Positions 1 through 64,000 of a stretch of 64,000 nucleotides of DNA are shown piece by piece. The notes beneath the pieces are model-generated. The model did no database searches, was not told the DNA's origin, and worked only from the letters and a program-made list of their open reading frames with translations. The position numbers and the translations under genes are program-made. Origin of the DNA: Nonomuraea corallina (lineage in GTDB: Bacteria > Actinomycetota > Actinomycetes > Streptosporangiales > Streptosporangiaceae); contig NZ_JAPNNL010000010.1 of the NCBI RefSeq assembly GCF_027620315.1, forward strand, positions 1 through 64,000, written 5' to 3'. Position 1 is the first letter of the stretch; each line of letters begins with the position of its first letter.

Positions 1-497
1 CCGCGTTCGTGCCCGGCGGCGCGGTGACCGCCGGCAACTGCTCGCCCAACAGCGACGGCGCCGCCGCGGTCGCCGTGGTGCCGGAGCGGCTGCGGGACGG
101 CAGACCGGGGCTGCGGCTGGTGACCGGGGCGGTGGTGGGGTGCGACCCGGCGCTGCCCGGGTGGGGTCCGGTGCCCGCGGTGCGCCGGCTGCTCGCCCGT
201 ACCGGCGTGGAGCTGGAGCGGGTGGCGGCGGTGGAGATCGTGGAGGCGTTCGCCGCGCAGACGCTGGCCGTCACCGACGCGCTGGGGCTCGACCCGCTGG
301 GCGCGGACGCCGCGCGGGTGTGCGCGGACGGCGGGGCGATCGCGCTCGGGCACCCGTGGGGGGCGAGCGGCGCCGTCGTGGTGACGCGGCTGTTCACCCG
401 GCTGGTGCGGGGCGGGGCGCCGGCGGGGACGCTCGGGCTGGCGACGGCGGCGGTCGGCGGCGGGCTCGGCGTCGCCGCCCTGTTCGAGGTGGTGTGA
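1..497 (+). CDS. Thiolase-like protein, C-terminal part (5' end outside window)
   Basis: This is the C-terminal ~165 residues of a thiolase-fold (acetyl-CoA acetyltransferase type) protein; the reading frame is open at the left edge. The family glycine/histidine block GGAIALGHPWGASGA and the final GGGLG loop are visible, so the fold assignment is firm. Two expected active-site features are absent: the second catalytic cysteine, normally just before the GGG loop, is alanine (TAAVGGG), and the usual NEAFA block reads VEAFA. The active-site histidine in GHP is kept. The nucleophilic N-terminal cysteine cannot be checked. The stop codon abuts the next gene's start, so it is probably the first visible gene of an operon with the ABC module. 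Ordinary thiolysis is doubtful. Confidence 0.75.
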   Translation, partial: AFVPGGAVTAGNCSPNSDGAAAVAVVPERLRDGRPGLRLVTGAVVGCDPALPGWGPVPAVRRLLARTGVELERVAAVEIVEAFAAQTLAVTDALGLDPLGADAARVCADGGAIALGHPWGASGAVVVTRLFTRLVRGGAPAGTLGLATAAVGGGLGVAALFEVV

Positions 498-1172
498 GTG
501 ATCGAGCTCGCTGACGTGCACGTCAGGCTCGGGGAACGCGAGGTGCTGCGGGGCGTGACCGCCACGCTGACCGAGCGGCGGATCGGCGTCATCGGGGCCA
601 ACGGGTCCGGCAAGAGCACGCTCGCCCGGCTGTTCAACGGGCTGGCGCTGCCCACGTCGGGGGCCGTGACCGTGCTCGGCCACGACACCCGGCGGCACGC
701 GGCCAGGATCCGGCGGCGGGTGGGGTTCCTGTTCACCGACCCCGACGCGCAGATCGTGATGCCGACCGTGGCCGAGGACGTGGCGTTCTCCCTGCGCCGC
801 CACAAGCTCCCGGCCGAGGAGGTGCGGGCCAGGGTCGCGGCCGTGCTGGAACGGCACGGGCTGGCCGGGCACGCCGACCATCCGGCGCACCAGCTGTCGG
901 GCGGCCAGAAGCAGCTCCTGGCGCTCTGCTCGGTGCTGGTGCTGGAGCCCGAGATCCTGATCATGGACGAGCCGACGACGCTGCTCGACCTGCGCCACTC
1001 CCGGCTGGTGGCCGAGCACCTGCGCGCGCTGCCCCAGCAGGTGGTGGTCGTCACCCACGACCTGCCGCTGCTCGCGGACTTCGACCGGGTGCTGGTGCTG
1101 GACGAGGGCCGGGTCGTGGCGGACGCGCCGCCGGACGAGGCGATCGGCCACTACCGCGGGCTGATGGCGTGA
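498..1172 (+). CDS. ECF-type ABC transporter ATPase (BioM/EcfA-like)
   Basis: A 224-residue ATP-binding subunit of the energy-coupling-factor type that powers vitamin or metal uptake at the inner face of the membrane. Walker A GANGSGKST lies near residues 33-41, the signature LSGGQKQ near 134, and Walker B ILIMDEPT near 154, followed by a switch histidine in VVTHD. Length and short linkers match BioM/CbiO rather than export ATPases. GTG start at 498 follows the thiolase stop directly, and the gene overlaps the next (EcfT) by four bases, so the two are translationally coupled. No substrate-specific S-component (for example BioY) is visible, so biotin is only the most common possibility. Confidence 0.85.
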   Translation: MIELADVHVRLGEREVLRGVTATLTERRIGVIGANGSGKSTLARLFNGLALPTSGAVTVLGHDTRRHAARIRRRVGFLFTDPDAQIVMPTVAEDVAFSLRRHKLPAEEVRARVAAVLERHGLAGHADHPAHQLSGGQKQLLALCSVLVLEPEILIMDEPTTLLDLRHSRLVAEHLRALPQQVVVVTHDLPLLADFDRVLVLDEGRVVADAPPDEAIGHYRGLMA

Positions 1173-1774
1173 ACGGTCTCACCGGCGCGTACGTGCCGGG
1201 CGACTCGGTCCTGCACCGGCTGCCTGCCGGGGCCAAGCTGGTGGCCCTGGCCGTGTCGTGCTCCGCGCTGCTCCTGCTGCCGTGGCTGTGGGCGATGGCG
1301 GTCGCGGCCGCCGTGGTCGCGTCGCTGTACGCGGTCGCGCGGGTGGGCGCGGCGGCGGCGTGGGCGCAGGTCAGGCCGGTCCGTTGGTTCGCGGCGGCGC
1401 TGTTCGTCATCCAGTTCGTCATCGCCGGTCCGCAGGCCGCGGTCCTCGTCTCGTCCAGGATCGTGCTGGCGGTCGCGCTGGCCGGGCTGGTCACGCTGAC
1501 GACCAGGACCTCGGCCATGATGGCCGTGCTGGAGCGGGCCATGGCTCCCGGCCGCCGGGTGGGACTGGACCCGTTCCGGATGTCGCTGCTGCTCTCGCTC
1601 ACCATCCGCAGCGTCCCGGTCATCACCCTGCTGGCCACCCGCGTGCGGGAGGCACAGCGGGCCAGGGGCGTCGAGTGGAGCGTGCGCGCGTTCGCGGTGC
1701 CGCTGGTGGTGGGGGCGCTCCGGCACGCCGACGCCCTGGGCGAGGCGCTCAGCGCCCGGGGTCTGGACGACTGA
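1169..1774 (+). CDS. ECF transporter transmembrane coupling protein (EcfT/BioN-like)
   Basis: A 201-residue membrane protein with about four to five hydrophobic segments between residues 22 and 115 and again near 185. It carries the two Ala-Arg-Gly motifs that mark EcfT coupling helices: QRARGVEW in the cytoplasmic loop and SARGLDD at the extreme C-terminus; these contact the ATPase. GTG start at 1169 overlaps the ATPase stop (GTGA). It forms the T-component of an ECF importer with the upstream ATPase. The substrate-binding S-component must be encoded elsewhere, as happens in solitary BioMN or group II ECF systems. Confidence 0.85.
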   Translation: MNGLTGAYVPGDSVLHRLPAGAKLVALAVSCSALLLLPWLWAMAVAAAVVASLYAVARVGAAAAWAQVRPVRWFAAALFVIQFVIAGPQAAVLVSSRIVLAVALAGLVTLTTRTSAMMAVLERAMAPGRRVGLDPFRMSLLLSLTIRSVPVITLLATRVREAQRARGVEWSVRAFAVPLVVGALRHADALGEALSARGLDD

Positions 1775-1787
1775 CGCCCCTCCCGCC

Positions 1788-2321
1788 GTGTACCTTCGTC
1801 CGGTGCGCCGTATCTCTGTCGTGGGCAACTCCGGGTCGGGCAAGTCCACGATCGCCGCGGAACTGGCCCGGCGGCTGGGGGTGCCGTGGCTGGAGCTCGA
1901 CTCGATCTACCACATGCCGGGCTGGACCCCGCGTCCGGTGGAGGAGTTCCGGGCCGAGGTCGACGCGTTCACCTCCGGGGACGGCTGGGTGGTCGACGGC
2001 AACTACTCGGCGGTGCGCGACCTCGTCTGGGCCAGGAGCGACACCGTGGTCTGGGTCGACCCGCCCAAGGCCACGGTGATGCGCCGGCTCTCCCTCCGGA
2101 CGCTGTGCCGCATGGCGACCGGGGCCGAGCTGTGGAACGGCAACCGGGAGCGGTTCGGGTCCCTGTTCACGAAGGACGAGTCGATCCTGCGGTGGGCCTG
2201 GGACAATCACCGCAAGTATCGCGACCGCTACGCGAAGGCCGCCGTCGATCCGGCCTACGCGCACCTGCGGTTCGTCCGGGTGACGTCGCGCGACGACCTG
2301 GCCCGGGTCCTGGACGGCTGA
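1788..2321 (+). CDS. P-loop kinase of the FlaR/topology-modulation (adenylate kinase-like) family
   Basis: A 177-residue single-domain P-loop protein with Walker A GNSGSGKST near residues 13-21, an LDSIYHMPGW block and a WVVDGNYS segment that are typical of the adenylate-kinase-like proteins often labelled DNA topology modulation protein FlaR. True substrate is not established for this family. Two GTG starts are possible (1788 and 1803); the second places the first beta strand immediately at the N-terminus. It converges on the LigD-type gene with adjacent stop codons (2319-2321 and 2322-2324), leaving no room for a separate terminator. Confidence 0.7.
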   Translation: MYLRPVRRISVVGNSGSGKSTIAAELARRLGVPWLELDSIYHMPGWTPRPVEEFRAEVDAFTSGDGWVVDGNYSAVRDLVWARSDTVVWVDPPKATVMRRLSLRTLCRMATGAELWNGNRERFGSLFTKDESILRWAWDNHRKYRDRYAKAAVDPAYAHLRFVRVTSRDDLARVLDG

Positions 2322-3290
2322 TCAGTCGCCGCGCCGGGCGCGGGCCCGGCGCTTGCCTTCGTGCATGGCCTGGACGCGGGCGACCGGGATGGTGTGGCCC
2401 TCCTCGACCAGGTCGGCGGGCAGCGACCGCGGCGGAGGCAGGCAGGCGGCCCACGGGTCGCCGTCGCCCAGCAGCCCCGGGGCGGTCCTGATGGTGAAGT
2501 CGCGCGGCGTCACCCGATCCAGCTCGTCCCAGGAGACCGGGAACGAGACCGGCGCGCCCGGCCGGATCCGCGGGCTGTAGGCGGACACCACGGTCGCCCC
2601 GCCGGCCCTGGTCGAGTCCAGGAACACCTTGCCCTGGCGGTCCTCCTTGATGAACGCGGTGGTGGCCAGGGCGGGGTCGAGCCGCTCGGCCCGCGCCGCG
2701 ATGGCGCGGGTGGCCGCGGCCAGGTCGTCCAGGCCCGGCCCGGCCGCCACCGGCACGAACACGTGGACGCCCTTGGCCCCGGAGGTCTTGACCGCCCCGG
2801 CCAGCCCGGCCTGGCCGAGCGCCTCCCTGATCAGCCCGGCGGCCCGGACCACCAGGGAGAAGTCACCGCCCTCCGGCGGGTCGAGGTCGAGCACCAGGTG
2901 CGTGAAGTGGTCGCCGACGAGCAGGGCCGGATGGTATTCGACCGCCCGCTGGTTGGCGAACCACAGGAGCGTGCGCCGGTCGTCGCAGAGCGCGTAGGTC
3001 ACCTGGCGGTGCGACGCCTCCGCCCAGATGGTCACCGTGCGGATCCACGAGGGGGCGTACTTCGGGAGGTTCTTCTGCATGAACGGAGGCTGGCCCGGCC
3101 GCACCCGCATGACCGACAGCGCCCGCCCGCGCAGCGCCGGGAGGATGCGCTCGCGCACCGCGTCGAGGTAGTCGACCAGGTCGCGCTTGGTGGCGTCGGC
3201 CCCGTCGAACAGCGGCTGATCGAGGTTGGTCAGCGCCACCCCGTCGCGCGTCTCATCGCTGGTCACCTCGCCCACGATAACCGGCGGCAC
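2322..3290 (-). CDS. LigD-type polymerase/primase domain protein (NHEJ)
   Basis: A 322-residue stand-alone polymerase domain related to the LigD PolDom, the primase-polymerase that fills and joins ends in bacterial Ku-dependent non-homologous end joining. The catalytic metal motif LDLDPPEG is at about residues 134-141, preceded by the KNLPKYAPSW segment and followed by the TSGAKGVHVF block that binds the 5'-phosphate and nucleotide. No ligase or phosphoesterase domain is fused, the usual arrangement in Actinobacteria, where these domains are often separate genes. No Ku gene lies next to it. GTG start at 3290. Confidence 0.9.
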   Translation of the reverse strand: MPPVIVGEVTSDETRDGVALTNLDQPLFDGADATKRDLVDYLDAVRERILPALRGRALSVMRVRPGQPPFMQKNLPKYAPSWIRTVTIWAEASHRQVTYALCDDRRTLLWFANQRAVEYHPALLVGDHFTHLVLDLDPPEGGDFSLVVRAAGLIREALGQAGLAGAVKTSGAKGVHVFVPVAAGPGLDDLAAATRAIAARAERLDPALATTAFIKEDRQGKVFLDSTRAGGATVVSAYSPRIRPGAPVSFPVSWDELDRVTPRDFTIRTAPGLLGDGDPWAACLPPPRSLPADLVEEGHTIPVARVQAMHEGKRRARARRGD

Positions 3291-3323
3291 GGACAGAATC
3301 GGGCCGCCGGCCGACCGCCCTGA

Positions 3324-3749
3324 TCAGTCCTTGATCCGCAGTCCCATGGACCTGGCCGTACCTGCCACGATCTTGACCGCCTGGTCCAGGTCGTCGGTGT
3401 TGAGGTCGGGCAGCTTGGCCTCGGCCACCTGCGGGAGCTGGGCCGTGGTGACGACGCCGCCGCTGTGGTGGCCGGGCCGGGGGCTGCCGCCGCTCAGCCC
3501 GGTCACCTGACGGATGAGCGAGGCCGTGGTGGGCTGCTTGACCGTGATGTCGAAGGCCCGGTCCTCGTAGACCGTGACCACGGCGGGCACCACGTGGCCG
3601 CGCCTGCCGGAGGTCAGCTCGTTGTACTGCTTGCAGAACTGCATGAGGTTGATGCCGAGCGGCCCGAGGTCCTTGCCGACGGTCGCCGGGCCGGCCTCGC
3701 CCGCGTTGAGGTGCATGGTGACGACCCTGGTCACCTTCTTCTTCGCCAT
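3324..3749 (-). CDS. Divergent paralog of ribosomal protein L11
   Basis: A 141-residue protein colinear with ribosomal L11: an N-terminal domain with INLMQFCKQYN, a middle VTVYEDRAFDITVKQP strand, and a C-terminal GTARSMGLRIKD end. It stands alone, away from the rplK-rplA block. The N-terminal loop that contacts 23S rRNA and thiopeptide antibiotics is changed: the canonical PPVGP segment reads ATVGK with a one-residue deletion, so prolines 22, 23 and 26 (E. coli numbering) become Ala, Thr and Lys. Its start is ~7 nt after a -10 element with no Shine-Dalgarno sequence, indicating a leaderless mRNA. It is transcribed divergently from a MerR gene whose operator lies in its promoter. An antibiotic-tolerance role is inference. 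Bacillus thiocillin producers use variant L11 copies for immunity, which is established. Confidence 0.9.
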   Translation of the reverse strand: MAKKKVTRVVTMHLNAGEAGPATVGKDLGPLGINLMQFCKQYNELTSGRRGHVVPAVVTVYEDRAFDITVKQPTTASLIRQVTGLSGGSPRPGHHSGGVVTTAQLPQVAEAKLPDLNTDDLDQAVKIVAGTARSMGLRIKD

Positions 3750-3756
3750 GCGGGCT

Positions 3757-3787
3757 AAGCTAAAGTCTCCTGTAACTGGAGACTCAA
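3757..3787 (-). promoter_or_regulatory. MerR-type promoter of the L11 paralog with 19-bp spacer and dyad operator
   Basis: Read on the minus strand: -35 TTGAGT (3782-3787), a 19-bp spacer, then -10 TAGCTT (3757-3762). Within the spacer lies a perfect dyad AGTCTCC-N7-GGAGACT (3764-3784). The over-long 19-bp spacer with a central dyad is the hallmark of promoters activated by DNA distortion by MerR-family proteins. The adjacent MerR gene starts three bases beyond the dyad, so it is probably autoregulated from the same site. Confidence 0.8.
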
Positions 3788-4702
3788 ATGAATTATTCGA
3801 TCGGCAAGCTGGCCGAGCTGACCGGCCTGACCGTCAAGACGATCCGGTTCTACTCCGACGAGGGCGTGCTGCCCGCCCCCGACCGCACCCCGGCGGGCTA
3901 CCGCCGCTACACCGACGAGCACCGCGTCCACCTGGAGCTGATCCGCACCCTGCGGGAGATGGGCGTCGACCTGGCCACGATCCGCTCGCTGGACAGGCGC
4001 GGGCTCAAGGACGTGCTCGCCCTCCATCTGCGGGCGGTGGAGACCCAGCTCACCGCGCTGCAGCGGACCCGCGCCGTGCTGCGCGCCACGCTCGCCAAGG
4101 ACGACCCGGGCGACGACGACCTGCGCCGGCTGCACACGCTGGGCCGGCTGGGCGCGAGCGAGATGGGCATGCTGCTGGACACGTTCATCGACGACGTGAG
4201 CGGCGCCCCGGCCCAGCGCGAGTGGCTGCTCGGCATGCGCGCGTGCATGGCCCCCGAGCTGCCCGAGGACCCCACGGCCGCCCAGCTCGACGCGTGGCTG
4301 GAGCTGCTGGACCTGCTGTCCGACGACGGCTTCCGGCGCAACCTGCGGGAGGCATCGGCGGACTTCTGGGCCCGACCGTACGCCCAGGAGACCTGGGAGC
4401 GGCAGAACGCCGCCCTGGCGCAGGAGGCGCTGCGCGCGGTGGAGGCGGGGACGCCGCCCGGCGCGCCCGAGGCGGTCCCGCCGCTCGAACGCGTCCTCGT
4501 CCTCATGGGCGGCGACCGCGACGCGATCCTGCGCGCCTTCGACGAGCACGATCCGCGCGGCGCCCGCTACTGGGAGCTGGTGGCGATCGTCCGAGGGCTG
4601 GAGCCGGGGCCGTCGCCGATGGCCGTCGCGTACGACTGGATCCACCGCGCGCTGCGCGCGCACCCTGAACTTTCCCCAAAGGCGGCGCGTACCTCTGGAT
4701 GA
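3788..4702 (+). CDS. MerR-family transcriptional regulator with long helical effector domain
   Basis: A 304-residue regulator. Residues 1-70 are a winged MerR DNA-binding domain (YSIGKLAELTGLTVKTIRFY, then the GYRRY wing). Residues ~75-115 form the dimerisation coiled coil. The remaining ~190 residues are predicted helical with many Asp/Glu/Leu and no convincing match to a named ligand domain. It lacks an obvious TipA-S domain and has a single cysteine there. ATG at 3788 comes directly after the dyad operator, so its mRNA is probably leaderless. Divergent from the L11 paralog, which is its likely target, and overlapping the DUF305 gene frame at the 3' end. The inducing ligand is unknown. Confidence 0.85.
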   Translation: MNYSIGKLAELTGLTVKTIRFYSDEGVLPAPDRTPAGYRRYTDEHRVHLELIRTLREMGVDLATIRSLDRRGLKDVLALHLRAVETQLTALQRTRAVLRATLAKDDPGDDDLRRLHTLGRLGASEMGMLLDTFIDDVSGAPAQREWLLGMRACMAPELPEDPTAAQLDAWLELLDLLSDDGFRRNLREASADFWARPYAQETWERQNAALAQEALRAVEAGTPPGAPEAVPPLERVLVLMGGDRDAILRAFDEHDPRGARYWELVAIVRGLEPGPSPMAVAYDWIHRALRAHPELSPKAARTSG

Positions 4703-4722
4703 TCGAGCTTCACCGAGGGGAG

Positions 4723-5292
4723 ATGGTGCGGGTGCGGACCCGCCTGCTGATCGCCGCCCTGGCTCTGTGCGTGCCCGCGTCGGCCGCGTGCGCGCCCGCC
4801 ACCGGGGAGCCCGTGCCCGCCGCCGCGGCGCGGGACGCCGCGTACGGGGAGGCCGACATCCGGTTCGCCCAGGAGATGATCCCGCACCACCGGCAGACCA
4901 TCCGGCTCGCCGAGCTGGCCGAGGGCAGGGCGCACAACCTGTACGTGCAGGAGCTCGGCAGGAAGCTGATCCCCGTCGAACAGGCCGACATCGACACGCT
5001 GGCGACCTGGCTGCGCGGATGGAGGCGGCAGGTGCCGCCCGACGACGCGAAGGCGGCCCATGCCATGCCCGGCATGGTGTCCGCCGAGCAGCTCGGCGTG
5101 CTGGAAGGGCTGTCGGGCGCGGCGTTCGACGAGTCGTGGCTGCCGGTGCTGTCCAGGCACCTGGCCTCCGGCGTCGAGATGGCCGAGACGGTGCTCGCGC
5201 GGGGCAGCCACCGGCCGACCCTGCGGCTGGCCAAGGAGATGATCGTCAACCAGCGGGCCACCATCGCGGAGATAGCCGAGCTGCTTGCCTGA
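4723..5292 (+). CDS. DUF305 exported (lipo)protein
   Basis: About 189 residues, preceded by GAGGGGAG, which favours the ATG at 4723 over an upstream in-frame ATG at 4699. The N-terminus is a signal peptide (charged VRVRTR, hydrophobic LLIAALALCV) ending in SAAC, a plausible though atypical lipobox. Two DUF305 repeats follow, each with the diagnostic acidic/histidine pattern: FAQEMIPHHRQTI and the later LAKEMIVNQRATI. DUF305 proteins are ferritin-like four-helix proteins, often with copper-linked genes; the HAMPGM stretch fits metal binding. Functional role here is not shown by context. It ends before a strong hairpin. Confidence 0.8.
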   Translation: MVRVRTRLLIAALALCVPASAACAPATGEPVPAAAARDAAYGEADIRFAQEMIPHHRQTIRLAELAEGRAHNLYVQELGRKLIPVEQADIDTLATWLRGWRRQVPPDDAKAAHAMPGMVSAEQLGVLEGLSGAAFDESWLPVLSRHLASGVEMAETVLARGSHRPTLRLAKEMIVNQRATIAEIAELLA

Positions 5293-5300
5293 CCGGACCG

Positions 5301-5338
5301 GCAGGGCGGGCGGTCACCGGGTAGGACGCCCGCCCTGC
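5301..5338. terminator. Bidirectional hairpin terminator between DUF305 gene and cstA
   Basis: Perfect 12-bp GC stem, GCAGGGCGGGCG (5301-5312) pairing with 5327-5338, around a 14-nt loop, located between two convergent genes. There is no strong T-run, as is common in actinomycetes. Confidence 0.7.
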
Positions 5339-5347
5339 CCGACCCGA

Positions 5348-7480
5348 TCAGTCCGCCTTCGCCGGGCCGCCCGCCCCCGCCATCAGCTCGCGCTCCTCGC
5401 GCGTCGCGATGAGCCCGGACGGCGCCACGATCTTCGACTCCTCGTACGGGGCCTCCGTGTCGGGCAGCGGTTCGGTGGACCGGACGGCCCTGATCCAGAC
5501 CCGGATCGCGTCCACGAGAATGACGATGACGAGGATCGCGAAGAACGCGGCCAGGACGCCGTTGACGGTCGAGTTGAAGGCGATCCGCTCCATGTCGCCG
5601 ATCGACTTGGCCGGGGCCAGCACCTGCCCCTGGTCCAGAGCGGCCTGGTAGCGGTCACGCTGGGCGAAGAACCCGAGGCCCGGGTCGGGCGAGAACACCT
5701 TCTGGTAGCTCGCCGTCAGCGTGACCGCGACGTCCCACGCCAGCGGGACGCCGGTCACCCAGGCCCATTTCAGCCGCCCGCTCTTGATCAGCAACGTGGT
5801 GGCGACGGTGAGCGCCACCGCCGCGAGCAACTGGTTGGCGATGCCGAACAGCGGGAAGAGCTGGTTGATCCCGCCCAGCGGGTCGTTGACGCCCTGGTAG
5901 AGGAAGTAGCCCCAGGCCGCCACCACGATGGCGCTGGTCGCCACCAGCCCCGGCCACCAACTGACCCTGCTGACCGGCTTCCACAGGTTGCCCAGCGTGT
6001 CCTGCAGCATGAACCGGCCCACGCGGGTGCCGGCGTCGACCGTGGTGAGGATGAACAGCGCCTCGAACATGATCGCGAAGTGGTACCAGAAGGCCCTGAG
6101 CGCGTCCCCGCCGAGGAACCCGGAGAAGATCTCCGAGATGCCCACGGCCAGCGTGGGCGCCCCGCCGGTACGGGCGACCAGGGTCGACTCCTGCACCGCC
6201 GCCGCCGCGGCCTGCAACTCCTGGGGCGTGATGACGAAGCCCAGGTTGGTGACCGCCTCGGACGCCGTTTGGAGCGTGGGGCCGAGCAACCCCGCGGGCG
6301 AGTTCATGGCGAAGTAGAGTCCGGGGCTCAGGATGGACGCCGCGGTGATGGCCATGACCGCCACGAACGACTCCATCAGCATGGAGCCGTAACCGATCAT
6401 CCGTACCTGCGACTCCTTCTGGATCAGCTTCGGGGTCGTGCCGGAGGAGATCAGCGCGTGGAACCCGGACAGCGCGCCGCAGGCGATGATGATGAACACG
6501 AACGGGAACAGCGACCCGGCGAAGACCGGCCCCTTGCCGTTGAACGCGAACTCGGTGAACGCGGTGTTCTGCATCGCCGGCATGGTGACGAGGATGCCGA
6601 TGGCCATCAGCACGATCGTGCCGATCTTCATGAAGGTCGACAAATAGTCGCGCGGCGCGAGCAGCATCCACACCGGCAGCACCGCCGCGACGAACCCGTA
6701 CGCGATCAGCCACAGCGACAGCGCCGACGGGCTCAGCGTGAAGAACCCGGCCCAGCTCGAGTCCTGCACCCAGCCGCCGGCCACGATGGCCAGCAGCAGC
6801 AGCGCGACGCCGACGACCGTGACCTCCACGACCTTCCCCGGCCGCAGCACCCGCAGGTAGAAGCCCATGAACAGGGCGATCGGGATCGTCATCGCGATCG
6901 AGAACACACCCCAAGGCGACTGCGCCAGGGCGTTCACCACGACCAGGGCCAGCACCGCCAACAGAATGATCATGATGGCGAAGACCGCGACCAGCGCCGC
7001 CGCCCCGCCCACCGGGCCGATCTCGTCACGCGCCATCTGGCCGAGGCTGCGCCCGTTGCGCCGCATGGAGAAGAACAGGATCACCATGTCCTGCACCGCG
7101 CCCGCGAAGATCACACCGGCGACGATCCAGATCGTGCCCGGCAGGTAGCCCATCTGAGCCGCCAGCACCGGCCCGACCAGCGGCCCGGCGCCGGCGATGG
7201 CGGCGAAATGGTGACCGAACAGGATCCGCCGGTCCGTGGGCTGGAAGTCGATGCCGTTGTCGAGCCGCTCGGCGGGCGTCGCCCGCCGGTCGTCGGCACG
7301 CAGCACCTTGCGCTGGATGAACCGGGCGTAGAAGCGGTACGCGATGGCGTACGAGCCGAGGGCCGCGGCCAGCAGCCAGACCGCGTTGACGTTCTCACCT
7401 CTGGACAGGGCGAGCACCGCCCACCCGGCGGCGCCCACGAGGGCCACCGCCGTCCAGATAATGATGGAGCGCACCTTCAC
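5348..7480 (-). CDS. cstA: CstA-family carbon starvation / pyruvate transporter
   Basis: A ~710-residue polytopic membrane protein of the CstA family, which imports pyruvate (and peptides in some hosts) in proton-coupled fashion. Family blocks seen include FGHHFAAIAGAGPLVGPVLAAQMG near residue 90, many long hydrophobic helices, and the C-terminal extension of long actinobacterial forms. Two starts are possible: TTG at 7483 and GTG at 7480; the GTG has GGAGG at six-base spacing and is preferred. The ribosome-binding site overlaps the stop codon of the small upstream gene, so the two are coupled. No LytTR or other dedicated two-component system is adjacent. Confidence 0.95.
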   Translation of the reverse strand: MKVRSIIIWTAVALVGAAGWAVLALSRGENVNAVWLLAAALGSYAIAYRFYARFIQRKVLRADDRRATPAERLDNGIDFQPTDRRILFGHHFAAIAGAGPLVGPVLAAQMGYLPGTIWIVAGVIFAGAVQDMVILFFSMRRNGRSLGQMARDEIGPVGGAAALVAVFAIMIILLAVLALVVVNALAQSPWGVFSIAMTIPIALFMGFYLRVLRPGKVVEVTVVGVALLLLAIVAGGWVQDSSWAGFFTLSPSALSLWLIAYGFVAAVLPVWMLLAPRDYLSTFMKIGTIVLMAIGILVTMPAMQNTAFTEFAFNGKGPVFAGSLFPFVFIIIACGALSGFHALISSGTTPKLIQKESQVRMIGYGSMLMESFVAVMAITAASILSPGLYFAMNSPAGLLGPTLQTASEAVTNLGFVITPQELQAAAAAVQESTLVARTGGAPTLAVGISEIFSGFLGGDALRAFWYHFAIMFEALFILTTVDAGTRVGRFMLQDTLGNLWKPVSRVSWWPGLVATSAIVVAAWGYFLYQGVNDPLGGINQLFPLFGIANQLLAAVALTVATTLLIKSGRLKWAWVTGVPLAWDVAVTLTASYQKVFSPDPGLGFFAQRDRYQAALDQGQVLAPAKSIGDMERIAFNSTVNGVLAAFFAILVIVILVDAIRVWIRAVRSTEPLPDTEAPYEESKIVAPSGLIATREERELMAGAGGPAKAD

Positions 7481-7483
7481 CAA

Positions 7484-7810
7484 TTACCTCCCATATATGG
7501 GACGGCCCAGGCAGCAGCGGAGTCCGGCGTCCGGTGGCAGATCGGAGGTGAAGCGCCGCCAGCGCCAGAGCGGGCGGCAGTCGATCGTCACGGGCAGCTC
7601 GACCAGATGCACCCAGGCGGAGGGGTGGGCGTACACCAGATCGGTCCCGAGCCTGCGCGCCCTGCGAGGCAACCGGGACCGCCGCAGCGGCCTGACCGAG
7701 AACTCCCCCGCGTCCGCACAGCAGAGGCCCGTGACGTGCCAGTCGAAGAAGATCACTTCGTCGTCGCGGAGGAACGCCTGTGCGGCGGTCGTGAGCGTGA
7801 TGCGAGACAT
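7484..7810 (-). CDS. Small cysteine-containing protein encoded immediately upstream of cstA
   Basis: A 108-residue protein not recognised by family. Visible features: an N-terminal DDEVIFFDWHVTGLCC segment, an arginine-rich middle (PLRRSRLPRRARR), and a C-terminal GLRCCLGRPIYGR, giving two Cys-Cys pairs that could bind metal. ATG at 7810 has GGAGCC upstream. Its TAA stop lies inside the cstA ribosome-binding site, implying translational coupling and a function connected with CstA. It is not the DUF466 (YbdD) partner usually found downstream of cstA. The function is unknown. Confidence 0.6.
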   Translation of the reverse strand: MSRITLTTAAQAFLRDDEVIFFDWHVTGLCCADAGEFSVRPLRRSRLPRRARRLGTDLVYAHPSAWVHLVELPVTIDCRPLWRWRRFTSDLPPDAGLRCCLGRPIYGR

Positions 7811-7961
7811 CTGGGGCTCCTGAAATGATTGGTGCTCAGGAAGCTAACGACGGCTTTACCCGGGTTGTCGATAACCGAAACACCCACCTGACCGGGGTAA
7901 TCGCACCGAAACCGAGCCGTTAGAAACCCCGGCTGTCGGCGCCGTCTCGTACGGTGAGCCG

Positions 7962-8243
7962 GTGACCGAGAAGGAGATCCTGCGCGGGTGCCTCCAAGAG
8001 GTGCGCGACGCGATGCTGTTCAAGCTCAACGGGCTGAGCGACGCCGACGTGCGGATGCCCATGGTGCCGTCGGGGACCAACCTGCTCGGCCTGGTCAAAC
8101 ACCTGGCCGGGCTGGAGTACGGCTATCTGGGCGACACCTTCGGCCGGCCCGCGCCGGAGCGGATGTCCTGGATCCCCTCACCGGACGACCCCTACTGGCG
8201 CGACTACGCCGCCCGCATCCGCCGGGCCGCCACCGCGACCTGA
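7962..8243 (+). pseudogene. Truncated DinB-fold (DUF664-like) gene, N-terminal half only
   Basis: Encodes 93 residues matching the N-terminal half of DUF664/DinB-superfamily proteins (mycothiol- or bacillithiol-linked metal enzymes of ~165 residues): the NLLGLVKHLAGLEYGYLG helix carries the first metal histidine. Translation stops at 8241-8243 before the second and third metal histidines. The frame continues past the stop, without shift, into the nuclease-like fragment downstream, showing that two truncated genes have been joined. GTG start at 7962. Confidence 0.7.
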
Positions 8244-8303
8244 CCCGAGGACCGCTTCGCCGGCGCCCGCCACTCCGCTCATCCGCGTGGAGGACAGCAC
8301 GTT

Positions 8304-9086
8304 AACACCCGGCCCTCCAGCGACTTCGAAGCCGACCTGGTCCTGGTCATGGGGCCGCCGCAGGAGCCGGCGCACGGGATCATCGTGGAGATCCAGCGCG
8401 ACCGGTCCAAGAAGCCCCGCCAGCTCACCCGCTACGCCGCCGCGCTGTGGCTGTTGCTCAGATGCGACGTCACCGTCCTGGTGATCTGCCCTGAACGCAA
8501 GGACGTCGACCACTACGCCCGGCCGATCGACTCCGGCCTGACCGGCTATCGCCTGCAGGCGCGAGTAGTGGGCCCGGACGAGATCCCGGCCATCACCGAT
8601 CCCCACCAAGCCGCGGCCCAGCCCGGGTTGTCGGCCATGGCCGTCATGGTCCACGGCCGTGATCGCAAGGTCGTCGAAGCCTTCGCCATGGCGATGGTCG
8701 AACTGCGCGACGAACACGCTCCGAAGTACTATGAATACGCTTACAGCATGGCCGCGCCCGAAATCCGGCGTCTCATGGAGGAAATCATGACGTCCACCGC
8801 CTGGCCCGTCTACAGCCCCTTCGCACGCGAGCACTACGGCCGAGGCCTCGAAGAGGGCCAGACTCTGGGAAAGGCAGAGGGCAAGGCGGAAGGCAAAGCA
8901 GAAGGCAGGGCGGAAGGCAAGGCGGAAGAGGCTGCCCGGCTGGTGCTGCTCGTGCTGGAGACTCGGGGGATGGAGATTCCCGACGAGGCCCGGGCCCGCG
9001 TCGCCGCCTGCACCGACCTGCGGCAGTTGGAAACATGGGCCACCCGCGCGGTCACCGCCGGGACCCTCGACGACCTGTTCGCCTGA
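8304..9086 (+). pseudogene. 5'-truncated Rpn/PD-(D/E)XK-like protein with C-terminal KAEG repeats
   Basis: The frame is open from at least 8304 but the first ATG is at 8349, inside a conserved strand (DFEADLVLVMG). The core IIVEIQRDRSKKPRQ resembles the E-x-Q-(x)n-K centre of PD-(D/E)XK proteins of the Rpn/transposase-like group common in actinomycetes. The family N-terminus of roughly 60 residues is missing. The C-terminus has the typical repeat KAEGKAEGKAEGRAEGK and ends in a helical tail. The fragment sits between two other truncated genes, so it is probably non-functional. Confidence 0.65.
8868..8930 (+). repeat. 12-bp tandem repeat coding for KAEG units
   Basis: About five degenerate copies of a 12-nt unit close to GGCAAGGCGGAA, giving Lys-Ala-Glu-Gly repeats in the nuclease-like fragment. 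Copies differ at wobble positions. Confidence 0.8.
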
Positions 9087-9089
9087 CCG

Positions 9090-9421
9090 CAGGCCTGCCT
9101 GCCGTCGGGGCTCTCCACGGTGGCGGCCCGCCGGCCGGAGTCGTACCGCCACCGCCACCCGCGGGTGCGCACCAGCAGCTCGCCGAGGTACGCGCCCGCG
9201 CCCGTGATCACGCTGTGGGTGACGTCGGCGGGCGACCGGTCGGCGGCGAAGGCGGCGATGGCGGCGCAGTAGTGGTCGAGCGCGTGGACGCACGCCGGAT
9301 CCCAGTCGAAGGCGTACCCGTCCTCGCGGGTGTGGGCGACGAAGATCTCCGCGAGCTCGCGCATCGTCCGTGCCGTCTCCGCGTCGTCCGGCGGCGGTTC
9401 TTGATCATTCCTCTTGATCAC
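9090..9421 (-). pseudogene. 3'-truncated conserved hypothetical gene
   Basis: The first ~110 codons (start ATG 9421) read as a normal acidic protein: TARTMRELAEIFVAHTREDGYAFDWDP, then a segment ending GAYLGELLVRTRGWRWRYD and ATVESPDG. Beyond about 9090 the frame becomes low-complexity because it runs antisense through the KAEG repeats of the neighbouring fragment. The real C-terminus has therefore been lost. The family is not named with confidence; it resembles small immunity-like or DUF proteins of ~140 residues. Confidence 0.55.
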
Positions 9422-9457
9422 GCCCGAAGGCTGTCACACCCGTACGACATTTCACCG

Positions 9458-10222
9458 TCATCCACCGGCAGCCCGGCGCACAGGCATCCAGGTGGGCTGG
9501 GGACCGGTGGTCAGGAAGTCCTCCACCAGCCTCGCGCAGTGCGCCGGCTGCTCGTGCAGCAGGACGTGGGAGGCGCCGGGGACGACGGCGAGATAGCCGT
9601 CGGGCAGGCTCCGGTACAGCTCCAGGGTGTGCTCCAGCGTGATGATGTCGTCGTCGGCGGCCATGACCAGCGCCGGGCAGGTCACAGCGCGGAGTTCGTC
9701 CGGCTTCAGCCCGCGTTCCTCCTCCACCGCCCGCGCGATCTTGGCCACCACGACCGGGAGGTGGTCGGCGCCGTCGGGCGACACCTCGGCGTACCTCTCC
9801 ACCAGGGGCGGCGGCAGCGGCCCTTCGGCGGAGGGCCGCACGATCATGCCGGCCATGTCGAAGGCCCCGCTGATCAGGACCAGCCGTTCGACCAGGTCGG
9901 GGCGGTGCACGGCGACCCACAGCGCCACCGTCGCCCCGGCGCTGTAGCCGACCAGCCGCACCGGCCCCCCGACGACCTGGTCCAGGAACGCGATCGTGTC
10001 CCGCGCCATCACCTCGGCCGTGATCGGCCCCGGCACGTCGGCCGTGTGACCGTGACCGCGCCGTTCGGGCAGCAGCACCCGGAACCGGCCGGCCAGGCCG
10101 CCGAGGTTCCCGTCGAAGTCCCTGCTGTCGGAGAAGCCGCCGTGCAGCAGCACCACCGGCTCCCCTTCGCCGCGCTCGTCGTACCACATGCGCACGCCGT
10201 TGACCTCCGCGTAGTCGGCCAT
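9458..10222 (-). CDS. Alpha/beta hydrolase
   Basis: A 254-residue alpha/beta hydrolase. The oxyanion segment HGGFSDSRDF is near residue 28, the nucleophile elbow GYSAGA near residue 94, the acid Asp in MAADDDI near 203, and the catalytic His in GASHVLLHEQP near 231. The substrate cannot be read from the sequence. ATG at 10222 is preferred over an upstream in-frame codon because protein similarity begins at MADYAEVNG. It lies 75 bp downstream of an ECF sigma-factor gene on the same strand, with a 19-bp dyad between them, so they may be co-regulated. Confidence 0.85.
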   Translation of the reverse strand: MADYAEVNGVRMWYDERGEGEPVVLLHGGFSDSRDFDGNLGGLAGRFRVLLPERRGHGHTADVPGPITAEVMARDTIAFLDQVVGGPVRLVGYSAGATVALWVAVHRPDLVERLVLISGAFDMAGMIVRPSAEGPLPPPLVERYAEVSPDGADHLPVVVAKIARAVEEERGLKPDELRAVTCPALVMAADDDIITLEHTLELYRSLPDGYLAVVPGASHVLLHEQPAHCARLVEDFLTTGPQPTWMPVRRAAGG

Positions 10223-10245
10223 GATGCCGTCCCTTCGTCTTCTGT

Positions 10246-10264
10246 CCCGGTGACCGTCACCGGG
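10246..10264. promoter_or_regulatory. Perfect 19-bp dyad between sigma factor and hydrolase genes
   Basis: CCCGGTGA-CCG-TCACCGGG, 8-bp arms around three bases, lying 24 bp upstream of the hydrolase start. It could be an operator or an intercistronic hairpin; there is no T-run. Confidence 0.4.
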
Positions 10265-10297
10265 GTACACAGGTCATACGAAGCGGCGGCCCGGAAC

Positions 10298-11281
10298 TCA
10301 TCGCACCCGGGCCGGGGACTCCAGCACGCCGGGCAGGCCGAACAGCGGGAACAGCCGGTCGGCGTCGAGGTGGTTCGTCACCTCCGCGATCAGCCCGCCC
10401 GACAGGGTGAGCACCACGAGCGCGAACGGCGCCTGCCTGCCGTCCGGTCCCGGTCGGTACTGGGCGAACGCGGGCGAGCCGTTGGCCGCGCACGGCACCA
10501 GGCGCGCGCCCGCGCAGGGGCGCCCGGCGGAGAGCAGCGCCCGGCGGATCTCCGCCCGCCCGCGCAGCCACCACGGGAACGGCGGCATCGACATGACGGC
10601 GTCCTCGTGCAGCAGGGCCATCATGGCCTCGACGTCGTACCGCTCGAAGGCGTCGCAGTAGCGGGCGAGGAGGAGCCGCTGCGCCTCGTCCATCGGCTGG
10701 TAGGGGTCCTCCGCGCTCAAGGAGGCGGCCTTCAGCTTCGTCCGGGCTCGTTGCAGCGCGCTGGTGACGGACGCGACGGAGACGTCGAGCAGCCGGGCGA
10801 CCTCGTCCGCCGGGCAGCACAGCACGTCGCGCAGGATCAGCACCGCCCGCTGGCGGGGCGGCAGATGCTGCAGCGCGGCGATGAACGCCAGCCGGATCGT
10901 GTCGCGCTGCGCGGCCAGGTCCGCCGGATCGCCGCCGGCGGGCAGCACGCGGCCGTCGGGGACGGGGCGGACGAAGGCGTCGGGCGGGAGCGGCGGGCCC
11001 AGGTCGGGACCGGCCTGGGCGGACGGCCCGAGGTCGATCGCGCGGGCCCGGCGCCGCGCGCCCCGCAGCAGGTCGAGGCAGACGTTGGTGGCGATGGCGT
11101 AGAGCCACGACCGCATCGGCGCCCGGTCCTCGTCGAACCGGTCGAGACTCCGCCAGGCGCGCACCAGGGTCTCCTGCACAGCGTCCTCCGCCTCGAAGGG
11201 CGAGCCGAGCATCCGGTAGCAGTAGCCGGTCAGGGCGACCCGATGCCGCTCCAGCGGGTCCGATCCGTCCGTCTCAGGCAT
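10298..11281 (-). CDS. ECF sigma factor with C-terminal SnoaL-like domain (SigJ/SigG-type)
   Basis: A 327-residue extracytoplasmic-function sigma factor. Region 2 spans about residues 10-80 (GYCYRMLGSPFEAEDAVQET, then SWLYAIATNVCLDLLR) and region 4 about 130-190 (LPPRQRAVLILRDVL and SVASVTSALQRARTKL). The extra ~130 residues form a SnoaL/NTF2-like domain (LARYCDAFERYDVEAMMALL and later), which in this group replaces a separate anti-sigma factor in controlling activity. A second sigma factor of the same architecture is at 51.0-52.1 kb. The downstream hydrolase is a possible target gene. Start ATG at 11281. Confidence 0.9.
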   Translation of the reverse strand: MPETDGSDPLERHRVALTGYCYRMLGSPFEAEDAVQETLVRAWRSLDRFDEDRAPMRSWLYAIATNVCLDLLRGARRRARAIDLGPSAQAGPDLGPPLPPDAFVRPVPDGRVLPAGGDPADLAAQRDTIRLAFIAALQHLPPRQRAVLILRDVLCCPADEVARLLDVSVASVTSALQRARTKLKAASLSAEDPYQPMDEAQRLLLARYCDAFERYDVEAMMALLHEDAVMSMPPFPWWLRGRAEIRRALLSAGRPCAGARLVPCAANGSPAFAQYRPGPDGRQAPFALVVLTLSGGLIAEVTNHLDADRLFPLFGLPGVLESPARVR

Positions 11282-11378
11282 GCCCGCCCTTTCCTCGCGT
11301 GGCAGGGAAGCCCGCGCCGAGCGGGCACGCAGGCGAGGCTAGCGCCGCCCTCCGACAGCTTCCGCGGTGCGCCGAGGG

Positions 11379-12806
11379 TCAGGTCCCGGAGATCTGCATG
11401 ACCACCGCCTTCGGCTCGGTGAAGAACTCGCGGCTGAAGTCGCCTCCTTCGCGGCCGATGCCCGAGTCGCCGACGCCGCCGAACGGGGCGCGCAGGTCCC
11501 TGACGAAGAAGCAGTTGAGCCAGACCGTGCCCGCGCGCAGCGCCGCGGCGACGCGGTGGGCGCGGTTGACGTTCTCGGTGAACAGCATGGCGTTGAGCCC
11601 GTACCGGGTCGCGTTGGCCGCGGCGACGGCCTCGGCCTCGGTGTCGAAGGGCTGGACCACGACGACCGGGCCGAAGATCTCCTCGCGCCAGTGGCGGGCG
11701 GACGGGTCCACGTCCGCGAGCACGGTCGGCCGGATCGACCAGCCGTCGCCGAGCCCGCCGGTCAGCATGGTGCCGGGCGCGTCCTCGACGTAGGAGCGGA
11801 CCTTGGCGTAGTGGGTCTCGCTGGCCAGCGGGCCCAGCTCGGTGGCCGAGTCCTTGGGGTCGCCGGTGCGCAGCGACTCGGCCTTCTTGACGAACCGGTC
11901 CAGGAACTCGCCGTAGACGGCCCGCTCGACGTAGAGCCTGCTGCCGGCCAGGCAGACCTGCCCGGCGTTGCGGAAGATGGCCTCGGCGGACCAGTGGACG
12001 GCGTTGTCCAGGTCGGCGTCGGCGAACACCAGGTTGGCGCCCTTGCCGCCGAGCTCCAGGCTGACGGGCGTGAGGTTGGCGGCGGCGGCGCGGGTGATGG
12101 CGCGGCCGGTCGCCGACTCTCCGGTGAACGTGACGCGGTCCACCCGCGGGTCCTCGGTGAGCGCCTGGCCCGCGGAGTCGGGGCCGTAGCCGTGTACGAC
12201 GTTGAGCACGCCCGGCGGCAGCCCGGCTTCGAGTGCGAGCCTGGCCAGGAGGGTGGCGGAGACGGGGGTGTCCTCGGCGGGCTTGAGCACCACCGTGTTG
12301 CCCCAGGCCAGCGCGGGGGCGATCTTCCAGGACTCCAGCATGAGCGGGAAGTTCCACGGCGCGATGGCGGCGGCGACGCCTGCGGGCTCGTAGCGGGTGT
12401 AGGCGTGGTGGCCGGAGTCCATCGGCAGCGCCTGTCCGGTCGACAGGCGGGCGTGGTCGGCGAAGAAGCGCAGGTTGGCGGCGGCGCGCAGCACGTCGTT
12501 GCCGCTCTGGGTGACGGGTTTGCCCATGTCGCGGGTGTCGGCCAGGCCCAGCTCGGCGCGGTGCTCCTCGACCAGGTCGGCGAGCCGGTGCAGGATCCGG
12601 CCGCGCTCGGCGAAGCCCATGCGCGGCCACGGGCCCTCGTCGAACGCCCGCCGCGCCGCCGTCACCGCCCGCGCGGCGTCCTCGGCCCCGCCGAGCGCGA
12701 CCTCGGCCCACGGCTCCCGCGTCCACGGGTCCACGCTGGGCATGCGCCGCCCGTCGAGCGACCCGGTCTCCTCGCCGTCGATGACGTGCCCGTAGAAGTC
12801 GCTCAT
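11379..12806 (-). CDS. Aldehyde dehydrogenase (2-hydroxymuconic semialdehyde dehydrogenase-like)
   Basis: A 475-residue NAD-dependent aldehyde dehydrogenase. Visible landmarks: [16 protein letters not shown] cofactor loop, [10 protein letters not shown] Rossmann turn, catalytic Glu in LELGGKGAN, catalytic Cys in [10 protein letters not shown], and the EEIFGPVV motif. The start ATG at 12806 has GAGAGGGGA upstream and overlaps the tautomerase stop by four bases. Pairing with a 4-oxalocrotonate tautomerase points to the oxidative branch of a meta-cleavage pathway, oxidising 2-hydroxymuconate semialdehyde. No ring-cleaving dioxygenase, decarboxylase or hydratase is adjacent. Confidence 0.85.
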
Positions 12807-13000
12807 GAGCGCGGTCCCCTCTCCTCGATGGTGACGTCCCCGGCGGCCCAGTGGGTCGGCGGGATCTCCCGTACGATCACACGGACGCTCTCCTTGGGCG
12901 AGCCGACGGAGGCGACGACGGCCTCGGTGACGTTGGAGATGAGCGCGCGGATGGTCTCGGCCGGGCGGCCCTGGACGAGGGTGACTTCGACGAGAGGCAT
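12803..13000 (-). CDS. 4-oxalocrotonate tautomerase family protein
   Basis: A 65-residue tautomerase. Start at 13000 is chosen because the catalytic proline must follow the initiator Met (MPLVEVTL). With that Pro as residue 1, Arg11 and Arg39 of the classical active site are present and position 50 is Trp in place of the usual Phe. It ketonises 2-hydroxymuconate-type dienols in aromatic meta-cleavage pathways. It forms a two-gene coupled operon with the downstream aldehyde dehydrogenase (ATGA overlap at 12803-12806). Confidence 0.9.
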   Translation of the reverse strand: MPLVEVTLVQGRPAETIRALISNVTEAVVASVGSPKESVRVIVREIPPTHWAAGDVTIEERGPRS

Positions 13001-13176
13001 GGACACCACCTGGTGAGGATGCGGCGAGTGGCCGGGCCGGCTCGCCCACGTTGAGCGGCCGATCGGCCCGGTGGAGGACGGTGAGGAGGTCGAGCCGGCC
13101 GACCGTCAGCCCGCGGGGTCCTGAAACCGGCTGCTCGGCCCTCTGGTCATGCGAGAACGTCGGTATTCGTGGGGAT

Positions 13177-13189
13177 TGATTATAGATCA
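13177..13189. promoter_or_regulatory. AT-rich imperfect dyad upstream of the tautomerase operon
   Basis: TGATTATAGATCA, a 13-bp near-palindrome and the only AT-rich patch in the 423-bp gap 13001-13423 between the tautomerase and the divergent amidohydrolase. Such sites are typical of FCD-type GntR repressors, but no GntR gene is in the window. Nothing else was recognised in this gap; a minus-strand frame at 13180-13557 has no protein-like features. Confidence 0.35.
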
Positions 13190-13423
13190 CCCCTCGGTCC
13201 CGCCGCCGTCAGCGGAAGGGGCAGGACGTGCAGCACCGGGGCCAGGTGGAGCAGGGTGCCCAGCGTGCCGGCGACCACGAGGAGCCGCCCGCCGTCGCGC
13301 ACCGACGCCCTGCGCACGGCCGCCTCACGCCGTGACGGTCCGGTCGCGATCACGCCGCCCGTGATCGGGTACGCAGTAAGGTGAACAGCCCGCGCGACCG
13401 TCACCCCCCGCCCCGGAGCCGTC

Positions 13424-14281
13424 ATGAACGTCGCCGATCTCGTCGCGATCGACGTCCACACCCACGCCGAGGTCTCAAAAGACGGGCACGAGTCACTCAG
13501 CCCCGAGCTGCTGCGTGCCTCCGCCGCGTACTTCAAGGACCACCCCCGGCCCACCATCCCCGAGATGGCCGCCTACTACCGCGAACGCCGGATGGCCGCG
13601 GTCGTGTTCACCGTCGACGCCGAACACGCCACCGGACACCCGCCCATCCCGAACGAGGAGGTCGCCGAGAGCTGCGCCGAGCACCCCGACGTGCTCATCC
13701 CGTTCGCCGGCGTCGACCCGTGGCGGGGGCGCGCCGGCGCCCGGCAGGCCCGCCGGCTCGTCGAGGAGTACGGGGTGCGCGGCTTCAAGTTCCACCCGAG
13801 CATCCAGGGCATCGCGCCCAACGACCCGATCGCCTATCCCCTGTACGAGGTCATCGAGGAGCTGGGCGTCCCGGCGCTGTTCCACACCGGCCAGACCGGC
13901 ATCGGCGCCGGCCTTCCCGGAGGCGGCGGCATCCGCCTGAAGTACTCCGACCCGATGCTGGTCGACGACGTGGCCGTGGACTTCCCCGAACTGCGGATCA
14001 TCCTGGCGCACCCGTCGTTCCCCTGGCAGGACGAGGCGCTCGCGGTCGCCACCCACAAGCCGTACGTCCACATCGACCTGTCGGGGTGGTCGCCGAAGTA
14101 CTTCCCTCCCCAGTTGGTCCGGTACGCCAACACGCTGCTGAAGGACAAGGTGCTCTTCGGCTCCGACTACCCGGTCATCACCCCGGACCGCTGGCTGGCC
14201 GACTTCGACAAGCTCGACATCAAGCCGGAGGTCCGTCCCCGCATCCTCAAGGAGAACGCCGCCCGCCTCCTCGGCCTCTGA
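13424..14281 (+). CDS. Amidohydrolase (amidohydro_2 / ACMSD-like) family protein
   Basis: A 285-residue TIM-barrel metal hydrolase or decarboxylase. The first metal site is IDVHTHAE at residues 9-16, the second is a His in LFHTGQTG, the third is LAHPSFPWQ, and the final Asp is in LFGSDYPV. This pattern is shared by aminocarboxymuconate semialdehyde decarboxylase, gamma-resorcylate decarboxylase and 4-hydroxyphenyl-beta-ketoacyl-CoA hydrolase. The precise reaction is unresolved. It is transcribed away from the tautomerase/dehydrogenase pair, and a linked aromatic-degradation role is reasonable but unproven. It converges with the CPBP protease gene (one base between stops). Confidence 0.85.
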   Translation: MNVADLVAIDVHTHAEVSKDGHESLSPELLRASAAYFKDHPRPTIPEMAAYYRERRMAAVVFTVDAEHATGHPPIPNEEVAESCAEHPDVLIPFAGVDPWRGRAGARQARRLVEEYGVRGFKFHPSIQGIAPNDPIAYPLYEVIEELGVPALFHTGQTGIGAGLPGGGGIRLKYSDPMLVDDVAVDFPELRIILAHPSFPWQDEALAVATHKPYVHIDLSGWSPKYFPPQLVRYANTLLKDKVLFGSDYPVITPDRWLADFDKLDIKPEVRPRILKENAARLLGL

Positions 14282-14282
14282 T

Positions 14283-15059
14283 TCAGGCGGTCACCCGGTC
14301 ACCCGTCCGGGCCCTTGAGGACAGCAGCCCCCGGCCCCTGAGCAGCACGAGTCCCGCCAGCGTGAGCATGACCGTCTGCAGCACCAGCATCACCCCGAAC
14401 TCCTCAGGCCGCAGGGGCAGCGCCCGCATGCCCAGGTGGACGCCGAGGTGCGCGCCGACCGCCATCCACAGCCCGCCGCTCCACACCCGCGCCGCCGTGC
14501 ACGCGAAGCCCAGCGACACCGCCATGACCACGTAGAGCAGCCGTTCGGCGAGGCTGTCGGCGGCGCTCTGGGAGACGATGTGCAGGACGCCGAACCCGGC
14601 CGACAGGACGATCAGCAGCGCCCGGGGCGACAGCCGGTCCGACAGCGTGTCGTAGAGGTGGCCGCGCCAGAGCAGCTCCTCAGGGAAGGCCTGGCCGAGC
14701 AGGACCACGAGGGCGGCCAACGGCAGCTGGGCGTAGATCGCGGGGTCGACCGGGATCAACGCGGACGCGCCCAGCGCGAGGGAGAGCCCGTTGGCGGCCA
14801 GCACGGGCACCGCGCCCGCGAGCACGCCGAGCAGGAGGTGCGAGGGGTTGCGCCAGCCCAGCGCCCGCCACGGCCGCCGGTCGAGGAAGCGGCGGACGAG
14901 GTAGACCAGCAGCAGTCCGACGAGCGTGACGCCGAGCGCGCCGAACAACGGTCGCAGCGGGTTCGCGCGGTCCAGGAGCAGCAGCGCGGGTATGGCTCCG
15001 ACGAACGCCTGAACGAGCATGACGACCATGGCGAGCAGCACGGACCAATGAGTCTTCAT
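14283..15059 (-). CDS. CPBP-family intramembrane metalloprotease
   Basis: A 258-residue membrane protein with about seven to eight hydrophobic helices. The CPBP (Abi/CAAX-protease-like) signature is visible: FPEELLWRGHL with the Glu-Glu-x3-Arg motif near residues 122-132, then FGVLHIV and AVGAHLGVHLG carrying the metal histidines. Such proteases act on membrane-embedded substrates and are often connected with envelope stress or peptide maturation. It is divergent from a histidine kinase gene, and the 123-bp region between them holds a perfect dyad. Confidence 0.85.
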   Translation of the reverse strand: MKTHWSVLLAMVVMLVQAFVGAIPALLLLDRANPLRPLFGALGVTLVGLLLVYLVRRFLDRRPWRALGWRNPSHLLLGVLAGAVPVLAANGLSLALGASALIPVDPAIYAQLPLAALVVLLGQAFPEELLWRGHLYDTLSDRLSPRALLIVLSAGFGVLHIVSQSAADSLAERLLYVVMAVSLGFACTAARVWSGGLWMAVGAHLGVHLGMRALPLRPEEFGVMLVLQTVMLTLAGLVLLRGRGLLSSRARTGDRVTA

Positions 15060-15115
15060 CCGGTGAGGCTACGAACGCGCGGGCGGGCGCCGCATCGAGC
15101 CGGAGATAGAGATCG

Positions 15116-15133
15116 CCATGACGAAAGTCATGG
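15116..15133. promoter_or_regulatory. 18-bp perfect dyad between CPBP protease and two-component genes
   Basis: CCATGAC-GAAA-GTCATGG, 7-bp arms around four bases. It lies 57 bp upstream of the protease start and 50 bp upstream of the kinase start. NarL/LuxR-type response regulators commonly bind ATGAC-N4-GTCAT-like sites, so this is the likely operator of the RR encoded next door. Confidence 0.6.
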
Positions 15134-15182
15134 TGACTCCCGTGGGATCACAAGCGCCCCCGCAGGATCGTACATTCGATCC

Positions 15183-16268
15183 ATGGCGTGGTTGCGCGAC
15201 CCCGATCGCCCGGTTCTCCTCAGCGTGGTGTTCTGGGTGGTGCTCGCCTTCACCGTCGCGATCAACCTGGCGATGGTCAGCAGCGTGCTCGACCGGGTCC
15301 TGTTCTTCGCCACCGTGGCGCTGCTCGGCGGGCTGTGGCTGGTAATGCCGTGGCGGCCGGGCCGGGGCCGGCGGCTGGTGGCCCCCGCCTTCCTGCTGGG
15401 GACGCTCACGCTCGGGCTCACGGGAGCGGTCGGCACGCACGCGCCCCTGCTGCTCATCGGCGTGGCCAACCTCGCCTTCGTGTACGGGATGCGGGTCGCC
15501 ACCGCCATCCTCGTCTCGTTCGGTCTGATCATGTTCGCCGTGGGGCCGATCTTCTACGGCGCCACGCTCGTCCGGGCGCTCACCGAGCTGGCGCTGATCG
15601 CCGTGCTGGCCACCTTCTCGATGGGCATGGCGTCGGCCGTGGTGCGGGCCCGGCAGCTCGCCGACCGGGTGCGCGAGCTGACCGTCGCCGAGGAGCGGGC
15701 CAGGATGGCGGCGGAGATGCACGACTCGGTCGGCCATCACCTGACCGTGATCAAGGTGGGGCTGGAGAACGCCGAGCGCTTCCGCCACCGCCGTCCCGAA
15801 GCCGCCTGGGAAGAGGTGCGCCAGGCCAAGGAGCTCACGGTCGCGGCGCTGGCCGACGCCAGGCGGTGGGTGCGGGCGCTGCGCCCGCTCCCGCTCAACG
15901 GCCATCTGGGCAGCGACGCGCTGCGCCTGCTGGCCGCCTCCTTCGCCGGCACCGGCGTCTCGGTCTCGTTCGAGGTGGCGGGCGCCGAACGGGCGCTGGA
16001 GCCCGACGCCGAGCTGGTGCTCTACCGGGTGCTGCAGGAAGGGCTCACCAACGCCCTCCGGCACGCCGAGGCCGAATCCGTACAGGGCACACTCTCGTTC
16101 GAGAAGGGGAAGGTCGTGCTCGTGGTCGCCGACGACGGCAAGGGTCATGAAGAGGGTCACGGTTTCGGGCTGAGCTCGCTGACCGAGCGGGTCAGGGCGC
16201 TCGGCGGCACGCTCACCTGCGGCAGCGCGTCCAAGGGCTTCGAGCTGCGGGCGGAGCTGCCGTCGTGA
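15183..16268 (+). CDS. Sensor histidine kinase (HisKA_3 / NarL-partner type)
   Basis: A 361-residue membrane kinase. Residues ~15-155 hold five to six hydrophobic helices with almost no external loop, the intramembrane-sensing layout. The HisKA_3 dimerisation helix has the phospho-acceptor in MAAEMHDSVGHHLTVIK, and the HATPase domain shows the N-box in LTNALRHAEA and the G-box DDGKG plus FGLSSLTERV. The ATG at 15183 begins just before the first membrane helix. It overlaps the response regulator by four bases. Pairing with a CPBP protease suggests it monitors membrane stress. Confidence 0.9.
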   Translation: MAWLRDPDRPVLLSVVFWVVLAFTVAINLAMVSSVLDRVLFFATVALLGGLWLVMPWRPGRGRRLVAPAFLLGTLTLGLTGAVGTHAPLLLIGVANLAFVYGMRVATAILVSFGLIMFAVGPIFYGATLVRALTELALIAVLATFSMGMASAVVRARQLADRVRELTVAEERARMAAEMHDSVGHHLTVIKVGLENAERFRHRRPEAAWEEVRQAKELTVAALADARRWVRALRPLPLNGHLGSDALRLLAASFAGTGVSVSFEVAGAERALEPDAELVLYRVLQEGLTNALRHAEAESVQGTLSFEKGKVVLVVADDGKGHEEGHGFGLSSLTERVRALGGTLTCGSASKGFELRAELPS

Positions 16269-16900
16269 GCCCGGTGCGGGTGCTGCTGGTCGACGACCAG
16301 GAGCTGATGCGGCAGGGTCTGCGCAAGCTGCTGGCGATCGAGGAGGACATCGAGGTCGTGGGCGAGGCCGCCGACGGGGAGGCCGCGCTGGAGGTGATCG
16401 GCCGGATCCGCCCCGACGTGGCCCTCGTGGACGCCAGGATGCCGCGGATGGACGGCGTGGAGCTGATCAACCGGCTGACGGTCGAGCATCCCTCGGTGGC
16501 GGCGATCGTGCTCAGCACCTTCGACGAGGACGAGTACGTCTTCGGGGCGCTGCGCGGCGGCGCGGCCGGCTACCTGCTCAAGGACTGTACGCCCGACGAG
16601 CTGGTGTCGGCCGTGGTGCGGGCGAGCCGCGGCGAGACCGTGCTGAGCAGCGTGGTGGCCGCCCGCCTGGTCGCCAACCTGCGCCGCGCCCCCGCTCGCG
16701 GCACGTTCCCCGGCCAGGACCTGCTGTCGGCCAGGGAGCTGGAGGTGGCGCGGATGGTGGCGGCCGGCGCCGCCAACCGGGAGATCGCCGCCCGGCTGTT
16801 CATCACCGAGGGCACGGTGAAGAACCACGTCTCCAGCGTCCTGCGCAAACTGGGCCTGCGTGACCGCACCCAGCTGGCCCTTCACCTCACGGACCGCTGA
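16265..16900 (+). CDS. LuxR/NarL-family response regulator
   Basis: A 211-residue response regulator. The receiver domain has the acidic pair DDQE near residues 11-14, the phospho-acceptor in VALVDARMP (Asp near 56), and Lys in YLLKDCTP (near 107). The C-terminal LuxR helix-turn-helix begins at [16 protein letters not shown] and continues with the [19 protein letters not shown] recognition region. GTG start at 16265 overlaps the kinase stop. Cognate partner of the upstream kinase and candidate binder of the 15116-15133 dyad. Confidence 0.92.
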
Positions 16901-17007
16901 GGCGGGTCCTCCTCCGGCTCGGGCTCCTCGAGCTGGCGTGTGTCGTCTACCTGCTCCGGGCATCCTGCGGGAGTGAGACGGCTCTTGACAGTCGGCGGCG
17001 TGGCGCA

Positions 17008-17021
17008 TGCAATATATTGCA
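17008..17021. promoter_or_regulatory. Perfect 14-bp AT-rich palindrome in the acdS promoter
   Basis: TGCAATATATTGCA. A TTGACA -35-like box lies at 16985-16990, and the palindrome covers the expected -10 region, so a bound protein would block initiation. It is 25 bp upstream of the acdS start. The form suits a GntR-type repressor; no such gene is adjacent, so the regulator is unidentified. Confidence 0.55.
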
Positions 17022-17046
17022 CATCGCCTATTCGAGGAGCCACGGC

Positions 17047-18072
17047 GTGTCCATCGACGACTTCGAGCGCTACCCCCTGACCTTCGGCCCGAGCCCCGTC
17101 CACCCGCTGGAGCGCCTCAGCGACCACCTCGGCGGGGCCCGGATCTGGGCCAAGCGGGAAGACTGCAACAGCGGCCTGGCCTTCGGCGGCAACAAGACCC
17201 GCAAGCTGGAGTACCTGGTCCCCGACGCCCTCCGTCAGGGTGCCGACACGCTCGTGACCATCGGCGGCGTCCAGTCCAACCACACCCGCCAGGTCGCGGC
17301 GGTCGCGGCCCGGCTCGGGCTCAAGGCCGTTCTGGTCCAGGAGAGCTGGGTCGACTGGCCCGACGCGGTCAACGACAAGGTGGGCAACATCCTGCTGTCG
17401 CGGATCATGGGCGCGCAGGTCCGGCTCGTCGAGGCGGAGTTCGGCATCGGCTACAAGGACAGCTGGACCGAGGCGATCGAAGGCGTCCGGGCCGCCGGCG
17501 GCACCCCGTACGCCATCCCGGCCGGCGCCTCCGACCACCCGCTCGGCGGGCTGGGCTTCGCCCACTGGGCCGACGAGGTGCTGCGGCAGGAGCGCGAGCT
17601 GGGCGTCTTCTTCGACACCGTCGTGGTGTGCAGCGTCACCGGCAGCACCCAGGCCGGCATGATCGCCGGGTTCGCCGCCCAGGACCGTCCCCGCCGCGTC
17701 CTGGGCATCGACGCCTCCGCCAGACCCGCCGAGACGCGGGCCCAGGTGGAGAAGATCGCCCGCGCCACCGCCGAGCTCATCGGCCTGGGCCGGGACCTGC
17801 GCGACGACGAGATCACCCTGCTCCAGGGCTGGGCGGGCGACCTCTACGGGGTCCCGGTCCAGTCCACCGTCGACGCCATCCGCCTCACCGGCGCCCTCGA
17901 AGGGGTCGTCCTGGACCCGGTCTACGAGGGCAAGTCCATGGCCGGCCTCATCGACCTCGTACGCGACGGCGACATCCCCCGCGACGCCAACGTCCTGTAC
18001 GCCCACCTCGGCGGCCAGCCCGCGCTCAACGCCTACAGCGGCGTGTTCCGTCAGTCGGTGTCCGGGGTGTAG
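17047..18072 (+). CDS. acdS: 1-aminocyclopropane-1-carboxylate deaminase
   Basis: A 341-residue PLP enzyme that converts ACC, the plant ethylene precursor, into 2-oxobutyrate and ammonia. The PLP lysine is in GGNKTRKLE. Near the C-terminus the motifs YEGKSMAGL and [11 protein letters not shown] carry the Glu and Leu that distinguish true ACC deaminases from D-cysteine desulfhydrases. GTG at 17047 with GAGGAG seven bases upstream is preferred over a GTG-like codon further up. The promoter has a perfect AT-rich palindrome. Its 3' end overlaps the convergent reductase gene by 22 bp. Presence suggests a plant- or soil-associated lifestyle. Confidence 0.92.
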
Positions 18073-18596
18073 GTCAGGTGGAGCACGCCGGTCTGGAAGG
18101 TCTCGGACCTGACCAGCTTCAGCGGGTGGGTCGGCGTGTCCTCGAACAGCCGCTGACCGCGGCCGACGGCGATCGGGTGGACGAGCAGGCGCAGCTCGTC
18201 GAGCAGCCCGTTCGCCAGCAGCCAGCGCACGGTCGTGGCCGAGCCCGACATCTGGATGTTCCCGTCGAGCCGCTCCTTCAGCTCGCGCAGCGTGGCCGCG
18301 ACGTCGCCGGTGACGAGGGTGGTGTTGGTCCAGTCGGCCTTCTCCAGGGTGGTGGAGAGGACGTACTTCGGCGTGCCGTTGATGATCGCGGCGACGTCCT
18401 GGTCCTCGCCGGTCGTCGTCCAGTACGCGGACCACTCCTCGTACAGCCTGCGGCCCATCAGCATCGCCGCCTGGTCACGCATCCCCGCCTCGACCACGGC
18501 GCCCATCTCATCGTTCCAGTACGCGAAATGCCACTGGTCCGGCGCCTCCACCACGCCGTCCAATGAGATGAAAAAGTTGGAAATGATTCTCGCCAT
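18051..18596 (-). CDS. Dihydrofolate reductase-fold (RibD C-terminal domain) protein
   Basis: A 181-residue single-domain protein of the DHFR/RibD_C superfamily: [20 protein letters not shown] at the N-terminus, [10 protein letters not shown], then [30 protein letters not shown] split around the nucleotide-binding turn. Stand-alone members are common in actinomycetes with unknown physiological substrates. The 3' end overlaps acdS on the opposite strand. Confidence 0.85.
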
Positions 18597-18668
18597 CGCT
18601 CCGGCTCCTCCGTCAGGTCCGCACGGCCTGCGCCGTACGGACTGCCGACCCTAGGCAGGAGGGGGCGC

Positions 18669-19373
18669 TCAGGTCTTGTACAGAAGCGACAGCGGCTCCA
18701 CCGGGTCGCCGTCGCCGAGCCGCGTGGCGGTGCGGCCGATGTAGCGCGTCAGCGACCGGGCGAGATGCGGCTGGTCGAAGTATCCGAGCCGGTCGATCAC
18801 GTCGGGGATCGGCGTCCCCTCCTGGATCAGGACCGCCGCCCGCCGGGCGCGTTCGATCTGCCGGATGGCGACCCGGGTGAGACCGGTGGCGGCCACGAAA
18901 CGCCGCTGGACGGTCCGCTCCGACAGGCCGGGCGACTCGCCGCGCAGCACCGCGGCGACGACCGGGTCGCGGTCGAGCACGTCCTCGCGGGCCAGCCGCC
19001 GGACGAACGCCTCGGCGTTGTCGTAGTCGGGCAGCCGCCACGTGGAGCCCTTGAGGCTGAAGGACCTGCGTGTCGCGTCGGGAAGGTCCGCGTACCGGTC
19101 GACGAGCCGGTGGAAGGGGAGGTGCGGCATCCAGCTTCCGGGAGAGAAGGTGATCCCGAAGAACGTCGCGTCCTCCGGCACCGGAGCCGCGCTCGCCTTC
19201 GTCTCCGGCCCGCGCACCGCGACGCTGACCTGGCCGCGGTGTTCCCAGACGACCAGCTCTCCGCAGGTGATGGCGACCGACGTCATCCGGTCCAGGCCGC
19301 CGCTGCTGGTGCTGCGCCACACCCGCTCGATGTACGGGGAATCGGACGATCGGCTCTCGACCTCCAGACCCAT
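18669..19373 (-). CDS. AraC-family transcriptional regulator
   Basis: A ~234-residue regulator with an N-terminal cupin-like ligand domain and two C-terminal helix-turn-helix motifs (LSERTVQRRFVAATGLTRVAIRQIERARRA split across the first HTH; IPDVIDRLGYFDQPHLARSLTRYIG the second). ATG at 19373 has AAGGGG upstream; a GTG at 19391 is the alternative. It faces away from the 19.6-27.7 kb uptake/oxidation cluster, but AraC sites are direct repeats, unlike the dyads found there, so it is not an obvious regulator of that cluster. Confidence 0.85.
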   Translation of the reverse strand: MGLEVESRSSDSPYIERVWRSTSSGGLDRMTSVAITCGELVVWEHRGQVSVAVRGPETKASAAPVPEDATFFGITFSPGSWMPHLPFHRLVDRYADLPDATRRSFSLKGSTWRLPDYDNAEAFVRRLAREDVLDRDPVVAAVLRGESPGLSERTVQRRFVAATGLTRVAIRQIERARRAAVLIQEGTPIPDVIDRLGYFDQPHLARSLTRYIGRTATRLGDGDPVEPLSLLYKT

Positions 19374-19537
19374 CCGACCATCCCCTTCCACCGGGTGGAA
19401 CGCCGCAGCGGCCAGGCCCTTCCCACCTTACGGCGCGGCCCGCGAAGGCGCCCGGCCCGGAGGGCTCCCGGCGGGCTCCCGGAGGGCGGGAAACAGCCCT
19501 CCGGGACGGCGACGCATTGACACCTAGAATGCCGCTC

Positions 19538-19574
19538 GTTACCGTCAGCGGTACAACGTTTCCTATAGCGGAAC
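19538..19574 (+). promoter_or_regulatory. Tandem 17-bp dyads upstream of flavin reductase
   Basis: Two 6-5-6 dyads with centres 20 bp apart: GTTACC-GTCAG-CGGTAC (19538-19554) and GTTTCC-TATAG-CGGAAC (19558-19574). The second ends 13 bp before the GTG start. Related pairs precede three other genes of this cluster. Confidence 0.65.
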
Positions 19575-19587
19575 GGCGGTAGCCTCG

Positions 19588-20091
19588 GTGGACCCCATCC
19601 TCCTGCGCGAGGTACTGGCCCAGTGGGCGAGCGGCGTGGTGGTGGTCGCCACCGTGACCGATGCGGGCAGACGGCACGGCATGACGGCCAGTTCGTTCAG
19701 CGCCGTCGCGCTCGACCCGCCCCTGATCTCCGTCTGCCTCACCACGACCAGCACCACGCACCGGCTGATCGAGCGGAGCGAGATCTTCACCGTCAGCATC
19801 CTGAGCCACGAGCACGAGCCCATCGGACGGCGGTTCGCGGGCGGCAAGCCGGCAGCCGTGGACCACTTCGGCCCGGAGCGGTGGGACGCCGCCAAGACCG
19901 GCGCCCCCGTCCTCGCGGACGCGGCCGGCTGGCTGGACTGCCGCGTGGCGGCCAGGCACGAGGCGGGCGACCACACGATCGTCCTGGGCGAGGTGCTGGC
20001 CGCGGGCGTGCCGCGCCGGACCGCGCCGCTCATCTACCACGCCCGCGCGTTCCGGGAGCTGCGCGACGCGGCCCGGGGGACCGTCCCCTGA
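19588..20091 (+). CDS. Flavin reductase (NADH:FMN oxidoreductase) of the HpaC/SsuE-like flavoprotein family
   Basis: A 167-residue flavin_reduct-domain protein: MTASSFSAVALDPPLISVCL is the flavin-binding strand-turn, with a later GDHTIVLGEVL strand. It supplies reduced FMN to flavin-dependent monooxygenases. The natural partner is the NtaA/DszA-type monooxygenase at 25.3-26.6 kb, which cannot reduce flavin itself; the shared operator pair supports this. GTG start at 19588. It is separated from the ABC transporter genes by ~200 bp containing another operator pair. Confidence 0.88.
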   Translation: MDPILLREVLAQWASGVVVVATVTDAGRRHGMTASSFSAVALDPPLISVCLTTTSTTHRLIERSEIFTVSILSHEHEPIGRRFAGGKPAAVDHFGPERWDAAKTGAPVLADAAGWLDCRVAARHEAGDHTIVLGEVLAAGVPRRTAPLIYHARAFRELRDAARGTVP

Positions 20092-20235
20092 CCGGCGCGC
20101 GACGGCCTCCGGTGCGCGCCCGGCGGGGCGAGCGCGGCCGGTTTCCTCACCGTGCCCGGCCGCCGGACGTGATCCCTCCTCACGCGCCTTTCCGAGTGGC
20201 CCATGCCTCTTGACGCTCCCGACCCTCCCACCTAA

Positions 20236-20272
20236 GTTTCCTTCAACGGAACAGCGTATCTCTAAGAGATAC
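20236..20272 (+). promoter_or_regulatory. Tandem 17-bp dyads upstream of the ABC binding protein gene
   Basis: GTTTCC-TTCAA-CGGAAC (20236-20252) and the perfect GTATCT-CTAAG-AGATAC (20256-20272), centres 20 bp apart, ending just before the AGGAAAGGG ribosome-binding site. Confidence 0.65.
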
Positions 20273-20288
20273 AGGAAAGGGTGGCGTC

Positions 20289-21824
20289 GTGGAACTCACT
20301 CGCCGAAAGGTCCTACGCATTGGCGGGCTGGCTCTCGCCGCGGCCGCAACCGGGTGCGCGACCTCACCGAAGCAGACCTCCACCGGGACAACCGGCACCG
20401 GAGCGACCGGCGCGGCCGACGCCCCGCTCGTCGTCGCCTCCTCCGCGATCACCAACTCCCTCGACCCGGCCGCCGCGCTCTCCAACGTGGGCGCCACCTT
20501 CACCGCGCAGGTCTACGACCCCCTGGTCACCTTCGGCGACGATGGGAAACTCGCACCCGCCCTGGCCACCGCCTGGCGCTCGATCGACGACCGCACGATC
20601 GAGTTCACGCTCCGCGAGGGGGTGACGTTCCACCGGGGCGGCGCCTTCGACGCCGCCGCGGTCAAGGCCAACATCGACCGGCTGCTCTCCGGCGACCCGG
20701 CCTTCGCGTTCCGCGCCGGGCAGATGGGCACGCTGTCCGGCGCCGAGGTCGTCGACGCGGGCACCGTACGGATCACCACGAAGGAGCCGGACCCCGTCCT
20801 GCTGAACCGCCTGGTCCGGCTGAGCATCACCGACCCGGCGATCTTCAAGGAGAAGCCGGGCTCCGTCGCCTCCGGCACCGGCCCCTTCCGGGTGACCGCG
20901 TACAGCCCGGCCAAGAGCATCGACCTGGAGGCGTTCCCGGAATCCTGGCGCAAGTCCGAGACCGTCAAGAAGGCCCGTGTCGTCGCCATCCCCGACCCCG
21001 GCACGCTGACCACCGCCCTGCGCACCGGCGAGGTGGACGGCGCCTACGGCCTGCCGCCCTCCGTGGCGGCCCAGCTCGCCTCGTCGTTCACGGTGAAGCC
21101 CGTCACCGCCGGGTCCTGCGCGGTGCTGAGCATGATCGGCGACGTGGAGCCCAAGCTGCGCGACAAGCGGGTACGGCTCGCGCTCAACCTGGCCGTGGAC
21201 AAGGAGGAGTTCGTCAAGTCCGGGCTGTCGGGCTACGGCAAGGTGCCCAACGGGCAGCTGCTCCAGCCGGGCTTCGCCGGCTACGACCCCTCGCTCGAAG
21301 CCTTCCCCTACGACCCCGACCGGGCCAAGGCCCTGCTCAAGGAGGCCGGCGCCGAGGGCCTGACCCTGAACATCGCCACCACCGCCCTGTTCAAGCAGCA
21401 GGCCGAGATCACCGCCGGCTACCTCGCCAAGGTCGGCATCACCTCGGAGGTGGTCCTCCAGGACCTCTCGGCCTTCATCTCCACGCTGCTGAAGAAGAGC
21501 GAGACCCCCCTGATCTACTGGCAGACCGACTACTTCGACCTGCGCGACATCGCCGGGGTCAGCCGCTTCGGGCCGCAGCCCGAGGGCGTGCAGAAGCACG
21601 TGGACGACGAGGAGTACGTCAAGCTCTTCGCGCAGGCCGCGGCCGAGCTGGACCCGGCCAAGCGCGAGGAGACCATCAAGGCGATGGCCGGGCGGCTCCA
21701 CGACGAGGCCGGGGTCGTCTTCCTGGCCTGGCCCGAGACGGTCTACGTGCACTCCGCCAAGTCGGATCTCAAGCTCAACGTCGACGGCAACGTGCTGTTG
21801 TCCGAGTCCAGGAAGGCGATATGA
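20289..21824 (+). CDS. ABC transporter substrate-binding lipoprotein, peptide/nickel (SBP_bac_5) type
   Basis: A 511-residue extracellular binding protein. The N-terminus has a twin-arginine-like TRRKVLRIGG, a hydrophobic stretch and the lipobox ATGC near residue 22, so it is an exported lipoprotein. The SBP_bac_5 signature is seen: YDPLVTFGDDGKLAPALATAW, then a FTLREGVTFHRGG strand. Such proteins bind oligopeptides, nickel or bulky organic solutes; a non-peptide ligand is likely given the oxidative neighbours. It overlaps the first permease (ATGA). GTG start with AGGAAAGGG upstream. Confidence 0.92.
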   Translation: MELTRRKVLRIGGLALAAAATGCATSPKQTSTGTTGTGATGAADAPLVVASSAITNSLDPAAALSNVGATFTAQVYDPLVTFGDDGKLAPALATAWRSIDDRTIEFTLREGVTFHRGGAFDAAAVKANIDRLLSGDPAFAFRAGQMGTLSGAEVVDAGTVRITTKEPDPVLLNRLVRLSITDPAIFKEKPGSVASGTGPFRVTAYSPAKSIDLEAFPESWRKSETVKKARVVAIPDPGTLTTALRTGEVDGAYGLPPSVAAQLASSFTVKPVTAGSCAVLSMIGDVEPKLRDKRVRLALNLAVDKEEFVKSGLSGYGKVPNGQLLQPGFAGYDPSLEAFPYDPDRAKALLKEAGAEGLTLNIATTALFKQQAEITAGYLAKVGITSEVVLQDLSAFISTLLKKSETPLIYWQTDYFDLRDIAGVSRFGPQPEGVQKHVDDEEYVKLFAQAAAELDPAKREETIKAMAGRLHDEAGVVFLAWPETVYVHSAKSDLKLNVDGNVLLSESRKAI

Positions 21825-22774
21825 GGTCAGACCGTACAGCCTTGCGCGTTCTGCGCGTGGGCGCGGTCTGGTTGGTACGGCTGTTCGTGACCGTCATGGG
21901 CGTGCTGACCCTGCTCTTCTTCCTTCTGCGGTTGTCCGGTGATCCCGCCGCGGTCCTCGTGGGACCGGGCGGGTCCCCCGAGGACCTGGACCGGGTCCGC
22001 CACGAGCTGGGCCTGGACCTCCCGCTGTGGACGCAGTACGGCGCCTTCCTCGGTGATGTCGCCCGGCTCGACTTCGGCGTCTCCCCGCACACCGGGGAGC
22101 CCGCCATCTCGGCGGTGCTGGCCAGGCTGCCGCTCACGCTGCAGATCGTCGGCGCCACGCTCGGCCTCGCGATCCTGGTCGGCGTGCCGCTCGGCATGCT
22201 CGCCGCGGCCCGGCACCGCCGCCCCTCGGGGCGGGTGGTCAACGCCGCCGCGGCGATCGCCCAGGCGATGCCGAACTTCGTGCTCGGCCTGCTGCTCCTG
22301 CTGGTCTTCGCGCTGTGGCTCGGCTGGCTGCCCAGCTACGGCGCGGAGAGCCCCTGGCACGCGGTGCTCCCGACGCTGACCCTGGCCGCCTTCACCGTCG
22401 CCCGCGTGGTGCGGCTGGTCCGGGCCGGCCTGCTGGAGGCGGTCGAGCAGGACTTCATCCGCACGGTGCGGGCCAAGGGAGGTGGCCGACTGCGCGCGCT
22501 GGCGCGGCACGCGCTGCCCAACGCGTTCCCGCCCGTGCTGGCCTTCCTGGTGGTCGACAGCGCGTACCTGCTGTCCAGCACGGTGATCGTCGAACAGCTC
22601 TACGCCTACGACGGCATCGGCAAGCAACTCGTCGACGCGATCTTCCAGCGGGACTATCCGATCGTGCAGGCGACGGTGTTCGTGGTGGCGGTGCTGGTCG
22701 TCACGGTCAGCGCGATCGGCGACGTGCTCGGCGCGGTCGCCGATCCGCGGGTCAGAAGGGAGGCGGCCGGATGA
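21821..22774 (+). CDS. ABC transporter permease (DppB/OppB type)
   Basis: A 317-residue inner-membrane permease with six predicted helices. The first helix (WLVRLFVTVMGVLTLLFFLL) is followed by the periplasmic segment that starts GDPAAVLVGPGG. The cytoplasmic EAA loop is RVVRLVRAGLLEAVEQDFIR with ARAKG-type continuation (TVRAKGG). ATG at 21821 overlaps the binding-protein stop, and its own stop overlaps the next permease start, so translation is coupled through the operon. Confidence 0.92.
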   Translation: MRSDRTALRVLRVGAVWLVRLFVTVMGVLTLLFFLLRLSGDPAAVLVGPGGSPEDLDRVRHELGLDLPLWTQYGAFLGDVARLDFGVSPHTGEPAISAVLARLPLTLQIVGATLGLAILVGVPLGMLAAARHRRPSGRVVNAAAAIAQAMPNFVLGLLLLLVFALWLGWLPSYGAESPWHAVLPTLTLAAFTVARVVRLVRAGLLEAVEQDFIRTVRAKGGGRLRALARHALPNAFPPVLAFLVVDSAYLLSSTVIVEQLYAYDGIGKQLVDAIFQRDYPIVQATVFVVAVLVVTVSAIGDVLGAVADPRVRREAAG

Positions 22775-23598
22775 GGACGTCGGTCCGGGTCTCGCTGGCC
22801 GGGCTGGGGCTGATCGCGCTCGCGGTGACGGCCGGCCCGCTGGTGCTCGGCGTCGACCCGCTGGATCAGGATCTGCCGGCCAGGCTGGCGCCGCCGTTCT
22901 GGATGGAGGGCGCGGTGGCCGGCCATCCCCTGGGCACCGATCAGCTGGGCCGCGACCTGCTGGCGCGGGTCCTGGCGGGCGGGCGCACCTCGCTGCTGGT
23001 CGGCTTCGTGGCCAGCACGCTGACGTGCGCGATCGGCATCCTGGTGGGGCTGCTCGCGGGCTACCTCGGCAGCTGGGTCGACCGGCTCATCATGGGGCTG
23101 GGCGATCTCTGGATCGCCTTCCCGTTCCTGGTGCTGGCCATCGCGACGATCGGCGTCGTGGGCTCCTCGACCCCGGTGCTGATCACGCTGCTGGTCCTCG
23201 CCGGCTGGGTCACCTCGGCCCGGGTCACCCGCACGATCGTCAAACAGGTCAGGGGCGAGGACTACGTGATGGCCGCCGTCGGCGCCGGCGCCGGTCACAG
23301 GAACGTGCTGACCCGGCACCTGCTGCCCGCCGTCGCGAGCGCCAACCTGGTGATCTGGACCTTCAGCGTCGGCACGATGGTGCTCGTCGAGGGCGGCCTG
23401 TCGTTCCTCGGCCTGGGCGTGCGCCCGCCCGCCCCCTCCTGGGGGACGATCCTCAGCGACGGCCGCGAGCTGCTGGAGACGGCCTGGTGGATCCCGCTGT
23501 GGCCGGGGCTGATGCTCACGCTGACCGTGCTGCTCGTCAACCTGCTCGGCGACGGCCTGCGCGACACCTTCGACGTTCGGACGGACAACCATGCTTGA
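22771..23598 (+). CDS. ABC transporter permease (DppC/OppC type)
   Basis: A 275-residue permease pairing with the preceding one. It contains the DppC N-terminal motif HPLGTDQLGRDLLARVLAGGRTSL and an EAA loop (VRGEDYVMAAVGAGAGHRNV) that docks the ATPases. About six transmembrane helices are apparent. ATG at 22771 overlaps the upstream stop; its end overlaps the first ATPase gene by 8 bp. Confidence 0.92.
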   Translation: MRTSVRVSLAGLGLIALAVTAGPLVLGVDPLDQDLPARLAPPFWMEGAVAGHPLGTDQLGRDLLARVLAGGRTSLLVGFVASTLTCAIGILVGLLAGYLGSWVDRLIMGLGDLWIAFPFLVLAIATIGVVGSSTPVLITLLVLAGWVTSARVTRTIVKQVRGEDYVMAAVGAGAGHRNVLTRHLLPAVASANLVIWTFSVGTMVLVEGGLSFLGLGVRPPAPSWGTILSDGRELLETAWWIPLWPGLMLTLTVLLVNLLGDGLRDTFDVRTDNHA

Positions 23599-24505
23599 GG
23601 TGAAGGATCTGGCGGTGACCGCCGGAGGCGTGCGGATCGTCGACGGCGTCTCCTTCGAGGTACGGCCGGGCGAGGTGCTCGGCATGGTCGGCGAGTCCGG
23701 GTCGGGCAAGACGATGACCATGCTCGCCGTGGCCGGACTGCTGCCGGCCACCGCCAGGATCACCGCGGGCACGGCCACCCTGTCCGGCGCCGAGCTCACC
23801 GCCTCCCGGCTCGAACGGATCAGGGGGCGCCAGATCGGCTTCGTCTTCCAGGACCCGGCGACGTCGCTCAACCCGCTCATGCGGGTCGGCACGCAGATCG
23901 CGGAGGTCCTGCGGATCCACGGCGTGGGCCGTGCCGCGGCGATGCAGCGGGCCGTGGAGCTGCTGGAGCAGGTCGGCATCGGCCCGGAGCGGGCCAAGGT
24001 GTACCCGCACGAGCTGTCGGGCGGGATGCGGCAGCGCATCGTGATCGCGATGGCCATCGCGCTGCGGCCCGCCCTGCTGATCGCGGACGAGCCGACCACG
24101 GCGCTGGACGTCACGGTCCAGGAACAGGTCATGCGGGTGCTGCGCGCCGCGCAGCGGGAGACAGGAGCGGCGACCGTGCTCGTCAGCCACGACCTCGGCC
24201 TCGTCTCCGAGGCCGCGCACCGGATCGCGGTGATGTACTCCGGCCGCCTGGTCGAGACGGGGACCGCGGACCAGGTCCTCGGCTCGCCCCGGCACCCCTA
24301 CTCCGCCGCCCTCATGCGGTCCCGGCCGCGGATCGGCGCCGGGCGGGGGCCGCTGCCGGTGATCCCCGGGCATCCGCCCGCGCCGAAGTCGCGCCCGCCC
24401 GGCTGCGCCTTCCATCCCCGCTGTCCTGTCGCGCTCGCCCGGTGCGCGCAGGAGGTCCCCCCGCTCGCCGGGGGCGTGGCCTGCTGGGCGGTGCAGGATG
24501 GCTGA
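23591..24505 (+). CDS. ABC transporter ATPase (DppD/OppD type)
   Basis: A 304-residue ATPase: Walker A GESGSGKT near residue 38, Q-loop FVFQDPATSLNP, signature LSGGMRQR, Walker B LLIADEPTTALD, switch His in VSHDLG. The C-terminal oligopeptide/dipeptide domain includes the Cys-rich GCAFHPRCP segment that in DppD/OppD-type ATPases binds an iron-sulfur cluster. It energises import with the second ATPase, with which it overlaps by 8 bp. Confidence 0.93.
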   Translation: MLEVKDLAVTAGGVRIVDGVSFEVRPGEVLGMVGESGSGKTMTMLAVAGLLPATARITAGTATLSGAELTASRLERIRGRQIGFVFQDPATSLNPLMRVGTQIAEVLRIHGVGRAAAMQRAVELLEQVGIGPERAKVYPHELSGGMRQRIVIAMAIALRPALLIADEPTTALDVTVQEQVMRVLRAAQRETGAATVLVSHDLGLVSEAAHRIAVMYSGRLVETGTADQVLGSPRHPYSAALMRSRPRIGAGRGPLPVIPGHPPAPKSRPPGCAFHPRCPVALARCAQEVPPLAGGVACWAVQDG

Positions 24506-25235
24506 GCCGCTGCTCCGGGTCACCGACCTGCGCAAGATCTACGGCCGGACGTGGGCGGTCGACGGGGTGACGCTGACGGTCGACCGGGGCGAGACGCTGG
24601 CCATCGTGGGCGAGTCCGGCTCCGGGAAGTCGACGCTGGCCCGGTGTGTGGCGCGGCTGGCGCAGCCCACCAGCGGCAGCGTGCGCCTGGACGGCGTGGA
24701 ACTGGCGACCCTGTCACGCCGGCGGCTGCGCCCGCTGCGGCCCCGTTTCCAGCTCGTCTTCCAGGACCCGTCCACCTCGCTGAACCCGCGCTGGACGATC
24801 GAGCAGATCGTGCGCGAGCCGCTGCGCCTTCAAGGGGTGCCGGGGGACGTGCCGAGGCTGCTCGCGGAGGTCGGCCTGGACCCCGGGCTCGCGGGCCGGC
24901 GTCCGCACCAGCTCTCCGGCGGTCAGCGGCAGCGCGTGGGCATCGCCAGGGCGCTGGCGCTCTCGCCCGACCTGCTGATCCTCGACGAGCCGGTCACCGC
25001 GCTGGACGTCTCCGTACAGGCCCAGATCATCAACCTGCTGCTCCGGCTGCAGGAGGAACGGGGGCTGGGCTACCTGTTCATCTCGCACGACCTCGCCGTG
25101 GTGAGCGCCGTCGCCCACCGGATCGCGGTGATGCACTCCGGGCGGCTGGTGGAGACCGGGCCGGCCGAGCGGATACTCGGCCGGCCGGAGCACGACTACA
25201 CCAGGGCCCTGGTCGCGGCGGTCCCCGGCGGTTGA
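24498..25235 (+). CDS. ABC transporter ATPase (DppF/OppF type)
   Basis: A 245-residue ATPase with Walker A GESGSGKST, Q-loop LVFQDPSTSLNPRW, signature LSGGQRQR, Walker B LLILDEPVTALD and switch His in ISHDLAVV. It is shorter than typical DppF (~320-330 residues) because it lacks the C-terminal Cys-containing extension, which its partner retains. It is the last gene of the five-gene transporter operon and is followed by a perfect hairpin. Confidence 0.92.
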   Translation: MAEPLLRVTDLRKIYGRTWAVDGVTLTVDRGETLAIVGESGSGKSTLARCVARLAQPTSGSVRLDGVELATLSRRRLRPLRPRFQLVFQDPSTSLNPRWTIEQIVREPLRLQGVPGDVPRLLAEVGLDPGLAGRRPHQLSGGQRQRVGIARALALSPDLLILDEPVTALDVSVQAQIINLLLRLQEERGLGYLFISHDLAVVSAVAHRIAVMHSGRLVETGPAERILGRPEHDYTRALVAAVPGG

Positions 25236-25248
25236 CCGCCGCCGCGCC

Positions 25249-25282
25249 GTGTCTGACAGACGACAGGGGATCTGTCAGACAC
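25249..25282. terminator. Bidirectional hairpin terminator
   Basis: Perfect 12-bp stem GTGTCTGACAGA (25249-25260) with its complement at 25271-25282 and a 10-nt loop, between the convergent transporter operon and monooxygenase gene. Confidence 0.75.
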
Positions 25283-25299
25283 CGCCGGACGCCGCGGGG

Positions 25300-26601
25300 T
25301 CAGGCGTGCGCCACGGCGGGGCGCTTGAACCCGAAGTGCTCGCGGAGCGTGCTGCCCTCGTACTCGGTGCGGAACAGGCCGCGGCGCCGCAGCTCCGGCA
25401 CGACGTGATCGACGAAATCCGTCAGGCCGCCGGGCAGGGTCGGGGGCATGACGTTGAAGCCGTCGGCGGCGCCCTTGGTGAACCACTCCTCGATCTCGTC
25501 GGCGATCTGCTCCGGGGTGCCCGCCACCACGCGGTGTCCCCGGTTGCCGGCCAGGCGGCCGATCAGCTGCCGCATGGTCAGGTTCTCCCGCCTGGCCATG
25601 GCCATGACGACGCCGGCCCGGCTGCGCTGGCCCTCGTTCACTCCCGGGATCTCGGGCAGCTGCTCGTCGAGGGGGTGGTCCGTGAGGTCGACGCCGAGGA
25701 CCTCGGACAGCGCGCCGACAGCCGACTCGGGGACGACGAGCGCGCCGAGCTCCTCCCGCAGCCGCGTCGCCTCGGCCTCGGTGGAGCCGATGATGGGCGA
25801 CAGGCCCGGCAGGATGACCACGTCGTCGTGGTCCCGGCCGTACTTCGCCAGCCGGCCCTTGAAGTCGGCGTAGAACGCGAGGGCCGAGTAGATGACCGGC
25901 TGGGCGGTGAAGACCGCTTCGGCGTAGCGGGCGGCGAACTCCTTGCCGTCCTCGGAGGAGCCCGCCTGGACCAGCACCGGCCGGCCCTGCGGGGGGCGGG
26001 GGATGTTCAGCGGGCCGTGGACCCTGAACAGGTCGCCCTCGTGGTCGACCGCGTGGACCTTGTCCTTGTCGACGTAGACGCCCTGGTCCTGGTCGGCGAC
26101 GATGGCGTCGTCCGCCCAGCTGTCCCAGAGCTTGGTCACCACGTCGACGAACTCGTTCGCCCGGACATACCGGTCGGCGTGGGCGGGCAGGCCCCCGCCG
26201 AAGTTGCGCGCCTCCGACTCGAAGGCCGAGGTGACCATGTTCCAACCGGCGCGGCCACGGCTGATGTGGTCCAGCGACGCGAACTTGCGCGCCACGTTGA
26301 ACGGTTCGTTGTAGGTGGTGGACACGGTCCCGATCAGGCCCACGTGCTCGGTCACCGCCGCCATCGCCGACAGCATCGTCACCGGCTCCAGCCCGCCCAG
26401 GGTGTGGTACTTGATGTCCCCCCAGAAGGACAGGGAGTCGGCCAGGAACACCGAGTCGAGCTTGCCCCGCTCGGCGATCTGGGCCAGCTCCTGGTAGTGC
26501 CGGATGTCGGTGACCCGGGAGGGGTCCGTGCCCGAGGTGCGCCAGGCGGCCTCGTGGTGGCCGACGCCCATGAGGAAGGCGTTCAGATGGAGCTTTCTCA
26601 T
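25300..26601 (-). CDS. FMN-dependent monooxygenase of the NtaA/SnaA/DszA (LLM) family
   Basis: A 433-residue luciferase-like monooxygenase using FMNH2 from a separate reductase. Family features: NAFLMGVGHHEAAWR at the N-terminus, the substrate-side FLADSLSFWGD, the LIGTVSTTYNEPF segment with the VARKFASLDHISRGRAGWN motif, and VLVQAGSS...GKEFAARYAEAVF near the middle. Relatives oxidise nitrilotriacetate, EDTA, dibenzothiophene sulfone or pristinamycin, so the exact substrate is open. ATG 26601 is preferred (GGAGG at 5-bp spacing). Its promoter has the same paired dyads as the reductase and transporter. Confidence 0.92.
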   Translation of the reverse strand: MRKLHLNAFLMGVGHHEAAWRTSGTDPSRVTDIRHYQELAQIAERGKLDSVFLADSLSFWGDIKYHTLGGLEPVTMLSAMAAVTEHVGLIGTVSTTYNEPFNVARKFASLDHISRGRAGWNMVTSAFESEARNFGGGLPAHADRYVRANEFVDVVTKLWDSWADDAIVADQDQGVYVDKDKVHAVDHEGDLFRVHGPLNIPRPPQGRPVLVQAGSSEDGKEFAARYAEAVFTAQPVIYSALAFYADFKGRLAKYGRDHDDVVILPGLSPIIGSTEAEATRLREELGALVVPESAVGALSEVLGVDLTDHPLDEQLPEIPGVNEGQRSRAGVVMAMARRENLTMRQLIGRLAGNRGHRVVAGTPEQIADEIEEWFTKGAADGFNVMPPTLPGGLTDFVDHVVPELRRRGLFRTEYEGSTLREHFGFKRPAVAHA

Positions 26602-26622
26602 CTCATCCTCCAACCACAGAGT

Positions 26623-26659
26623 GTTTCCTATGAGGAAACACGGTTTTGCCTATGGAGAC
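26623..26659 (-). promoter_or_regulatory. Tandem 17-bp dyads upstream of the monooxygenase
   Basis: GTTTCC-TATGA-GGAAAC (26623-26639), perfect and extended to 8-bp arms, plus a weaker GTTTTG-CCTAT-GGAGAC (26643-26659); centres are 20 bp apart. It starts 21 bp upstream of the monooxygenase start. Confidence 0.65.
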
Positions 26660-26732
26660 TAGCAGCTAGAGGATCATGAGGTCGATGACGGAACGCGGCC
26701 CGATCCGCTGGACATTTGGCATGCTCCCGCGA

Positions 26733-26769
26733 GATCCTAAAGTGGAAACGTTGTTTCTCTAGGCGTAAC
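26733..26769 (+). promoter_or_regulatory. Tandem 17-bp dyads upstream of the RCCR-like gene
   Basis: GATCCT-AAAGT-GGAAAC (26733-26749) and GTTTCT-CTAGG-CGTAAC (26753-26769), centres 20 bp apart, 62 bp before the start. Weaker in symmetry than the other pairs but with the same half-sites and geometry. Confidence 0.5.
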
Positions 26770-26831
26770 GCCCAGTCGGTGCCGAGTCGGAGTTCCACGC
26801 CTGGGAACCGCTGTCGAACAGGAGTCACGTC

Positions 26832-27650
26832 GTGAACGAAACGCTCCAGAACGTGGAAGAGATGGTCGGCCAGTCGCCGGTCGTCGACGTCACCGAGGGC
26901 TTCGAGCAGTGGCAGGATCTGCTCGGTGAGCTGACAGCCAAGATCGAGGCCCGGTTCGAGCTGACCCGCGACCCGTCCACCGAATCCCTCGAGTCGTACG
27001 GCACCTATCCCGAGGGCGCGGGCGGCAGGCTCGCCGGCTTCAGCGGCCCGGAGATCGACTGGATGGTCCACTCCTGGATCGGCAACCCGAAGGCGAGCTT
27101 CGTCAACCTGCACCTGACGGTCTGGCTCGGCCCGCACGTCCGGGTCCCGCACCTCGGCATCGCGCTGCTGCTCTGGCCCGAAGGCTGGTTCTACGTCGAC
27201 GCCATCCCGCGCGGCGACCTCGTCGGCGACACGGACTACTACGACCGCTACTACACCCCCAACGAGGCGGACTGGCTGGAGCACCGGCGCGAGCACGAGG
27301 ACTTCGTCTGGTTCACCAGCCCCACCGCGTTCATCCGGGCCAGCCTCTCCCCGACGGCGTACTGCTACTCCTTCCCCGCCACCCAGGCCAACATCGAGGT
27401 CGTGCGCGACGTGCTGCACCGGCGGGTCGACCAGTGGCTGCGGTGGGTGGACGAGGCCGAGCCCGTACCGGTCGAGGAGCGGGCCGCGCTGGCCGAGCGC
27501 GACCTGGCCATCCGCAGGAACATCGCCGAACGCGACCCGGCGAACGTCATGGGCGTCAAGCTGTTCGGCCAGGAGACCACCGACCTGCTGGTGCGCTCCC
27601 TATGGGGCGGCGACCGCGAGCTGCCCAGGCCCATGGGACCGGGCGCGTGA
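26832..27650 (+). CDS. Red chlorophyll catabolite reductase (RCCR)-like protein
   Basis: A 272-residue soluble protein. The central part closely follows plant RCCR: a WMVHSWIGNP strand, a WFYVDAIPRGDLVGDTDYYDRYY motif corresponding to the plant proline-arginine-lysine-aspartate segment ahead of DYLKEYY, and FIRASLSPTAY corresponding to FVRSAFSPTA. RCCR belongs to the ferredoxin-dependent bilin reductase fold and reduces an open-chain tetrapyrrole in chlorophyll breakdown. The bacterial substrate is unknown. An Arg/Glu-rich C-terminal ~55 residues are an extension not needed for the match. GTG start at 26832. Divergent from the monooxygenase and sharing its operator type. Confidence 0.7.
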   Translation: MNETLQNVEEMVGQSPVVDVTEGFEQWQDLLGELTAKIEARFELTRDPSTESLESYGTYPEGAGGRLAGFSGPEIDWMVHSWIGNPKASFVNLHLTVWLGPHVRVPHLGIALLLWPEGWFYVDAIPRGDLVGDTDYYDRYYTPNEADWLEHRREHEDFVWFTSPTAFIRASLSPTAYCYSFPATQANIEVVRDVLHRRVDQWLRWVDEAEPVPVEERAALAERDLAIRRNIAERDPANVMGVKLFGQETTDLLVRSLWGGDRELPRPMGPGA

Positions 27651-27740
27651 CCAGCCGCGGCTCCTGACCGGGCGGACCGCGTGGGCGGCCGACCACCGCA
27701 CGCTCGGGTTCGGGGTCGAACAGGAGGCCGCGCCTGGCCC

Positions 27741-28583
27741 TCAGTCTCGGAGGTGGATCGGCGACTCGGCCGCGAAGAACTCGGCGATCGTCCTGGCGAG
27801 CGCCTCGGGATGGGTGAGCGGGGATGCGTGCCCGGCGCCGGGCAGCTCGCGTACCCGCGCGCGGGGGACGTGGCCGGCCACGTGCCGCGCGCCGGCGCGG
27901 TAGAAGGGCATGGTCGCGGATCCGTGCACCACCAGCACGGGTGCGGAGATCGCGCCGAGCACGGCCGGGCCCTCCGCGGTGGGGCCTCGGTACGCCCCCA
28001 CCTGCCGGAGCATGGTGAGCAGGTGGGGGACATAGCGGCTCGCCGCCTCGAAGTAGCCGGCGTCCTCGGCCACGGCCATCTCCCCGGCGGTGAAGGGCCC
28101 ACCGGCGAACGCGCGGACCGCCGCCCCCAGGTCGCCCGCGGCGGCCAGCTCTCCCATCCTGGCGACGGCCTCGCCGATGACCGCCTGCTCCCTCTCGTCC
28201 ATCAGGCCCCGCATCGGCGGCTCCACGGCGACCACCGCGTCCACCGCGCCGGATCGCGCCGCCGCGACGAGCGCCAGGTTGGCGCCGGCGGACCAGCCCA
28301 CCAGTCCGGCCGGCCCTTCGATGCCGCCGAGGTAGGCGAGGACGTCGTCGACCTGCCGGCCCGGGCCGAGGTCGGGGTGGTCTCCGCTGAGGCCGCGGCC
28401 GCGCATGCTCGGCAGATGGCAGGTGAACCGGCCCGTGAGGTGCTCCAGCAGCCGGTTCCAGTCGAGGTCGCCGTCACCGATGCCGCCGTGCAGGAACACC
28501 AGGGGCCGCCCCCGGCCGTGCACGGTGGCGCCGATGGTGACGCCGTCGGGGCTGGTGACGTAGTGCGTGCCCGGTTTCTTCAT
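27741..28583 (-). CDS. Alpha/beta hydrolase
   Basis: A 280-residue alpha/beta hydrolase with the HGGIGDGDLDWN oxyanion region near residue 32, nucleophile elbow GWSAGA near 97, an Asp-side strand at PVLVVHGSATMPF, and catalytic His in GAGHASPLTHPEAL near 255. Substrate not deducible. It lies downstream of, and is oriented like, a TetR gene, with two GTAAA-N4-TTTAC dyads in between, so it is very likely the TetR target. Confidence 0.85.
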   Translation of the reverse strand: MKKPGTHYVTSPDGVTIGATVHGRGRPLVFLHGGIGDGDLDWNRLLEHLTGRFTCHLPSMRGRGLSGDHPDLGPGRQVDDVLAYLGGIEGPAGLVGWSAGANLALVAAARSGAVDAVVAVEPPMRGLMDEREQAVIGEAVARMGELAAAGDLGAAVRAFAGGPFTAGEMAVAEDAGYFEAASRYVPHLLTMLRQVGAYRGPTAEGPAVLGAISAPVLVVHGSATMPFYRAGARHVAGHVPRARVRELPGAGHASPLTHPEALARTIAEFFAAESPIHLRD

Positions 28584-28600
28584 GGCAGACCCCAGAGGGG

Positions 28601-28614
28601 GTAAACAGGTTTAC
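28601..28614 (-). promoter_or_regulatory. TetR-type operator 1 (GTAAA-N4-TTTAC)
   Basis: GTAAACAGGTTTAC, 18 bp upstream of the hydrolase start. Shares the pattern with the site at 28646-28659. Confidence 0.6.
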
Positions 28615-28645
28615 ATCGGCACGGTAGCGTCTCACCGGCGAGTAA

Positions 28646-28659
28646 GTAAATACGTTTAC
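28646..28659 (-). promoter_or_regulatory. TetR-type operator 2 overlapping the TetR stop codon
   Basis: GTAAATACGTTTAC, extended to AAGTAAA-N4-TTTACTT. It overlaps the stop codon of the TetR gene, so the hydrolase promoter must lie in the 72-bp gap. Confidence 0.6.
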
Positions 28660-29297
28660 TTGGCGTCTTCCCCGGCGCTGCCGTACAGCAGGGCCCGCAC
28701 ACCCTGACGGACGTACTCGATCACCTGCTCGGGCGGCGCGGTGGCCAGCCGTCCCTGCGGTGATGCCCACCGCAACACCCTGATCCCGGCGAGAAACGCG
28801 GCGGCCAGCTCCGCGCGCAGCCGCGGGTCGTCACCGGCCGCGACCGTGGCGAACGGCCCGACGACGGTGTTCTCTGCGTAGTCCCGCACCTTCTGAGGCA
28901 GCCCCTCCTCCTCGGAGTCCTTCCCGATGAGCCGCCAGACCGTGAGCAGGTCGTCCAGGCCGGGCGAGTCCCGCGCGCCGGACACCAGCAGCTCGGCCAT
29001 CCGGGCGGGCAGCTCCTCGGCCGGCACGTCCAGCCGCCCGAACATCCCCGAGTCCGCGGCCGCCGCCGCGTACAGCCCCGCCTTCGACCCGAAGTACCGG
29101 TACACCAGGGCGACGTTGACACCGGCCTCCCCGGCGAGGTCCCGGACGCTGACATCCTCGAACCGCTCACGGGCGAACCGCCGGCGGGCCACCTCCAGCA
29201 GCGCCTGCCGCGTCGCCTCGGCGTCCCGGCGCCGCCGCGGCGACGCCGCCGTGCCCCTGGAGCTCGATTCCTCCGCCGCCATCACCGTCACCACCAT
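28656..29297 (-). CDS. TetR-family transcriptional regulator
   Basis: A 213-residue regulator. The HTH is ARERFEDVSVRDLAGEAGVNVALVYRYFGSK (viewed as helix-turn-helix at residues ~42-70), followed by a helical ligand-binding domain. ATG at 29297; an internal ATG at 29282 is possible. It is followed 72 bp later by an alpha/beta hydrolase gene with two matching dyads, a typical local repressor arrangement. Confidence 0.88.
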   Translation of the reverse strand: MVVTVMAAEESSSRGTAASPRRRRDAEATRQALLEVARRRFARERFEDVSVRDLAGEAGVNVALVYRYFGSKAGLYAAAAADSGMFGRLDVPAEELPARMAELLVSGARDSPGLDDLLTVWRLIGKDSEEEGLPQKVRDYAENTVVGPFATVAAGDDPRLRAELAAAFLAGIRVLRWASPQGRLATAPPEQVIEYVRQGVRALLYGSAGEDAK

Positions 29298-29499
29298 GAC
29301 TCGACGTCAACGGGGGCAACGCTAGCCGACGTCCACCTTTCTCTCCGGCCAGGGCTTGCGCTTACCTTACGAAAAGGCTCCATCGCCGATTTACCCCGAG
29401 AAAAAGGAACCGCGCCCACGGCGTCATCGTTGATCGGTTGAGCGGCACTCATCCGGGATCGATGACCGACCATGGATGGCACAGGCCGTCTGGCAGCGA

Positions 29500-29513
29500 C
29501 TTCGGACGAAGGG
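29500..29513 (+). promoter_or_regulatory. Dyad CTTCGGACGAAGGG, shared with TetR promoter at 38.0 kb
   Basis: The core CTTCG-GA-CGAAG is palindromic. The identical 14-mer recurs at 37983-37996 upstream of the TetR gene, suggesting one regulator for both. Confidence 0.45.
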
Positions 29514-29623
29514 CGACGCCCCTCCGGTGGAGCCGGGCGAAGACGCCTGATCGTGCGTACTTACCGCTCGCCAAGTCGAGCGTAGAGAGACGCCGTAGCA
29601 CCCGTCAAGGCGTTGGACATTCC

Positions 29624-29641
29624 ACTTAGCGAGCGCTCACT
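29624..29641 (+). promoter_or_regulatory. ACTTAGCGA-type operator
   Basis: ACTTAGCGAGCGCTCACT, an imperfect palindrome of TetR style. Related sites occur at 33591-33608 (reverse orientation) and 38982-38999. Confidence 0.5.
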
Positions 29642-29812
29642 CTTGACGGGCGGACCGGTCCAGATTAGCGTCTCAGCACCTCATCGCCGCGGAAGGCCGG
29701 CCGCTCATGACCGGCCGAACGCGGCCGCATCCGGACGCCATCGCCGGGCCGGGCTGCTGCCCCGCAACCCCACCAGACCTGTACGACAGAACCACAAGGC
29801 GGTCTCTCCCCG

Positions 29813-30937
29813 ATGATCAGCAAGACCTTCGTCAGCAGTGAATCCCCCGGCGCGCGACGGGCCGGGGCGGGCGGCATGCCGTGCCAGGGCGTCTACTACG
29901 CGCCCGAAGCCGTACGACCGCGCATCGCGATGATCGCCACGCACTTCCAGATCGACTTCTCCGAGCACTACCTGGCCGAGCACATGGCCGAGCGGGGCAT
30001 CGGATTCCTGGGCTGGAACACGCGCTACCGCGGCTACGAGTCGGAGTTCGTCCTCGACCGGGCCCTGGTGGACCTGGGCGTCGGCGTGCGCTGGCTCAAG
30101 GAGGAGGCCGGGGTCGAGCACGTGGTCCTGCTCGGCAACTCCGGGGGCGGGTCGCTCATGGCGGCCTACCACGCGCAGGCGGTCGAGCCGTCCGTGCGCC
30201 CGGGGATCGGCCTGCCGCCGGCGCCCGGCGTGGACGAGCTGATCCCCGGCGACGCGTACGTGTCCCTCGCCGCGCACCTCGGCCGGCCGGAGGTGATCAC
30301 CGCGTGGATGGACCCGGCCGTCGTCGACGAGCACGACCCGACGCTGACCGACCCGGAGCTCGACCTGTTCAACCCGGACAACGGCCCCCCGTTCTCGCCG
30401 GAGTTCCTGGCCCGCTACCGCGCCGCGCAGGTCGCGCGCAACCACCGGATCACCGCCTGGGCCAAGGCCGAACTGGCCAGGATCCAGGCGCTGGGCTTCC
30501 AGGACCGGCCGTTCAGCGTGCAGCGGGTGTGGGCCGACCCGCGCATGGTCGACTCGTCCCTGGACCCGTCCAACCGCCCGGACAACGCCTGCTACCGGGG
30601 CGATCCGGCCGTCGCGAACCGCTCGGGCCGGGGCCTGGGCCACGAGACGTCGCTGCGCAACTGGCTGGGCATGTGGAGCCTGAGCGAGTCGCAGTGCCGG
30701 GCCGAGGAGCATCTGGCCAAGGTGAAGGTGCCCGCGATCGTCATCAACCCGGACGCGGACGCGGGGGTGTACCCGAGCGACGCCGACGGGCTGTACGCCG
30801 CCATCGCGAGCGACGACAAGCAGCGGCTCGACCTGCCCGGCGACCACTACTTCGAGAACCCGCCGGGAGCCCGCGCACGGGTCGCCGACGTCATCACCCG
30901 GTGGATCGCCGAACGGTTCCCCGTCTCCTGGCCGTGA
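29813..30937 (+). CDS. Alpha/beta hydrolase (candidate ester hydrolase of the catabolic island)
   Basis: A 374-residue hydrolase with nucleophile elbow GNSGGGS near residue 112, an aspartate in VINPDADAGVYPSD near 311 and a final His in LPGDHYFENPPG near 343, giving a full triad. The ~200-residue insert between elbow and acid is unusually long. Its location next to aldolase, ligase, transporter and dioxygenase genes, and its shared motif with them, suggest it cleaves an ester before ring oxidation. Rhodococcus phthalate loci carry a monoester hydrolase (PatE) in the same role; orthology here is not shown. Confidence 0.75.
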   Translation: MISKTFVSSESPGARRAGAGGMPCQGVYYAPEAVRPRIAMIATHFQIDFSEHYLAEHMAERGIGFLGWNTRYRGYESEFVLDRALVDLGVGVRWLKEEAGVEHVVLLGNSGGGSLMAAYHAQAVEPSVRPGIGLPPAPGVDELIPGDAYVSLAAHLGRPEVITAWMDPAVVDEHDPTLTDPELDLFNPDNGPPFSPEFLARYRAAQVARNHRITAWAKAELARIQALGFQDRPFSVQRVWADPRMVDSSLDPSNRPDNACYRGDPAVANRSGRGLGHETSLRNWLGMWSLSESQCRAEEHLAKVKVPAIVINPDADAGVYPSDADGLYAAIASDDKQRLDLPGDHYFENPPGARARVADVITRWIAERFPVSWP

Positions 30938-30966
30938 CCGGTCGGGCCGCCTTCCCGTGACGGCGG

Positions 30967-31002
30967 CCGGGGAGCCCGTCCAGGATCGGAGGGGCTCCCC
31001 GG
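30967..31002. terminator. Bidirectional hairpin terminator
   Basis: CCGGGGAGCCC (30967-30977) pairs perfectly with 30992-31002 between the convergent hydrolase and acyl-CoA ligase genes. Confidence 0.75.
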
Positions 31003-31012
31003 CGCGGCCCGG

Positions 31013-32659
31013 TCACGGCCGCCGGACGTCCAGCTTCCCCTCCGCGTAGATCGCCCGCATGCGCTTCTTGTCGTACTTGCCGACGCTGGTCAGCGGCAGC
31101 TCGTCGAGCAGCACCCAGCGCTCGGGGACCCACCACTTGGGCACCGTGCCGATCAGCGCCTCGCGCAGGTCCGCGAGGGTCGTCCGGGCGCCGTCCCGCA
31201 TCACGACCAGGACGCAGGGGCGTTCGTCCCAGCGGTCGTCGGGCACGCCGATCACCGCCGCCTGGAGGACGTCGGGATGCCGGGCGACCGCGAGCTCCAG
31301 CTCGTTGGAGGAGATCCATTCGCCGCCGGACTTGATGACGTCCTTGGCCCGGTCGGTGAGGGTCACGTACCCGAGCGGGTCGAGCGTGCCGACGTCCCCG
31401 GTGCGCAGCCAGCCGTCGCGGAACTTGTCGCCGGCGTCGGCGCGGTGGTAGGAGTCGGCGATCCAGGGGCCGCGCAGCTCGAACTCGCCGACGGCGCGGC
31501 CGTCGGCGGGCAGCGGTTCGCCGGTGTCGGGCTGGACGAGGCGGATCTCGACGCCGGCCAGGACCCGGCCCTGGTTGTCGGCGCGGCGATCGGGGTCGGC
31601 GTCCTCCTCGGCCCGCGGCGGGCGGTTGAGCGTGACCAGCGGCGAGGTCTCGGTCATGCCCCAGCCCTGCAGCGCCTCCACGCCGTAACGCTCTTTGAGC
31701 CCGGTGCGCAGCGTCCTCGGGATGGGCGCGCCGCCGAGGACGACGCGGTCGAGCGTCCCCAGGTCACGCGAGGGGTCGGCGTCGAGGTGGTTGAGGATCT
31801 CGTTCCACACGGTGGGCACGCCGTTGGAGAACGTCGGCCGGTGCCGCCCGATCGCCTCGACCACCGTCGCGGGGTCCACCCAGCGGTTGCACAGGAGCAG
31901 GTCGCCTCCGGCCCAGAAGGTCGCGTACGGGTAGCCCCACGCGTTGGCGTGGAACATCGGCGTGATGATGTAGCCGTGGTCCCGGGAGCTCAGCGCGACG
32001 GCGTTGGCCGTGCACAGCGACATCGCGTGGATCCAGATCGACCGGTGGCTGTAGGCGACGCCCTTGGGATCGCCGGTGGTCCCGGTCGTGAAGCACAGAG
32101 TCGCGGGCGCCTTCTCGTGGACCTCCGGCCAGGCGTAGGCGGTGGGCTGCCCGGCGACGACCTCGTCGTAGCGCAGTGCCTCTCCCGGCCAGGCGTCCGG
32201 CTCGCCCTGCGCGTCCGCGCCGACCACGATGACCGTGCGCACCGTCGGGAGGCGGTCGGCGATCCCGGCCAGCAGGCCCAGGAACGAGGCGTCGGCGACG
32301 ATCACCTCGTCGGCGGCGTGGTTGATGGTGAACACCAGCTGTTCCGCCGACAGCCGCGGATTGATGGTGTGCAGCAGCGCGCCCATGGCCGGGACCGCGA
32401 AGTACGCCTCCAGGTGCTCGCGGGTGTTCCACATCAGCGAGCCGACGACGGAACCGGCCCGGACGCCCAGCGCGTGCAGGCCGTGCGCGAGAGCCGCGAC
32501 CCGCCCGTCGAGATCGCCGTAGCGCAGTTCGGACGCGTCGTCGCCGACCGTCCGGACCGAACGCCCGGAATGCCACGTCGAGCCGTGGCGCAGGATGTGG
32601 GTGACGGTCAGGTCGCCGTCGCCGATGTTGCTCAGCGGGCTGATCTGTGGGCGGTTCAC
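31013..32659 (-). CDS. AMP-dependent acyl-CoA synthetase/ligase
   Basis: A 548-residue adenylate-forming enzyme of the medium/long-chain acyl-CoA ligase type. The P-loop-like FTTGTTGDPKGVAYSH lies near residue 180, the A5 block GWGMTETSP near 333, the A7 block GWLRTGDVG near 416 and the A10 lysine in PLTSVGKYDKKRMR near 530. It activates a carboxylate to its CoA thioester. Start at 32659 overlaps the aldolase stop (ATGA), so the two are co-translated. In the island it could activate the acid derived from an alcohol side chain, an inference. Confidence 0.9.
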   Translation of the reverse strand: MNRPQISPLSNIGDGDLTVTHILRHGSTWHSGRSVRTVGDDASELRYGDLDGRVAALAHGLHALGVRAGSVVGSLMWNTREHLEAYFAVPAMGALLHTINPRLSAEQLVFTINHAADEVIVADASFLGLLAGIADRLPTVRTVIVVGADAQGEPDAWPGEALRYDEVVAGQPTAYAWPEVHEKAPATLCFTTGTTGDPKGVAYSHRSIWIHAMSLCTANAVALSSRDHGYIITPMFHANAWGYPYATFWAGGDLLLCNRWVDPATVVEAIGRHRPTFSNGVPTVWNEILNHLDADPSRDLGTLDRVVLGGAPIPRTLRTGLKERYGVEALQGWGMTETSPLVTLNRPPRAEEDADPDRRADNQGRVLAGVEIRLVQPDTGEPLPADGRAVGEFELRGPWIADSYHRADAGDKFRDGWLRTGDVGTLDPLGYVTLTDRAKDVIKSGGEWISSNELELAVARHPDVLQAAVIGVPDDRWDERPCVLVVMRDGARTTLADLREALIGTVPKWWVPERWVLLDELPLTSVGKYDKKRMRAIYAEGKLDVRRP

Positions 32660-33417
32660 GGCAGTTCTCCCTCGTGGAGTCGGGCGAGTTCGTGGCGCCA
32701 GGCCGCCCCCAGGTTGAGGCCGGAGCCGAGGTTCGGCAGCTCGGCCCGGTCCTCCTCGGGGATGGGCCGCGGGGTGCCGCCCGCGGCGGCGACGGAGAGC
32801 GAGATCGACGCGATGGCCTGGACCGACGCGGCGCGCAGCACGGCCTCGGCCACGGAGGCGCCGACGGTGGTCAGGCCGTGGCCGCGCATGACCACCGCGT
32901 GGCGCGGGCCGAGCGCGTCGGCGACCTCGTCGCCGAGGCCGGGCGTGTGGACCAGTACGGCCCGTGGATACACCGGGACGCCGTCGGCCGCCAGGGCGGC
33001 GCCGGGGATGTCGTAGGCGCCGACGACGGGAAGGATCGGCAGTCCCGCGAGGTCGGCGACGACGACGTCACGCGGGTGCGCGTGCACGACGCACGCGACG
33101 TCCGGCCGGCGTTCCAGGACCCGGGCGTGCAGAGGCAGCTCGAACGGCGGGGTGTAGCCGCCGTCGAGCTCGCCGTCGGCGCCGGGCCGGCCGGCCAGGT
33201 CGACGAGCCTGACGTCTTCGGCGGTCGTGTACGCCAGCCCGCGCTCGTGCGGGCCGCGGCACCGGATCAGCAGGCGTGAGGCGCCGACGCGCACGCTGAT
33301 GTGGCCGAGTATGCCGGGAGCCAACCGCCGGGCGGCGAGGACCCGGCAGCCTTCGGCGATCTCCCGGCGCAGCGGGCCGAGTCCGGCCGGGTCCGGTTCG
33401 GGGGCCGGTTCGAACAC
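32656..33417 (-). CDS. Class II aldolase/adducin-family protein (candidate decarboxylase)
   Basis: A 253-residue class II aldolase fold protein. The zinc histidines are in VVHAHPRDVV and MRGHGLTTVG; the N-terminal GHISVRVG turn and acidic ELPLHARVL are also present. This family includes fuculose aldolase and the 3,4-dihydroxyphthalate decarboxylase (PhtC) of actinobacterial phthalate degradation. GTG at 33417 is chosen for AAGGAG eight bases upstream; longer in-frame extension upstream is not protein-like. It heads an operon with the acyl-CoA ligase and is divergent from the transporter. Confidence 0.8.
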   Translation of the reverse strand: MFEPAPEPDPAGLGPLRREIAEGCRVLAARRLAPGILGHISVRVGASRLLIRCRGPHERGLAYTTAEDVRLVDLAGRPGADGELDGGYTPPFELPLHARVLERRPDVACVVHAHPRDVVVADLAGLPILPVVGAYDIPGAALAADGVPVYPRAVLVHTPGLGDEVADALGPRHAVVMRGHGLTTVGASVAEAVLRAASVQAIASISLSVAAAGGTPRPIPEEDRAELPNLGSGLNLGAAWRHELARLHEGELP

Positions 33418-33495
33418 CTCGTGTTCTCCTTGGGATCGCGGGTGCCCCGCGGCCGGACCTTCCCGTCGCGACGGTTGACGAGGAGGGGCCCGCCG

Positions 33496-33532
33496 CCGGA
33501 CAATACTTCTGTTCAGCAGAAAATGATTCTGC
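33496..33532 (-). promoter_or_regulatory. IclR-style dyad pair upstream of the aldolase/ligase operon
   Basis: GCAGAA-AATGA-TTCTGC (33516-33532) with a weak partner CCGGAC-AATAC-TTCTGT (33496-33512) 20 bp away. Same half-sites as at 33.78 and 40.2 kb. Confidence 0.6.
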
Positions 33533-33590
33533 CGTGCTGAGGTCGCCCGGTCAATGCGGGGATTGACCCGCCGATCGACTCGCCCTACCT

Positions 33591-33608
33591 TCTGAGCGAG
33601 CGATAAGT
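33591..33608 (-). promoter_or_regulatory. ACTTAKCG-type operator in the aldolase/transporter intergenic region
   Basis: Minus strand ACTTATCGCTCGCTCAGA, related to ACTTAGCGAGCGCTCACT (29.6 kb) and ACTTAGCGATCGCTAGCT (39.0 kb). The 448-bp gap 33418-33865 contains no gene, only these sites and two promoters. Confidence 0.45.
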
Positions 33609-33757
33609 AAGTCCCGCTCCACCCGGCGGTCTCCACGTCACCGAGCCGCCCGGACACCCCGGCGAGTCCCGGTCGGCGCCCATGCGATGCACTGGACGGT
33701 GACCCCGGACCCTCACCCCTGCACGACCACGACGACGCCCCGCCCCAGCCCTCGACG

Positions 33758-33794
33758 CAAGAAAACTACTCTGGACAGCAGAATTGTATTCTGC
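33758..33794 (+). promoter_or_regulatory. IclR-style dyad pair upstream of the transporter operon
   Basis: GCAGAA-TTGTA-TTCTGC (33778-33794, extended to 8-bp perfect arms) and CAAGAA-AACTA-CTCTGG (33758-33774), centres 20 bp apart; 71 bp before the binding-protein start. Confidence 0.65.
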
Positions 33795-33865
33795 TAGCCT
33801 CCCGCAACCGAAACAATCAGGCATCCGAGCACCTTCGGCTTTCCTGAGACAGGAGAAGGACTCAC

Positions 33866-34897
33866 ATGGCGAATCCTCGAGGCGACGCTCTGCGCATTTC
33901 CCGCCTGAGCAGGCGCGAAGTCCTCCGCGTCGGAGCAGCGATCGGCGGTGTCGCCCTGCTGTCCGCATGCGGCTCATCCAACGAGACGTCGACCACGAGC
34001 GCCGGGAGCGGGAACTTCGGCGGCCAGGCCGCGATCTCCGGACTGGACACGATCGTCTCCGCGGCGCCTTACGTGATCGCCGCCCAGGAGTTCTACACCC
34101 AGCACCAGTTGTCCATCTCCAACGTCCACCTCTCCGGCGGCACGGAGACGATCCGGGCCATCCGCGGAGGGTCGGGTTTCGGGTCGGCCGCGACGATCTC
34201 CACCGTTCTCGCCTACCAGGGCGGCGCCAAGGACCTGCGCATCGTCGGCGGCGGGTTCAACGCCGCCTCCGTCGTCTTCGTCGGACTCCCCGACACCACG
34301 ATCACCTCGCCGGAGGACCTCAAGGGCAAGAAGATCGGGATCGCCGGGACCGGCAGCCCGGTGGAGTTCTTCGCCAACCTCGCCATCACGAAGGGCGGGC
34401 TCAAGCCCGGCGCCGACGCCGAGGTCGTGAGCGTGGGCGACTACGCCTCGGTCTGGCCGTCCGTCGAAAAGGGCATCGTCGACCTCGGCGCGCTCGTCCC
34501 CCCGACGTCCAGCAAGCTCATCACGACCGGCGCCGGCAAGGTCGCGATCACCGCGGCCGAGCTCCACCCGGGGTGGGCCGACGTCTGCGTCTGCGTGACC
34601 GAGAAGACGCTCAACGCCGACCGCGACGGCCTGCGCCGCTGGATGGAGTCCGTACGCGCGGCCCTCACGCTGATCATCGACGACGTCGAGCGCGCCGCGT
34701 CGATCTGGGGACCCGCGCTGAAACTCGACGCGGCCGTCGCACAGGAGGCCCTCGGCTCCGTCCCCAAGGAGGCATGGAAGGTCGACATCGACGAGGCGGG
34801 CGTCCGTTCGGCGGCCGAGGCGGCGGTGAGCCTCGGCCTGACGAAGCAGTCGGACGTGTCCGGGCTGCTCGACACGAGCCTGCTGGAGAGCCTGTGA
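33866..34897 (+). CDS. ABC transporter substrate-binding lipoprotein (NMT1/SsuA-like)
   Basis: A 343-residue lipoprotein. Twin-arginine-like SRREVLRVG at residues ~16-24 and lipobox LLSAC ending near residue 37 predict Tat export and lipidation. The mature part has the SsuA/NMT1-type fold: ISGLDTIVSAAPYVIAAQEF, then GSGFGSAATISTVLAYQGG and VFVGLPDTTITSPEDLKGKKIG split. Relatives bind sulfonates, taurine, aromatic carboxylates or nitrate analogues; phthalate is proposed from the neighbours. First gene of a four-gene operon; it overlaps the ATPase by four bases. Confidence 0.9.
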   Translation: MANPRGDALRISRLSRREVLRVGAAIGGVALLSACGSSNETSTTSAGSGNFGGQAAISGLDTIVSAAPYVIAAQEFYTQHQLSISNVHLSGGTETIRAIRGGSGFGSAATISTVLAYQGGAKDLRIVGGGFNAASVVFVGLPDTTITSPEDLKGKKIGIAGTGSPVEFFANLAITKGGLKPGADAEVVSVGDYASVWPSVEKGIVDLGALVPPTSSKLITTGAGKVAITAAELHPGWADVCVCVTEKTLNADRDGLRRWMESVRAALTLIIDDVERAASIWGPALKLDAAVAQEALGSVPKEAWKVDIDEAGVRSAAEAAVSLGLTKQSDVSGLLDTSLLESL

Positions 34898-35694
34898 CCA
34901 CCTCCACCGAGGCGGTGCTCGAGTTCGAGGACACGGCTCTCACGTACCGGACCGCCAGCGGGACCATCGAGGCGCTCGTCGGCGTCACCGCCGCCGTGCC
35001 GAAAGGCCGCTTCGTCTCGGTGATCGGGCCGAGCGGGTGCGGGAAGAGCACGCTGCTCGACATCGCCGGCGGGTTGCTGGCCCCCACGTCGGGCTCGGCC
35101 CGGCTGAACGGGGAGGAGATCCGCGGGCCGCGCCGGACGACGGCGATGGTCTTCCAGGAAGCCGCCCTCCTGCCCTGGCGTACGGTACGGGACAACATCG
35201 CCTTCGGGCTGGAGGCCGCGGGCGTCCCGAAGAAGCGGCGACGCGACCGCGCGGACTCGCTGATCAACCTGGTCGGGCTCGACGGGTTCGGGGACAAGCA
35301 CCCGGGAGATCTGTCCGGCGGGATGCGGCAACGGGTCGCGATCGCCCGCGCCCTGGCGGTGGACCCGGAGATCCTGCTCATGGACGAACCGTTCGGCGCC
35401 CTCGACCAGCAGACGCGCATGATGATGGGCACCGAGCTCACCAAGATCTGGGAACGGATCCGCTGCAGCGTCCTGTTCGTGACGCACGACATCCCCGAGG
35501 CGATCGCGCTGTCCGACGAGGTCTGGGTGATGTCGCAGCGCCCGGCGCGCATCAAGGAGCGCGTGGTGATCGACATCCCGCGCCCGCGAGGGGCCGACCT
35601 TCCGCTCGATCCGCGGTTCCAGGAGCTCAACGGCGTGATCTGGAAACTGCTGCGCGACGAGGCCAACCGGCAACTCGTGGGGAGCGCGGATTGA
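34894..35694 (+). CDS. ABC transporter ATPase (SsuB/TauB-like)
   Basis: A 266-residue ATPase: Walker A GPSGCGKST near residue 50, Q-loop MVFQEAALLPWRTV, signature LSGGMRQR, Walker B ILLMDEPFGALD and switch His in VTHDIPEAIAL. The PW in the Q-loop region is typical of the nitrate/taurine/sulfonate family. GTG start at 34894 (GTGA overlap). Works with the two flanking permeases. Confidence 0.93.
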   Translation: MTTSTEAVLEFEDTALTYRTASGTIEALVGVTAAVPKGRFVSVIGPSGCGKSTLLDIAGGLLAPTSGSARLNGEEIRGPRRTTAMVFQEAALLPWRTVRDNIAFGLEAAGVPKKRRRDRADSLINLVGLDGFGDKHPGDLSGGMRQRVAIARALAVDPEILLMDEPFGALDQQTRMMMGTELTKIWERIRCSVLFVTHDIPEAIALSDEVWVMSQRPARIKERVVIDIPRPRGADLPLDPRFQELNGVIWKLLRDEANRQLVGSAD

Positions 35695-36485
35695 GCGCCA
35701 CGCTCAGGGCGCGGCGAAGCCGGCCTCCCCGCGCCGGCTGGCAGGTGCCGGCCACGCAGGCCGCGCTCGTCGTCGGGTTCTTCGCGCTCTGGGAGGCCGG
35801 GGCCGCGTCGGGCCTGCTCGACCCGCTGACCTGGTCGCGCCCTTCGGTCATCGTGACGGAGCTCGCCGACCTCATCGGCACTCCTGAGACGGTCAACGAC
35901 CTCGCGGCCACGCTGACGACGCTCGCCGCGGGCTTCCTGATCGGGGCGAGCGTCGGCGTCGGCATCGGCATCGCGGTCGCCCGGCTCCGGCGCGTCCAGG
36001 CGGTCGTCAGCACCTATCTCGTCGCGCTCCAGTCCGTCCCGCTGCTCGTCTTCTATCCCGTACTGCTGACGATCTTCGGGCTCAACCGAGGTCCGACAGT
36101 CATCGTCGTGGCGGCCGTGACCATGGTTCCCGTCGCGCTCAACACCACGGCCGGGCTCGGCGCGATCCCGCGCGGGCTGCAGCGCCTGGCCACGTCCCTG
36201 ATGCTCAGCCGGAGCGCCGCGTACCGGAAGGTGTTCCTGCCCGCGGCGATCCCCCTGATCTTCCCCGGGCTGCGGGTCGGGTTCCTCGCGGCGCTGGTGA
36301 CCACGATCGGCATGGAGTTCATCGTGGCGAGCGCCGGGCTCGGGTACCGGGTGGGGCAGAGTTACCACACCTTCGCGGTGGACCGCATGTACGCCAACAT
36401 CGTCGTGGTGTGCGTCCTGGCGATCCTGGTCAACCTGGTTCTCACGCGCATCGAACGATCTCTCCGCCGGGACGTGACGACATGA
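35691..36485 (+). CDS. ABC transporter permease (SsuC/TauC-like) 1
   Basis: A 264-residue permease with six helices. The EAA loop reads GAIPRGLQRLATSLMLSRSA, followed by the VFLPAAIPLIFPGLRVG segment typical of SsuC/TauC. The TTG start at 35691 is inferred from the TTGA overlap with the ATPase stop and the conserved spacing to the first helix. It is paired with a second, non-identical permease, so the importer is a heterodimer. Confidence 0.88.
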   Translation: MSATLRARRSRPPRAGWQVPATQAALVVGFFALWEAGAASGLLDPLTWSRPSVIVTELADLIGTPETVNDLAATLTTLAAGFLIGASVGVGIGIAVARLRRVQAVVSTYLVALQSVPLLVFYPVLLTIFGLNRGPTVIVVAAVTMVPVALNTTAGLGAIPRGLQRLATSLMLSRSAAYRKVFLPAAIPLIFPGLRVGFLAALVTTIGMEFIVASAGLGYRVGQSYHTFAVDRMYANIVVVCVLAILVNLVLTRIERSLRRDVTT

Positions 36486-37273
36486 CCGTGGCATCGAAGC
36501 AGGAAACGCGAGTCCGCGGCGGGCAGGCGGACGCTCCCGGCCGGGGCCGGCCTCCGGCCGCCCTCCTCCACCTCGCCGGGCTGGCACTGATCATCCTGGC
36601 CTGGCAGCTCCTGTCGCTCCTGTCGAGCCATCTCGGCGCGCCTCTGGCCACGATCGAGGCGCTGGGGCGGGGGTTCGCGGACGGCTGGCTCGCCGAGGCC
36701 ACCGCCGACACCCTGCTGCACGTCGCCGGCGGGTTCGGACTCGCCCTCGCGGTGGGGGTGCCGGTCGGCTACGCCATCGCGGTCAACGACTTCGCCTACC
36801 GCGTGTTCGACCCGCTCGTGCAGGCGTACGGGAGCATCCCGCGGATCGTCTTCCTGCCGATCCTGCTGACCCTGTTCGGCGCGGGCGGAGCGGCCAAGAT
36901 GTCGATGGGCTTCCTGGCCGCGGTCTTCCCGATCCTCGTCAACGTGATCGCGGGCGTGCGGACGACGCCGCAGGCACTCGTCCGGCTCGGGCGCAGCGTG
37001 GAGCTGAGGCCCTGGGCGATGGCCGTGAAGATCAGGATGCGCTGGGCGTTGCCGCTCCTCCTCGTCGGCATGCGCCTGGGCTTCGGCATCGCGTTCGTCT
37101 CGGTCGTCATCTCCGAGTACTTCGGTTCGACCGGCGGCCTCGGCGTGGAGCTCAGCGCGGCGTACGCGGCGCTGGAACCGGCGCGGCTCTTCGCGATCGT
37201 CCTGGTGACGGTCATCGTGGCGGCCGTGGTGAACACGGTGCTGCTGCGGGTCGACCGGCGCCTGAGCGGCTAG
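36482..37273 (+). CDS. ABC transporter permease (SsuC/TauC-like) 2
   Basis: A 263-residue permease; helix 1 is LLHLAGLALIILAWQLLSLL. The QAYGSIPRIVFLPILLTLFG segment (helix 3-4) and the EAA loop (TTPQALVRLGRSVELRPWAM) match the same family. ATG overlap with permease 1. The presence of two permease genes matches the four-gene PatDABC-type phthalate importer described in Rhodococcus jostii RHA1, though no orthology test was possible. The stop codon overlaps the convergent TetR stop. Confidence 0.88.
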   Translation: MTVASKQETRVRGGQADAPGRGRPPAALLHLAGLALIILAWQLLSLLSSHLGAPLATIEALGRGFADGWLAEATADTLLHVAGGFGLALAVGVPVGYAIAVNDFAYRVFDPLVQAYGSIPRIVFLPILLTLFGAGGAAKMSMGFLAAVFPILVNVIAGVRTTPQALVRLGRSVELRPWAMAVKIRMRWALPLLLVGMRLGFGIAFVSVVISEYFGSTGGLGVELSAAYAALEPARLFAIVLVTVIVAAVVNTVLLRVDRRLSG

Positions 37274-37956
37274 CCGACCGGAGAGGCTCCGCCAGGGTGT
37301 CCGAGGCCGGTACGCGACGCCGGGCCCCGGACACCCACGGTCGTCAGCGCGATGTCCACGTAGCGCCCGGCGATCTCCTCCGGTCGCAGCGGGCCGCCGT
37401 CGTGGTACCACTTGGCGATCGCCTGGCACATGCCCAGCAGCGCCCTGGCCGTCTCGGCGGGCAGGGTCACGGCGAACACCCCGCGATCCACCCCGTCCTC
37501 GATGATCTCGGTGAGCAGCGTCTCCAGCTTCTTGCGCGTCGCCGCGTAGTGCCTGCGGTTGTCCGGCTGGAGATAGCGCAGCTCGGAGTCCAGCGCGGCC
37601 AGCCGGACGCGATGGGTCATGTGCAGCACGACCGCCTCGACGACGTTGGCCAGCCGCGCCTCGGGGTCGTCGCCGCCCTCCCCGGCCGCCGCGTCGGCCC
37701 GCCAGATCACGTCGTTGGTCGCGGTCTCCAGCAGCGCCACGAGCACGGCTTCCTTGTTCTCATGGTGGTAGTAGAGCGCCGGCACGGTCACCCCGACCCG
37801 TCGCGCGATGTCGCGGACGGTGGTGCCGTGGAAGCCGTGCTCGTAGAACGCCTCCAGCGCGTGCGTCAGGATGGGCGACAGCTTGACCGGCTCGTAGTGC
37901 CGCCAGTCGCCGCGCGACGGCACGTCCGGCGGCGCCTCGTTGCTCTTCTTCACCAT
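37270..37956 (-). CDS. TetR-family transcriptional regulator
   Basis: A 228-residue regulator. HTH: AFYEHGFHGTTVRDIARRVG then TVPALYYHHENKEAVL. The C-terminal region with LAALDSELRYLQPDNRRHY and MCQAIAKWYHDGG resembles TetR proteins that control acyl-CoA and sterol catabolism (KstR2-like). GTG at 37959 or ATG at 37956; ATG preferred. It is a candidate for the dyads CTTCGGACGAAGGG (next to its own start) or the ACTTAKCG sites. Candidate ligand: a CoA thioester made by the ligase. Confidence 0.88.
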   Translation of the reverse strand: MVKKSNEAPPDVPSRGDWRHYEPVKLSPILTHALEAFYEHGFHGTTVRDIARRVGVTVPALYYHHENKEAVLVALLETATNDVIWRADAAAGEGGDDPEARLANVVEAVVLHMTHRVRLAALDSELRYLQPDNRRHYAATRKKLETLLTEIIEDGVDRGVFAVTLPAETARALLGMCQAIAKWYHDGGPLRPEEIAGRYVDIALTTVGVRGPASRTGLGHPGGASPVG

Positions 37957-37982
37957 CACAGCCTGCCGAGGGAACTGTCGCC

Positions 37983-37996
37983 CTTCGGACGAAGGG
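37983..37996 (-). promoter_or_regulatory. Dyad CTTCGGACGAAGGG in the TetR promoter
   Basis: Extends leftwards to the perfect CCCTTCG-GA-CGAAGGG (37981-37996), 25 bp upstream of the TetR start. The same 14-mer occurs at 29500-29513. Confidence 0.5.
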
Positions 37997-38080
37997 AGTA
38001 TCGGGAGCGGTAGGCCGTCAAGGCCGGGAGACAGACTTTCTCATCGACCGTCACGGCTGGCAAACCGCGGCTCACCGCCG

Positions 38081-38821
38081 TCACGCCCGATGCAGTTGCC
38101 CGCCCGGCCTGGTGACGACCAGCTCGGGGACGACCGCGTTGACCGACAGCCGGGTGACGCTCATCGCGAGCTCGGCGATGTCGGACGTGCTGATCATCGT
38201 GGCCGGGTCGACCTCGTCGCGGACCCCCTCGGTCATGTCGGTGTCGACGTAGCCGGGGCTGATGACCGTGGCGGACACTCCCGACGCCGAGGCCTCCGCG
38301 TTGACCGACCGGCACAGCGCTCCCAGCGCGGCCTTGCTGGCCCCGTACGCGGCCAGGCCGGGGCTGGGGTAGATCCCGGTGATCGAGGCCAGCGCGACGA
38401 TCTTCGCGCCGCGCCCCGGATTCGCCGCCGCGCCCTTGCGCAGCAGGGGCAACAGAGCCTGTACGAGCGCGTACGGGGCGCGGACGTTGACCGCGAACAC
38501 CTTGTCGAAGCGTCGCAGCGGCACCTCCTCGATCGGCCCGGCCGTCCCGATCCCGGCTCCGAGCACGAGCACGTCGAGCCGGTCGCACCTCTCCTGGCAC
38601 ACCTCGATCAGCCGCCGCACGTCCTCCTCCGCGGCCAGATCGACCTGCTCGGCGTGCACCCGCGCCCCGGTCGAGGCCAGTCTCCGCCCGGCGTCGGCGA
38701 CCGTCCCGGCCCGGCGGGCGCACACGATCAGGTCGTAGCCCGCTTCCGCGAGCCGGTGGGCGATGGCGAAGCCGATGCCCCGTGAGGCGCCGGTCACCAG
38801 GGCGGTCGGGCGACCGGTCAC
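38081..38821 (-). CDS. Short-chain dehydrogenase/reductase (SDR)
   Basis: A 246-residue classical SDR. Cofactor motif TGASRGIG at residues ~10-17, NAG-equivalent LGAGIG near 87, catalytic Ser in LASITG and Y-x3-K in YGASKAA. GTG at 38821 chosen because AAGGAA lies eight bases upstream and the Rossmann strand begins at once. Substrate unknown; an alcohol or hydroxy acid intermediate of the catabolic island is plausible. The upstream 160 bp contain an ACTTAGCGATCGCTAGCT palindrome. Confidence 0.85.
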   Translation of the reverse strand: MTGRPTALVTGASRGIGFAIAHRLAEAGYDLIVCARRAGTVADAGRRLASTGARVHAEQVDLAAEEDVRRLIEVCQERCDRLDVLVLGAGIGTAGPIEEVPLRRFDKVFAVNVRAPYALVQALLPLLRKGAAANPGRGAKIVALASITGIYPSPGLAAYGASKAALGALCRSVNAEASASGVSATVISPGYVDTDMTEGVRDEVDPATMISTSDIAELAMSVTRLSVNAVVPELVVTRPGGQLHRA

Positions 38822-38981
38822 GGGACGTTCCTTCCTGGAAGGCGCGCAGTCCGGCGCCCGTCCCCTCCGGGACCGCGGACCCACGGACGAACTCGGCCGG
38901 TCCGGCGACGTGCGGTTCCGTGGCAGGGTCAGCGGGCAATCGGCACCTCCGGCCGGGCGGGGGCCGCGACGGCCCTCCAGC

Positions 38982-38999
38982 ACTTAGCGATCGCTAGCT
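38982..38999 (-). promoter_or_regulatory. ACTTAGCGATCGCTAGCT operator upstream of the SDR gene
   Basis: Core TAGCGATCGCTA is a perfect 12-bp palindrome. Third member of the motif set with 29.6 and 33.6 kb. Confidence 0.55.
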
Positions 39000-39065
39000 T
39001 ATGCCCTCAGGGAACACCCGTTCAAGGAGTCGCAAAGCACGGACGGGCCCGATCTCCCGGCGCGG

Positions 39066-39851
39066 TCAGACGAGCTCGGCGCTCAGCTCCTCGGCGGCGT
39101 TCTTCAGCGACTGCGCGATCTCCTTCTTCAGCGGCGCGGTCATCCGGTAGGTCGGCACCGAGACGTTGAGACAGAAAAGGGTGCCGCTCGGGCTCTCGAT
39201 CGCGACCGCGACCGAGGCGACGCCCTCCTCGCTCTCCTCCTGGCTCGTCGCGTAGCCCCGCCGCCTGGCCTGCTCGACCGCGGTCTCCAGCTCGTCCCTC
39301 GTCACGATGGTGTTCCTGGTGACCGGCTCCAGGGCCTCGTCCGGGTAGAGCTCGCGCAGATCCTCGACCGGCAGGCGGCTCAGCATGGCCTTTCCGCTGG
39401 AGGTGGCGTGGGCGGGGACCACCATGCCCGCCCGCGAGCTGACCCGTACCGCGCGCGTGCTCTCCACGGCGTCGAGGAAGTTGACGCTGTGCCCTTCGAG
39501 CCGGGCCAGGTGCACCGTCTCACCGAACTCCTTGTTGAGCCGTTCCAGCACCGGGCGCACGCGCGTACGGACGTCGACGTGGCGCACGATCGCCGAGGCC
39601 ACCGAGCTCAGCGCGGGCCCGGGCTCGTAGGCGCGGGTCGCGGGGTTCTGCCGCACGAACCCGCGGTACTGCAGCATCGCGAGCAGCCGGTGCGCGGTCG
39701 ACGACGCCACCCCGAGATGCGTGCTCGCGTCGGTCAGCCGGATCTGACGGTGGTCGCGGAACCACAGGAGGAGCCGCAGCGCGTTGTCCACGGACTCGAT
39801 GGGATATTGCGGGGTTCCCTTGGGCCGCCCCGGCTGCTGCTTGTCCGCCAT
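39066..39851 (-). CDS. IclR-family transcriptional regulator
   Basis: A 261-residue IclR protein: N-terminal winged HTH (IRLTDASTHLGVASSTAHRLLAML) at residues ~38-60, linker helix, then the GAF-like effector domain with VHLARLEGHSVNFLDAVES, SSGKAMLSRLP and GVASVAVAIESPSGTLFCLNVSVP. IclR proteins commonly control aromatic catabolic operons, often as activators needing a pathway intermediate. It lies between the transporter and dioxygenase operons and is divergent from the latter. The dyads before both operons have the geometry expected for this family. Confidence 0.92.
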   Translation of the reverse strand: MADKQQPGRPKGTPQYPIESVDNALRLLLWFRDHRQIRLTDASTHLGVASSTAHRLLAMLQYRGFVRQNPATRAYEPGPALSSVASAIVRHVDVRTRVRPVLERLNKEFGETVHLARLEGHSVNFLDAVESTRAVRVSSRAGMVVPAHATSSGKAMLSRLPVEDLRELYPDEALEPVTRNTIVTRDELETAVEQARRRGYATSQEESEEGVASVAVAIESPSGTLFCLNVSVPTYRMTAPLKKEIAQSLKNAAEELSAELV

Positions 39852-40047
39852 TCGTCGTCCGGGGGCGCGGTGCTCTGACGAGCCGTTTCCCCCGCCCTCC
39901 TCTCACGTGTGTGCGGTCCTCCCACACACGGCTTGTCCATGAACGTGTCGTGCAGCATCCCGATGCGAAAAGCCGCCGCTCCCCGCCACGGCGTCAGGCC
40001 GAGAACCTCGTCGCCTCACGGCCGCGGGGGTCCGCCCGGAGCCCGAC

Positions 40048-40084
40048 GGCCCGCCCGATTCTCATGTGCAGAGGATATCTCTGA
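40048..40084. promoter_or_regulatory. IclR-style dyad between iclR and dioxygenase genes
   Basis: GCAGAG-GATAT-CTCTGA (40068-40084) with a weak half-site TTCTCA in the 17-bp window 20 bp to the left. It may serve autoregulation or assist the site at 40.2 kb. The 402-bp gap 39852-40253 carries no gene. Confidence 0.5.
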
Positions 40085-40203
40085 AGCCGGAACCGGCGCG
40101 GCGCTTCCCGGCGATCACACCTGATCGCGATCCGCCCGCACAGGGGTCGCGCGGCCGGCCCGCCCCGAAGTTCGCGGCATCGCTTGCCGATCTGCTCTTA
40201 CCT

Positions 40204-40240
40204 GTAGAGAATGCCTCTGATAGACAGAACTAGGAAGCTG
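40204..40240 (+). promoter_or_regulatory. IclR-style dyad pair upstream of the dioxygenase operon
   Basis: GTAGAG-AATGC-CTCTGA (40204-40220) and ACAGAA-CTAGG-AAGCTG (40224-40240, one good half-site), centres 20 bp apart, ending 13 bp before the ATG. Confidence 0.55.
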
Positions 40241-40253
40241 AGGCTCATGCGGC

Positions 40254-41660
40254 ATGCTTGATCATGGAACCGTCCTCGACGACGTCAGACGCGGGATGAC
40301 CCCCGCCCACATCTACAACGACCGCGAGATCTTCGACCTGGAGAGGGAGCGGCTGTTCAGCAGGGCGTGGATGTTCGTGGGACACGAGTCGGAGGTGCCC
40401 GAGCCCGGCGACTACGTGGTGCGCCGCGTGCTGGAGGACTCCTTCATCGTCGCCCGGGGGAACGACGGCGAAGTCAGGGTCATGTTCAACATGTGCCTGC
40501 ACCGGGGCATGCAGGTGTGCCGCGCGGAGATGGGCAACGCCACCCACTTCCGATGCCCGTACCACGGCTGGTCCTACCGCAACGACGGGCGGATCGTCGG
40601 CCTGCCCTTCCACCAGGAGGCGTACGGCGGGGAGGCGGGCTTCCGCCGCAAGGGCCAGACTCTGCTGCCCGCGCCCGCGCTCGACACCTACAACGGCCTG
40701 ATCTTCATCAGCCTGGACCCCGACGCGCCGCCCCTCAGGGACTACCTCGGGGAATTCACGTTCTACCTGGACTACTACACCAAGCAGTCGGCGAGCGGCA
40801 TCGAGCTCAGAGGCCCGCAGCGCTGGCGCGTCAAGGCCAACTGGAAGATCGGCGCCGAGAACTTCGCCGGGGACATGTACCACACGCCGCAGACCCATGC
40901 CAGCGTGGTGGAGATCGGCCTCTTCCGCGAGCCCAAGGCGGAGAAGCGCAAGGACGGCTGCACCTACTGGGCCGGACGCGGCGGCGGCACCACCTACAAG
41001 CTGCCCCCGGGAACCCTCGACGAGCGGCTCCGGTACGTCGGCTACCCGGACGCCATGATCGAGCGGATGAAGGCGAACTGGTCGGCCGAGCAGCTGGCCG
41101 TGATCGGCGACAACGGCTTCATGGTCTCCGCGGCGTCGGTGTTCCCCAACCTCAGCTTCGTGCACAACTGGCCGAAGATCGAGGACTCCGACGACGTGCT
41201 CCCGTTCATCTCGATCCGCCAGTGGCAGCCGATCAGTGAGGACGAGACCGAGGTGCTGTCGTGGTTCGCCGTCGACAAGGAGGCGCCGGAGGAGTTCAAG
41301 GCCCTGTCCTACAAGGCCTACCTCATGTGCTTCGGCAGCACGGGGATGTTCGAGCAGGACGACGTGGAGAACTGGGTGTCGCTCACCACCACGGCCGCCG
41401 GCTCGATGGCGCGCCGCCTGCTGCTCAACAACCGGATGGGCCTGCGATCCGACGACAGCCCCGTGGTCCCCGCCCTGACGCCCGACGAGTTCGCAGGCCC
41501 CGGGGTGGCCAGGGTCGGCTACGGCGAGTACAACCAGCGGTTCCTGCTCAGGGACTGGGCCGACCACCTGGAACGGCCCGCCGTCCGCCACGCCCCCGTC
41601 GAGGTCGGCACGCCCGCCGCACCACGCCTCGGCGACGACCTCGCGGAGGCCGGCCGATGA
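40254..41660 (+). CDS. Aromatic-ring-hydroxylating dioxygenase, alpha (Rieske) subunit; phthalate 3,4-dioxygenase-like by context
   Basis: A 468-residue large subunit. Rieske [2Fe-2S] ligands are C81-x-H83 and C101-x2-H104 (MCLHRG and CPYHGW). The catalytic iron site is in ENFAGDMYHTPQTH, with D207, H210 and H215; the third ligand is an acidic residue in FEQDDVENW. It inserts both oxygen atoms of O2 into an aromatic ring to give a cis-dihydrodiol, using electrons from the ferredoxin and reductase encoded downstream. It starts a six-gene operon with four-base overlaps. Substrate by homology alone is uncertain; the surrounding genes point to phthalate. Confidence 0.92.
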   Translation: MLDHGTVLDDVRRGMTPAHIYNDREIFDLERERLFSRAWMFVGHESEVPEPGDYVVRRVLEDSFIVARGNDGEVRVMFNMCLHRGMQVCRAEMGNATHFRCPYHGWSYRNDGRIVGLPFHQEAYGGEAGFRRKGQTLLPAPALDTYNGLIFISLDPDAPPLRDYLGEFTFYLDYYTKQSASGIELRGPQRWRVKANWKIGAENFAGDMYHTPQTHASVVEIGLFREPKAEKRKDGCTYWAGRGGGTTYKLPPGTLDERLRYVGYPDAMIERMKANWSAEQLAVIGDNGFMVSAASVFPNLSFVHNWPKIEDSDDVLPFISIRQWQPISEDETEVLSWFAVDKEAPEEFKALSYKAYLMCFGSTGMFEQDDVENWVSLTTTAAGSMARRLLLNNRMGLRSDDSPVVPALTPDEFAGPGVARVGYGEYNQRFLLRDWADHLERPAVRHAPVEVGTPAAPRLGDDLAEAGR

Positions 41661-42247
41661 ACCCCCATCACGTCCGGGTCGACTCCCGCCGGTCGCCCCT
41701 CGGCGGGCACGCCTCGACCACGAGCCGCGTGGGCCCCACGCTCGCCTTCGACGACACCCGGCACCTCACCGCCCACCGATGGCTGGTCGACGAGGCCTAC
41801 CTCCTCGACGAGCAGGACTACCCGGCCTGGCTGGACCTGCTGACCGAGGACATCCACTACTACATGCCGGTGAAGGTGACCACGGCTCTGGGCGCCGGGT
41901 ACGACACCGCCCCCGGCATGGCGCACTTCGACGAGAACAGATACTCCCTGCGCCAGCGCGTGGCCCGGTTCGCGACCGAGCACGCGTGGACCGAGGACCC
42001 GCCGTCCCGGGTCCGTCACTTCGTCACCAACGTACGGACCTTCGCCACCGACCGGGACGACGAACTCGTCGTCGAGTCCGCCGTGCTCCTGTTCCGCAGC
42101 CGCGGCGACGTCGGCGAGCCCGCGCTCGTCTCGGCGGGCCGCGAAGACCTCCTGCGACGGTGCGACGGCGAGTGGAAGCTGGCCCGCAGGCTGATCTCCG
42201 CCGACGAGTCGGTGATCCGCATGCAGAACCTGGCGATCTTCCTATGA
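41657..42247 (+). CDS. Aromatic-ring-hydroxylating dioxygenase, beta subunit
   Basis: A 196-residue NTF2-fold small subunit (ring_hydroxyl_B). It has the conserved LVDEAYLLDEQDYPAWLDLL helix, HYYMPVKVT, and the central RHFVTNVR and WKLARRLISADESVI strands. It supports the alpha subunit in an alpha3beta3 hexamer. The first ~25 residues are an unstructured extension. ATG at 41657 overlaps the alpha stop, and its stop overlaps the next small gene. Confidence 0.92.
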   Translation: MNPHHVRVDSRRSPLGGHASTTSRVGPTLAFDDTRHLTAHRWLVDEAYLLDEQDYPAWLDLLTEDIHYYMPVKVTTALGAGYDTAPGMAHFDENRYSLRQRVARFATEHAWTEDPPSRVRHFVTNVRTFATDRDDELVVESAVLLFRSRGDVGEPALVSAGREDLLRRCDGEWKLARRLISADESVIRMQNLAIFL

Positions 42248-42549
42248 GCCTGACCTGGGAAGGAGAGGAAGACGACCGCCGCGCCGCCGAGCAGGCCGCC
42301 GAGCGCCGCCGGCGCCTCCTCGACCACGCGGTCGGCGACCCCATCGTGATCGCCAACGAGTTCGCCGAGATCCGCGTCGTGTGCGTACAGACCAGGAACG
42401 GGAACCGGCTGCTGATCGACTCCCCGAAGACCGGTCAGTGGATCACCCTCGACCCGCTCGAACTCGAAGCCCTGACCTGGCAGAACACGGCGACCTTGTC
42501 CGCCATGGTCGGGCATCCGTTCAGGCCGTTGCTGGCGGACACCCCGTGA
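42244..42549 (+). CDS. Small conserved protein of the dioxygenase operon
   Basis: A 101-residue protein with a charged N-terminal helix (EEDDRRAAEQAAERRRR) followed by a compact domain: VIANEFAEIRVVCVQTRNGNRLLIDSPKTG, viewed as strands, and LDPLELEALTWQ. Similar short proteins occur in actinobacterial ring-hydroxylating dioxygenase operons with no assigned biochemical role; they have at times been mislabelled dihydrodiol dehydrogenases. It overlaps the beta subunit gene (ATGA), so it is made in step with the dioxygenase. A chaperone or assembly role is a guess. Confidence 0.75.
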   Translation: MSLTWEGEEDDRRAAEQAAERRRRLLDHAVGDPIVIANEFAEIRVVCVQTRNGNRLLIDSPKTGQWITLDPLELEALTWQNTATLSAMVGHPFRPLLADTP

Positions 42550-42637
42550 GCCCGCGTGCCCGGCGCGACCCGTTCAGGTGTCCGCGCGGACGGCTCAGTG
42601 CCGCCGCAGCCCCCGACCCGGCTAGGAGTGTCCCCCG

Positions 42638-43420
42638 ATGACCGGTTGGCTGGACGGCCAGCGCGCGCTCGTCGTCGGCGGAGGGTCCGGGATCGGACGC
42701 GCCGTCGTCGACGCCTTCCTGTCGGAAGGCGCCCGGGTCGCCGTTCTCGAACGCGACCCGGCCAAAGCAGGCCTTCTCACCGCAGAACTGCCCGGCGTGC
42801 CCGTGGTCGTCGGGGACGCGACCCTCCCCGCCGACAACCGCGCCGCGGTCCGCCGGACCGTGGACGAGTTCGGCGGCCTCGACGTCCTGGTCCACTGCGT
42901 CGGCATCTTCGACTTCTACCGAGGGCTGGCCGACCTCGACGAGGACGAGATCGACGACGCCTTCGACGAGATCTTCGCGGTCAACGTCAAGAGCAACCTG
43001 CACGCGGTGAAGGCCGCGCTGCCGGAACTCCGCAGGACGCGCGGCTCGGTGATCCTGACCGAGTCGACCTCCGCCTACTACCCGGGACGCGGCGGCGTGC
43101 TCTACGTCAGCTCGAAACACGCGGTGCGCGGCCTCGTCACCGCGCTGGCCCACGAGCTCGCCCCCGACATCCGGGTCAACGCGGTGGCGCCCGGCGGAAC
43201 CATGAACACCGACCTGCGCGGCCCCACCACGCTCGGCCTGCGTGACAAGCGGCTGAACGACACCCCGGGACGAGCGGCCGAACTCGCCGGCAGAGTCCCC
43301 CTGGGGATCGCCATGTCGGGAACGGACCACGCGTGGAGCTACGTCTACCTGGCCTCCCGGCGCGCCCGGGGCGTCACCGGGGACGTCGCCCACTCCGACG
43401 GCGGCATCCGCGTCAGGTGA
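42638..43420 (+). CDS. cis-Dihydrodiol dehydrogenase (SDR; PhtB/BphB-like)
   Basis: A 260-residue SDR related to cis-2,3-dihydrodiol-2,3-diol dehydrogenases. Cofactor motif GGGSGIGR near residue 14, CVGIFDF in place of NNAG, catalytic Ser in TESTSAYYPG and Y-x3-K in YVSSKHA. It oxidises the dioxygenase product to a catechol-type diol with NAD+. AGGAGTG precedes the ATG. Position after the dioxygenase subunits supports the assignment. Confidence 0.88.
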   Translation: MTGWLDGQRALVVGGGSGIGRAVVDAFLSEGARVAVLERDPAKAGLLTAELPGVPVVVGDATLPADNRAAVRRTVDEFGGLDVLVHCVGIFDFYRGLADLDEDEIDDAFDEIFAVNVKSNLHAVKAALPELRRTRGSVILTESTSAYYPGRGGVLYVSSKHAVRGLVTALAHELAPDIRVNAVAPGGTMNTDLRGPTTLGLRDKRLNDTPGRAAELAGRVPLGIAMSGTDHAWSYVYLASRRARGVTGDVAHSDGGIRVR

Positions 43421-43452
43421 ACCCTCGACCCTTTCTCACAGGAGTGATACAC

Positions 43453-43650
43453 GTGGCAGCCGTAGAAGCCGATCTGGAAGCGTGCCAGGGCTACGCCAAC
43501 TGCGTCGTCGGCGCCGACCGCTACTTCGACATCGACGACGACGGGGTCGTGGTGCTCCTCAGGATCGAGGTGGCCGACGAGGACCGCCGGCGCGTCGAGG
43601 AGGCGGTGCGCAGCTGCCCCGTCTCCGCGCTCAAGGTGACCGACGCATGA
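43453..43650 (+). CDS. 3Fe-4S ferredoxin of the dioxygenase system
   Basis: A 65-residue ferredoxin. Cysteines are in the pattern C-x5-C (CQGYANC) plus a C-terminal Cys-Pro, the ligand set of [3Fe-4S] ferredoxins of cytochrome P450 and actinobacterial dioxygenases. It passes electrons from the reductase to the Rieske centre. GTG at 43453 with AGGAG upstream is preferred. It overlaps the reductase gene (ATGA). Confidence 0.88.
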   Translation: MAAVEADLEACQGYANCVVGADRYFDIDDDGVVVLLRIEVADEDRRRVEEAVRSCPVSALKVTDA

Positions 43651-44867
43651 CGCGCACCCTGATCGTCGGAGCCTCCGTCGGCGGCGTCCGCACCGCGCAG
43701 GCCCTCCGCGGCGGCGGGTACGACGGCGAGATCGTCCTGATCGACCTGGAGACGGAGGCACCGTACGACAAGCCACCGCTCAGCAAGGCACTGCTGACCG
43801 GGTCGGCCGTCCCGGACGGCATCCGCCTGCTGACGCCGGAACAGGCCGGCGCGGCCCGGATCGACCTGCTTCTCGGCCTGCGCGCCGTCGGCCTCGACCC
43901 GCGGGCCCGCGTGGTCGCGTTCGACGACGGGAGCTCCCTCGGCTACGACCGGCTCGTGGTCGCCACCGGCGGTTCGGCCCGCCGTCCGCCCTGGGCGACG
44001 ACGGACGGGGTACACCTCGTACGCACGCTCGCCGACGCGGCCGGGCTCCGCCGCGACCTCGCCGCCGGGGGCCCTCTCGTGGTGATCGGCGCCGGGTTCG
44101 TCGGGGCCGAGGTCGCCTCCACGGGACGCCGGCTCGGCCTGGACGTGACGATGATCGACGCCCAGCCGTACCCGCTGAGCAGGTCCTTGAGCCCGGACCT
44201 CGCGAGAGCGGTCCTGGCCCTGCACGAGAACGCGGGCGTCCGGTGCCTGATGGGCGCGGGCGTGTCCGGCGTCGCCGGAAGCCGGGGGCGGCTGACGGTG
44301 ACCCTGGACGACGGCACCGAACTGAAGGCCGCCACCCTGGTCGCCGGGATCGGCGCCGCCCCCAGCGACGGCTGGCTCGCCACGTCCGGCCTCACGCTGG
44401 ACGACGGCCTCGTCTGCGACGAGCACTGCCGAGCCGTGGGGACGACCGACGTCTACGCGGTCGGCGACGTCGCGCGCTGGTTCGACCTCGCGCGGGGACG
44501 TCACGTACGCGTCGAACACTGGACCAACGCGGTCGAGCAGGCCGCCTACGTGGCCCACGCCATCATCGACCCGCGCTCCCCTCGCCCGTACCGGCCCGTC
44601 GACTTCGTCTGGAGCGACCAGCACCACTGGAAGATCCAGGTGATAGGCGACGCGACCGGACCTGCGGCCACGGCCATCCTGGGCGATCCGATGGCCGACC
44701 AGCGGTTCGCGGCGCTGTACGCGGACGAGCACGGCCGGCTGCGCGGCGCCGTGGTCGTCAACTGGCCCCGAGCCCTGGTGCGGTGCCGCAAGGCGATGCG
44801 CGAGACCGCCGCCTGGCGCGACCTCACGGCCGACCTGCACACCGCCGTCGGACGGGCCGGGGCATAG
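43647..44867 (+). CDS. NAD(P)H-dependent ferredoxin reductase of the dioxygenase system
   Basis: A 406-residue FAD protein of the oxygenase-coupled ferredoxin reductase type (glutathione-reductase fold). FAD-binding GASVGGVRTAQAL at the N-terminus, the EAPYDKPPLSK motif, NADH-binding GAGFVGAEVASTGRRLG near 152, and the FAD-ribityl motif VYAVGDVARW near 270 are visible. It completes the three-component dioxygenase. Four-base overlap with the ferredoxin gene. Confidence 0.92.
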   Translation: MTRTLIVGASVGGVRTAQALRGGGYDGEIVLIDLETEAPYDKPPLSKALLTGSAVPDGIRLLTPEQAGAARIDLLLGLRAVGLDPRARVVAFDDGSSLGYDRLVVATGGSARRPPWATTDGVHLVRTLADAAGLRRDLAAGGPLVVIGAGFVGAEVASTGRRLGLDVTMIDAQPYPLSRSLSPDLARAVLALHENAGVRCLMGAGVSGVAGSRGRLTVTLDDGTELKAATLVAGIGAAPSDGWLATSGLTLDDGLVCDEHCRAVGTTDVYAVGDVARWFDLARGRHVRVEHWTNAVEQAAYVAHAIIDPRSPRPYRPVDFVWSDQHHWKIQVIGDATGPAATAILGDPMADQRFAALYADEHGRLRGAVVVNWPRALVRCRKAMRETAAWRDLTADLHTAVGRAGA

Positions 44868-44985
44868 CGGTGCGGTTTCCGATAGGCTGGCGCCAGCGTC
44901 GCGTGCCGGTGACAGGCCGTGTCAGGCATGGAGGCGCCGGATCGAAGGAGTTTGACGATGTTCTCGTCGCATCCTTCAGTCTTCC

Positions 44986-45456
44986 GTGACTGACCGCGAG
45001 ACCACCAGGCTCATCGCCTGGAGCCACGAACTGCGCCGCGTCCACACCCGCCTGCGCGAGGCCCTGCTCGTCACCCGCACCGCGCTCGACGACGGGGTGG
45101 CGGGCGAAAACGCCACCCGTGACCTGCTGCTCTACTGCCACGGGTTCTGCACCGCGCTCGACGGGCACCACCAGGGCGAGGACCGGAAGCTGTTCCCCGC
45201 CATCGAGGCCGCGCACCCGCACCTCGCCCCCGTGCTGCGCTCCCTCCGACAGGACCACTCGATGATCGCCCACCTGGTCACCGGCCTCCGTGCCGCGGTC
45301 GAACGGTCCGCCACCCGCGCCGAACTCGACCGCCACCTGGAAGGGATCGAGGCGATCATGGAAAGCCACTTCCGCTACGAGGAACGACAACTCCTCGCGG
45401 TCCTGGAAACCCTGGACCTGAACACCACCCCGGAGGAGACACTGGGCCCGCTATGA
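44986..45456 (+). CDS. Hemerythrin HHE-domain protein
   Basis: A 156-residue four-helix protein with iron ligands in the expected order: WSHELRRVH, HHQGEDRKLFP, LRQDHSMIAHL and ESHFRYEERQLL. Such proteins bind O2 or redox-active species or protect against nitrosative stress. GTG start. Lies 119 bp after the dioxygenase reductase and may be a separate unit; an association with oxygenase chemistry is conjecture. Confidence 0.85.
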   Translation: MTDRETTRLIAWSHELRRVHTRLREALLVTRTALDDGVAGENATRDLLLYCHGFCTALDGHHQGEDRKLFPAIEAAHPHLAPVLRSLRQDHSMIAHLVTGLRAAVERSATRAELDRHLEGIEAIMESHFRYEERQLLAVLETLDLNTTPEETLGPL

Positions 45457-45612
45457 CCGGTTGCTCCCAGAGAAGTCGCGAAATCCGCATCCCGGGAGCC
45501 AGAACCCCCGTTCCATTTGGTCCGGTCGACGGTTACCGCCTGTGAGGCCGTAGGTGGACCTGGAAAAGCGGATCAGGCATCCTTGTCTTCCTTCTGTCGA
45601 TGATCGGTGGTG

Positions 45613-45792
45613 ATGGGGATGCTTGAAGGCCTGTTTCTCTTGGTGCTGTGGATTGTTCCCGTGGTGCTGTCGTTCTTCCTCATCTACTGGGCGGTTCGAC
45701 TGGCGATCAGACATGAGAAGCAATGGGTGCCGACCACGCGCGAGGCCGGCACGCCGCGTCGTCGGCCGCGACCACGCCGTGAGCCCGAATGA
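45613..45792 (+). CDS. Small single-pass membrane protein
   Basis: About 59 residues: one transmembrane helix (GLFLLVLWIVPVVLSFF and following) and a basic C-terminal tail (RRRPRPRRE), giving a C-in topology. ATGs at 45613 and 45619 are both possible. The immediately following perfect hairpin supports a real transcription unit. Function unknown. Confidence 0.55.
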   Translation: MGMLEGLFLLVLWIVPVVLSFFLIYWAVRLAIRHEKQWVPTTREAGTPRRRPRPRREPE

Positions 45793-45796
45793 GCAG

Positions 45797-45827
45797 AGCC
45801 CGCTGACCGAGCCTGTGTCAGCGGGCT
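45797..45827 (+). terminator. Hairpin terminator after the small membrane protein
   Basis: AGCCCGCTGAC (45797-45807) pairs perfectly with 45817-45827; loop of 9, followed by TTGTGG. Confidence 0.75.
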
Positions 45828-46091
45828 TGTGGTGCGGCGGCCGCCACGATCGCCTCCTCAGATTTGATCGTCATCAGGGACGCCGGGTTCGAGACTATGG
45901 CGGCTGCTACGCGACTGCGGGAACTTGATTCGCAGACCCTTCGTTCTCACGACACGTAACGCTAGAAATAGGAGCAGTCAGCTTGAGGTTGGGACAAGAC
46001 ATTGACCGTTCCTATTTTCAGGTATATGAGTCGTGGAGCCGAACGGCTTTCGGGGACGATCCATCAGGCGAACCAAGAGAAGAGGTCGGTC

Positions 46092-46439
46092 ATGGACGAA
46101 CAAGAATTAGCCGAGTTGTTCCAGGGCACGAATATCGCAGTCACACCTGGCGAGGAATTACTTCGGAAAGGCAACGCAAATCTCTGGCGTGACCGAGAAG
46201 CTGTGGGCGGCCGACTCTGGCTGACCAGCAAGTGGCTGATCTTCCGCTCGCACTCCATGAACATTCAAGTCGGCGTCTGGGCATGGCCGCTCGAGGAGGT
46301 CATCTCGGCGACACCGGTCAACACGCTCGCTATCGTGCCAAATGGCATGGAAATCGTGCTGCGGAGTGATGAGCGAATCAAATTTGTCGTGCACCGTCGC
46401 CGGGAATGGATAGACGCCATCATGAAGGCGAAAGGATGA
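46092..46439 (+). CDS. GRAM/PH-like domain protein
   Basis: A 115-residue protein. From residue ~20 it reads like a GRAM domain: GEELLRKGNANLW, GGRLWLTSKWLIFRSH, the EEVISATPVNTLAIVPNG turn and a C-terminal FVVHRRREWIDAI helix. GRAM domains bind lipids or proteins; bacterial roles are poorly known. ATG at 46092 has AGAGG upstream. Base composition is clearly lower in GC than the neighbours, suggesting recent acquisition. Confidence 0.65.
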   Translation: MDEQELAELFQGTNIAVTPGEELLRKGNANLWRDREAVGGRLWLTSKWLIFRSHSMNIQVGVWAWPLEEVISATPVNTLAIVPNGMEIVLRSDERIKFVVHRRREWIDAIMKAKG

Positions 46440-46655
46440 CGCCTTTCCCAAGTCGAACGTTGCAAGAGCAGGCTGGCGCTGAGGCCGCCCCGGTCAAGGC
46501 GGGCCGGCGAAGGGTCGGCGTTCCGCGTGTGCGGCACGGCAAGAGATCTGAGTAACGCCGGCCAGTCCACCGGGGGCCTCTCGGGGTCGTACCGACTTTT
46601 CGTCGGACTCGCGTGCCATCATCTCCGTGATCTGCTCCAGGAGAACAGGACCCCT

Positions 46656-47168
46656 ATGAGCGACTATGACTGGCTCGATGACGAGGCGTTCTGCGCGACC
46701 TTCGTCCGCGGCCTGACCCCGCACGAGGCGCTGGCCCGCCTCGGCATTGACGTGTTCGACGGGGAGGACGAGGAAGGCGAGTTCGAGGAGGGCCTCATCT
46801 CTGCCCGACCGGCCGAGGGCGGGACCATTCTGAGCGAGGACAATGGCTTCGTCGGCACGCTGCCCGAGGTCCTGCGGTCCCTGTCCGCGGGAACGGTCAC
46901 GGCGAGCGTCTTCGTCAACGTGAACAGGGTCGCCTCCTTCGACCATTACGCCGACGGTCGCAACGTCCTGTCCTTCGACCCGCTGTTCGGCGGCGACGAG
47001 GACGGCATCCCTGACGACTACCTGGCCGACCGGATCGAGCTCGGGCTGGCCGGCGACAAGTCGGAGGGTGGACTCGCGGCTGCGCTGCTGCTGGCCGAGC
47101 GCATCACCGAGGTGCGGCCGAACGCGTCAAGTGACGTCGTGGCCGCCCACGGCGTTGTCGAGTACTGA
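46656..47168 (+). CDS. Conserved hypothetical protein (DUF6461-like)
   Basis: A 170-residue acidic protein beginning DYDWLDDEAFCATFVRGLTP, with a central TVTASVFVNVNRVASFDHYADG and a SFDPLFGG segment. This pattern is common in actinomycete DUF6461-type proteins of unknown function, often found singly near toxin- or immunity-like genes. ATG 46656 with CAGGAG upstream is preferred over longer frames. Confidence 0.65.
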   Translation: MSDYDWLDDEAFCATFVRGLTPHEALARLGIDVFDGEDEEGEFEEGLISARPAEGGTILSEDNGFVGTLPEVLRSLSAGTVTASVFVNVNRVASFDHYADGRNVLSFDPLFGGDEDGIPDDYLADRIELGLAGDKSEGGLAAALLLAERITEVRPNASSDVVAAHGVVEY

Positions 47169-47254
47169 GGACCTCCGCCGGCTTCGACAGCGCGACCTTG
47201 ACGGCAACTTGATCGTGAGCGTTGTGAGCAGCGGCGCGCCGTGAGGTCGCGGGT

Positions 47255-47389
47255 TCATCGCCGCCGACGGCACTCCCTGCGGCGGGAGAGCATGACCCAG
47301 GCAAGCCAGATGACTGTGGGCAGGAGGAGCAGCAGGACCACCAAGCCGCCCCCGACGACAAGCGCGGCGTCACTCCACAACTCGATCAC
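47255..47389 (-). CDS. 44-residue membrane peptide
   Basis: GTG start at 47389 gives MIELWSDAAL then a long helix (VVGGGLVVLLLLPTVIWLA) and a basic tail RRRECRRRR. This hydrophobic-then-basic pattern is hard to obtain by chance at this GC content. Upstream AAGATGAG is a weak ribosome-binding site. Similar in design to the 45.6 kb peptide. Function unknown. Confidence 0.45.
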   Translation of the reverse strand: MIELWSDAALVVGGGLVVLLLLLPTVIWLAWVMLSRRRECRRRR

Positions 47390-47518
47390 AGGCTCATCTT
47401 GGTCCACGCTGAAAGGTCAGCCGTGAAAGAGCACGCTGCGGCGGCAGCCGCTGACCGCAGGAATTCTGTCGCCCGTCTCGTATACCGTCCCTGGCCAGGC
47501 TGAGGAAAGGGAGCGTCC

Positions 47519-48133
47519 ATGAACGAGATCGCCGCCCGCTACCGGGTTCGGGCCGACGACTTCGCGGCCAAGGTCGCCGCCGTGAGGCCCTATCAGTGGT
47601 CCAATCCGTCACCTTGCGATGAGTGGAGCGCCAGAGACGTCGTACGCCACATCGTCGACATGCACGGCGCGATGCTCAGCCCACTCGGCAGGTCGCTCAG
47701 CGCCGCGCCCACCGTCGAGGAAGACCCGCTTGCCGCCTTCGTCTCGGCACGTGCCGACGTGGAAGCCTTGCTCGCCGACCCGGCCATCGCCGCGAGCGAG
47801 GTGAACACTCCGGCAGGGCGGCTCACCGTCGAGCAGCATGTCGACCAGGTGGTCAGTGCCGACCTGGTCCCGCACGGCTGGGATCTCGCCCGCGCCACCG
47901 GGCAGGACGACACGATCGACCCGACCGAGATCGAGGCGATGTGGCCCGCTCTCCAGCAGATCCCAGAGAAAATGCGCATCCCTGGCGCCTTCGGCCCCGG
48001 CATCGTCGTCTTCAGCCCGGAGGTCGAAGTTCCCGACGACGCCCCACTCCAGCACCGCGTCCTCGGTCTCCTCGGCCGCGACCCTCACTGGCGTCCGAGT
48101 GATGTGGAGGTATCGAGAAGGCACGAGGAATGA
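47519..48133 (+). CDS. TIGR03086-family metal-binding protein (mycothiol-dependent DinB-fold)
   Basis: A 204-residue protein of the maleylpyruvate isomerase/TIGR03086 group. The first metal histidine lies in DVVRHIVDMHG, the second block is LTVEQHVDQVVSADLVPHGWDLARATG carrying the two further histidines. Members are thought to use mycothiol. An intact counterpart to the truncated DinB-fold gene at 7.96 kb, though not a direct copy. ATG with GAAAGGGAG upstream. Confidence 0.8.
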   Translation: MNEIAARYRVRADDFAAKVAAVRPYQWSNPSPCDEWSARDVVRHIVDMHGAMLSPLGRSLSAAPTVEEDPLAAFVSARADVEALLADPAIAASEVNTPAGRLTVEQHVDQVVSADLVPHGWDLARATGQDDTIDPTEIEAMWPALQQIPEKMRIPGAFGPGIVVFSPEVEVPDDAPLQHRVLGLLGRDPHWRPSDVEVSRRHEE

Positions 48134-48206
48134 TCAAGGCCCGACGATCAACCCGCCGACGATGATCTTCCCGAAGCCATGGAGGGTCAGAGGTAGGACA
48201 GAGGGC

Positions 48207-48477
48207 ATGAGTGAGCCTAGCGGCAAGTATTCGATCACCATGCCGCGCGACATCGCCGAGGCGGCCCGGTCCCGGAGCGGCCCTTCCGGGTTGTCCGCCT
48301 ACGTCGCCGTCGCCCGCCACGCTCTTGTCCGACGCCGGCCTGCACGGGCGCAAGTACGCCATCGACGCCATGCTCCGCGCCACCGCCCTCGCCCCGGGTC
48401 CCGTCACGGTCCTCACCTCCGCCCCCGAGGACCTCGCCGCTCTGGGCGCCGGACGCGTCACCGTAATCAAGGTCTGA
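48207..48477 (+). pseudogene. vapBC-like relic with internal deletion (antitoxin 5' fused to toxin 3')
   Basis: Starts exactly like the antitoxin at 55.08 kb (MSEPSGKYSITMPRDIAEAARS) but after ~38 codons jumps, out of frame, into the 3' third of the PIN toxin (LHGRKYAIDAMLRATAL, then VTVLTS and VTVIKV). The junction falls at a short sequence, CGCCCGCCA, present in both antitoxin and toxin genes of the intact copy. Relative to that copy about 400 bp are missing. Homology continues ~120 bp past the stop. Confidence 0.8.
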
Positions 48478-48600
48478 GTCAGGCTTCCACCCTGCTTCGC
48501 GCAGACCACGTAGCCGCCGGCTTTGAGGTCCCCGTCGTACGCGGCGCGAAGGAAGCGGTTCACGAGACCTACCCATGGTCATCCGCGAAGCCGGGCGGTG
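48459..48600 (+). repeat. Downstream flank of vapBC relic, homologous to 55724-55860
   Basis: The toxin end and ~120 bp of non-coding flank (GTCTGAGTC, CCCACCCTGCTTC-like, CATCYGCGAAG) are recognisably the same in both copies, though diverged, so a whole segment rather than just the genes was duplicated. Confidence 0.65.
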
Positions 48601-48614
48601 ATCGCCGAGTGCGG

Positions 48615-48944
48615 CTAGGCCACCTTGACCGAGTGAGGTCCGACGCTGATGGTGATGTCGAGATGCCCGCCCAACGCGGCGGCGTAGGCGCGGAGCGTCT
48701 CCAGTTCCATGGCCTCGATGTTGCCGTTCTCGATCTGGGAGATCCGGGATTGGGATACACCGAGGATCCGGGCGACCTCAGCTTGTGTCTTTCCGATGGC
48801 CTTGCGGAGCTCTCTGAGGTGGTGGCCGGCGATGTAGGCGTCGAGTTCAGCCCGGGCCTTGGCCTGACGTTCCGGATCTGCCAACTCCGGATGGCGGCGG
48901 TGCGCCTCGGCTTTGACGTCCTGCCACCGGCGAGCGGTACTCAT
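48615..48944 (-). CDS. XRE-family antitoxin (HigA-like)
   Basis: A 109-residue HTH protein: RELRKAIGKTQAEVARILGVSQSRISQIENG is the XRE domain (~residues 44-75), followed by LETLRAYAAALGGHLDITI. The 15 residues PERQAKARAELDAYI form a preceding helix. This architecture matches antitoxins of HigB/Gp49-type toxins. It overlaps the remains of a toxin gene upstream (ATGA), which is broken, leaving this antitoxin an orphan. Confidence 0.8.
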   Translation of the reverse strand: MSTARRWQDVKAEAHRRHPELADPERQAKARAELDAYIAGHHLRELRKAIGKTQAEVARILGVSQSRISQIENGNIEAMELETLRAYAAALGGHLDITISVGPHSVKVA

Positions 48945-49210
48945 CGATTGGTCTCCTTGTCCTGCTCCGCTCGGTAATCGGAGTAGCGGGCTTCGGCTAG
49001 CGGTATGGCTTCGTCATACCACCGGGACCATTGTCCCGCTTTATCACCTGCGACCAAGAAATCGCTGCCCTGCCTGGGTCGAAGACGAAGAGCATCCGGA
49101 TCTCCGATCGCTTCCTCGAGCCCGGCCGGAGCTCCTTCAAGTTCTTGAGGTTGCTGTGCTCAAGAGTGTCAACGAGCGGGCGCCCGAACGTGAGCCTCCT
49201 GCTCAGGTAT
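48941..49210 (-). pseudogene. Broken HigB/Gp49-like toxin (5' truncated and frameshifted)
   Basis: Minus-strand translation gives LTFGRPLVDTLEHSN, LKELRPGSRKRSEIRMLFVFDPGRAAI, then after a one-base shift near 49058-49063 FLVAGDKAGQWSRWYDEAIP and AEARYSDYRAEQDKETNR. These are consecutive blocks of Gp49/HigB RelE-fold ribosome-dependent mRNA endonucleases. The first ~35 residues are missing, the frame being closed by TGA upstream. The toxin is inactive on both counts. Confidence 0.75.
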
Positions 49211-49277
49211 GAGCCGGGAGATCTCCCCCCGCGGAGGTGTCAGGGTGCCGCACAGCCGGCATGGCCTTTCCGGGGAG

Positions 49278-50069
49278 TCAATCGACGATCTGTCCGCCGG
49301 TCAGGTTGGCCACGGTTCCGGTCATCGCCGCCGCCTGGTCGGAGGCCACGAAGGCGGCCACGTTCGCAAGCTCCCGCAGCGTGGTCGCCTGCCTGCGGTG
49401 GGACAGACCGGCCGCGAAGGCCGCGAACTGCTCCGGCGTGATGCCCTGAGCCTCGGCGTGCAGACCGAAGACGACGTCGATGGTCGGCGTTTCCGGTAGT
49501 CCCGACGTGCGCAGGCAGACGGCCCTGACGCCGTACCGCGCGTACTCGGCCGAGAGCGCGCGGTTGAGCCCTTCGAGCGCCGCCCAGGCCGGCCCCATGC
49601 CGCCGACCAGCGGGAAGCCGAGACGGGCCGGCTCCGGCGTGTGCATCAGGATCACCCCCGACCGCTGCCGGACCATGCGGCGGGCGGCGGCCCTGGCAGT
49701 CAGGAAATGAGCCTGCGTGTAGGTGGCGATCGGCAGCGCGAAGCTCTCCACCGGCAGTTCGGTGAGCGGGATCCCCTGGATGCCCTGCTGCGGGATCCCG
49801 ATGGCGTTGAACGAGACGTCGACCGTCCCGCCCTGACGCACCACGGCATCGAGGTGGCTCTCCACTGCCTCCTCGTCGAGCGCGTCGACCCGGGCGGTCT
49901 CGGCCGCCCCGCCGGCGGCCGAGATCTCCTTCGCCAGCGCGTCGACGGCGCAGAGGTCCCGTCCGGTCAGGAAGACGCGTGCGCCTTCCCGCGCGAACGC
50001 ACGGGCGACCGCGCCACCGACCGATCCGGTTGCGCCGTAGACGACCGCGTTCTTGTTCTTGAGCGACAC
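49278..50069 (-). CDS. SDR-family oxidoreductase
   Basis: A 263-residue SDR: GATGSVGGAVARAF nucleotide motif near residue 9, NAIGIPQQG in place of NNAG, and a C-terminal ANLTGGQIVD. The usual Y-x3-K is not evident where expected (GPAWAALEG occupies that position), so catalytic competence is uncertain. GTG at 50069 with AAGGAGG is the start. Transcribed in the same direction as the following SDR and sigma factor genes, 68 bp apart. Confidence 0.8.
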   Translation of the reverse strand: MSLKNKNAVVYGATGSVGGAVARAFAREGARVFLTGRDLCAVDALAKEISAAGGAAETARVDALDEEAVESHLDAVVRQGGTVDVSFNAIGIPQQGIQGIPLTELPVESFALPIATYTQAHFLTARAAARRMVRQRSGVILMHTPEPARLGFPLVGGMGPAWAALEGLNRALSAEYARYGVRAVCLRTSGLPETPTIDVVFGLHAEAQGITPEQFAAFAAGLSHRRQATTLRELANVAAFVASDQAAAMTGTVANLTGGQIVD

Positions 50070-50137
50070 TGTGGTCCTCCTTCGTCGGTTCTCCGTTGGC
50101 CGCCGTGGCGGCATGTGCCATTCCGTATCGGGTCGTC

Positions 50138-50890
50138 TCAGTCGGCCGGGCTCAGTCCGGCCTGGGTGAGCAGATAGGCGGGACGGTCGTGGCCCGGGTC
50201 GGTGGCCAGGTCCACGATCGTCTTGCCGACCTGCTCGGGGGTGAGCGCCGGTCCTCGGCCGGCGAGGAAAGTGGCGGCGCCCACGCCGTGCCGGGCGGCG
50301 TAGGCGGCCACGGCGCGCGCGCCCAGGTAGGTGGCCGGGGTCAGGCTCGGCAGCACCGAGACGAACCTGATGCCGAGTGCGGCCCGTTCGGACTCGGCGG
50401 CGGCATAGGAGGAGATGAACCTGATCGTGGCCTTGGCTCCGGCGTAGCCGCCGCTGAGGGGTGAACCGCCCTGGGCGGCCCCGCTGGAGAACGCGATCAC
50501 CACGCTGCCGGGATCCAGCGGACGCAGCAGGGACTCACGGGTCCAGTTGAACACCTGCCGGACGTCCACCTCCCAGTTGCGGCTGAAGGTCTCCCAGGTG
50601 TGCTGCTGGAGCGGCCGGGCGAGCGGTTCGGCTCCGGCGTTGAGCACCAGCGTGCGCGGCCGGTACTCGTCGATCAGCCGACCGGCCACGACCGGATCGG
50701 CCGCGTCGGCGGCGACCGGGATGAGCGTGTCGCCGAGCTGCACCCGCAGCTCCTCCAACAGCCCGCGGTCCCGGGCGACCACGACGACGGAGCAGCCCGC
50801 CGCCGTGAGGGCGGCGGCGACGCCGCGGCCGAAGCCGCGGTTCGCGCCGGTGACCAGCGCCGTGGTCCCGGCTGTTTCCTGGATTGGCAT
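50138..50890 (-). CDS. SDR-family oxidoreductase
   Basis: A 250-residue SDR with TGANRGFGRG near residue 14, LNAGAEPL, catalytic Ser in IAFSSGAA and Y-x3-K in YAGAKAT. ATG at 50890 has GGAGGG upstream. Downstream of a SigG-like sigma gene on the same strand (126 bp gap), hence possibly under its control. Confidence 0.85.
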   Translation of the reverse strand: MPIQETAGTTALVTGANRGFGRGVAAALTAAGCSVVVVARDRGLLEELRVQLGDTLIPVAADAADPVVAGRLIDEYRPRTLVLNAGAEPLARPLQQHTWETFSRNWEVDVRQVFNWTRESLLRPLDPGSVVIAFSSGAAQGGSPLSGGYAGAKATIRFISSYAAAESERAALGIRFVSVLPSLTPATYLGARAVAAYAARHGVGAATFLAGRGPALTPEQVGKTIVDLATDPGHDRPAYLLTQAGLSPAD

Positions 50891-51016
50891 CAAGATCCCT
50901 CCGGAGCTCTGGCGAGTCGGCCACGCCCGCGCCCAGGCGGGCGACGGCCTTGCTCGCGGTTCCACCAATAGAGACCTGGTTCGCGGCCGGAACTCAGCAC
51001 TCGCCCGCCGGGTCGG

Positions 51017-52060
51017 TCAGCTCCGCGACGGGCCGGTCTGCGGGGTGGCGGTGCCGAGGGTGGTGGTGCCGAGGGTGGTGGTGCCGAGGGTGGCGGCCAG
51101 GCCGAAGGCGGCGAAGAGGCCCGGATCGTTGAACGAGACGATCCGGGAGATCCCGGTGCCGGTGACCGTGAGTACCTGGACCGCGTGCGCGCGGTGGACG
51201 CCGTCGTGCCCGCGCCGGTACGCCGCGACGGCGGGCTGCCGGTTGGCCGTGACGCGGACCATCCGGGTCACGCCGGGCCCCGCGAGGACCCTGGTCGCGA
51301 GGAACCGGCCGACTTCCGCACGGCCGTGGAACCAGGTCAGGTTCGGAGGCATCTCCAGCGCGACGTCATCGCGCAATGTCCGCAGCAGGGCGGTCATGTC
51401 CGCGTTCTCGAACGCCGACACGTACTGGTCGAGCAGGGCCCGGTGCGCCGGGTCGGCGGGTTCGGCGAGATCGTCCTCAGCGGGCGCCACCTGCCTGATG
51501 TGGGCCCGCGCGCGTTGCAGCGCGCTGTTGACCGCCGCGGTCGTCGTGCCGAGCAGGTCCGCCACCTCGGCGGCGCGCCAGGCGAGCACGTCACGCAGGA
51601 TCAGCACGGCACGCTGCCTCGCGGGCAGATGCTGCAGCGCGGCGATGAAGGCGAGCCGGACGTCGCCCCGCGACACGACCAGCGCAGCCGGGTCGGTCGT
51701 CAGCGGACCGGGCAGGGGGTGCACCCACTCGGTCCCCTCCGGCGCGAGGGACAGCGGTCCGTCCGGATCGTCGGCCGGTGCGCCGAGGCCGGACGGCAGC
51801 AGTCGGCGGCTGCGATGCTCCAGGGCGGTCAGGCAGGCGCTGGTGGCGATCCGGTACAGCCAGTAGCGCAGCGAGGAACGTCCCTCGAAACCGTCGTACG
51901 ACCGCCAGGCTCGTAGGAAGGTCTCCTGCACCAGGTCCTCGGCGTCGTGGATCGAGCCGAGCATGCGATAGCAGTGGACCAGCAGTTCAGGCCGGAAGCG
52001 GTCGGCCATGTCGATGAACTCCCGGCGGTCCGGCACCACCGCTGCCTCCATGACGGTCAC
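51017..52060 (-). CDS. ECF sigma factor with C-terminal SnoaL-like domain (SigG-type)
   Basis: A 347-residue sigma factor paralogous in layout to that at 10.3-11.3 kb. Region 2: ELLVHCYRMLGSIHDAEDLVQET and SLRYWLYRIATSACLTALE; region 4: LPARQRAVLILRDVLAW and TTTAAVNSALQRARAHI. A SnoaL-like domain follows (LLDQYVSAFENADMTALL). The extreme C-terminus is extended by a 15-bp tandem repeat coding TLGTT. GTG 52060 or ATG 52051 start. Divergent from the STAS protein gene. Confidence 0.9.
   Translation of the reverse strand: MTVMEAAVVPDRREFIDMADRFRPELLVHCYRMLGSIHDAEDLVQETFLRAWRSYDGFEGRSSLRYWLYRIATSACLTALEHRSRRLLPSGLGAPADDPDGPLSLAPEGTEWVHPLPGPLTTDPAALVVSRGDVRLAFIAALQHLPARQRAVLILRDVLAWRAAEVADLLGTTTAAVNSALQRARAHIRQVAPAEDDLAEPADPAHRALLDQYVSAFENADMTALLRTLRDDVALEMPPNLTWFHGRAEVGRFLATRVLAGPGVTRMVRVTANRQPAVAAYRRGHDGVHRAHAVQVLTVTGTGISRIVSFNDPGLFAAFGLAATLGTTTLGTTTLGTATPQTGPSRS
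51046..51090 (-). repeat. 15-bp tandem repeat at the 3' end of the sigma factor gene
   Basis: Three units near TGGTGGTGCCGAGGG (plus strand), the outer one with a single change. They add repeats of Leu-Gly-Thr-Thr-Thr to the protein C-terminus and keep the frame. Confidence 0.85.
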
Positions 52061-52246
52061 CCCCGCGCTCCGGCCGCTCGCCCGGGCGGACCCACGGCGG
52101 TCTCCTCCGCCGCGGTCGAACCACCCGCTCCGTCAAACGGCGGCCACACCCGATAGAGACCCGCCGGACGGGGAGAACTCATCGCGCGACACGCCGTCGG
52201 GGCCAGACTGGAGACTGACGGACCGGCAGAGACGGGAGATTGCGGC

Positions 52247-52621
52247 ATGAGCGGGCAACCTGGTGCCGCATTGGAGGTCCGTGGGGACCTGCACGGCTGG
52301 TACGCGGTCGTACAGGTGAGTGGCGAGTTCCGCGGTGACTGCCGTTTGGCCGCTCGCCTTCATCAGGTGATGGTGGGGCTGCCCATGCCTGATCCGCCCT
52401 GTCTGGTCCTCGACCTGGCCGGCGTTGTCGCCTGGGATGACTGGGGGGTCGGGGCGGTCATCGCGAGCGCGAAGCGGGTCATGTCCGTTGGTGGTGCGAT
52501 GGTGGTCGCGGCGGCTCCCGCTGACCTGCTGGCGCACTGTGAGCGGATGGGATTGGATCGGCCGTTCAGGTTCTCCGAGACGGTGGAAGCCGCGGTCGAG
52601 GAGTTACGCTCCGGCAGGTGA
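52247..52621 (+). CDS. STAS-domain protein with Asp in place of the phospho-serine
   Basis: A 124-residue anti-anti-sigma-like (STAS) protein: VVQVSGEF strand, LVLDLAGVVAWDDWGVGAVIAS helix-loop, and ERMGLDRPFRFSETVEAAVEEL. In SpoIIAA/RsbV the loop reads D-S-S-G with the first Ser phosphorylated; here it is D64-D65-W66-G67. The phospho-acceptor is thus Asp, so the protein cannot be switched by an RsbW-type kinase in the standard way. Divergent from the SigG-like gene. Confidence 0.8.
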   Translation: MSGQPGAALEVRGDLHGWYAVVQVSGEFRGDCRLAARLHQVMVGLPMPDPPCLVLDLAGVVAWDDWGVGAVIASAKRVMSVGGAMVVAAAPADLLAHCERMGLDRPFRFSETVEAAVEELRSGR

Positions 52622-52680
52622 GCATCATCCTCAAAGAGCACACGCCGCCGGAGGCGAGCCGATCGGTGGTGGAACGATCG

Positions 52681-52880
52681 TCAGCAAGGGTTTCGGACGA
52701 TGTCAGGACCCCATGTGTACTCGACGACGGGTAGCTCGAATCCTGCGGGGAAGCTACGCGTGTGGAGCTCTGCGATGTGCTCGGCGTCGTCTTTGGTACC
52801 GGATCTGATGTGCATGGCGTAGAGGTTGGCATAGCGGCTGATAGGGGCGTTGATCGCCGAGAGCGTCTTCTTGAGGCCGA
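52681..52880 (-). pseudogene. C-terminal remnant of an unidentified protein gene
   Basis: One minus-strand frame gives a coherent, ordinary-looking polypeptide (LKKTLSAINAPISRY, NLYAMHIRSGTKDDAEHIAEL, FPAGFELPVVEYTWGP) ending at TGA 52681-52683, with a stop codon just upstream near 52880 and no start. It looks like the last ~65 residues of a lost gene. The surrounding 52622-53400 contains no intact gene; only this remnant, a hairpin and a tRNA fragment. Confidence 0.4.
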
Positions 52881-53141
52881 GTGGTCAATCGAAGCGGAGC
52901 GGCTTGCTTCGATCCGGGTATCAGCAGGTCAGCGTAGCGGCCACTGAAGGGCGGCCTGGACGGCGGCGTGCCGCTGGAATCGATGGGCGACGCTGGATAT
53001 GGCTGGACCGCGCTACGGCGATGCCCAGCGCGGCCCTCGCGCCGTGCCCGGCCCCGAGCCACAGCACGACGTGAGGACGCCGGCGCCGGGCGTACGGCGG
53101 CACGGCGCCGCTTGACAGCGAAATCAGGCCCGTACAAGATC

Positions 53142-53180
53142 AAAGCCCAGGTCCCGAATGCCTCGGTCGATCTGGGCTTT
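53142..53180. terminator. Hairpin with AAAGCCCAG arms next to tRNA fragment E
   Basis: AAAGCCCAG (53142-53150) pairs perfectly with CTGGGCTTT (53172-53180). Terminator-like; directly followed by a partial tRNA copy. Confidence 0.5.
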
Positions 53181-53187
53181 CACAGCG

Positions 53188-53210
53188 AGAGCGGGTGACG
53201 GGCTGTCAGC
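53188..53210 (-). repeat. tRNA-Gly 3'-end fragment E (att-like remnant)
   Basis: AGCGGGTGACGGG then CTGTCAGC, equal to the tRNA 3' end at 57003 with a 13-bp internal deletion. Confidence 0.55.
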
Positions 53211-53400
53211 CTGGGTAGGCTTTCAAGATCATGCCGTTTGAGCTGGGCAAACGCCAACCTGGACCTACGCCGGGTGGAGTCACCGTGAGTCCCCCTGTCT
53301 CCCGCTGGTCGCCGACCGAACGGGCACGTCCTGACCTTCTGATCGCGGTTGGACCGTACATCCGAACCGCCGGATATTTGGGTGGACGCGTTACCTCAAG

Positions 53401-53868
53401 GTGGCCGACAATTCAGCAGATGAGCTCATGCCCTTTTGTCTTATCGGTGTCGATGACGTAGATGGGCAGCTCGTCGCCTATCGCACTGCCAACGTCTTCG
53501 TCCTGCCCGTCCCTTGGCAGCGAGCAAAGAACCTTGGTCACTGTCTCGTGCTTCCGACCGCTCACGTGAAGAGTCTTCATACTGCCCCTCGCGATCTCCT
53601 GGCTGAGCTGTTCGATGTGGTGGGCCAGGTGACCGCCGCCGTTCGGGAAGCGTTTGGAGCACCCGGGAGCATGGTTCTGCAGAACGACAACATCCCAGGC
53701 CAGACGTTCGCTCATCTCCACGTCCATGTGATCCCTCGTTCCCCCGATGACGGATTCGTCCTCTCGGACCCAGGCAAGATCGAGATTCCCTTCGAGGTCC
53801 GAGCGCAGCAGGCGGCTCAGCTCCGCAAGGCGCTCAGCAAGCGATCGTCGGGGAACCTTAAGAGCTGA
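53401..53868 (+). CDS. HIT-family nucleotide hydrolase/transferase
   Basis: A 155-residue HIT protein with the histidine triad HLHVHVIPR near residue 113 and the preceding GQTFAHLH block. A conserved N-terminal F-C-L-I and hydrophobic strand are present. HIT proteins hydrolyse nucleoside phosphoramidates or dinucleoside polyphosphates. The start is GTG 53401 or ATG 53428 (MPFCLIGVDD). It lies inside the integration hotspot, between two tRNA fragments. Confidence 0.85.
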   Translation: MADNSADELMPFCLIGVDDVDGQLVAYRTANVFVLPVPWQRAKNLGHCLVLPTAHVKSLHTAPRDLLAELFDVVGQVTAAVREAFGAPGSMVLQNDNIPGQTFAHLHVHVIPRSPDDGFVLSDPGKIEIPFEVRAQQAAQLRKALSKRSSGNLKS

Positions 53869-53875
53869 CGGCGAC

Positions 53876-53902
53876 ACGGGAATCGAACCCGCGCTGTCAG
53901 CT
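53876..53902 (-). repeat. tRNA-Gly 3'-end fragment D (att-like remnant)
   Basis: 27 bp identical to the T-arm and anticodon-arm region of the tRNA at 57000-57073, immediately after the HIT gene. Confidence 0.75.
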
Positions 53903-54065
53903 GGGGAATTGCATGGATCATGCCTCGTAGGAGCGCTGACCTGGGCCTCAGACTACTCGTGAGTGACCGTGGCTGCCCCTCCTTACCGGGGCTCATGGCA
54001 CCACGATCACCGTCCGGCACGGGTGTCGGCCAGGACTCTGCCCCTGCAGGCCGTACTTGCGTCGG

Positions 54066-54512
54066 TCAGGAGAAGCGGACTTCAGGGGCCGGCCAGGCCC
54101 CGTCCTCGGTGAACTGTGATCCCCAGTAGAACGGGTTCACGTCGCTAAGAGTGCGAGCCCTCCATCCCGTCGTGCTGGAGTCGTCGGGCACGCCGACCTG
54201 GACGTCAGGTCCCCACAAGGCTAGGCGCTCCTGGCAGATGCCACACGGAGGAAGGACGAGGATGCGCTCACGTTCGGAGTCCCGATATACGCATACGGAG
54301 GCGGTGATCTTCTTATCGAGTGTGTAAGCCTGGCAGATGGCGCCGGTCTCGTGGCATAGGGATACTCCGCCGTTGAGGTTGTCCAGGCCGACGCTGGTCA
54401 GGATCTGCCCATCGTTCAAATAGACGGCCGCGGCACCGCCCTGCTCGCCAGGGGGCCATCGCCGATCCATCTGTGCAATGGCCGCGTCGACAAGGTTTTG
54501 ATCAAGCTGCAT
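54066..54512 (-). CDS. Cytidine deaminase-family protein
   Basis: A ~148-residue zinc deaminase: the first zinc/proton-shuttle motif is SLCHETGAIC (C-x-E), the second LPPCGICQERLALWG (PCxxC). Close in style to free-standing cytidine or blasticidin-S-type deaminases. The ATG at 54512 is preferred; upstream in-frame ATGs exist at 54530 and 54551. Carried within the hotspot. Confidence 0.8.
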   Translation of the reverse strand: MQLDQNLVDAAIAQMDRRWPPGEQGGAAAVYLNDGQILTSVGLDNLNGGVSLCHETGAICQAYTLDKKITASVCVYRDSERERILVLPPCGICQERLALWGPDVQVGVPDDSSTTGWRARTLSDVNPFYWGSQFTEDGAWPAPEVRFS

Positions 54513-54763
54513 GTCGGCATCGTGACACATCAAGACGCGGCAGAGCCTCACCGGCCACCTGATAGATCCCCCGGGCTCGTATCGCGATCAACCACATGCG
54601 CTGGTGAGCATGAGGAGGGCCACACCGATCTTTGGTCCCCCTTGGCTCGTCTTTCTGCCGCGTTGCCAGTGGTGATCGTGCTAATGGCCCAAGAAGCTCA
54701 AACAGCCCTGAAGCGATCAAGGATCGGGTCTGAAACCTTCCGCGACCTGGGCCTTCAGTCTTT

Positions 54764-54790
54764 GAGCGGGTGACGGGAATCGAACCGCTG
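54764..54790 (-). repeat. tRNA-Gly 3'-end fragment C (att-like remnant)
   Basis: GAGCGGGTGACGGGAATC and following match the tRNA 3' end for ~22 bp, then diverge. Confidence 0.7.
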
Positions 54791-54814
54791 CTCTCTTTGA
54801 CGTGGGCCTCGGTG

Positions 54815-54842
54815 TGGAGCGGGTGACGGGAATCGAATCCGC
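54815..54842 (-). repeat. tRNA-Gly 3'-end fragment B (att-like remnant)
   Basis: Includes the TGGAGCGGGTGACGGG terminus with the encoded CCA complement, 27 of 28 bp matching. The 527-bp gap 54552-55078 otherwise contains no gene. Confidence 0.7.
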
Positions 54843-55078
54843 CCGGGTCGCGAGACCGTGGTTGACCCCTCGTCACCCTGTCTAATTGCACGACGATCAG
54901 CCGACCACCTGGTGTTTCTCACTCGACGCGCGCACCCTGCCTGCCTGATCATCCCGCTTGCCGTCGACCCGCCCGCCGGGAAGCCATTGCCTGGGGACGA
55001 TGGCGGGCGGGATGATCAGGCTTCCGAAAATCTTCTTGACCGCAGCTCTCCGGGATGACCAAAGGTAGGATAAGGAGC

Positions 55079-55333
55079 ATGAGCGAGCCCACTGGCAAGT
55101 ATTCGATCACCATGCCGCGCAACATCGCAAAGGCCGCCCGGTCCCGGAGCGGACCTTCTGGCTTGTCTGCCTACGTCACCGCCGCCGTCGCCCGCCAGAT
55201 CGAGCGCGACAACCTCAACGAACTCATCCAGGTCGCCGAAGCCGAGCATGGCCCTATCACTGACGACGAGGTCCAGGCACTGCGCGACCAACTTCGCCAG
55301 ACCCGGCAGGAACAAGCCCACGACGCCGCATGA
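55079..55333 (+). CDS. VapB-like antitoxin
   Basis: An 84-residue protein: N-terminal KYSITMPRNIAKAARSRSG is a ribbon-helix-helix-like strand and helix, then YVTAAVARQIERDNLNELI and a charged, Gln-rich C-terminus that would wrap the toxin. ATG 55079 has AAGGAGC upstream. It overlaps the toxin gene by four bases. A deleted second copy is at 48.2 kb. Confidence 0.8.
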   Translation: MSEPTGKYSITMPRNIAKAARSRSGPSGLSAYVTAAVARQIERDNLNELIQVAEAEHGPITDDEVQALRDQLRQTRQEQAHDAA

Positions 55334-55743
55334 CCCGTTCTTCCGCCACTCCCGGTGGGACCCTCGTCCTCGACAGTGAGGGGCTGGCCAAGGCCGTCCT
55401 GCGTGACCGTACGGTCACCGTATGGCTTGCTCTCGCGCGTGCCGACGACCTCCGCGTCATCACCTCTGCCGCCACCCTCGTTGAGGTGGTCCACCCCCGC
55501 GTCAACAAGCCGGCTTTGGAGTGGACGCTATCCCGCCTTGTCGTCGAGCCGGTCACTGAGCCAATCGCCCGCCACGCCGCCACGCTCTTGTCCGGCGCCG
55601 GCCTGCATGGGCACAAGTACGCCATCGATGCCATGCTCTGCGCCACCGCCCTCGCCGCCCCAGGTCCCGTCACGGTCCTCACCTCCGACCCCGAGGACCT
55701 CGCTGCCCTGTGCGGCGGACGCGTCACCGTCATCAAGGTCTGA
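55330..55743 (+). CDS. PIN-domain toxin (VapC-like)
   Basis: A 137-residue PIN ribonuclease with the acidic quartet placed as expected: D15 (VLDSEGL), E52 (LVEVV), D100 (YAIDAML) and D120 (LTSDPEDL). It should cleave tRNA or rRNA when free of VapB. Coupled to the antitoxin via ATGA. The active-site residues are intact, so this is the one apparently functional toxin-antitoxin pair of the hotspot. Confidence 0.85.
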   Translation: MTRSSATPGGTLVLDSEGLAKAVLRDRTVTVWLALARADDLRVITSAATLVEVVHPRVNKPALEWTLSRLVVEPVTEPIARHAATLLSGAGLHGHKYAIDAMLCATALAAPGPVTVLTSDPEDLAALCGGRVTVIKV

Positions 55744-55860
55744 GTCATGCCTCCCACCCTGCTTCACTCAGATCACGTAGTCGCCAGCTTTGCGGTCCCC
55801 GGTCATACGCCCCGCAAGGGGACCGGTTTACGAAGACTAAACATGATCATCTGCGAAGCG
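55724..55860 (+). repeat. Downstream flank of the intact vapBC, homologous to 48459-48600
   Basis: Toxin 3' end plus ~115 bp of flank that recur after the deleted copy at 48.2 kb. The 581-bp gap 55744-56324 otherwise has no gene; it holds this flank, a hairpin and a tRNA fragment. Confidence 0.65.
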
Positions 55861-55999
55861 GATCGGGTATTGAACGCCCTACTGCTCGGCCAGGCCCGAA
55901 ACCGGCACCCGTAGCGGCAACCGCGCCCGCAGATTGAGAAGCCGTACGGCGAGGGTGGCACGCGAGGGCTCGGGGGGGTCGTCCCCCGACCAGCATAAA

Positions 56000-56039
56000 A
56001 GCCCCGCCGAAGCCGACCCAGAGGTCGGCGAGCAGGGCT
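56000..56039. terminator. Nested hairpin next to tRNA fragment A
   Basis: Inner stem GCCGACC (56012-56018) with 56023-56029 and an outer AGCCC/GGGCT pairing, preceded by AAAA. Confidence 0.55.
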
Positions 56040-56045
56040 CTCCGA

Positions 56046-56087
56046 GAGCGGGTGACGGGGATCGAACCCGCGCTGTCAGCTTGGGAA
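56046..56087 (-). repeat. tRNA-Gly 3'-half fragment A (att-like remnant)
   Basis: 42 bp with one mismatch to the tRNA gene, covering acceptor 3' strand, T-arm, variable loop and anticodon loop. It is the best-preserved copy. Confidence 0.85.
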
Positions 56088-56324
56088 CCATCTACTGATC
56101 TTGCTGCGCTGAGCTGGGAAACGACGGTGCAGGCCGGAGGATATCTGCTGCTCGTGAGTAGCCGTGAGTGACCGCAGCGCCCCGTCCGTTCTGGCACGCA
56201 TCTGGCACGAAACCTACGTGTCGAGAGACTCGTGCGGGCTTGAAGGCGATGATTACGGTTGTACGACAGCCCTTGGGTGTGGTGCTGCTGCCGCTAGCGG
56301 AACTGCTTGCGTAGACTCGTGGGC

Positions 56325-56570
56325 ATGAGCGCTGAGCATGCGCATGATGAGCTTCACCATCTGGTGGACCGGCTGTCTCCGGAGCAGGCACGTCGGCTGC
56401 TGCGTTTGGTCAAAACAGATCCGGAACTGGCCGAGGCGGCCGACGAGGAGCCATCTGCGCCGGTTCGGCGTCGTCGGCTGTCGATCGCCGGAATCGGCGC
56501 ATCTGGCGAGGGAGATCTGTCAGAACGGGTCGAAGATCTGCTGGCGGAGCGGTTCAATCGGTCGGTGTGA
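56325..56570 (+). CDS. Antitoxin of a second VapBC-type pair
   Basis: An 81-residue protein: HDELHHLVDRLSPEQARRLLRLVKTDPEL, an amphipathic helix pair typical of short antitoxins, then a disordered Arg-rich segment and a final LSERVEDLLAERF helix. It overlaps the toxin by four bases. The start ATG 56325 was chosen over GTG-type starts upstream because the helical part begins there. Confidence 0.75.
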   Translation: MSAEHAHDELHHLVDRLSPEQARRLLRLVKTDPELAEAADEEPSAPVRRRRLSIAGIGASGEGDLSERVEDLLAERFNRSV

Positions 56571-56992
56571 CCGCCACACTTCTGGACACCGGCCCATTGA
56601 TCGCTGTCGTCGATCGAGACGACATGCACCATGTCTCATGTGTGCGGCTTCTTGAGTGTCTGGAGGGGCCGTTGCTCCTTCCGTCGACAATCTTGATTGA
56701 AGCCGGCTGGACGATCAACAGGCACATGGGACCTGCTGTACACGCCTAGTTTCTTGATCTCGTAATCGAGGAGTTCGAGCTGGTTGAGCTACTTCCTGTG
56801 GATGTGAGGCGGATGGCCGAACTCGTCCGAATCTACAAGGATGCTCGCCTCGACCCGGCTGACGTGTCCGTAGTCGCTATCGCCGAACGTCTGGGCGTCA
56901 CTCAGATCGCGACGATCGACCGGCGGGATTTCACGCTCATCCGCCCCAGGCACGTGCCAGCGTTCAGGCTGCTGCCAGAGATACTTGCCTGA
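56567..56992 (+). pseudogene. PIN-domain toxin with in-frame amber stop
   Basis: Reads LLDTGPLIAVVDRDD (D7), LIEAGWTI (E45), then TAG at 56747-56749; the same frame continues FLDLVIEEFELVELLPVD to LDPADVSVVAIAERLG and IATIDRRDF. Without the stop it would be a complete 141-residue PIN protein. A single change such as CAG to TAG explains it. Truncation removes two catalytic acids, so the toxin is inactive. Confidence 0.85.
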
Positions 56993-56999
56993 GAGTTGG

Positions 57000-57073
57000 T
57001 GGAGCGGGTGACGGGAATCGAACCCGCGCTGTCAGCTTGGGAAGCTGATGTTCTGCCATTGAACTACACCCGC
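57000..57073 (-). tRNA. tRNA-Gly (anticodon CCC), CCA encoded
   Basis: Folds as acceptor GCGGGTG/CACCCGC, D-arm GTTC/GAAC, anticodon arm TCAGC-TTCCCAA-GCTGA (anticodon CCC), T-arm GCGGG-TTCGATT-CCCGT, discriminator T, then CCA in the DNA. Its 3' end points left, toward a series of partial copies of itself, so it is an integration target. Confidence 0.93.
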
Positions 57074-57159
57074 GTGCGACCCGAGGCCGCGACCAACACT
57101 CTAGCGGAAACCGTAGCCACTTCACCAAGCCCTAGCCGCATCCCGGTAGGTTGCTCCTC

Positions 57160-57735
57160 GTGCTGCTATCTGACCGCGACATCCTTGCCGAGCTCGACGC
57201 CGGCCGGTTGGCGCTGGATCCGTTCGATCGTGACATGGTCCAGCCGTCCAGCATCGACGTGCGGCTCGACCGCTTCTTCCGGGTGTTCGAGAACCACAGG
57301 TATCCGCACATCGATCCTTCCAGCGAGCAGCCGGATCTGACGCGACTGGTCGAGCCTGATGGGGATGATCCGTTCATCCTGCATCCGGGGGAGTTCGTGC
57401 TCGCCTCCACCTACGAGGTGATCACGCTGCCCGATGATCTGGCGTCGAGGCTGGAGGGCAAGAGTTCGCTGGGGCGGCTGGGTCTGCTGACGCATTCGAC
57501 GGCGGGGTTCATCGATCCGGGGTTCAGCGGTCATGTGACGCTGGAGCTGTCCAACGTGGCCACGTTGCCGATCAAGTTGTGGCCGGGGATGAAGATCGGG
57601 CAGTTGTGCGTGTTCAGGTTGAGCTCGCCGGCGGAGTTCCCGTACGGGTCGGAGAAGTACGGGTCGCGTTACCAGGGGCAGCGCGGGCCGACGCCGTCGC
57701 GGTCGTTCCAGAATTTCCATCGGACGAAGGTGTAG
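57160..57735 (+). CDS. dcd: dCTP deaminase
   Basis: A 191-residue trimeric enzyme converting dCTP to dUTP (or directly to dUMP in bifunctional actinobacterial forms). Seen: [26 protein letters not shown], the FVLASTYE strand, the [21 protein letters not shown] active-site region and GPTPSRSF C-terminus. GTG at 57160 fits the family N-terminus; a TTG lies upstream at 57151. Chromosomal housekeeping gene bounding the hotspot. Confidence 0.95.
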
Positions 57736-57893
57736 TACCCGCCTGCGCGGCGACATGTCGGTGGAAGTACTCTGGCCCCGGTGTCGTACAGCATACGGAG
57801 GGTAGCGACTAGGAGAAGGGGACATGAAGTTCGCATTTCACCTGGTAAGCCTTACCCTTTCCACGGACCATCCCCGCACATCTGGAGAACGAC

Positions 57894-58511
57894 GTGCGCC
57901 TGCGGCTCACGCCACGTGAGGACAGCTACTATGACCTGTTCGCCGACTCGGCGAACAATCTGGTCACCGCATCACGCCTGCTCGTAGAGATCATCAGCGA
58001 CGGATCGGACCGGGAGTCCCTGGCCGAGAAGATGCGGGCCTGCGAGCACGCCGGGGACGAACGCACTCATGCGATCATGAACCGGCTCAACGAGAGTTTC
58101 ATCACTCCGTTCGACCGCGAGGACATCTACCGTCTCGCCTCCAACCTCGACGATGTGATGGACGCCATGGAAGCGGCGTCCGACCTCATCGTGCTCTACC
58201 AGATCGACCACCTCCCCAAGGACGTGGTGCGGCAGGTGGAGGTTCTGGAGCGGGCGGCGGAGCTGACGGCCGAGGCGATGCCCCGGCTGCGGTCGATGAA
58301 GAACCTCAACGAGTACTGGATCGAGGTCAACCGCCTGGAGAACCAGGGTGACCAGGTCTACCGCCGGCTGCTGGCCAAGCTCTTCAGCGGCGAGTACGAC
58401 GCGCTCACCGTCATGAAGATGAAGGAGGTCATCGACGCGCTCGAAGAGGCGGCCGACGCCTTCGAGCATGTCGCCAACACCGTCGAGTCCATCGCGGTCA
58501 AGGAAAGCTAG
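57894..58511 (+). CDS. DUF47/PhoU-like phosphate transport regulator
   Basis: A 205-residue helical protein of the DUF47 (PitR) family: FADSANNLVTASRLLVEI, MRACEHAGDERTHAIMNRL with the E-x3-D metal-binding pattern, ITPFDREDIYRLASNLDDVMDAME. Such proteins are co-transcribed with Pit transporters and control their activity. GTG start; 5 bp before pit. The following ORF confirms the association. Confidence 0.9.
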   Translation: MRLRLTPREDSYYDLFADSANNLVTASRLLVEIISDGSDRESLAEKMRACEHAGDERTHAIMNRLNESFITPFDREDIYRLASNLDDVMDAMEAASDLIVLYQIDHLPKDVVRQVEVLERAAELTAEAMPRLRSMKNLNEYWIEVNRLENQGDQVYRRLLAKLFSGEYDALTVMKMKEVIDALEEAADAFEHVANTVESIAVKES

Positions 58512-58516
58512 GGCCG

Positions 58517-59521
58517 GTGGACCTCACGCTCGCCCTTGTCATCGGCGTGGTCGTGGTAGCGCTGATCTTCGACTACACCAACGGCTTCCACGACGCGGCG
58601 AACGCCATCGCGACCTCCGTCTCGACCCGAGCGCTGACCCCGCGGGCCGCGCTGTTCATGGCGGCGGCGATGAACTTCATCGGCGCCCACCTGGGCACCC
58701 AGGTCGCGCAGACGGTCGGCAAGGGCATCATCGACGCGCCTCAGGGCTCGCACGGCCTGGTGATCGTGGCGTCGGGACTGATCGGCGCGATCACGTGGAA
58801 CATGGTCACGTGGTACTTCGGTCTGCCTTCCTCCTCCAGTCACGCGCTCATCGGCGGCCTGATCGGCTCGGCGCTCGCGTCGGCCAGCGTCGTCCACTGG
58901 GACGGCGTGGTGGACAAGGTGGTCATCCCGATGATCCTGTCGCCGCTGGTGGGGTTCAGCCTCGCCGCGACGATCATGATCGCGATTTACTGGATCTTCC
59001 GGCACGCGCAGCCCGGCAAGACCAACCGGGGGTTCCGCTACGCGCAGACGGTCTCGGCGGCGGCGATGGCGCTCGGTCACGGGTTGCAGGACGCGCAGAA
59101 GACCATGGGTGTGATCTTCCTGGCGCTCGTGGTCGGCGGCTACACGGCGCCGTCGGATCCGATTCCGCAGTGGGTGATCCTGGCCGCGGCGGCCGCGATC
59201 TCGCTGGGCACGTACGCGGGCGGGTGGCGCATCATGCGCACGCTCGGCCGCCGCATCATCGCGCTCGACCCGCCGCAGGGCTTCGCCGCCGAGAGCGCGG
59301 CGGCGACAGTCCTGTACGGGGCGGCGATCGGGTTCGGCGCGCCCATCTCGACCACGCACACGATCACCTCGGCGATCATGGGTGTGGGCTCGACCAAGCG
59401 GCTGTCGGCCGTGCGGTGGGGGGTCGCGGGCAACATCGTGACCGCCTGGATCCTCACGATCCCGGCTGCGGCTCTGGTGGCGGCTCTGTCGTACTACGCC
59501 CTGCACTGGGCGGTGGAGTAG
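58517..59521 (+). CDS. pit: Inorganic phosphate transporter (Pit family)
   Basis: A 334-residue PiT-family symporter with ~10 helices. Both PHO4 signature repeats are visible: FDYTNGFHDAANAIATSVSTR at the N-terminus and a related GFGAPISTTHTITSAIMGVG near the C-terminus, plus SSSHALIGGLIG. It imports metal-phosphate with protons. Pairs with the DUF47 gene. Its 3' end overlaps the convergent mshD gene by 68 bp. Confidence 0.93.
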   Translation: MDLTLALVIGVVVVALIFDYTNGFHDAANAIATSVSTRALTPRAALFMAAAMNFIGAHLGTQVAQTVGKGIIDAPQGSHGLVIVASGLIGAITWNMVTWYFGLPSSSSHALIGGLIGSALASASVVHWDGVVDKVVIPMILSPLVGFSLAATIMIAIYWIFRHAQPGKTNRGFRYAQTVSAAAMALGHGLQDAQKTMGVIFLALVVGGYTAPSDPIPQWVILAAAAAISLGTYAGGWRIMRTLGRRIIALDPPQGFAAESAAATVLYGAAIGFGAPISTTHTITSAIMGVGSTKRLSAVRWGVAGNIVTAWILTIPAAALVAALSYYALHWAVE

Positions 59522-60416
59522 CCGCGTACATCACGTCGACGTCCCAGCGGGCGAACCCGAGCGACTCGTACAGGCGGATGGCCGCCGTGTTGGTCTCGTC
59601 CACGTAGAGCATGGCCTGGGCGAGGCCACGCGAGCGCAGGTGCTCCAGACCGGTCAGGGTGAGCGCCTTGCCGAGGCCGGTGCCCTGCTGGGACGGGTCG
59701 ACGCCGACGACGTAGACCTCGCCGAGCGGCTCGTGGCCGTGCTCGTCGGATCCGTGGATCTTGGTCCAGTGGAAGCCGACGAGCCGGTCGCCGCGGAAGG
59801 CCAGGAAGAACCCGTCGGGGTCGAACCACGGCTCGCGCTCGCGCCGCGACACGTCGTCCAGGGTCCAGGCGCCCTGCTCGGGGTGGTGGGCGAAGGCGGC
59901 GGCGTTCACCTTGAGCCACGCCTCCTCGTCCTGGCCGGGCACGAACGTGCGGAGCGTGACGCCTTCCGGCAGGGTGGCCTCGGGGATCGGGGCGTAGAGG
60001 GAGCGCCGCATCTGCCACAGCGAGCGGGCGCGCGCGAGCCCCAGGGACGCCGCCAGCGCCTCGGCGCCGGGGTGTCCGCCGTGCGCCCAGAGCCGCAGCC
60101 TGCCGCCCGCCAGGTCCAGCACGGCGCGCAGCAGCTCCCCGCCGTGGCCGCGGCCCCGGTGGGCCGGGTGGATGACCAGCTCGCCGCTGGGACCCTCCAC
60201 CTCGTCCGTGGGGTCCACGTGCGCGTATCCGACGAGCCCGTCCGCGTACAGCAGCACCGAGCGGGCGCGCGGGTCGCCGCCGTAGCGCAGGTGCAGCATC
60301 ACGTGCTCGTTGAGGGGACGGACGCGGTCGCCCTCCGTCGCCGCTTCGACGACACCCAGGACGTCGGCGATTTCCTGGTCGTCCAGCCGTTCTCTGACCT
60401 TCACGTGCGTACTCAC
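59454..60416 (-). CDS. mshD: Mycothiol synthase
   Basis: A 320-residue protein with two GNAT domains: acceptor motifs VIHPAHRGRGHGGELLRAVL near residue 80 and VGVDPSQQGTGLGKALTLTGLEHL near 240. It acetylates cysteinyl-glucosaminyl-inositol to mycothiol, the principal thiol of Actinobacteria. GTG start at 60416. This is the best taxonomic marker in the window. Confidence 0.92.
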   Translation of the reverse strand: MSTHVKVRERLDDQEIADVLGVVEAATEGDRVRPLNEHVMLHLRYGGDPRARSVLLYADGLVGYAHVDPTDEVEGPSGELVIHPAHRGRGHGGELLRAVLDLAGGRLRLWAHGGHPGAEALAASLGLARARSLWQMRRSLYAPIPEATLPEGVTLRTFVPGQDEEAWLKVNAAAFAHHPEQGAWTLDDVSRREREPWFDPDGFFLAFRGDRLVGFHWTKIHGSDEHGHEPLGEVYVVGVDPSQQGTGLGKALTLTGLEHLRSRGLAQAMLYVDETNTAAIRLYESLGFARWDVDVMYAATPPPSAGRSTTEPPPEPQPGS

Positions 60417-60524
60417 AGCTCGAACTCTAGGCGGACAACTGGCAAATACCGCCAGCCGGGAACCCGATGAATCGTTACCTTTGCGACATTGGCTCCATAG
60501 GTTGTCGCCGTAACGTCAGGGGCC

Positions 60525-62312
60525 ATGACGTCCCGTTCACTCTTCCGGCTGGGACTCGCCGGAGCGGTCGCCGCAGGCGGCATTCTGCTCGCCGGGCTTC
60601 CGGCAGACGCGAGCAAGGCGCCCAAGCCACGGACGGTCCCCGTCCGGCTGCTCTCCCTGAACGACTTCCACGGCCATCTCGAACCCCCGACCGGGTCATC
60701 CGGCCGGATGGTCGACGAGCACGGCGCGACCGTCGAGGCGGGCGGCGCCGCGTACGTGGCCACGCACCTGAAGGCCCTGGCCGACAGGAACACGATCGCG
60801 GTGGCCCAGGGCGACCTCATCGGCGCCACCCCGCTCATCTCGGCCGCCTACCACGACGAGCCGACGGTCGAGCTGATGGGCAGGCTCGGGCTCAAGGTGG
60901 CCGCGGTCGGCAACCACGAGTTCGACGAGGGGTACGACGAGCTGCGGCGGATCATGAAGGGTGGCTGCCACCCGGTGGACGGCTGCTCCCCCGCCGGCGA
61001 GTGGAAGGGCGCCGCCTTCGACTACGTGGGCGCCAACGTGCTCCTCAAGAACCGGCACGAGCGCACCGACGCGCTGTCGGCGCTCGGCACCAGCCCGCAG
61101 ATCAAGAAGCTGATGGCCGACTGGGGCGTGCCCGCGCTGCCCCCGGTCAGCGTCAAGTGGATGAACGGGGTGCCGATCGGCTTCATCGGCCTGGTCACGC
61201 AGACCACGCCGACGATCGTCACCGCCGAGGGCATCAAGGACATCAAGTTCGTCGACGAGGTCAAGGCCGCGAACGTGGCCTCGAAGCTGCTCAAGCTCGT
61301 CGGCGTGAAGGCGCAGGTCGTGCTCGTGCACGAGGGCGACCAGGTGACGCCGAACCAGTCGCCCGACGCGTGCAGCGCCGTCCCGGGCGCGGGCAACCGG
61401 ATCGCCACCCAGGTGGACGCCGAGATCGACCTCGTGCTCAGCGGCCACTCGCACCAGGCGTACCTGTGCACGGTCAAGGACCCGCGGGGCCGTGACCGGC
61501 TGTACTCCCAGGGCGGCTCGTTCGGCCGGGTCATCACCCAGGTGGACCTCAAGGTCGACCTCCGCACCCGGGACATCGACCGGTCCACGGTCGTGGCCGA
61601 CAACCACGTCGTGACCCGCACGGTCGATCCCGACCCGGAGATCAGCGCGTTCGTGCAGACGTGGAAGGACCGCGTCTCGGAGGTGGCCAACCGGCCCGTC
61701 GGCACGATCACCGCGGACATCGTGAACACCGCGGCCCCGTCCGGCGAGTCGCCGCTCGGCAACCTGATCGCCGACTCCCAGCTGGCGGCGACCAGGACCG
61801 GCGGCAACGCGCAGATCGCGCTGATGAACCCGGGCGGGGTGCGCGCCTCGCTGAGCTACGCCAGCTCGCCGGCCGGTGAGGGCGACAGCGTCGTCACCTA
61901 CGGCGAGGCGTTCACGGTCCAGCCGTTCAACAACCTGACGCAGGTGATCACGCTGACCGGGGCGCAGCTGAAGACGGCGCTGGAGCAGCAGTTCACCGGC
62001 GGCCCGAACAACCAGCCGTTCAACCGGATCCTGCAGCCGTCGGCGAACCTGACCTACACCTACAGCCAGAGCGCCCCGTGGGGCTCCAAGGTCTCCGCCC
62101 TCATGATCGACGGTCAGCCGGTGACCGACACCCAGACGATCCGGGTGGCGCTGAACAACTTCCTGGTCGGCGGCGGTGACGCGTTCCCGGTGTTCACCGA
62201 GGGCACGGAGCTGTGGAGCGGCCCGCTCGACATCGACGCGTTCGTCGACTATCTCGGTCAGAACAACCCGATCGCGCCTCCGGCCACGAACCGGATCACC
62301 GTGACCGGCTGA
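60525..62312 (+). CDS. Secreted 5'-nucleotidase / UDP-sugar hydrolase (UshA-like)
   Basis: A 595-residue exported metallophosphoesterase. Signal peptide at residues 1-30 (RLGLAGAVAAGGILLAGLPADAS). The metallophosphatase motifs are LSLNDFHGHLEP, GDLIGATP, GNHEFDEG and GHSHQAY in order, followed by the 5'-nucleotidase C-terminal domain (NLIADSQLAATR, NPGGVRASL, YGEAFTVQPFNNL). It releases phosphate from extracellular nucleotides. Its location near phosphate uptake genes fits. No clear Pho box was found. Confidence 0.92.
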   Translation: MTSRSLFRLGLAGAVAAGGILLAGLPADASKAPKPRTVPVRLLSLNDFHGHLEPPTGSSGRMVDEHGATVEAGGAAYVATHLKALADRNTIAVAQGDLIGATPLISAAYHDEPTVELMGRLGLKVAAVGNHEFDEGYDELRRIMKGGCHPVDGCSPAGEWKGAAFDYVGANVLLKNRHERTDALSALGTSPQIKKLMADWGVPALPPVSVKWMNGVPIGFIGLVTQTTPTIVTAEGIKDIKFVDEVKAANVASKLLKLVGVKAQVVLVHEGDQVTPNQSPDACSAVPGAGNRIATQVDAEIDLVLSGHSHQAYLCTVKDPRGRDRLYSQGGSFGRVITQVDLKVDLRTRDIDRSTVVADNHVVTRTVDPDPEISAFVQTWKDRVSEVANRPVGTITADIVNTAAPSGESPLGNLIADSQLAATRTGGNAQIALMNPGGVRASLSYASSPAGEGDSVVTYGEAFTVQPFNNLTQVITLTGAQLKTALEQQFTGGPNNQPFNRILQPSANLTYTYSQSAPWGSKVSALMIDGQPVTDTQTIRVALNNFLVGGGDAFPVFTEGTELWSGPLDIDAFVDYLGQNNPIAPPATNRITVTG

Positions 62313-62329
62313 CCTCCGGACGCGCGAAA

Positions 62330-62379
62330 GGGCCCGCTTCCCGTAACTGACGCCCCTGAAACCCACGGGAAGCGGGCCC
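62330..62379 (+). terminator. Strong hairpin terminator after the nucleotidase gene
   Basis: 15-bp perfect stem GGGCCCGCTTCCCGT (62330-62344) with 62365-62379, followed by CCCTTTT. Confidence 0.85.
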
Positions 62380-62515
62380 TGGTCCCTTTTCGCGACAACC
62401 TCCGACCCGCCTCTGCCCGGTGATCTCGGGCTTAATCCTCGGGTTTCGCTTTGAGCGATTCCGCTGTCGGCTGCGCGGGGTTCCGCCCTGCCGCGGGCGG
62501 CGCGACAGTGAGCGG

Positions 62516-63493
62516 ATGAGATTACTGGTATTGGGCGGGACCGAGTTCGTGGGCCGGGCGTTCGTGTCGGAGGCGCTGGCCCTCGGCCACGACGTGACGG
62601 TGTTCAACCGGGGCACCCACGAGCCGCCCGCCGGGGTGACCGCGCTGCGTGGCGACCGGACCCGGCCAGGAGGGCTCGACGCGCTGGCCGGCGGCGAGTG
62701 GGACGTGGTGGCCGACACCTGGTCGTGGGCGCCGTCCGCGGTGCGCGACGCCGCATCACTGCTCGCCGACCGGGCCGGCCGTTACGTGTACGTGTCGAGC
62801 CGGTCCGTCTACGCCGAGCCCGTGCCGTACGGGGCCGACGAAACCGCGCCCGTCGTCGAGGGGTCGCCCGACGGCGGCGAGGACGGGTACGCCGAGATGA
62901 AGGCGGGCGGCGAGCTGGCCGCGACCGCGGCGTTCGGCGATCGGACGCTGCTCGCCCGCGCCGGGCTGGTCCTCGGGCCGCACGAGAACATCGGGCGGCT
63001 GCCCTGGTGGCTGTCCAGGATCGCGCGGGGCGGGCCGGTGCTCGCGCCCGCGCCCCCGAGCCTGGGCCTGCAGTACGTGGACGCCCGCGACCTGGCCCGC
63101 TGGTGCCTCGAAGCCGCGCTCGACGGGGTCGGCGGCGCCTTCAACGTGGTGAGCCCGCCGGGGTTCACCACCATGCGGGAGCTGCTGGAGACGTGCGTGC
63201 GGGTCACCGGGTCCGACGCCGAGCTGCGCTGGACGAGCGAGGAGGCGATCCTGGCGGCGGGCGTGCGGCCGTGGATCGGCCTGCCCATCTGGCTGACCGG
63301 CGACGACTACGCGTTCATGCACGGCGGCGACGTGTCCAGGGCGGTGGCGGCGGGGCTGCGCTGCCGGCCCGTCGAGGAGACCGTGGCCGACACCTGGGCC
63401 TGGCTGCGGAGCATCGGCGGGCGGGCGCCCCAGCGGCCCGACCGGCCCGCCGTCGGCCTCGATCCGGCGGTGGAGGCCGCCCTGCTGGCCTGA
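62516..63493 (+). CDS. NAD-dependent epimerase/dehydratase-like protein
   Basis: A 325-residue extended-SDR-type protein: VLGGTEFVGRAFVSEAL at the N-terminus is the NAD-binding GGxxFVG motif, then VVADTWSWAPSAV, YVYVSSRSVYAE with the catalytic Ser/Tyr region, and FNVVSPPGFTTMRELL. Members with GGTxFxG are often called isoflavone-reductase-like or CSP41-like; the substrate is unknown. The Y-x3-K reads YAEMK. Start ATG 62516 chosen because the Rossmann strand begins there. Confidence 0.82.
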   Translation: MRLLVLGGTEFVGRAFVSEALALGHDVTVFNRGTHEPPAGVTALRGDRTRPGGLDALAGGEWDVVADTWSWAPSAVRDAASLLADRAGRYVYVSSRSVYAEPVPYGADETAPVVEGSPDGGEDGYAEMKAGGELAATAAFGDRTLLARAGLVLGPHENIGRLPWWLSRIARGGPVLAPAPPSLGLQYVDARDLARWCLEAALDGVGGAFNVVSPPGFTTMRELLETCVRVTGSDAELRWTSEEAILAAGVRPWIGLPIWLTGDDYAFMHGGDVSRAVAAGLRCRPVEETVADTWAWLRSIGGRAPQRPDRPAVGLDPAVEAALLA

Positions 63494-63494
63494 G

Positions 63495-64000
63495 TCACGG
63501 GCGGCGTAGCAGGTCGTAGAGCGCGGCGGCGAGCGCCGCGCACACGAACAGCACGACGACCGTGAGACCGTGCCTGAAGGCGACCGGCCAGCCCTGGCCG
63601 AGCGCGCCGAAGAAGAGCGAGCCCGCGGCGGCGATGCCGATGGACGAGCCGAGCCGCTGGCCGGTCTGCAGCACGCCCGCCGCGCTCCCGCCGCCCGACG
63701 GCGGCACCTGCGACAGGGTGATCGCCTGGTTGGGCGCGATCGTCAGGCCGCTGCCGACGCCCGCCACGAGCAGCGGCAGCGCGGTCGCCAGCGCGACGTC
63801 CGGGCCGGGCACGAGCAGGGTGACGCCCATCGTGGCCAGCAGGCCGGCGACCACCGTCACCAGGCCGGCCACCACCACCCGCCGGCCCGCGCGGTTCACC
63901 AGCCGCCCGCCGACCAGCGCCGCGCCGGCCGAGCCGACCGCGAACGGCGTGATCGACAGACCGGCCATCAGCGGGCTGTACTGCAGGCCCGCCTGCAGGT
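63495..64000 (-). CDS. MFS transporter, DHA2/EmrB-QacA type (C-terminal part; gene runs off window)
   Basis: C-terminal ~168 residues of a 14-helix drug-exporter-type protein: GRLVNRAGRRVVVAGL (the inter-helix Arg-rich loop), GLTIAPNQAITLSQVPPSGGGSAAGVLQTGQRLGSSIG across two helices, and a last helix (GLTVVVLFVCAALAAALYDLL). The N-terminus is past 64000. Convergent with the epimerase with no spacer. Substrate not deducible. Confidence 0.82.
   Translation of the reverse strand, partial: LQAGLQYSPLMAGLSITPFAVGSAGAALVGGRLVNRAGRRVVVAGLVTVVAGLLATMGVTLLVPGPDVALATALPLLVAGVGSGLTIAPNQAITLSQVPPSGGGSAAGVLQTGQRLGSSIGIAAAGSLFFGALGQGWPVAFRHGLTVVVLFVCAALAAALYDLLRRP

Follow-up and report, generated by a model that had tools for sequence, protein, structure and literature searches.

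Prolines 22 and 26 of ribosomal protein L11 are the stacking partners of thiazoles 6 and 14 of thiostrepton (PMC8183687), and P22S, P23L and G25V are reported resistance changes in the L11 of Bacillus megaterium (quoted in PMC9769715). Previous descriptions of resistance through an alternative L11 concern producers in which the gene for it sits inside a thiopeptide cluster. The L11 paralogs concerned are TclQ and TclT of the micrococcin P1 and thiocillin clusters, known from pBac115, a Staphylococcus hominis plasmid and Bacillus cereus ATCC 14579; the L11 copies of the Bacillus thiocillin cluster, to which a preliminary description of the locus discussed here had appealed as a precedent for immunity, are indeed in print (PMC10704990). 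TclQ is credited with strong resistance, and Staphylococcus aureus with TclQ but without the micrococcin structural gene shows a micrococcin P1 MIC of >100 ug/mL (PMC9927498). According to PMC10704990, an interaction of TclQ itself with 23S rRNA had yet to be established, so that its entry into the ribosome would likewise be an assumption. The micrococcin cluster is also reported to include tclU, a putative MerR-family gene (PMC12724294). A second pertinent system is TipA, in which thiopeptides are bound by TipAS and which activates its own gene, while TipA products also neutralise the drug (PMC7762955); the role of TipA itself has been described as not deeply understood (PMC2893106).

The locus that we analysed belongs to a 64,000-nucleotide stretch of Nonomuraea corallina DNA (contig NZ_JAPNNL010000010.1, positions 1 to 64,000 of the forward strand), hereafter the window. 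An open reading frame at 3324..3749 on the minus strand, complete and with an ATG start, encodes a variant of ribosomal protein L11 of 141 amino acids, denoted here L11b, in agreement with the preliminary description of a second L11 in this interval. The protein is matched by the Pfam families Ribosomal_L11_N (E = 9e-19) and Ribosomal_L11 (E = 2.1e-18), each above its cut-off, and by the NCBIfam model TIGR01632 (147.2 bits, cut-off 141.85), and thus, by profile comparison, appears to possess both the N-terminal and the RNA-binding domains of uL11 above the curated cut-off. Its identity to the host's housekeeping L11 is 46%. When the AlphaFold2 model of L11b (mean pLDDT 90.2) was compared with known structures by Foldseek, experimentally solved chains of L11 came out on top (rank 1, TM 0.85/0.86), and the L11 fold is predicted to be kept. 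Orthologs of L11b, with 58-100% identity, were detected in 29 genomes of a 297-genome draw from the order and, together with one from outside the draw (G038), make up the 30 orthologs considered below. Across six ortholog pairs, dN/dS was 0.08 to 0.18, pN/pS between L11b of the window and five relatives was 0.29 to 0.42, and 32 of the 43 positions that are invariant in 57 reference L11s, including G131-T132-A133-R134 and M136-G137, remain unchanged in 27 or more of the 30 orthologs. Judged from these sequence comparisons, the second L11 is under purifying selection.

The claim of a second L11 presupposed a canonical rplK elsewhere in the genome. A profile search of the host assembly yielded exactly two L11_N matches, L11b and G000:C323:4851-5024, and the housekeeping L11 on the latter contig (L001:1273-1713, G000:C323) is flanked by nusG-like and rplA-like open reading frames, named from their translations; the candidate interpretation of L11b as the sole rplK is ruled out by this normal rplK on C323. 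By contrast, the PPVGP segment that the preliminary description took as its baseline is not borne out locally. The host housekeeping L11 reads PPVGT, as do all 54 housekeeping L11s of the family, with P22 present and T26 in every one of them, and a DNA pattern for PPVGTALG was found in 290 of the 297 genomes drawn from the order. Thus, the housekeeping protein itself lacks the second contact proline, and only one of the two was left to lose. Since T26, a change of the kind to which the resistance of TclQ is attributed, is already in place in the housekeeping L11, cells without L11b may be partly resistant. With TclQ's threonine already the housekeeping residue at position 26, it may be worth testing the family as a whole for natural tolerance of thiopeptides.

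In L11b, the contact segment consists of the codons P21-A22-(P22 missing)-T23-V24-G25-K26-D27 (3669..3689, minus strand), with the gap given in E. coli numbering, so that PA-TVGKD aligns with PAPPVGTA of the housekeeping L11 from the same genome. P22 (E. coli numbering) is deleted in all 30 orthologs, that of the window included; all 30 likewise have lysine at position 26 and aspartate at position 27, and position 23 is occupied by T, N, S or A. The alteration of the contact segment with a one-residue deletion, as originally proposed, therefore extends to the entire ortholog set, and its conservation in all 30 proteins, combined with the low dN/dS, indicates that the altered segment is not due to chance. 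Position 88 in E. coli numbering, which we take to be equivalent to Lys89 of Mycobacterium tuberculosis L11, is a lysine in 54 of the 54 housekeeping L11s versus three of the 30 L11b proteins. In one nosiheptide-resistant isolate of M. tuberculosis, Lys89 of L11 is replaced with threonine (PMC9769715). Other changes in L11b are P75T and those in the 92-97 loop, and these may affect ribosome binding.

Divergently from L11b, with the two starts 38 bp apart on opposite strands, a gene on the plus strand (3788..4702) encodes a 304-amino acid MerR-family regulator (Pfam MerR_1, E = 3.4e-18), which, by this match, is assigned a MerR helix-turn-helix (HTH) domain. The predicted layout is an HTH domain at residues ~3-68, a dimerisation helix at ~73-102 and an all-helical effector domain at ~109-291 (AlphaFold2 model: mean pLDDT 83.9, pTM 0.60). 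A MerR match adjoins L11b in 29 of the 30 carriers, about full-length in 27, in two frames in L053 and as a fragment in L073; in the thirtieth carrier (G166), the contig with L11b also contains a close MerR match (E = 4e-148), at a distance of ~21 kb. Apart from MerR and antisense artefacts, the neighbours grouped by ORF clustering, which is crude and leaves most groups unannotated, are shared by at most 10 of the 30 loci. In the window, a DUF305/CopM-like gene (4699-5292, plus strand), which did not come out as a shared neighbour, has its first 4 bases in common with the end of merR, and a gene for a stand-alone LigD-type primase-polymerase domain (2322-3290, minus strand) is located downstream of L11b.

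Profile-profile comparison of the regulator with ten TipAS-domain proteins of related genomes produced a partial alignment, at 92.3% over 74 columns, that involves residues 172-243 of the effector domain (4301..4516, plus strand); none of 100 column-shuffled controls exceeded 3.4%, and reversing the alignment gave 0.7%. When the three TipAS subgroups were taken separately, the values were 91.3%, 30.4% and 0.2%, that is, the similarity is strong against one subgroup only. The Pfam TipAS family (PF07739) weakly matches 11 of 22 regulator orthologs, all under the cut-off of 23.8 bits, the best at 23.7 bits (E = 7e-5), and in six of the ten orthologs listed singly the match falls within residues 193-273. 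The window's own regulator has no match to this family at E 1 and hence does not attain its gathering score, and a match is likewise absent in 11 of the 22 orthologs. In PDB fold searches with the whole regulator, the matches were taken up by the HTH domain. As we read these comparisons, the effector domain is probably, in part, a distant relative of TipAS. Domains of the TipAS class bind other drugs too, as exemplified by AlbA, in which such a domain binds albicidin, so that the ligand of the regulator is not fixed. TipAS proteins of the TipAL type were not found in the two carrier genomes searched for them, namely, the window's own and G246.

Given that the compounds sensed by MerR effector domains are many, and that the domain described here is only distantly TipAS-like, L11b could conceivably be an L11 for stress conditions, one that adjusts the GTPase-associated centre or stringent signalling, with weaker RelA activation and altered EF-G use; the regulator would then sense some other molecule, and insensitivity to thiopeptides would be a by-product. 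The deletion and K26 could bear on contacts with factors in addition to those with the drug, and mutations of L11 are known to give the relaxed (relC) phenotype, which counts in favour of such a role. We nevertheless consider this scenario unlikely, albeit deserving of attention, because the clade-wide change sits on the drug-stacking prolines, the resistance-linked lysine is lost as well in 27 of the 30 proteins and, as far as the crude clustering goes, no neighbour is as widely shared as MerR.

Promoters controlled by MerR proteins are typified by spacers of 19-20 bp with palindromes (PMC9909328), and the region upstream of L11b, as predicted from its sequence, conforms to this pattern. The predicted L11b promoter (3757..3787, minus strand) consists of a -35 element TTGAGT (3787-3782) and a -10 element TAGCTT (3762-3757) that are separated by a 19-bp spacer, and across the spacer, between the two elements, extends an operator-like near-palindrome, AGTCTCC-AGTTACA-GGAGACT (3764..3784), in which 9 of 10 pairs are complementary. 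The -10 element ends 7 nt ahead of the ATG, so the mRNA is likely to be leaderless or nearly leaderless. A TTG-type -35 element, a spacer of exactly 19 bp and a -10 element of the form TA...T are present in all 30 orthologs, with a distance between the -10 element and the start codon that is mostly 7 nt and ranges from 4 to 16. In all 30, the 21-mer of the spacer region contains 8 to 10 of the 10 possible dyad pairs, compared to a mean of 2.6 in shuffled 21-mers, of which 0.05% reach 8 or more; perfect palindrome arms of at least 6 bp are found in 16 of the 30. In each of seven carriers, out of the 30, that were searched genome-wide with up to 3 mismatches allowed, there is one site, the one at L11b, which suggests that the switch is a dedicated one.

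Within the genus Nonomuraea, a full-length L11b ortholog is encoded in 12 of 54 genomes, including that of the window. When the species-genome collection was scanned for two segments conserved in L11b, an approach that reaches only relatives in which both are kept, 26 loci came up. Named records account for 23 of these and represent nine genera, from Nonomuraea to Spongiactinospora, with 56-94% identity; by our placement, these genera sit in or near the Streptosporangiaceae. The other three are an actinobacterial metagenome-assembled genome (73%), a short Nonomuraea remnant and an archaeal match (32%). None of the L11-matching records of mobile elements (78 plasmid and 19 phage records) reaches 60% identity, and a mobile origin, which we also considered, was rejected for want of a mobile copy in this set. 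L11 genes are annotated on plasmid records of Clostridioides difficile, Serratia and Pseudomonas (H20-H30, H36, H37) and in the Microcystis phage MaAM05 (H43); some of these plasmid and phage records may be assembly artefacts.

Partial, apparently decayed copies of L11b (L066, L067, L068 and L069) are present in three Nonomuraea genomes (G001, G045 and G046), one of which, G045, also encodes an intact L11b. L11b thus seems sometimes to decay, and the remnants suggest that it has done so repeatedly. Such remnants, along with the 46% identity to the housekeeping protein, would fit an L11b that stays out of ribosomes, either as a drifting duplicate or in a non-ribosomal role. This we regard as highly improbable in view of the low dN/dS, the retention of most of the invariant L11 positions, the predicted L11 fold, and the conservation of both promoter and regulator.

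The variant L11s are not limited to L11b. Eight more genomes of the 297-genome draw encode a second L11 of another clade (class II: L063-L065, L198, L199 and L203-L205), in which the contact segment, read by eye in five cases, is also one residue shorter and has a lysine at position 26. The -35/19 bp/-10 layout precedes all eight class II genes, with no counterpart at spacers of 16, 17, 18, 20, 21 or 22 bp, and appeared in 5 of 8000 shuffled upstream regions. A divergent MerR gene, with a product ~35% identical to the regulator of the window, lies beside two of the eight, and in the flanks read none was found for the other six; in particular, the flanking 5 kb of the three Nonomuraea genes (L063-L065) contain no MerR match; elsewhere, G021 and G029 have a MerR-like match, but at E 1e-15 G037 has none. 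The regulators beside the two class II genes were scanned and showed no Pfam TipAS match. A draw of 396 genomes from the phylum, queried with class II, gave a single match at the strict limit of E 1e-38, namely, L206 from another actinobacterial family (779-1204), with the deletion and a glutamine at position 26. Divergent from it is a MerR gene (1254-2168) whose product is 44% identical to that of the window; by eye, its promoter also has a spacer of 19 bp, but the -10 element departs from the TA...T form and the automated layout search did not report this promoter. In the phylogenetic tree, the 39 actinobacterial variants fall on one side of a branch that leaves TclQ outside, with support of 100/99 when all columns are used and of 93/86, under the starred level, when the segment (loop) columns are removed. 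A single origin of these variants is thus likely although not proven.

Given the TclQ precedent and the presence of TIGR03891, a cluster marker that is not specific to thiopeptides, in 39 of the 54 Nonomuraea genomes, L11b might be a producer's self-immunity gene that is left over from a thiopeptide cluster or acts together with one elsewhere. The data make this improbable. The genome of the window has neither a TIGR03891 match nor the N-terminal domain of TsnR-type methylases (PF04705), a domain that is found in one of the 54 genomes of the genus, a non-carrier. The marker is present in 9 of 12 carriers and in 30 of 42 non-carriers within the genus (Fisher p = 1), and by this measure the proposed link between L11b and thiopeptide clusters was rejected. 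The five neighbouring proteins scanned along with L11b belong to other families and include no thiopeptide biosynthesis enzyme.

On balance, the explanation that we somewhat favour is that L11b and its regulator form an inducible, stand-alone module of thiopeptide resistance by target replacement that functions outside a biosynthetic cluster. The TipAS-like effector domain of the MerR protein would bind a thiopeptide or some compound similar to one, and the protein would distort the long spacer such that RNA polymerase starts transcription of L11b, which would then take the place of the normal L11 in 50S subunits. Loss of the first stacking proline, together with a charged side chain at the position of the second, would presumably prevent the drug from fitting between the N-terminal domain of L11 and helices 43/44 of 23S rRNA. 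If L11b were made only on demand, the cell would not pay for an altered GTPase centre at other times. Two legs of this mechanism draw, by analogy, on precedent, namely, the changes at P22, P23 and G25 and the resistance of the TclQ strains. Protection from thiopeptides, which the preliminary description had put forward, accordingly survives in part, as the best-supported reading, and is strengthened by the divergent MerR gene, the distant TipAS resemblance, the MerR-type promoter and the clade-wide loss of both prolines. The form in which it was stated does not, inasmuch as the local PPVGT left only one proline to lose and, unlike the case of TclQ, there is no cluster marker in the genome.

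Whether the actinobacterial clade of putatively drug-insensitive L11s, with promoters of the MerR type with 19-bp spacers and often a TipAS-like sensor, represents a dedicated ribosome-remodelling switch whose carriers need not make the drug appears to us an evenly balanced question. If it does, it would offer a clear-cut example of a core ribosomal protein that is exchanged on demand, environmental bacteria would constitute an inducible resistance reservoir for a drug class of current interest, and the TipAS-like sensor would gain a clear resistance target. The conserved operator makes the idea of a switch directly testable with a reporter, and the clade offers natural L11 variants for probing the proline segment in translation and stringent signalling. 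No paper on the L11b/merR pair was recognised among the literature matches listed, with subscription papers lying mostly outside that set.

How does this locus compare with the known systems? The TsnR/NshR-type 23S rRNA methylases guard the same site of the ribosome and, unlike L11b, act by RNA methylation. TclQ, like L11b, is an additional L11, and its contact segment, which is altered in L11b as well, is reported to be changed. However, TclQ of two plasmids has an undeleted PPVGT, lies beside thiopeptide genes and falls outside the variant clade, whereas L11b combines the deletion with the lysine, belongs to a genome without the cluster marker, is not seen within a thiopeptide biosynthetic cluster and has its own regulator and promoter; the sequences do not indicate that L11b and TclQ descend from an ancestor that housekeeping L11 does not share. 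As proposed for L11b, the WblC/WhiB7 response changes ribosome-associated proteins in a regulated manner when translation inhibitors cause stress (PMC7157823, the main text of which nowhere contains the term L11), the difference being that WblC/WhiB7 is a global regulator. A parallel on the regulatory side is TipA (TipAL/TipAS) of Streptomyces, a thiopeptide-induced activator; like TipA, the regulator described here joins a MerR HTH domain to an effector domain, which in our case shows a partial and distant similarity to TipAS. In contrast to TipA, which activates its own gene, the site that we found serves the gene for the drug target.
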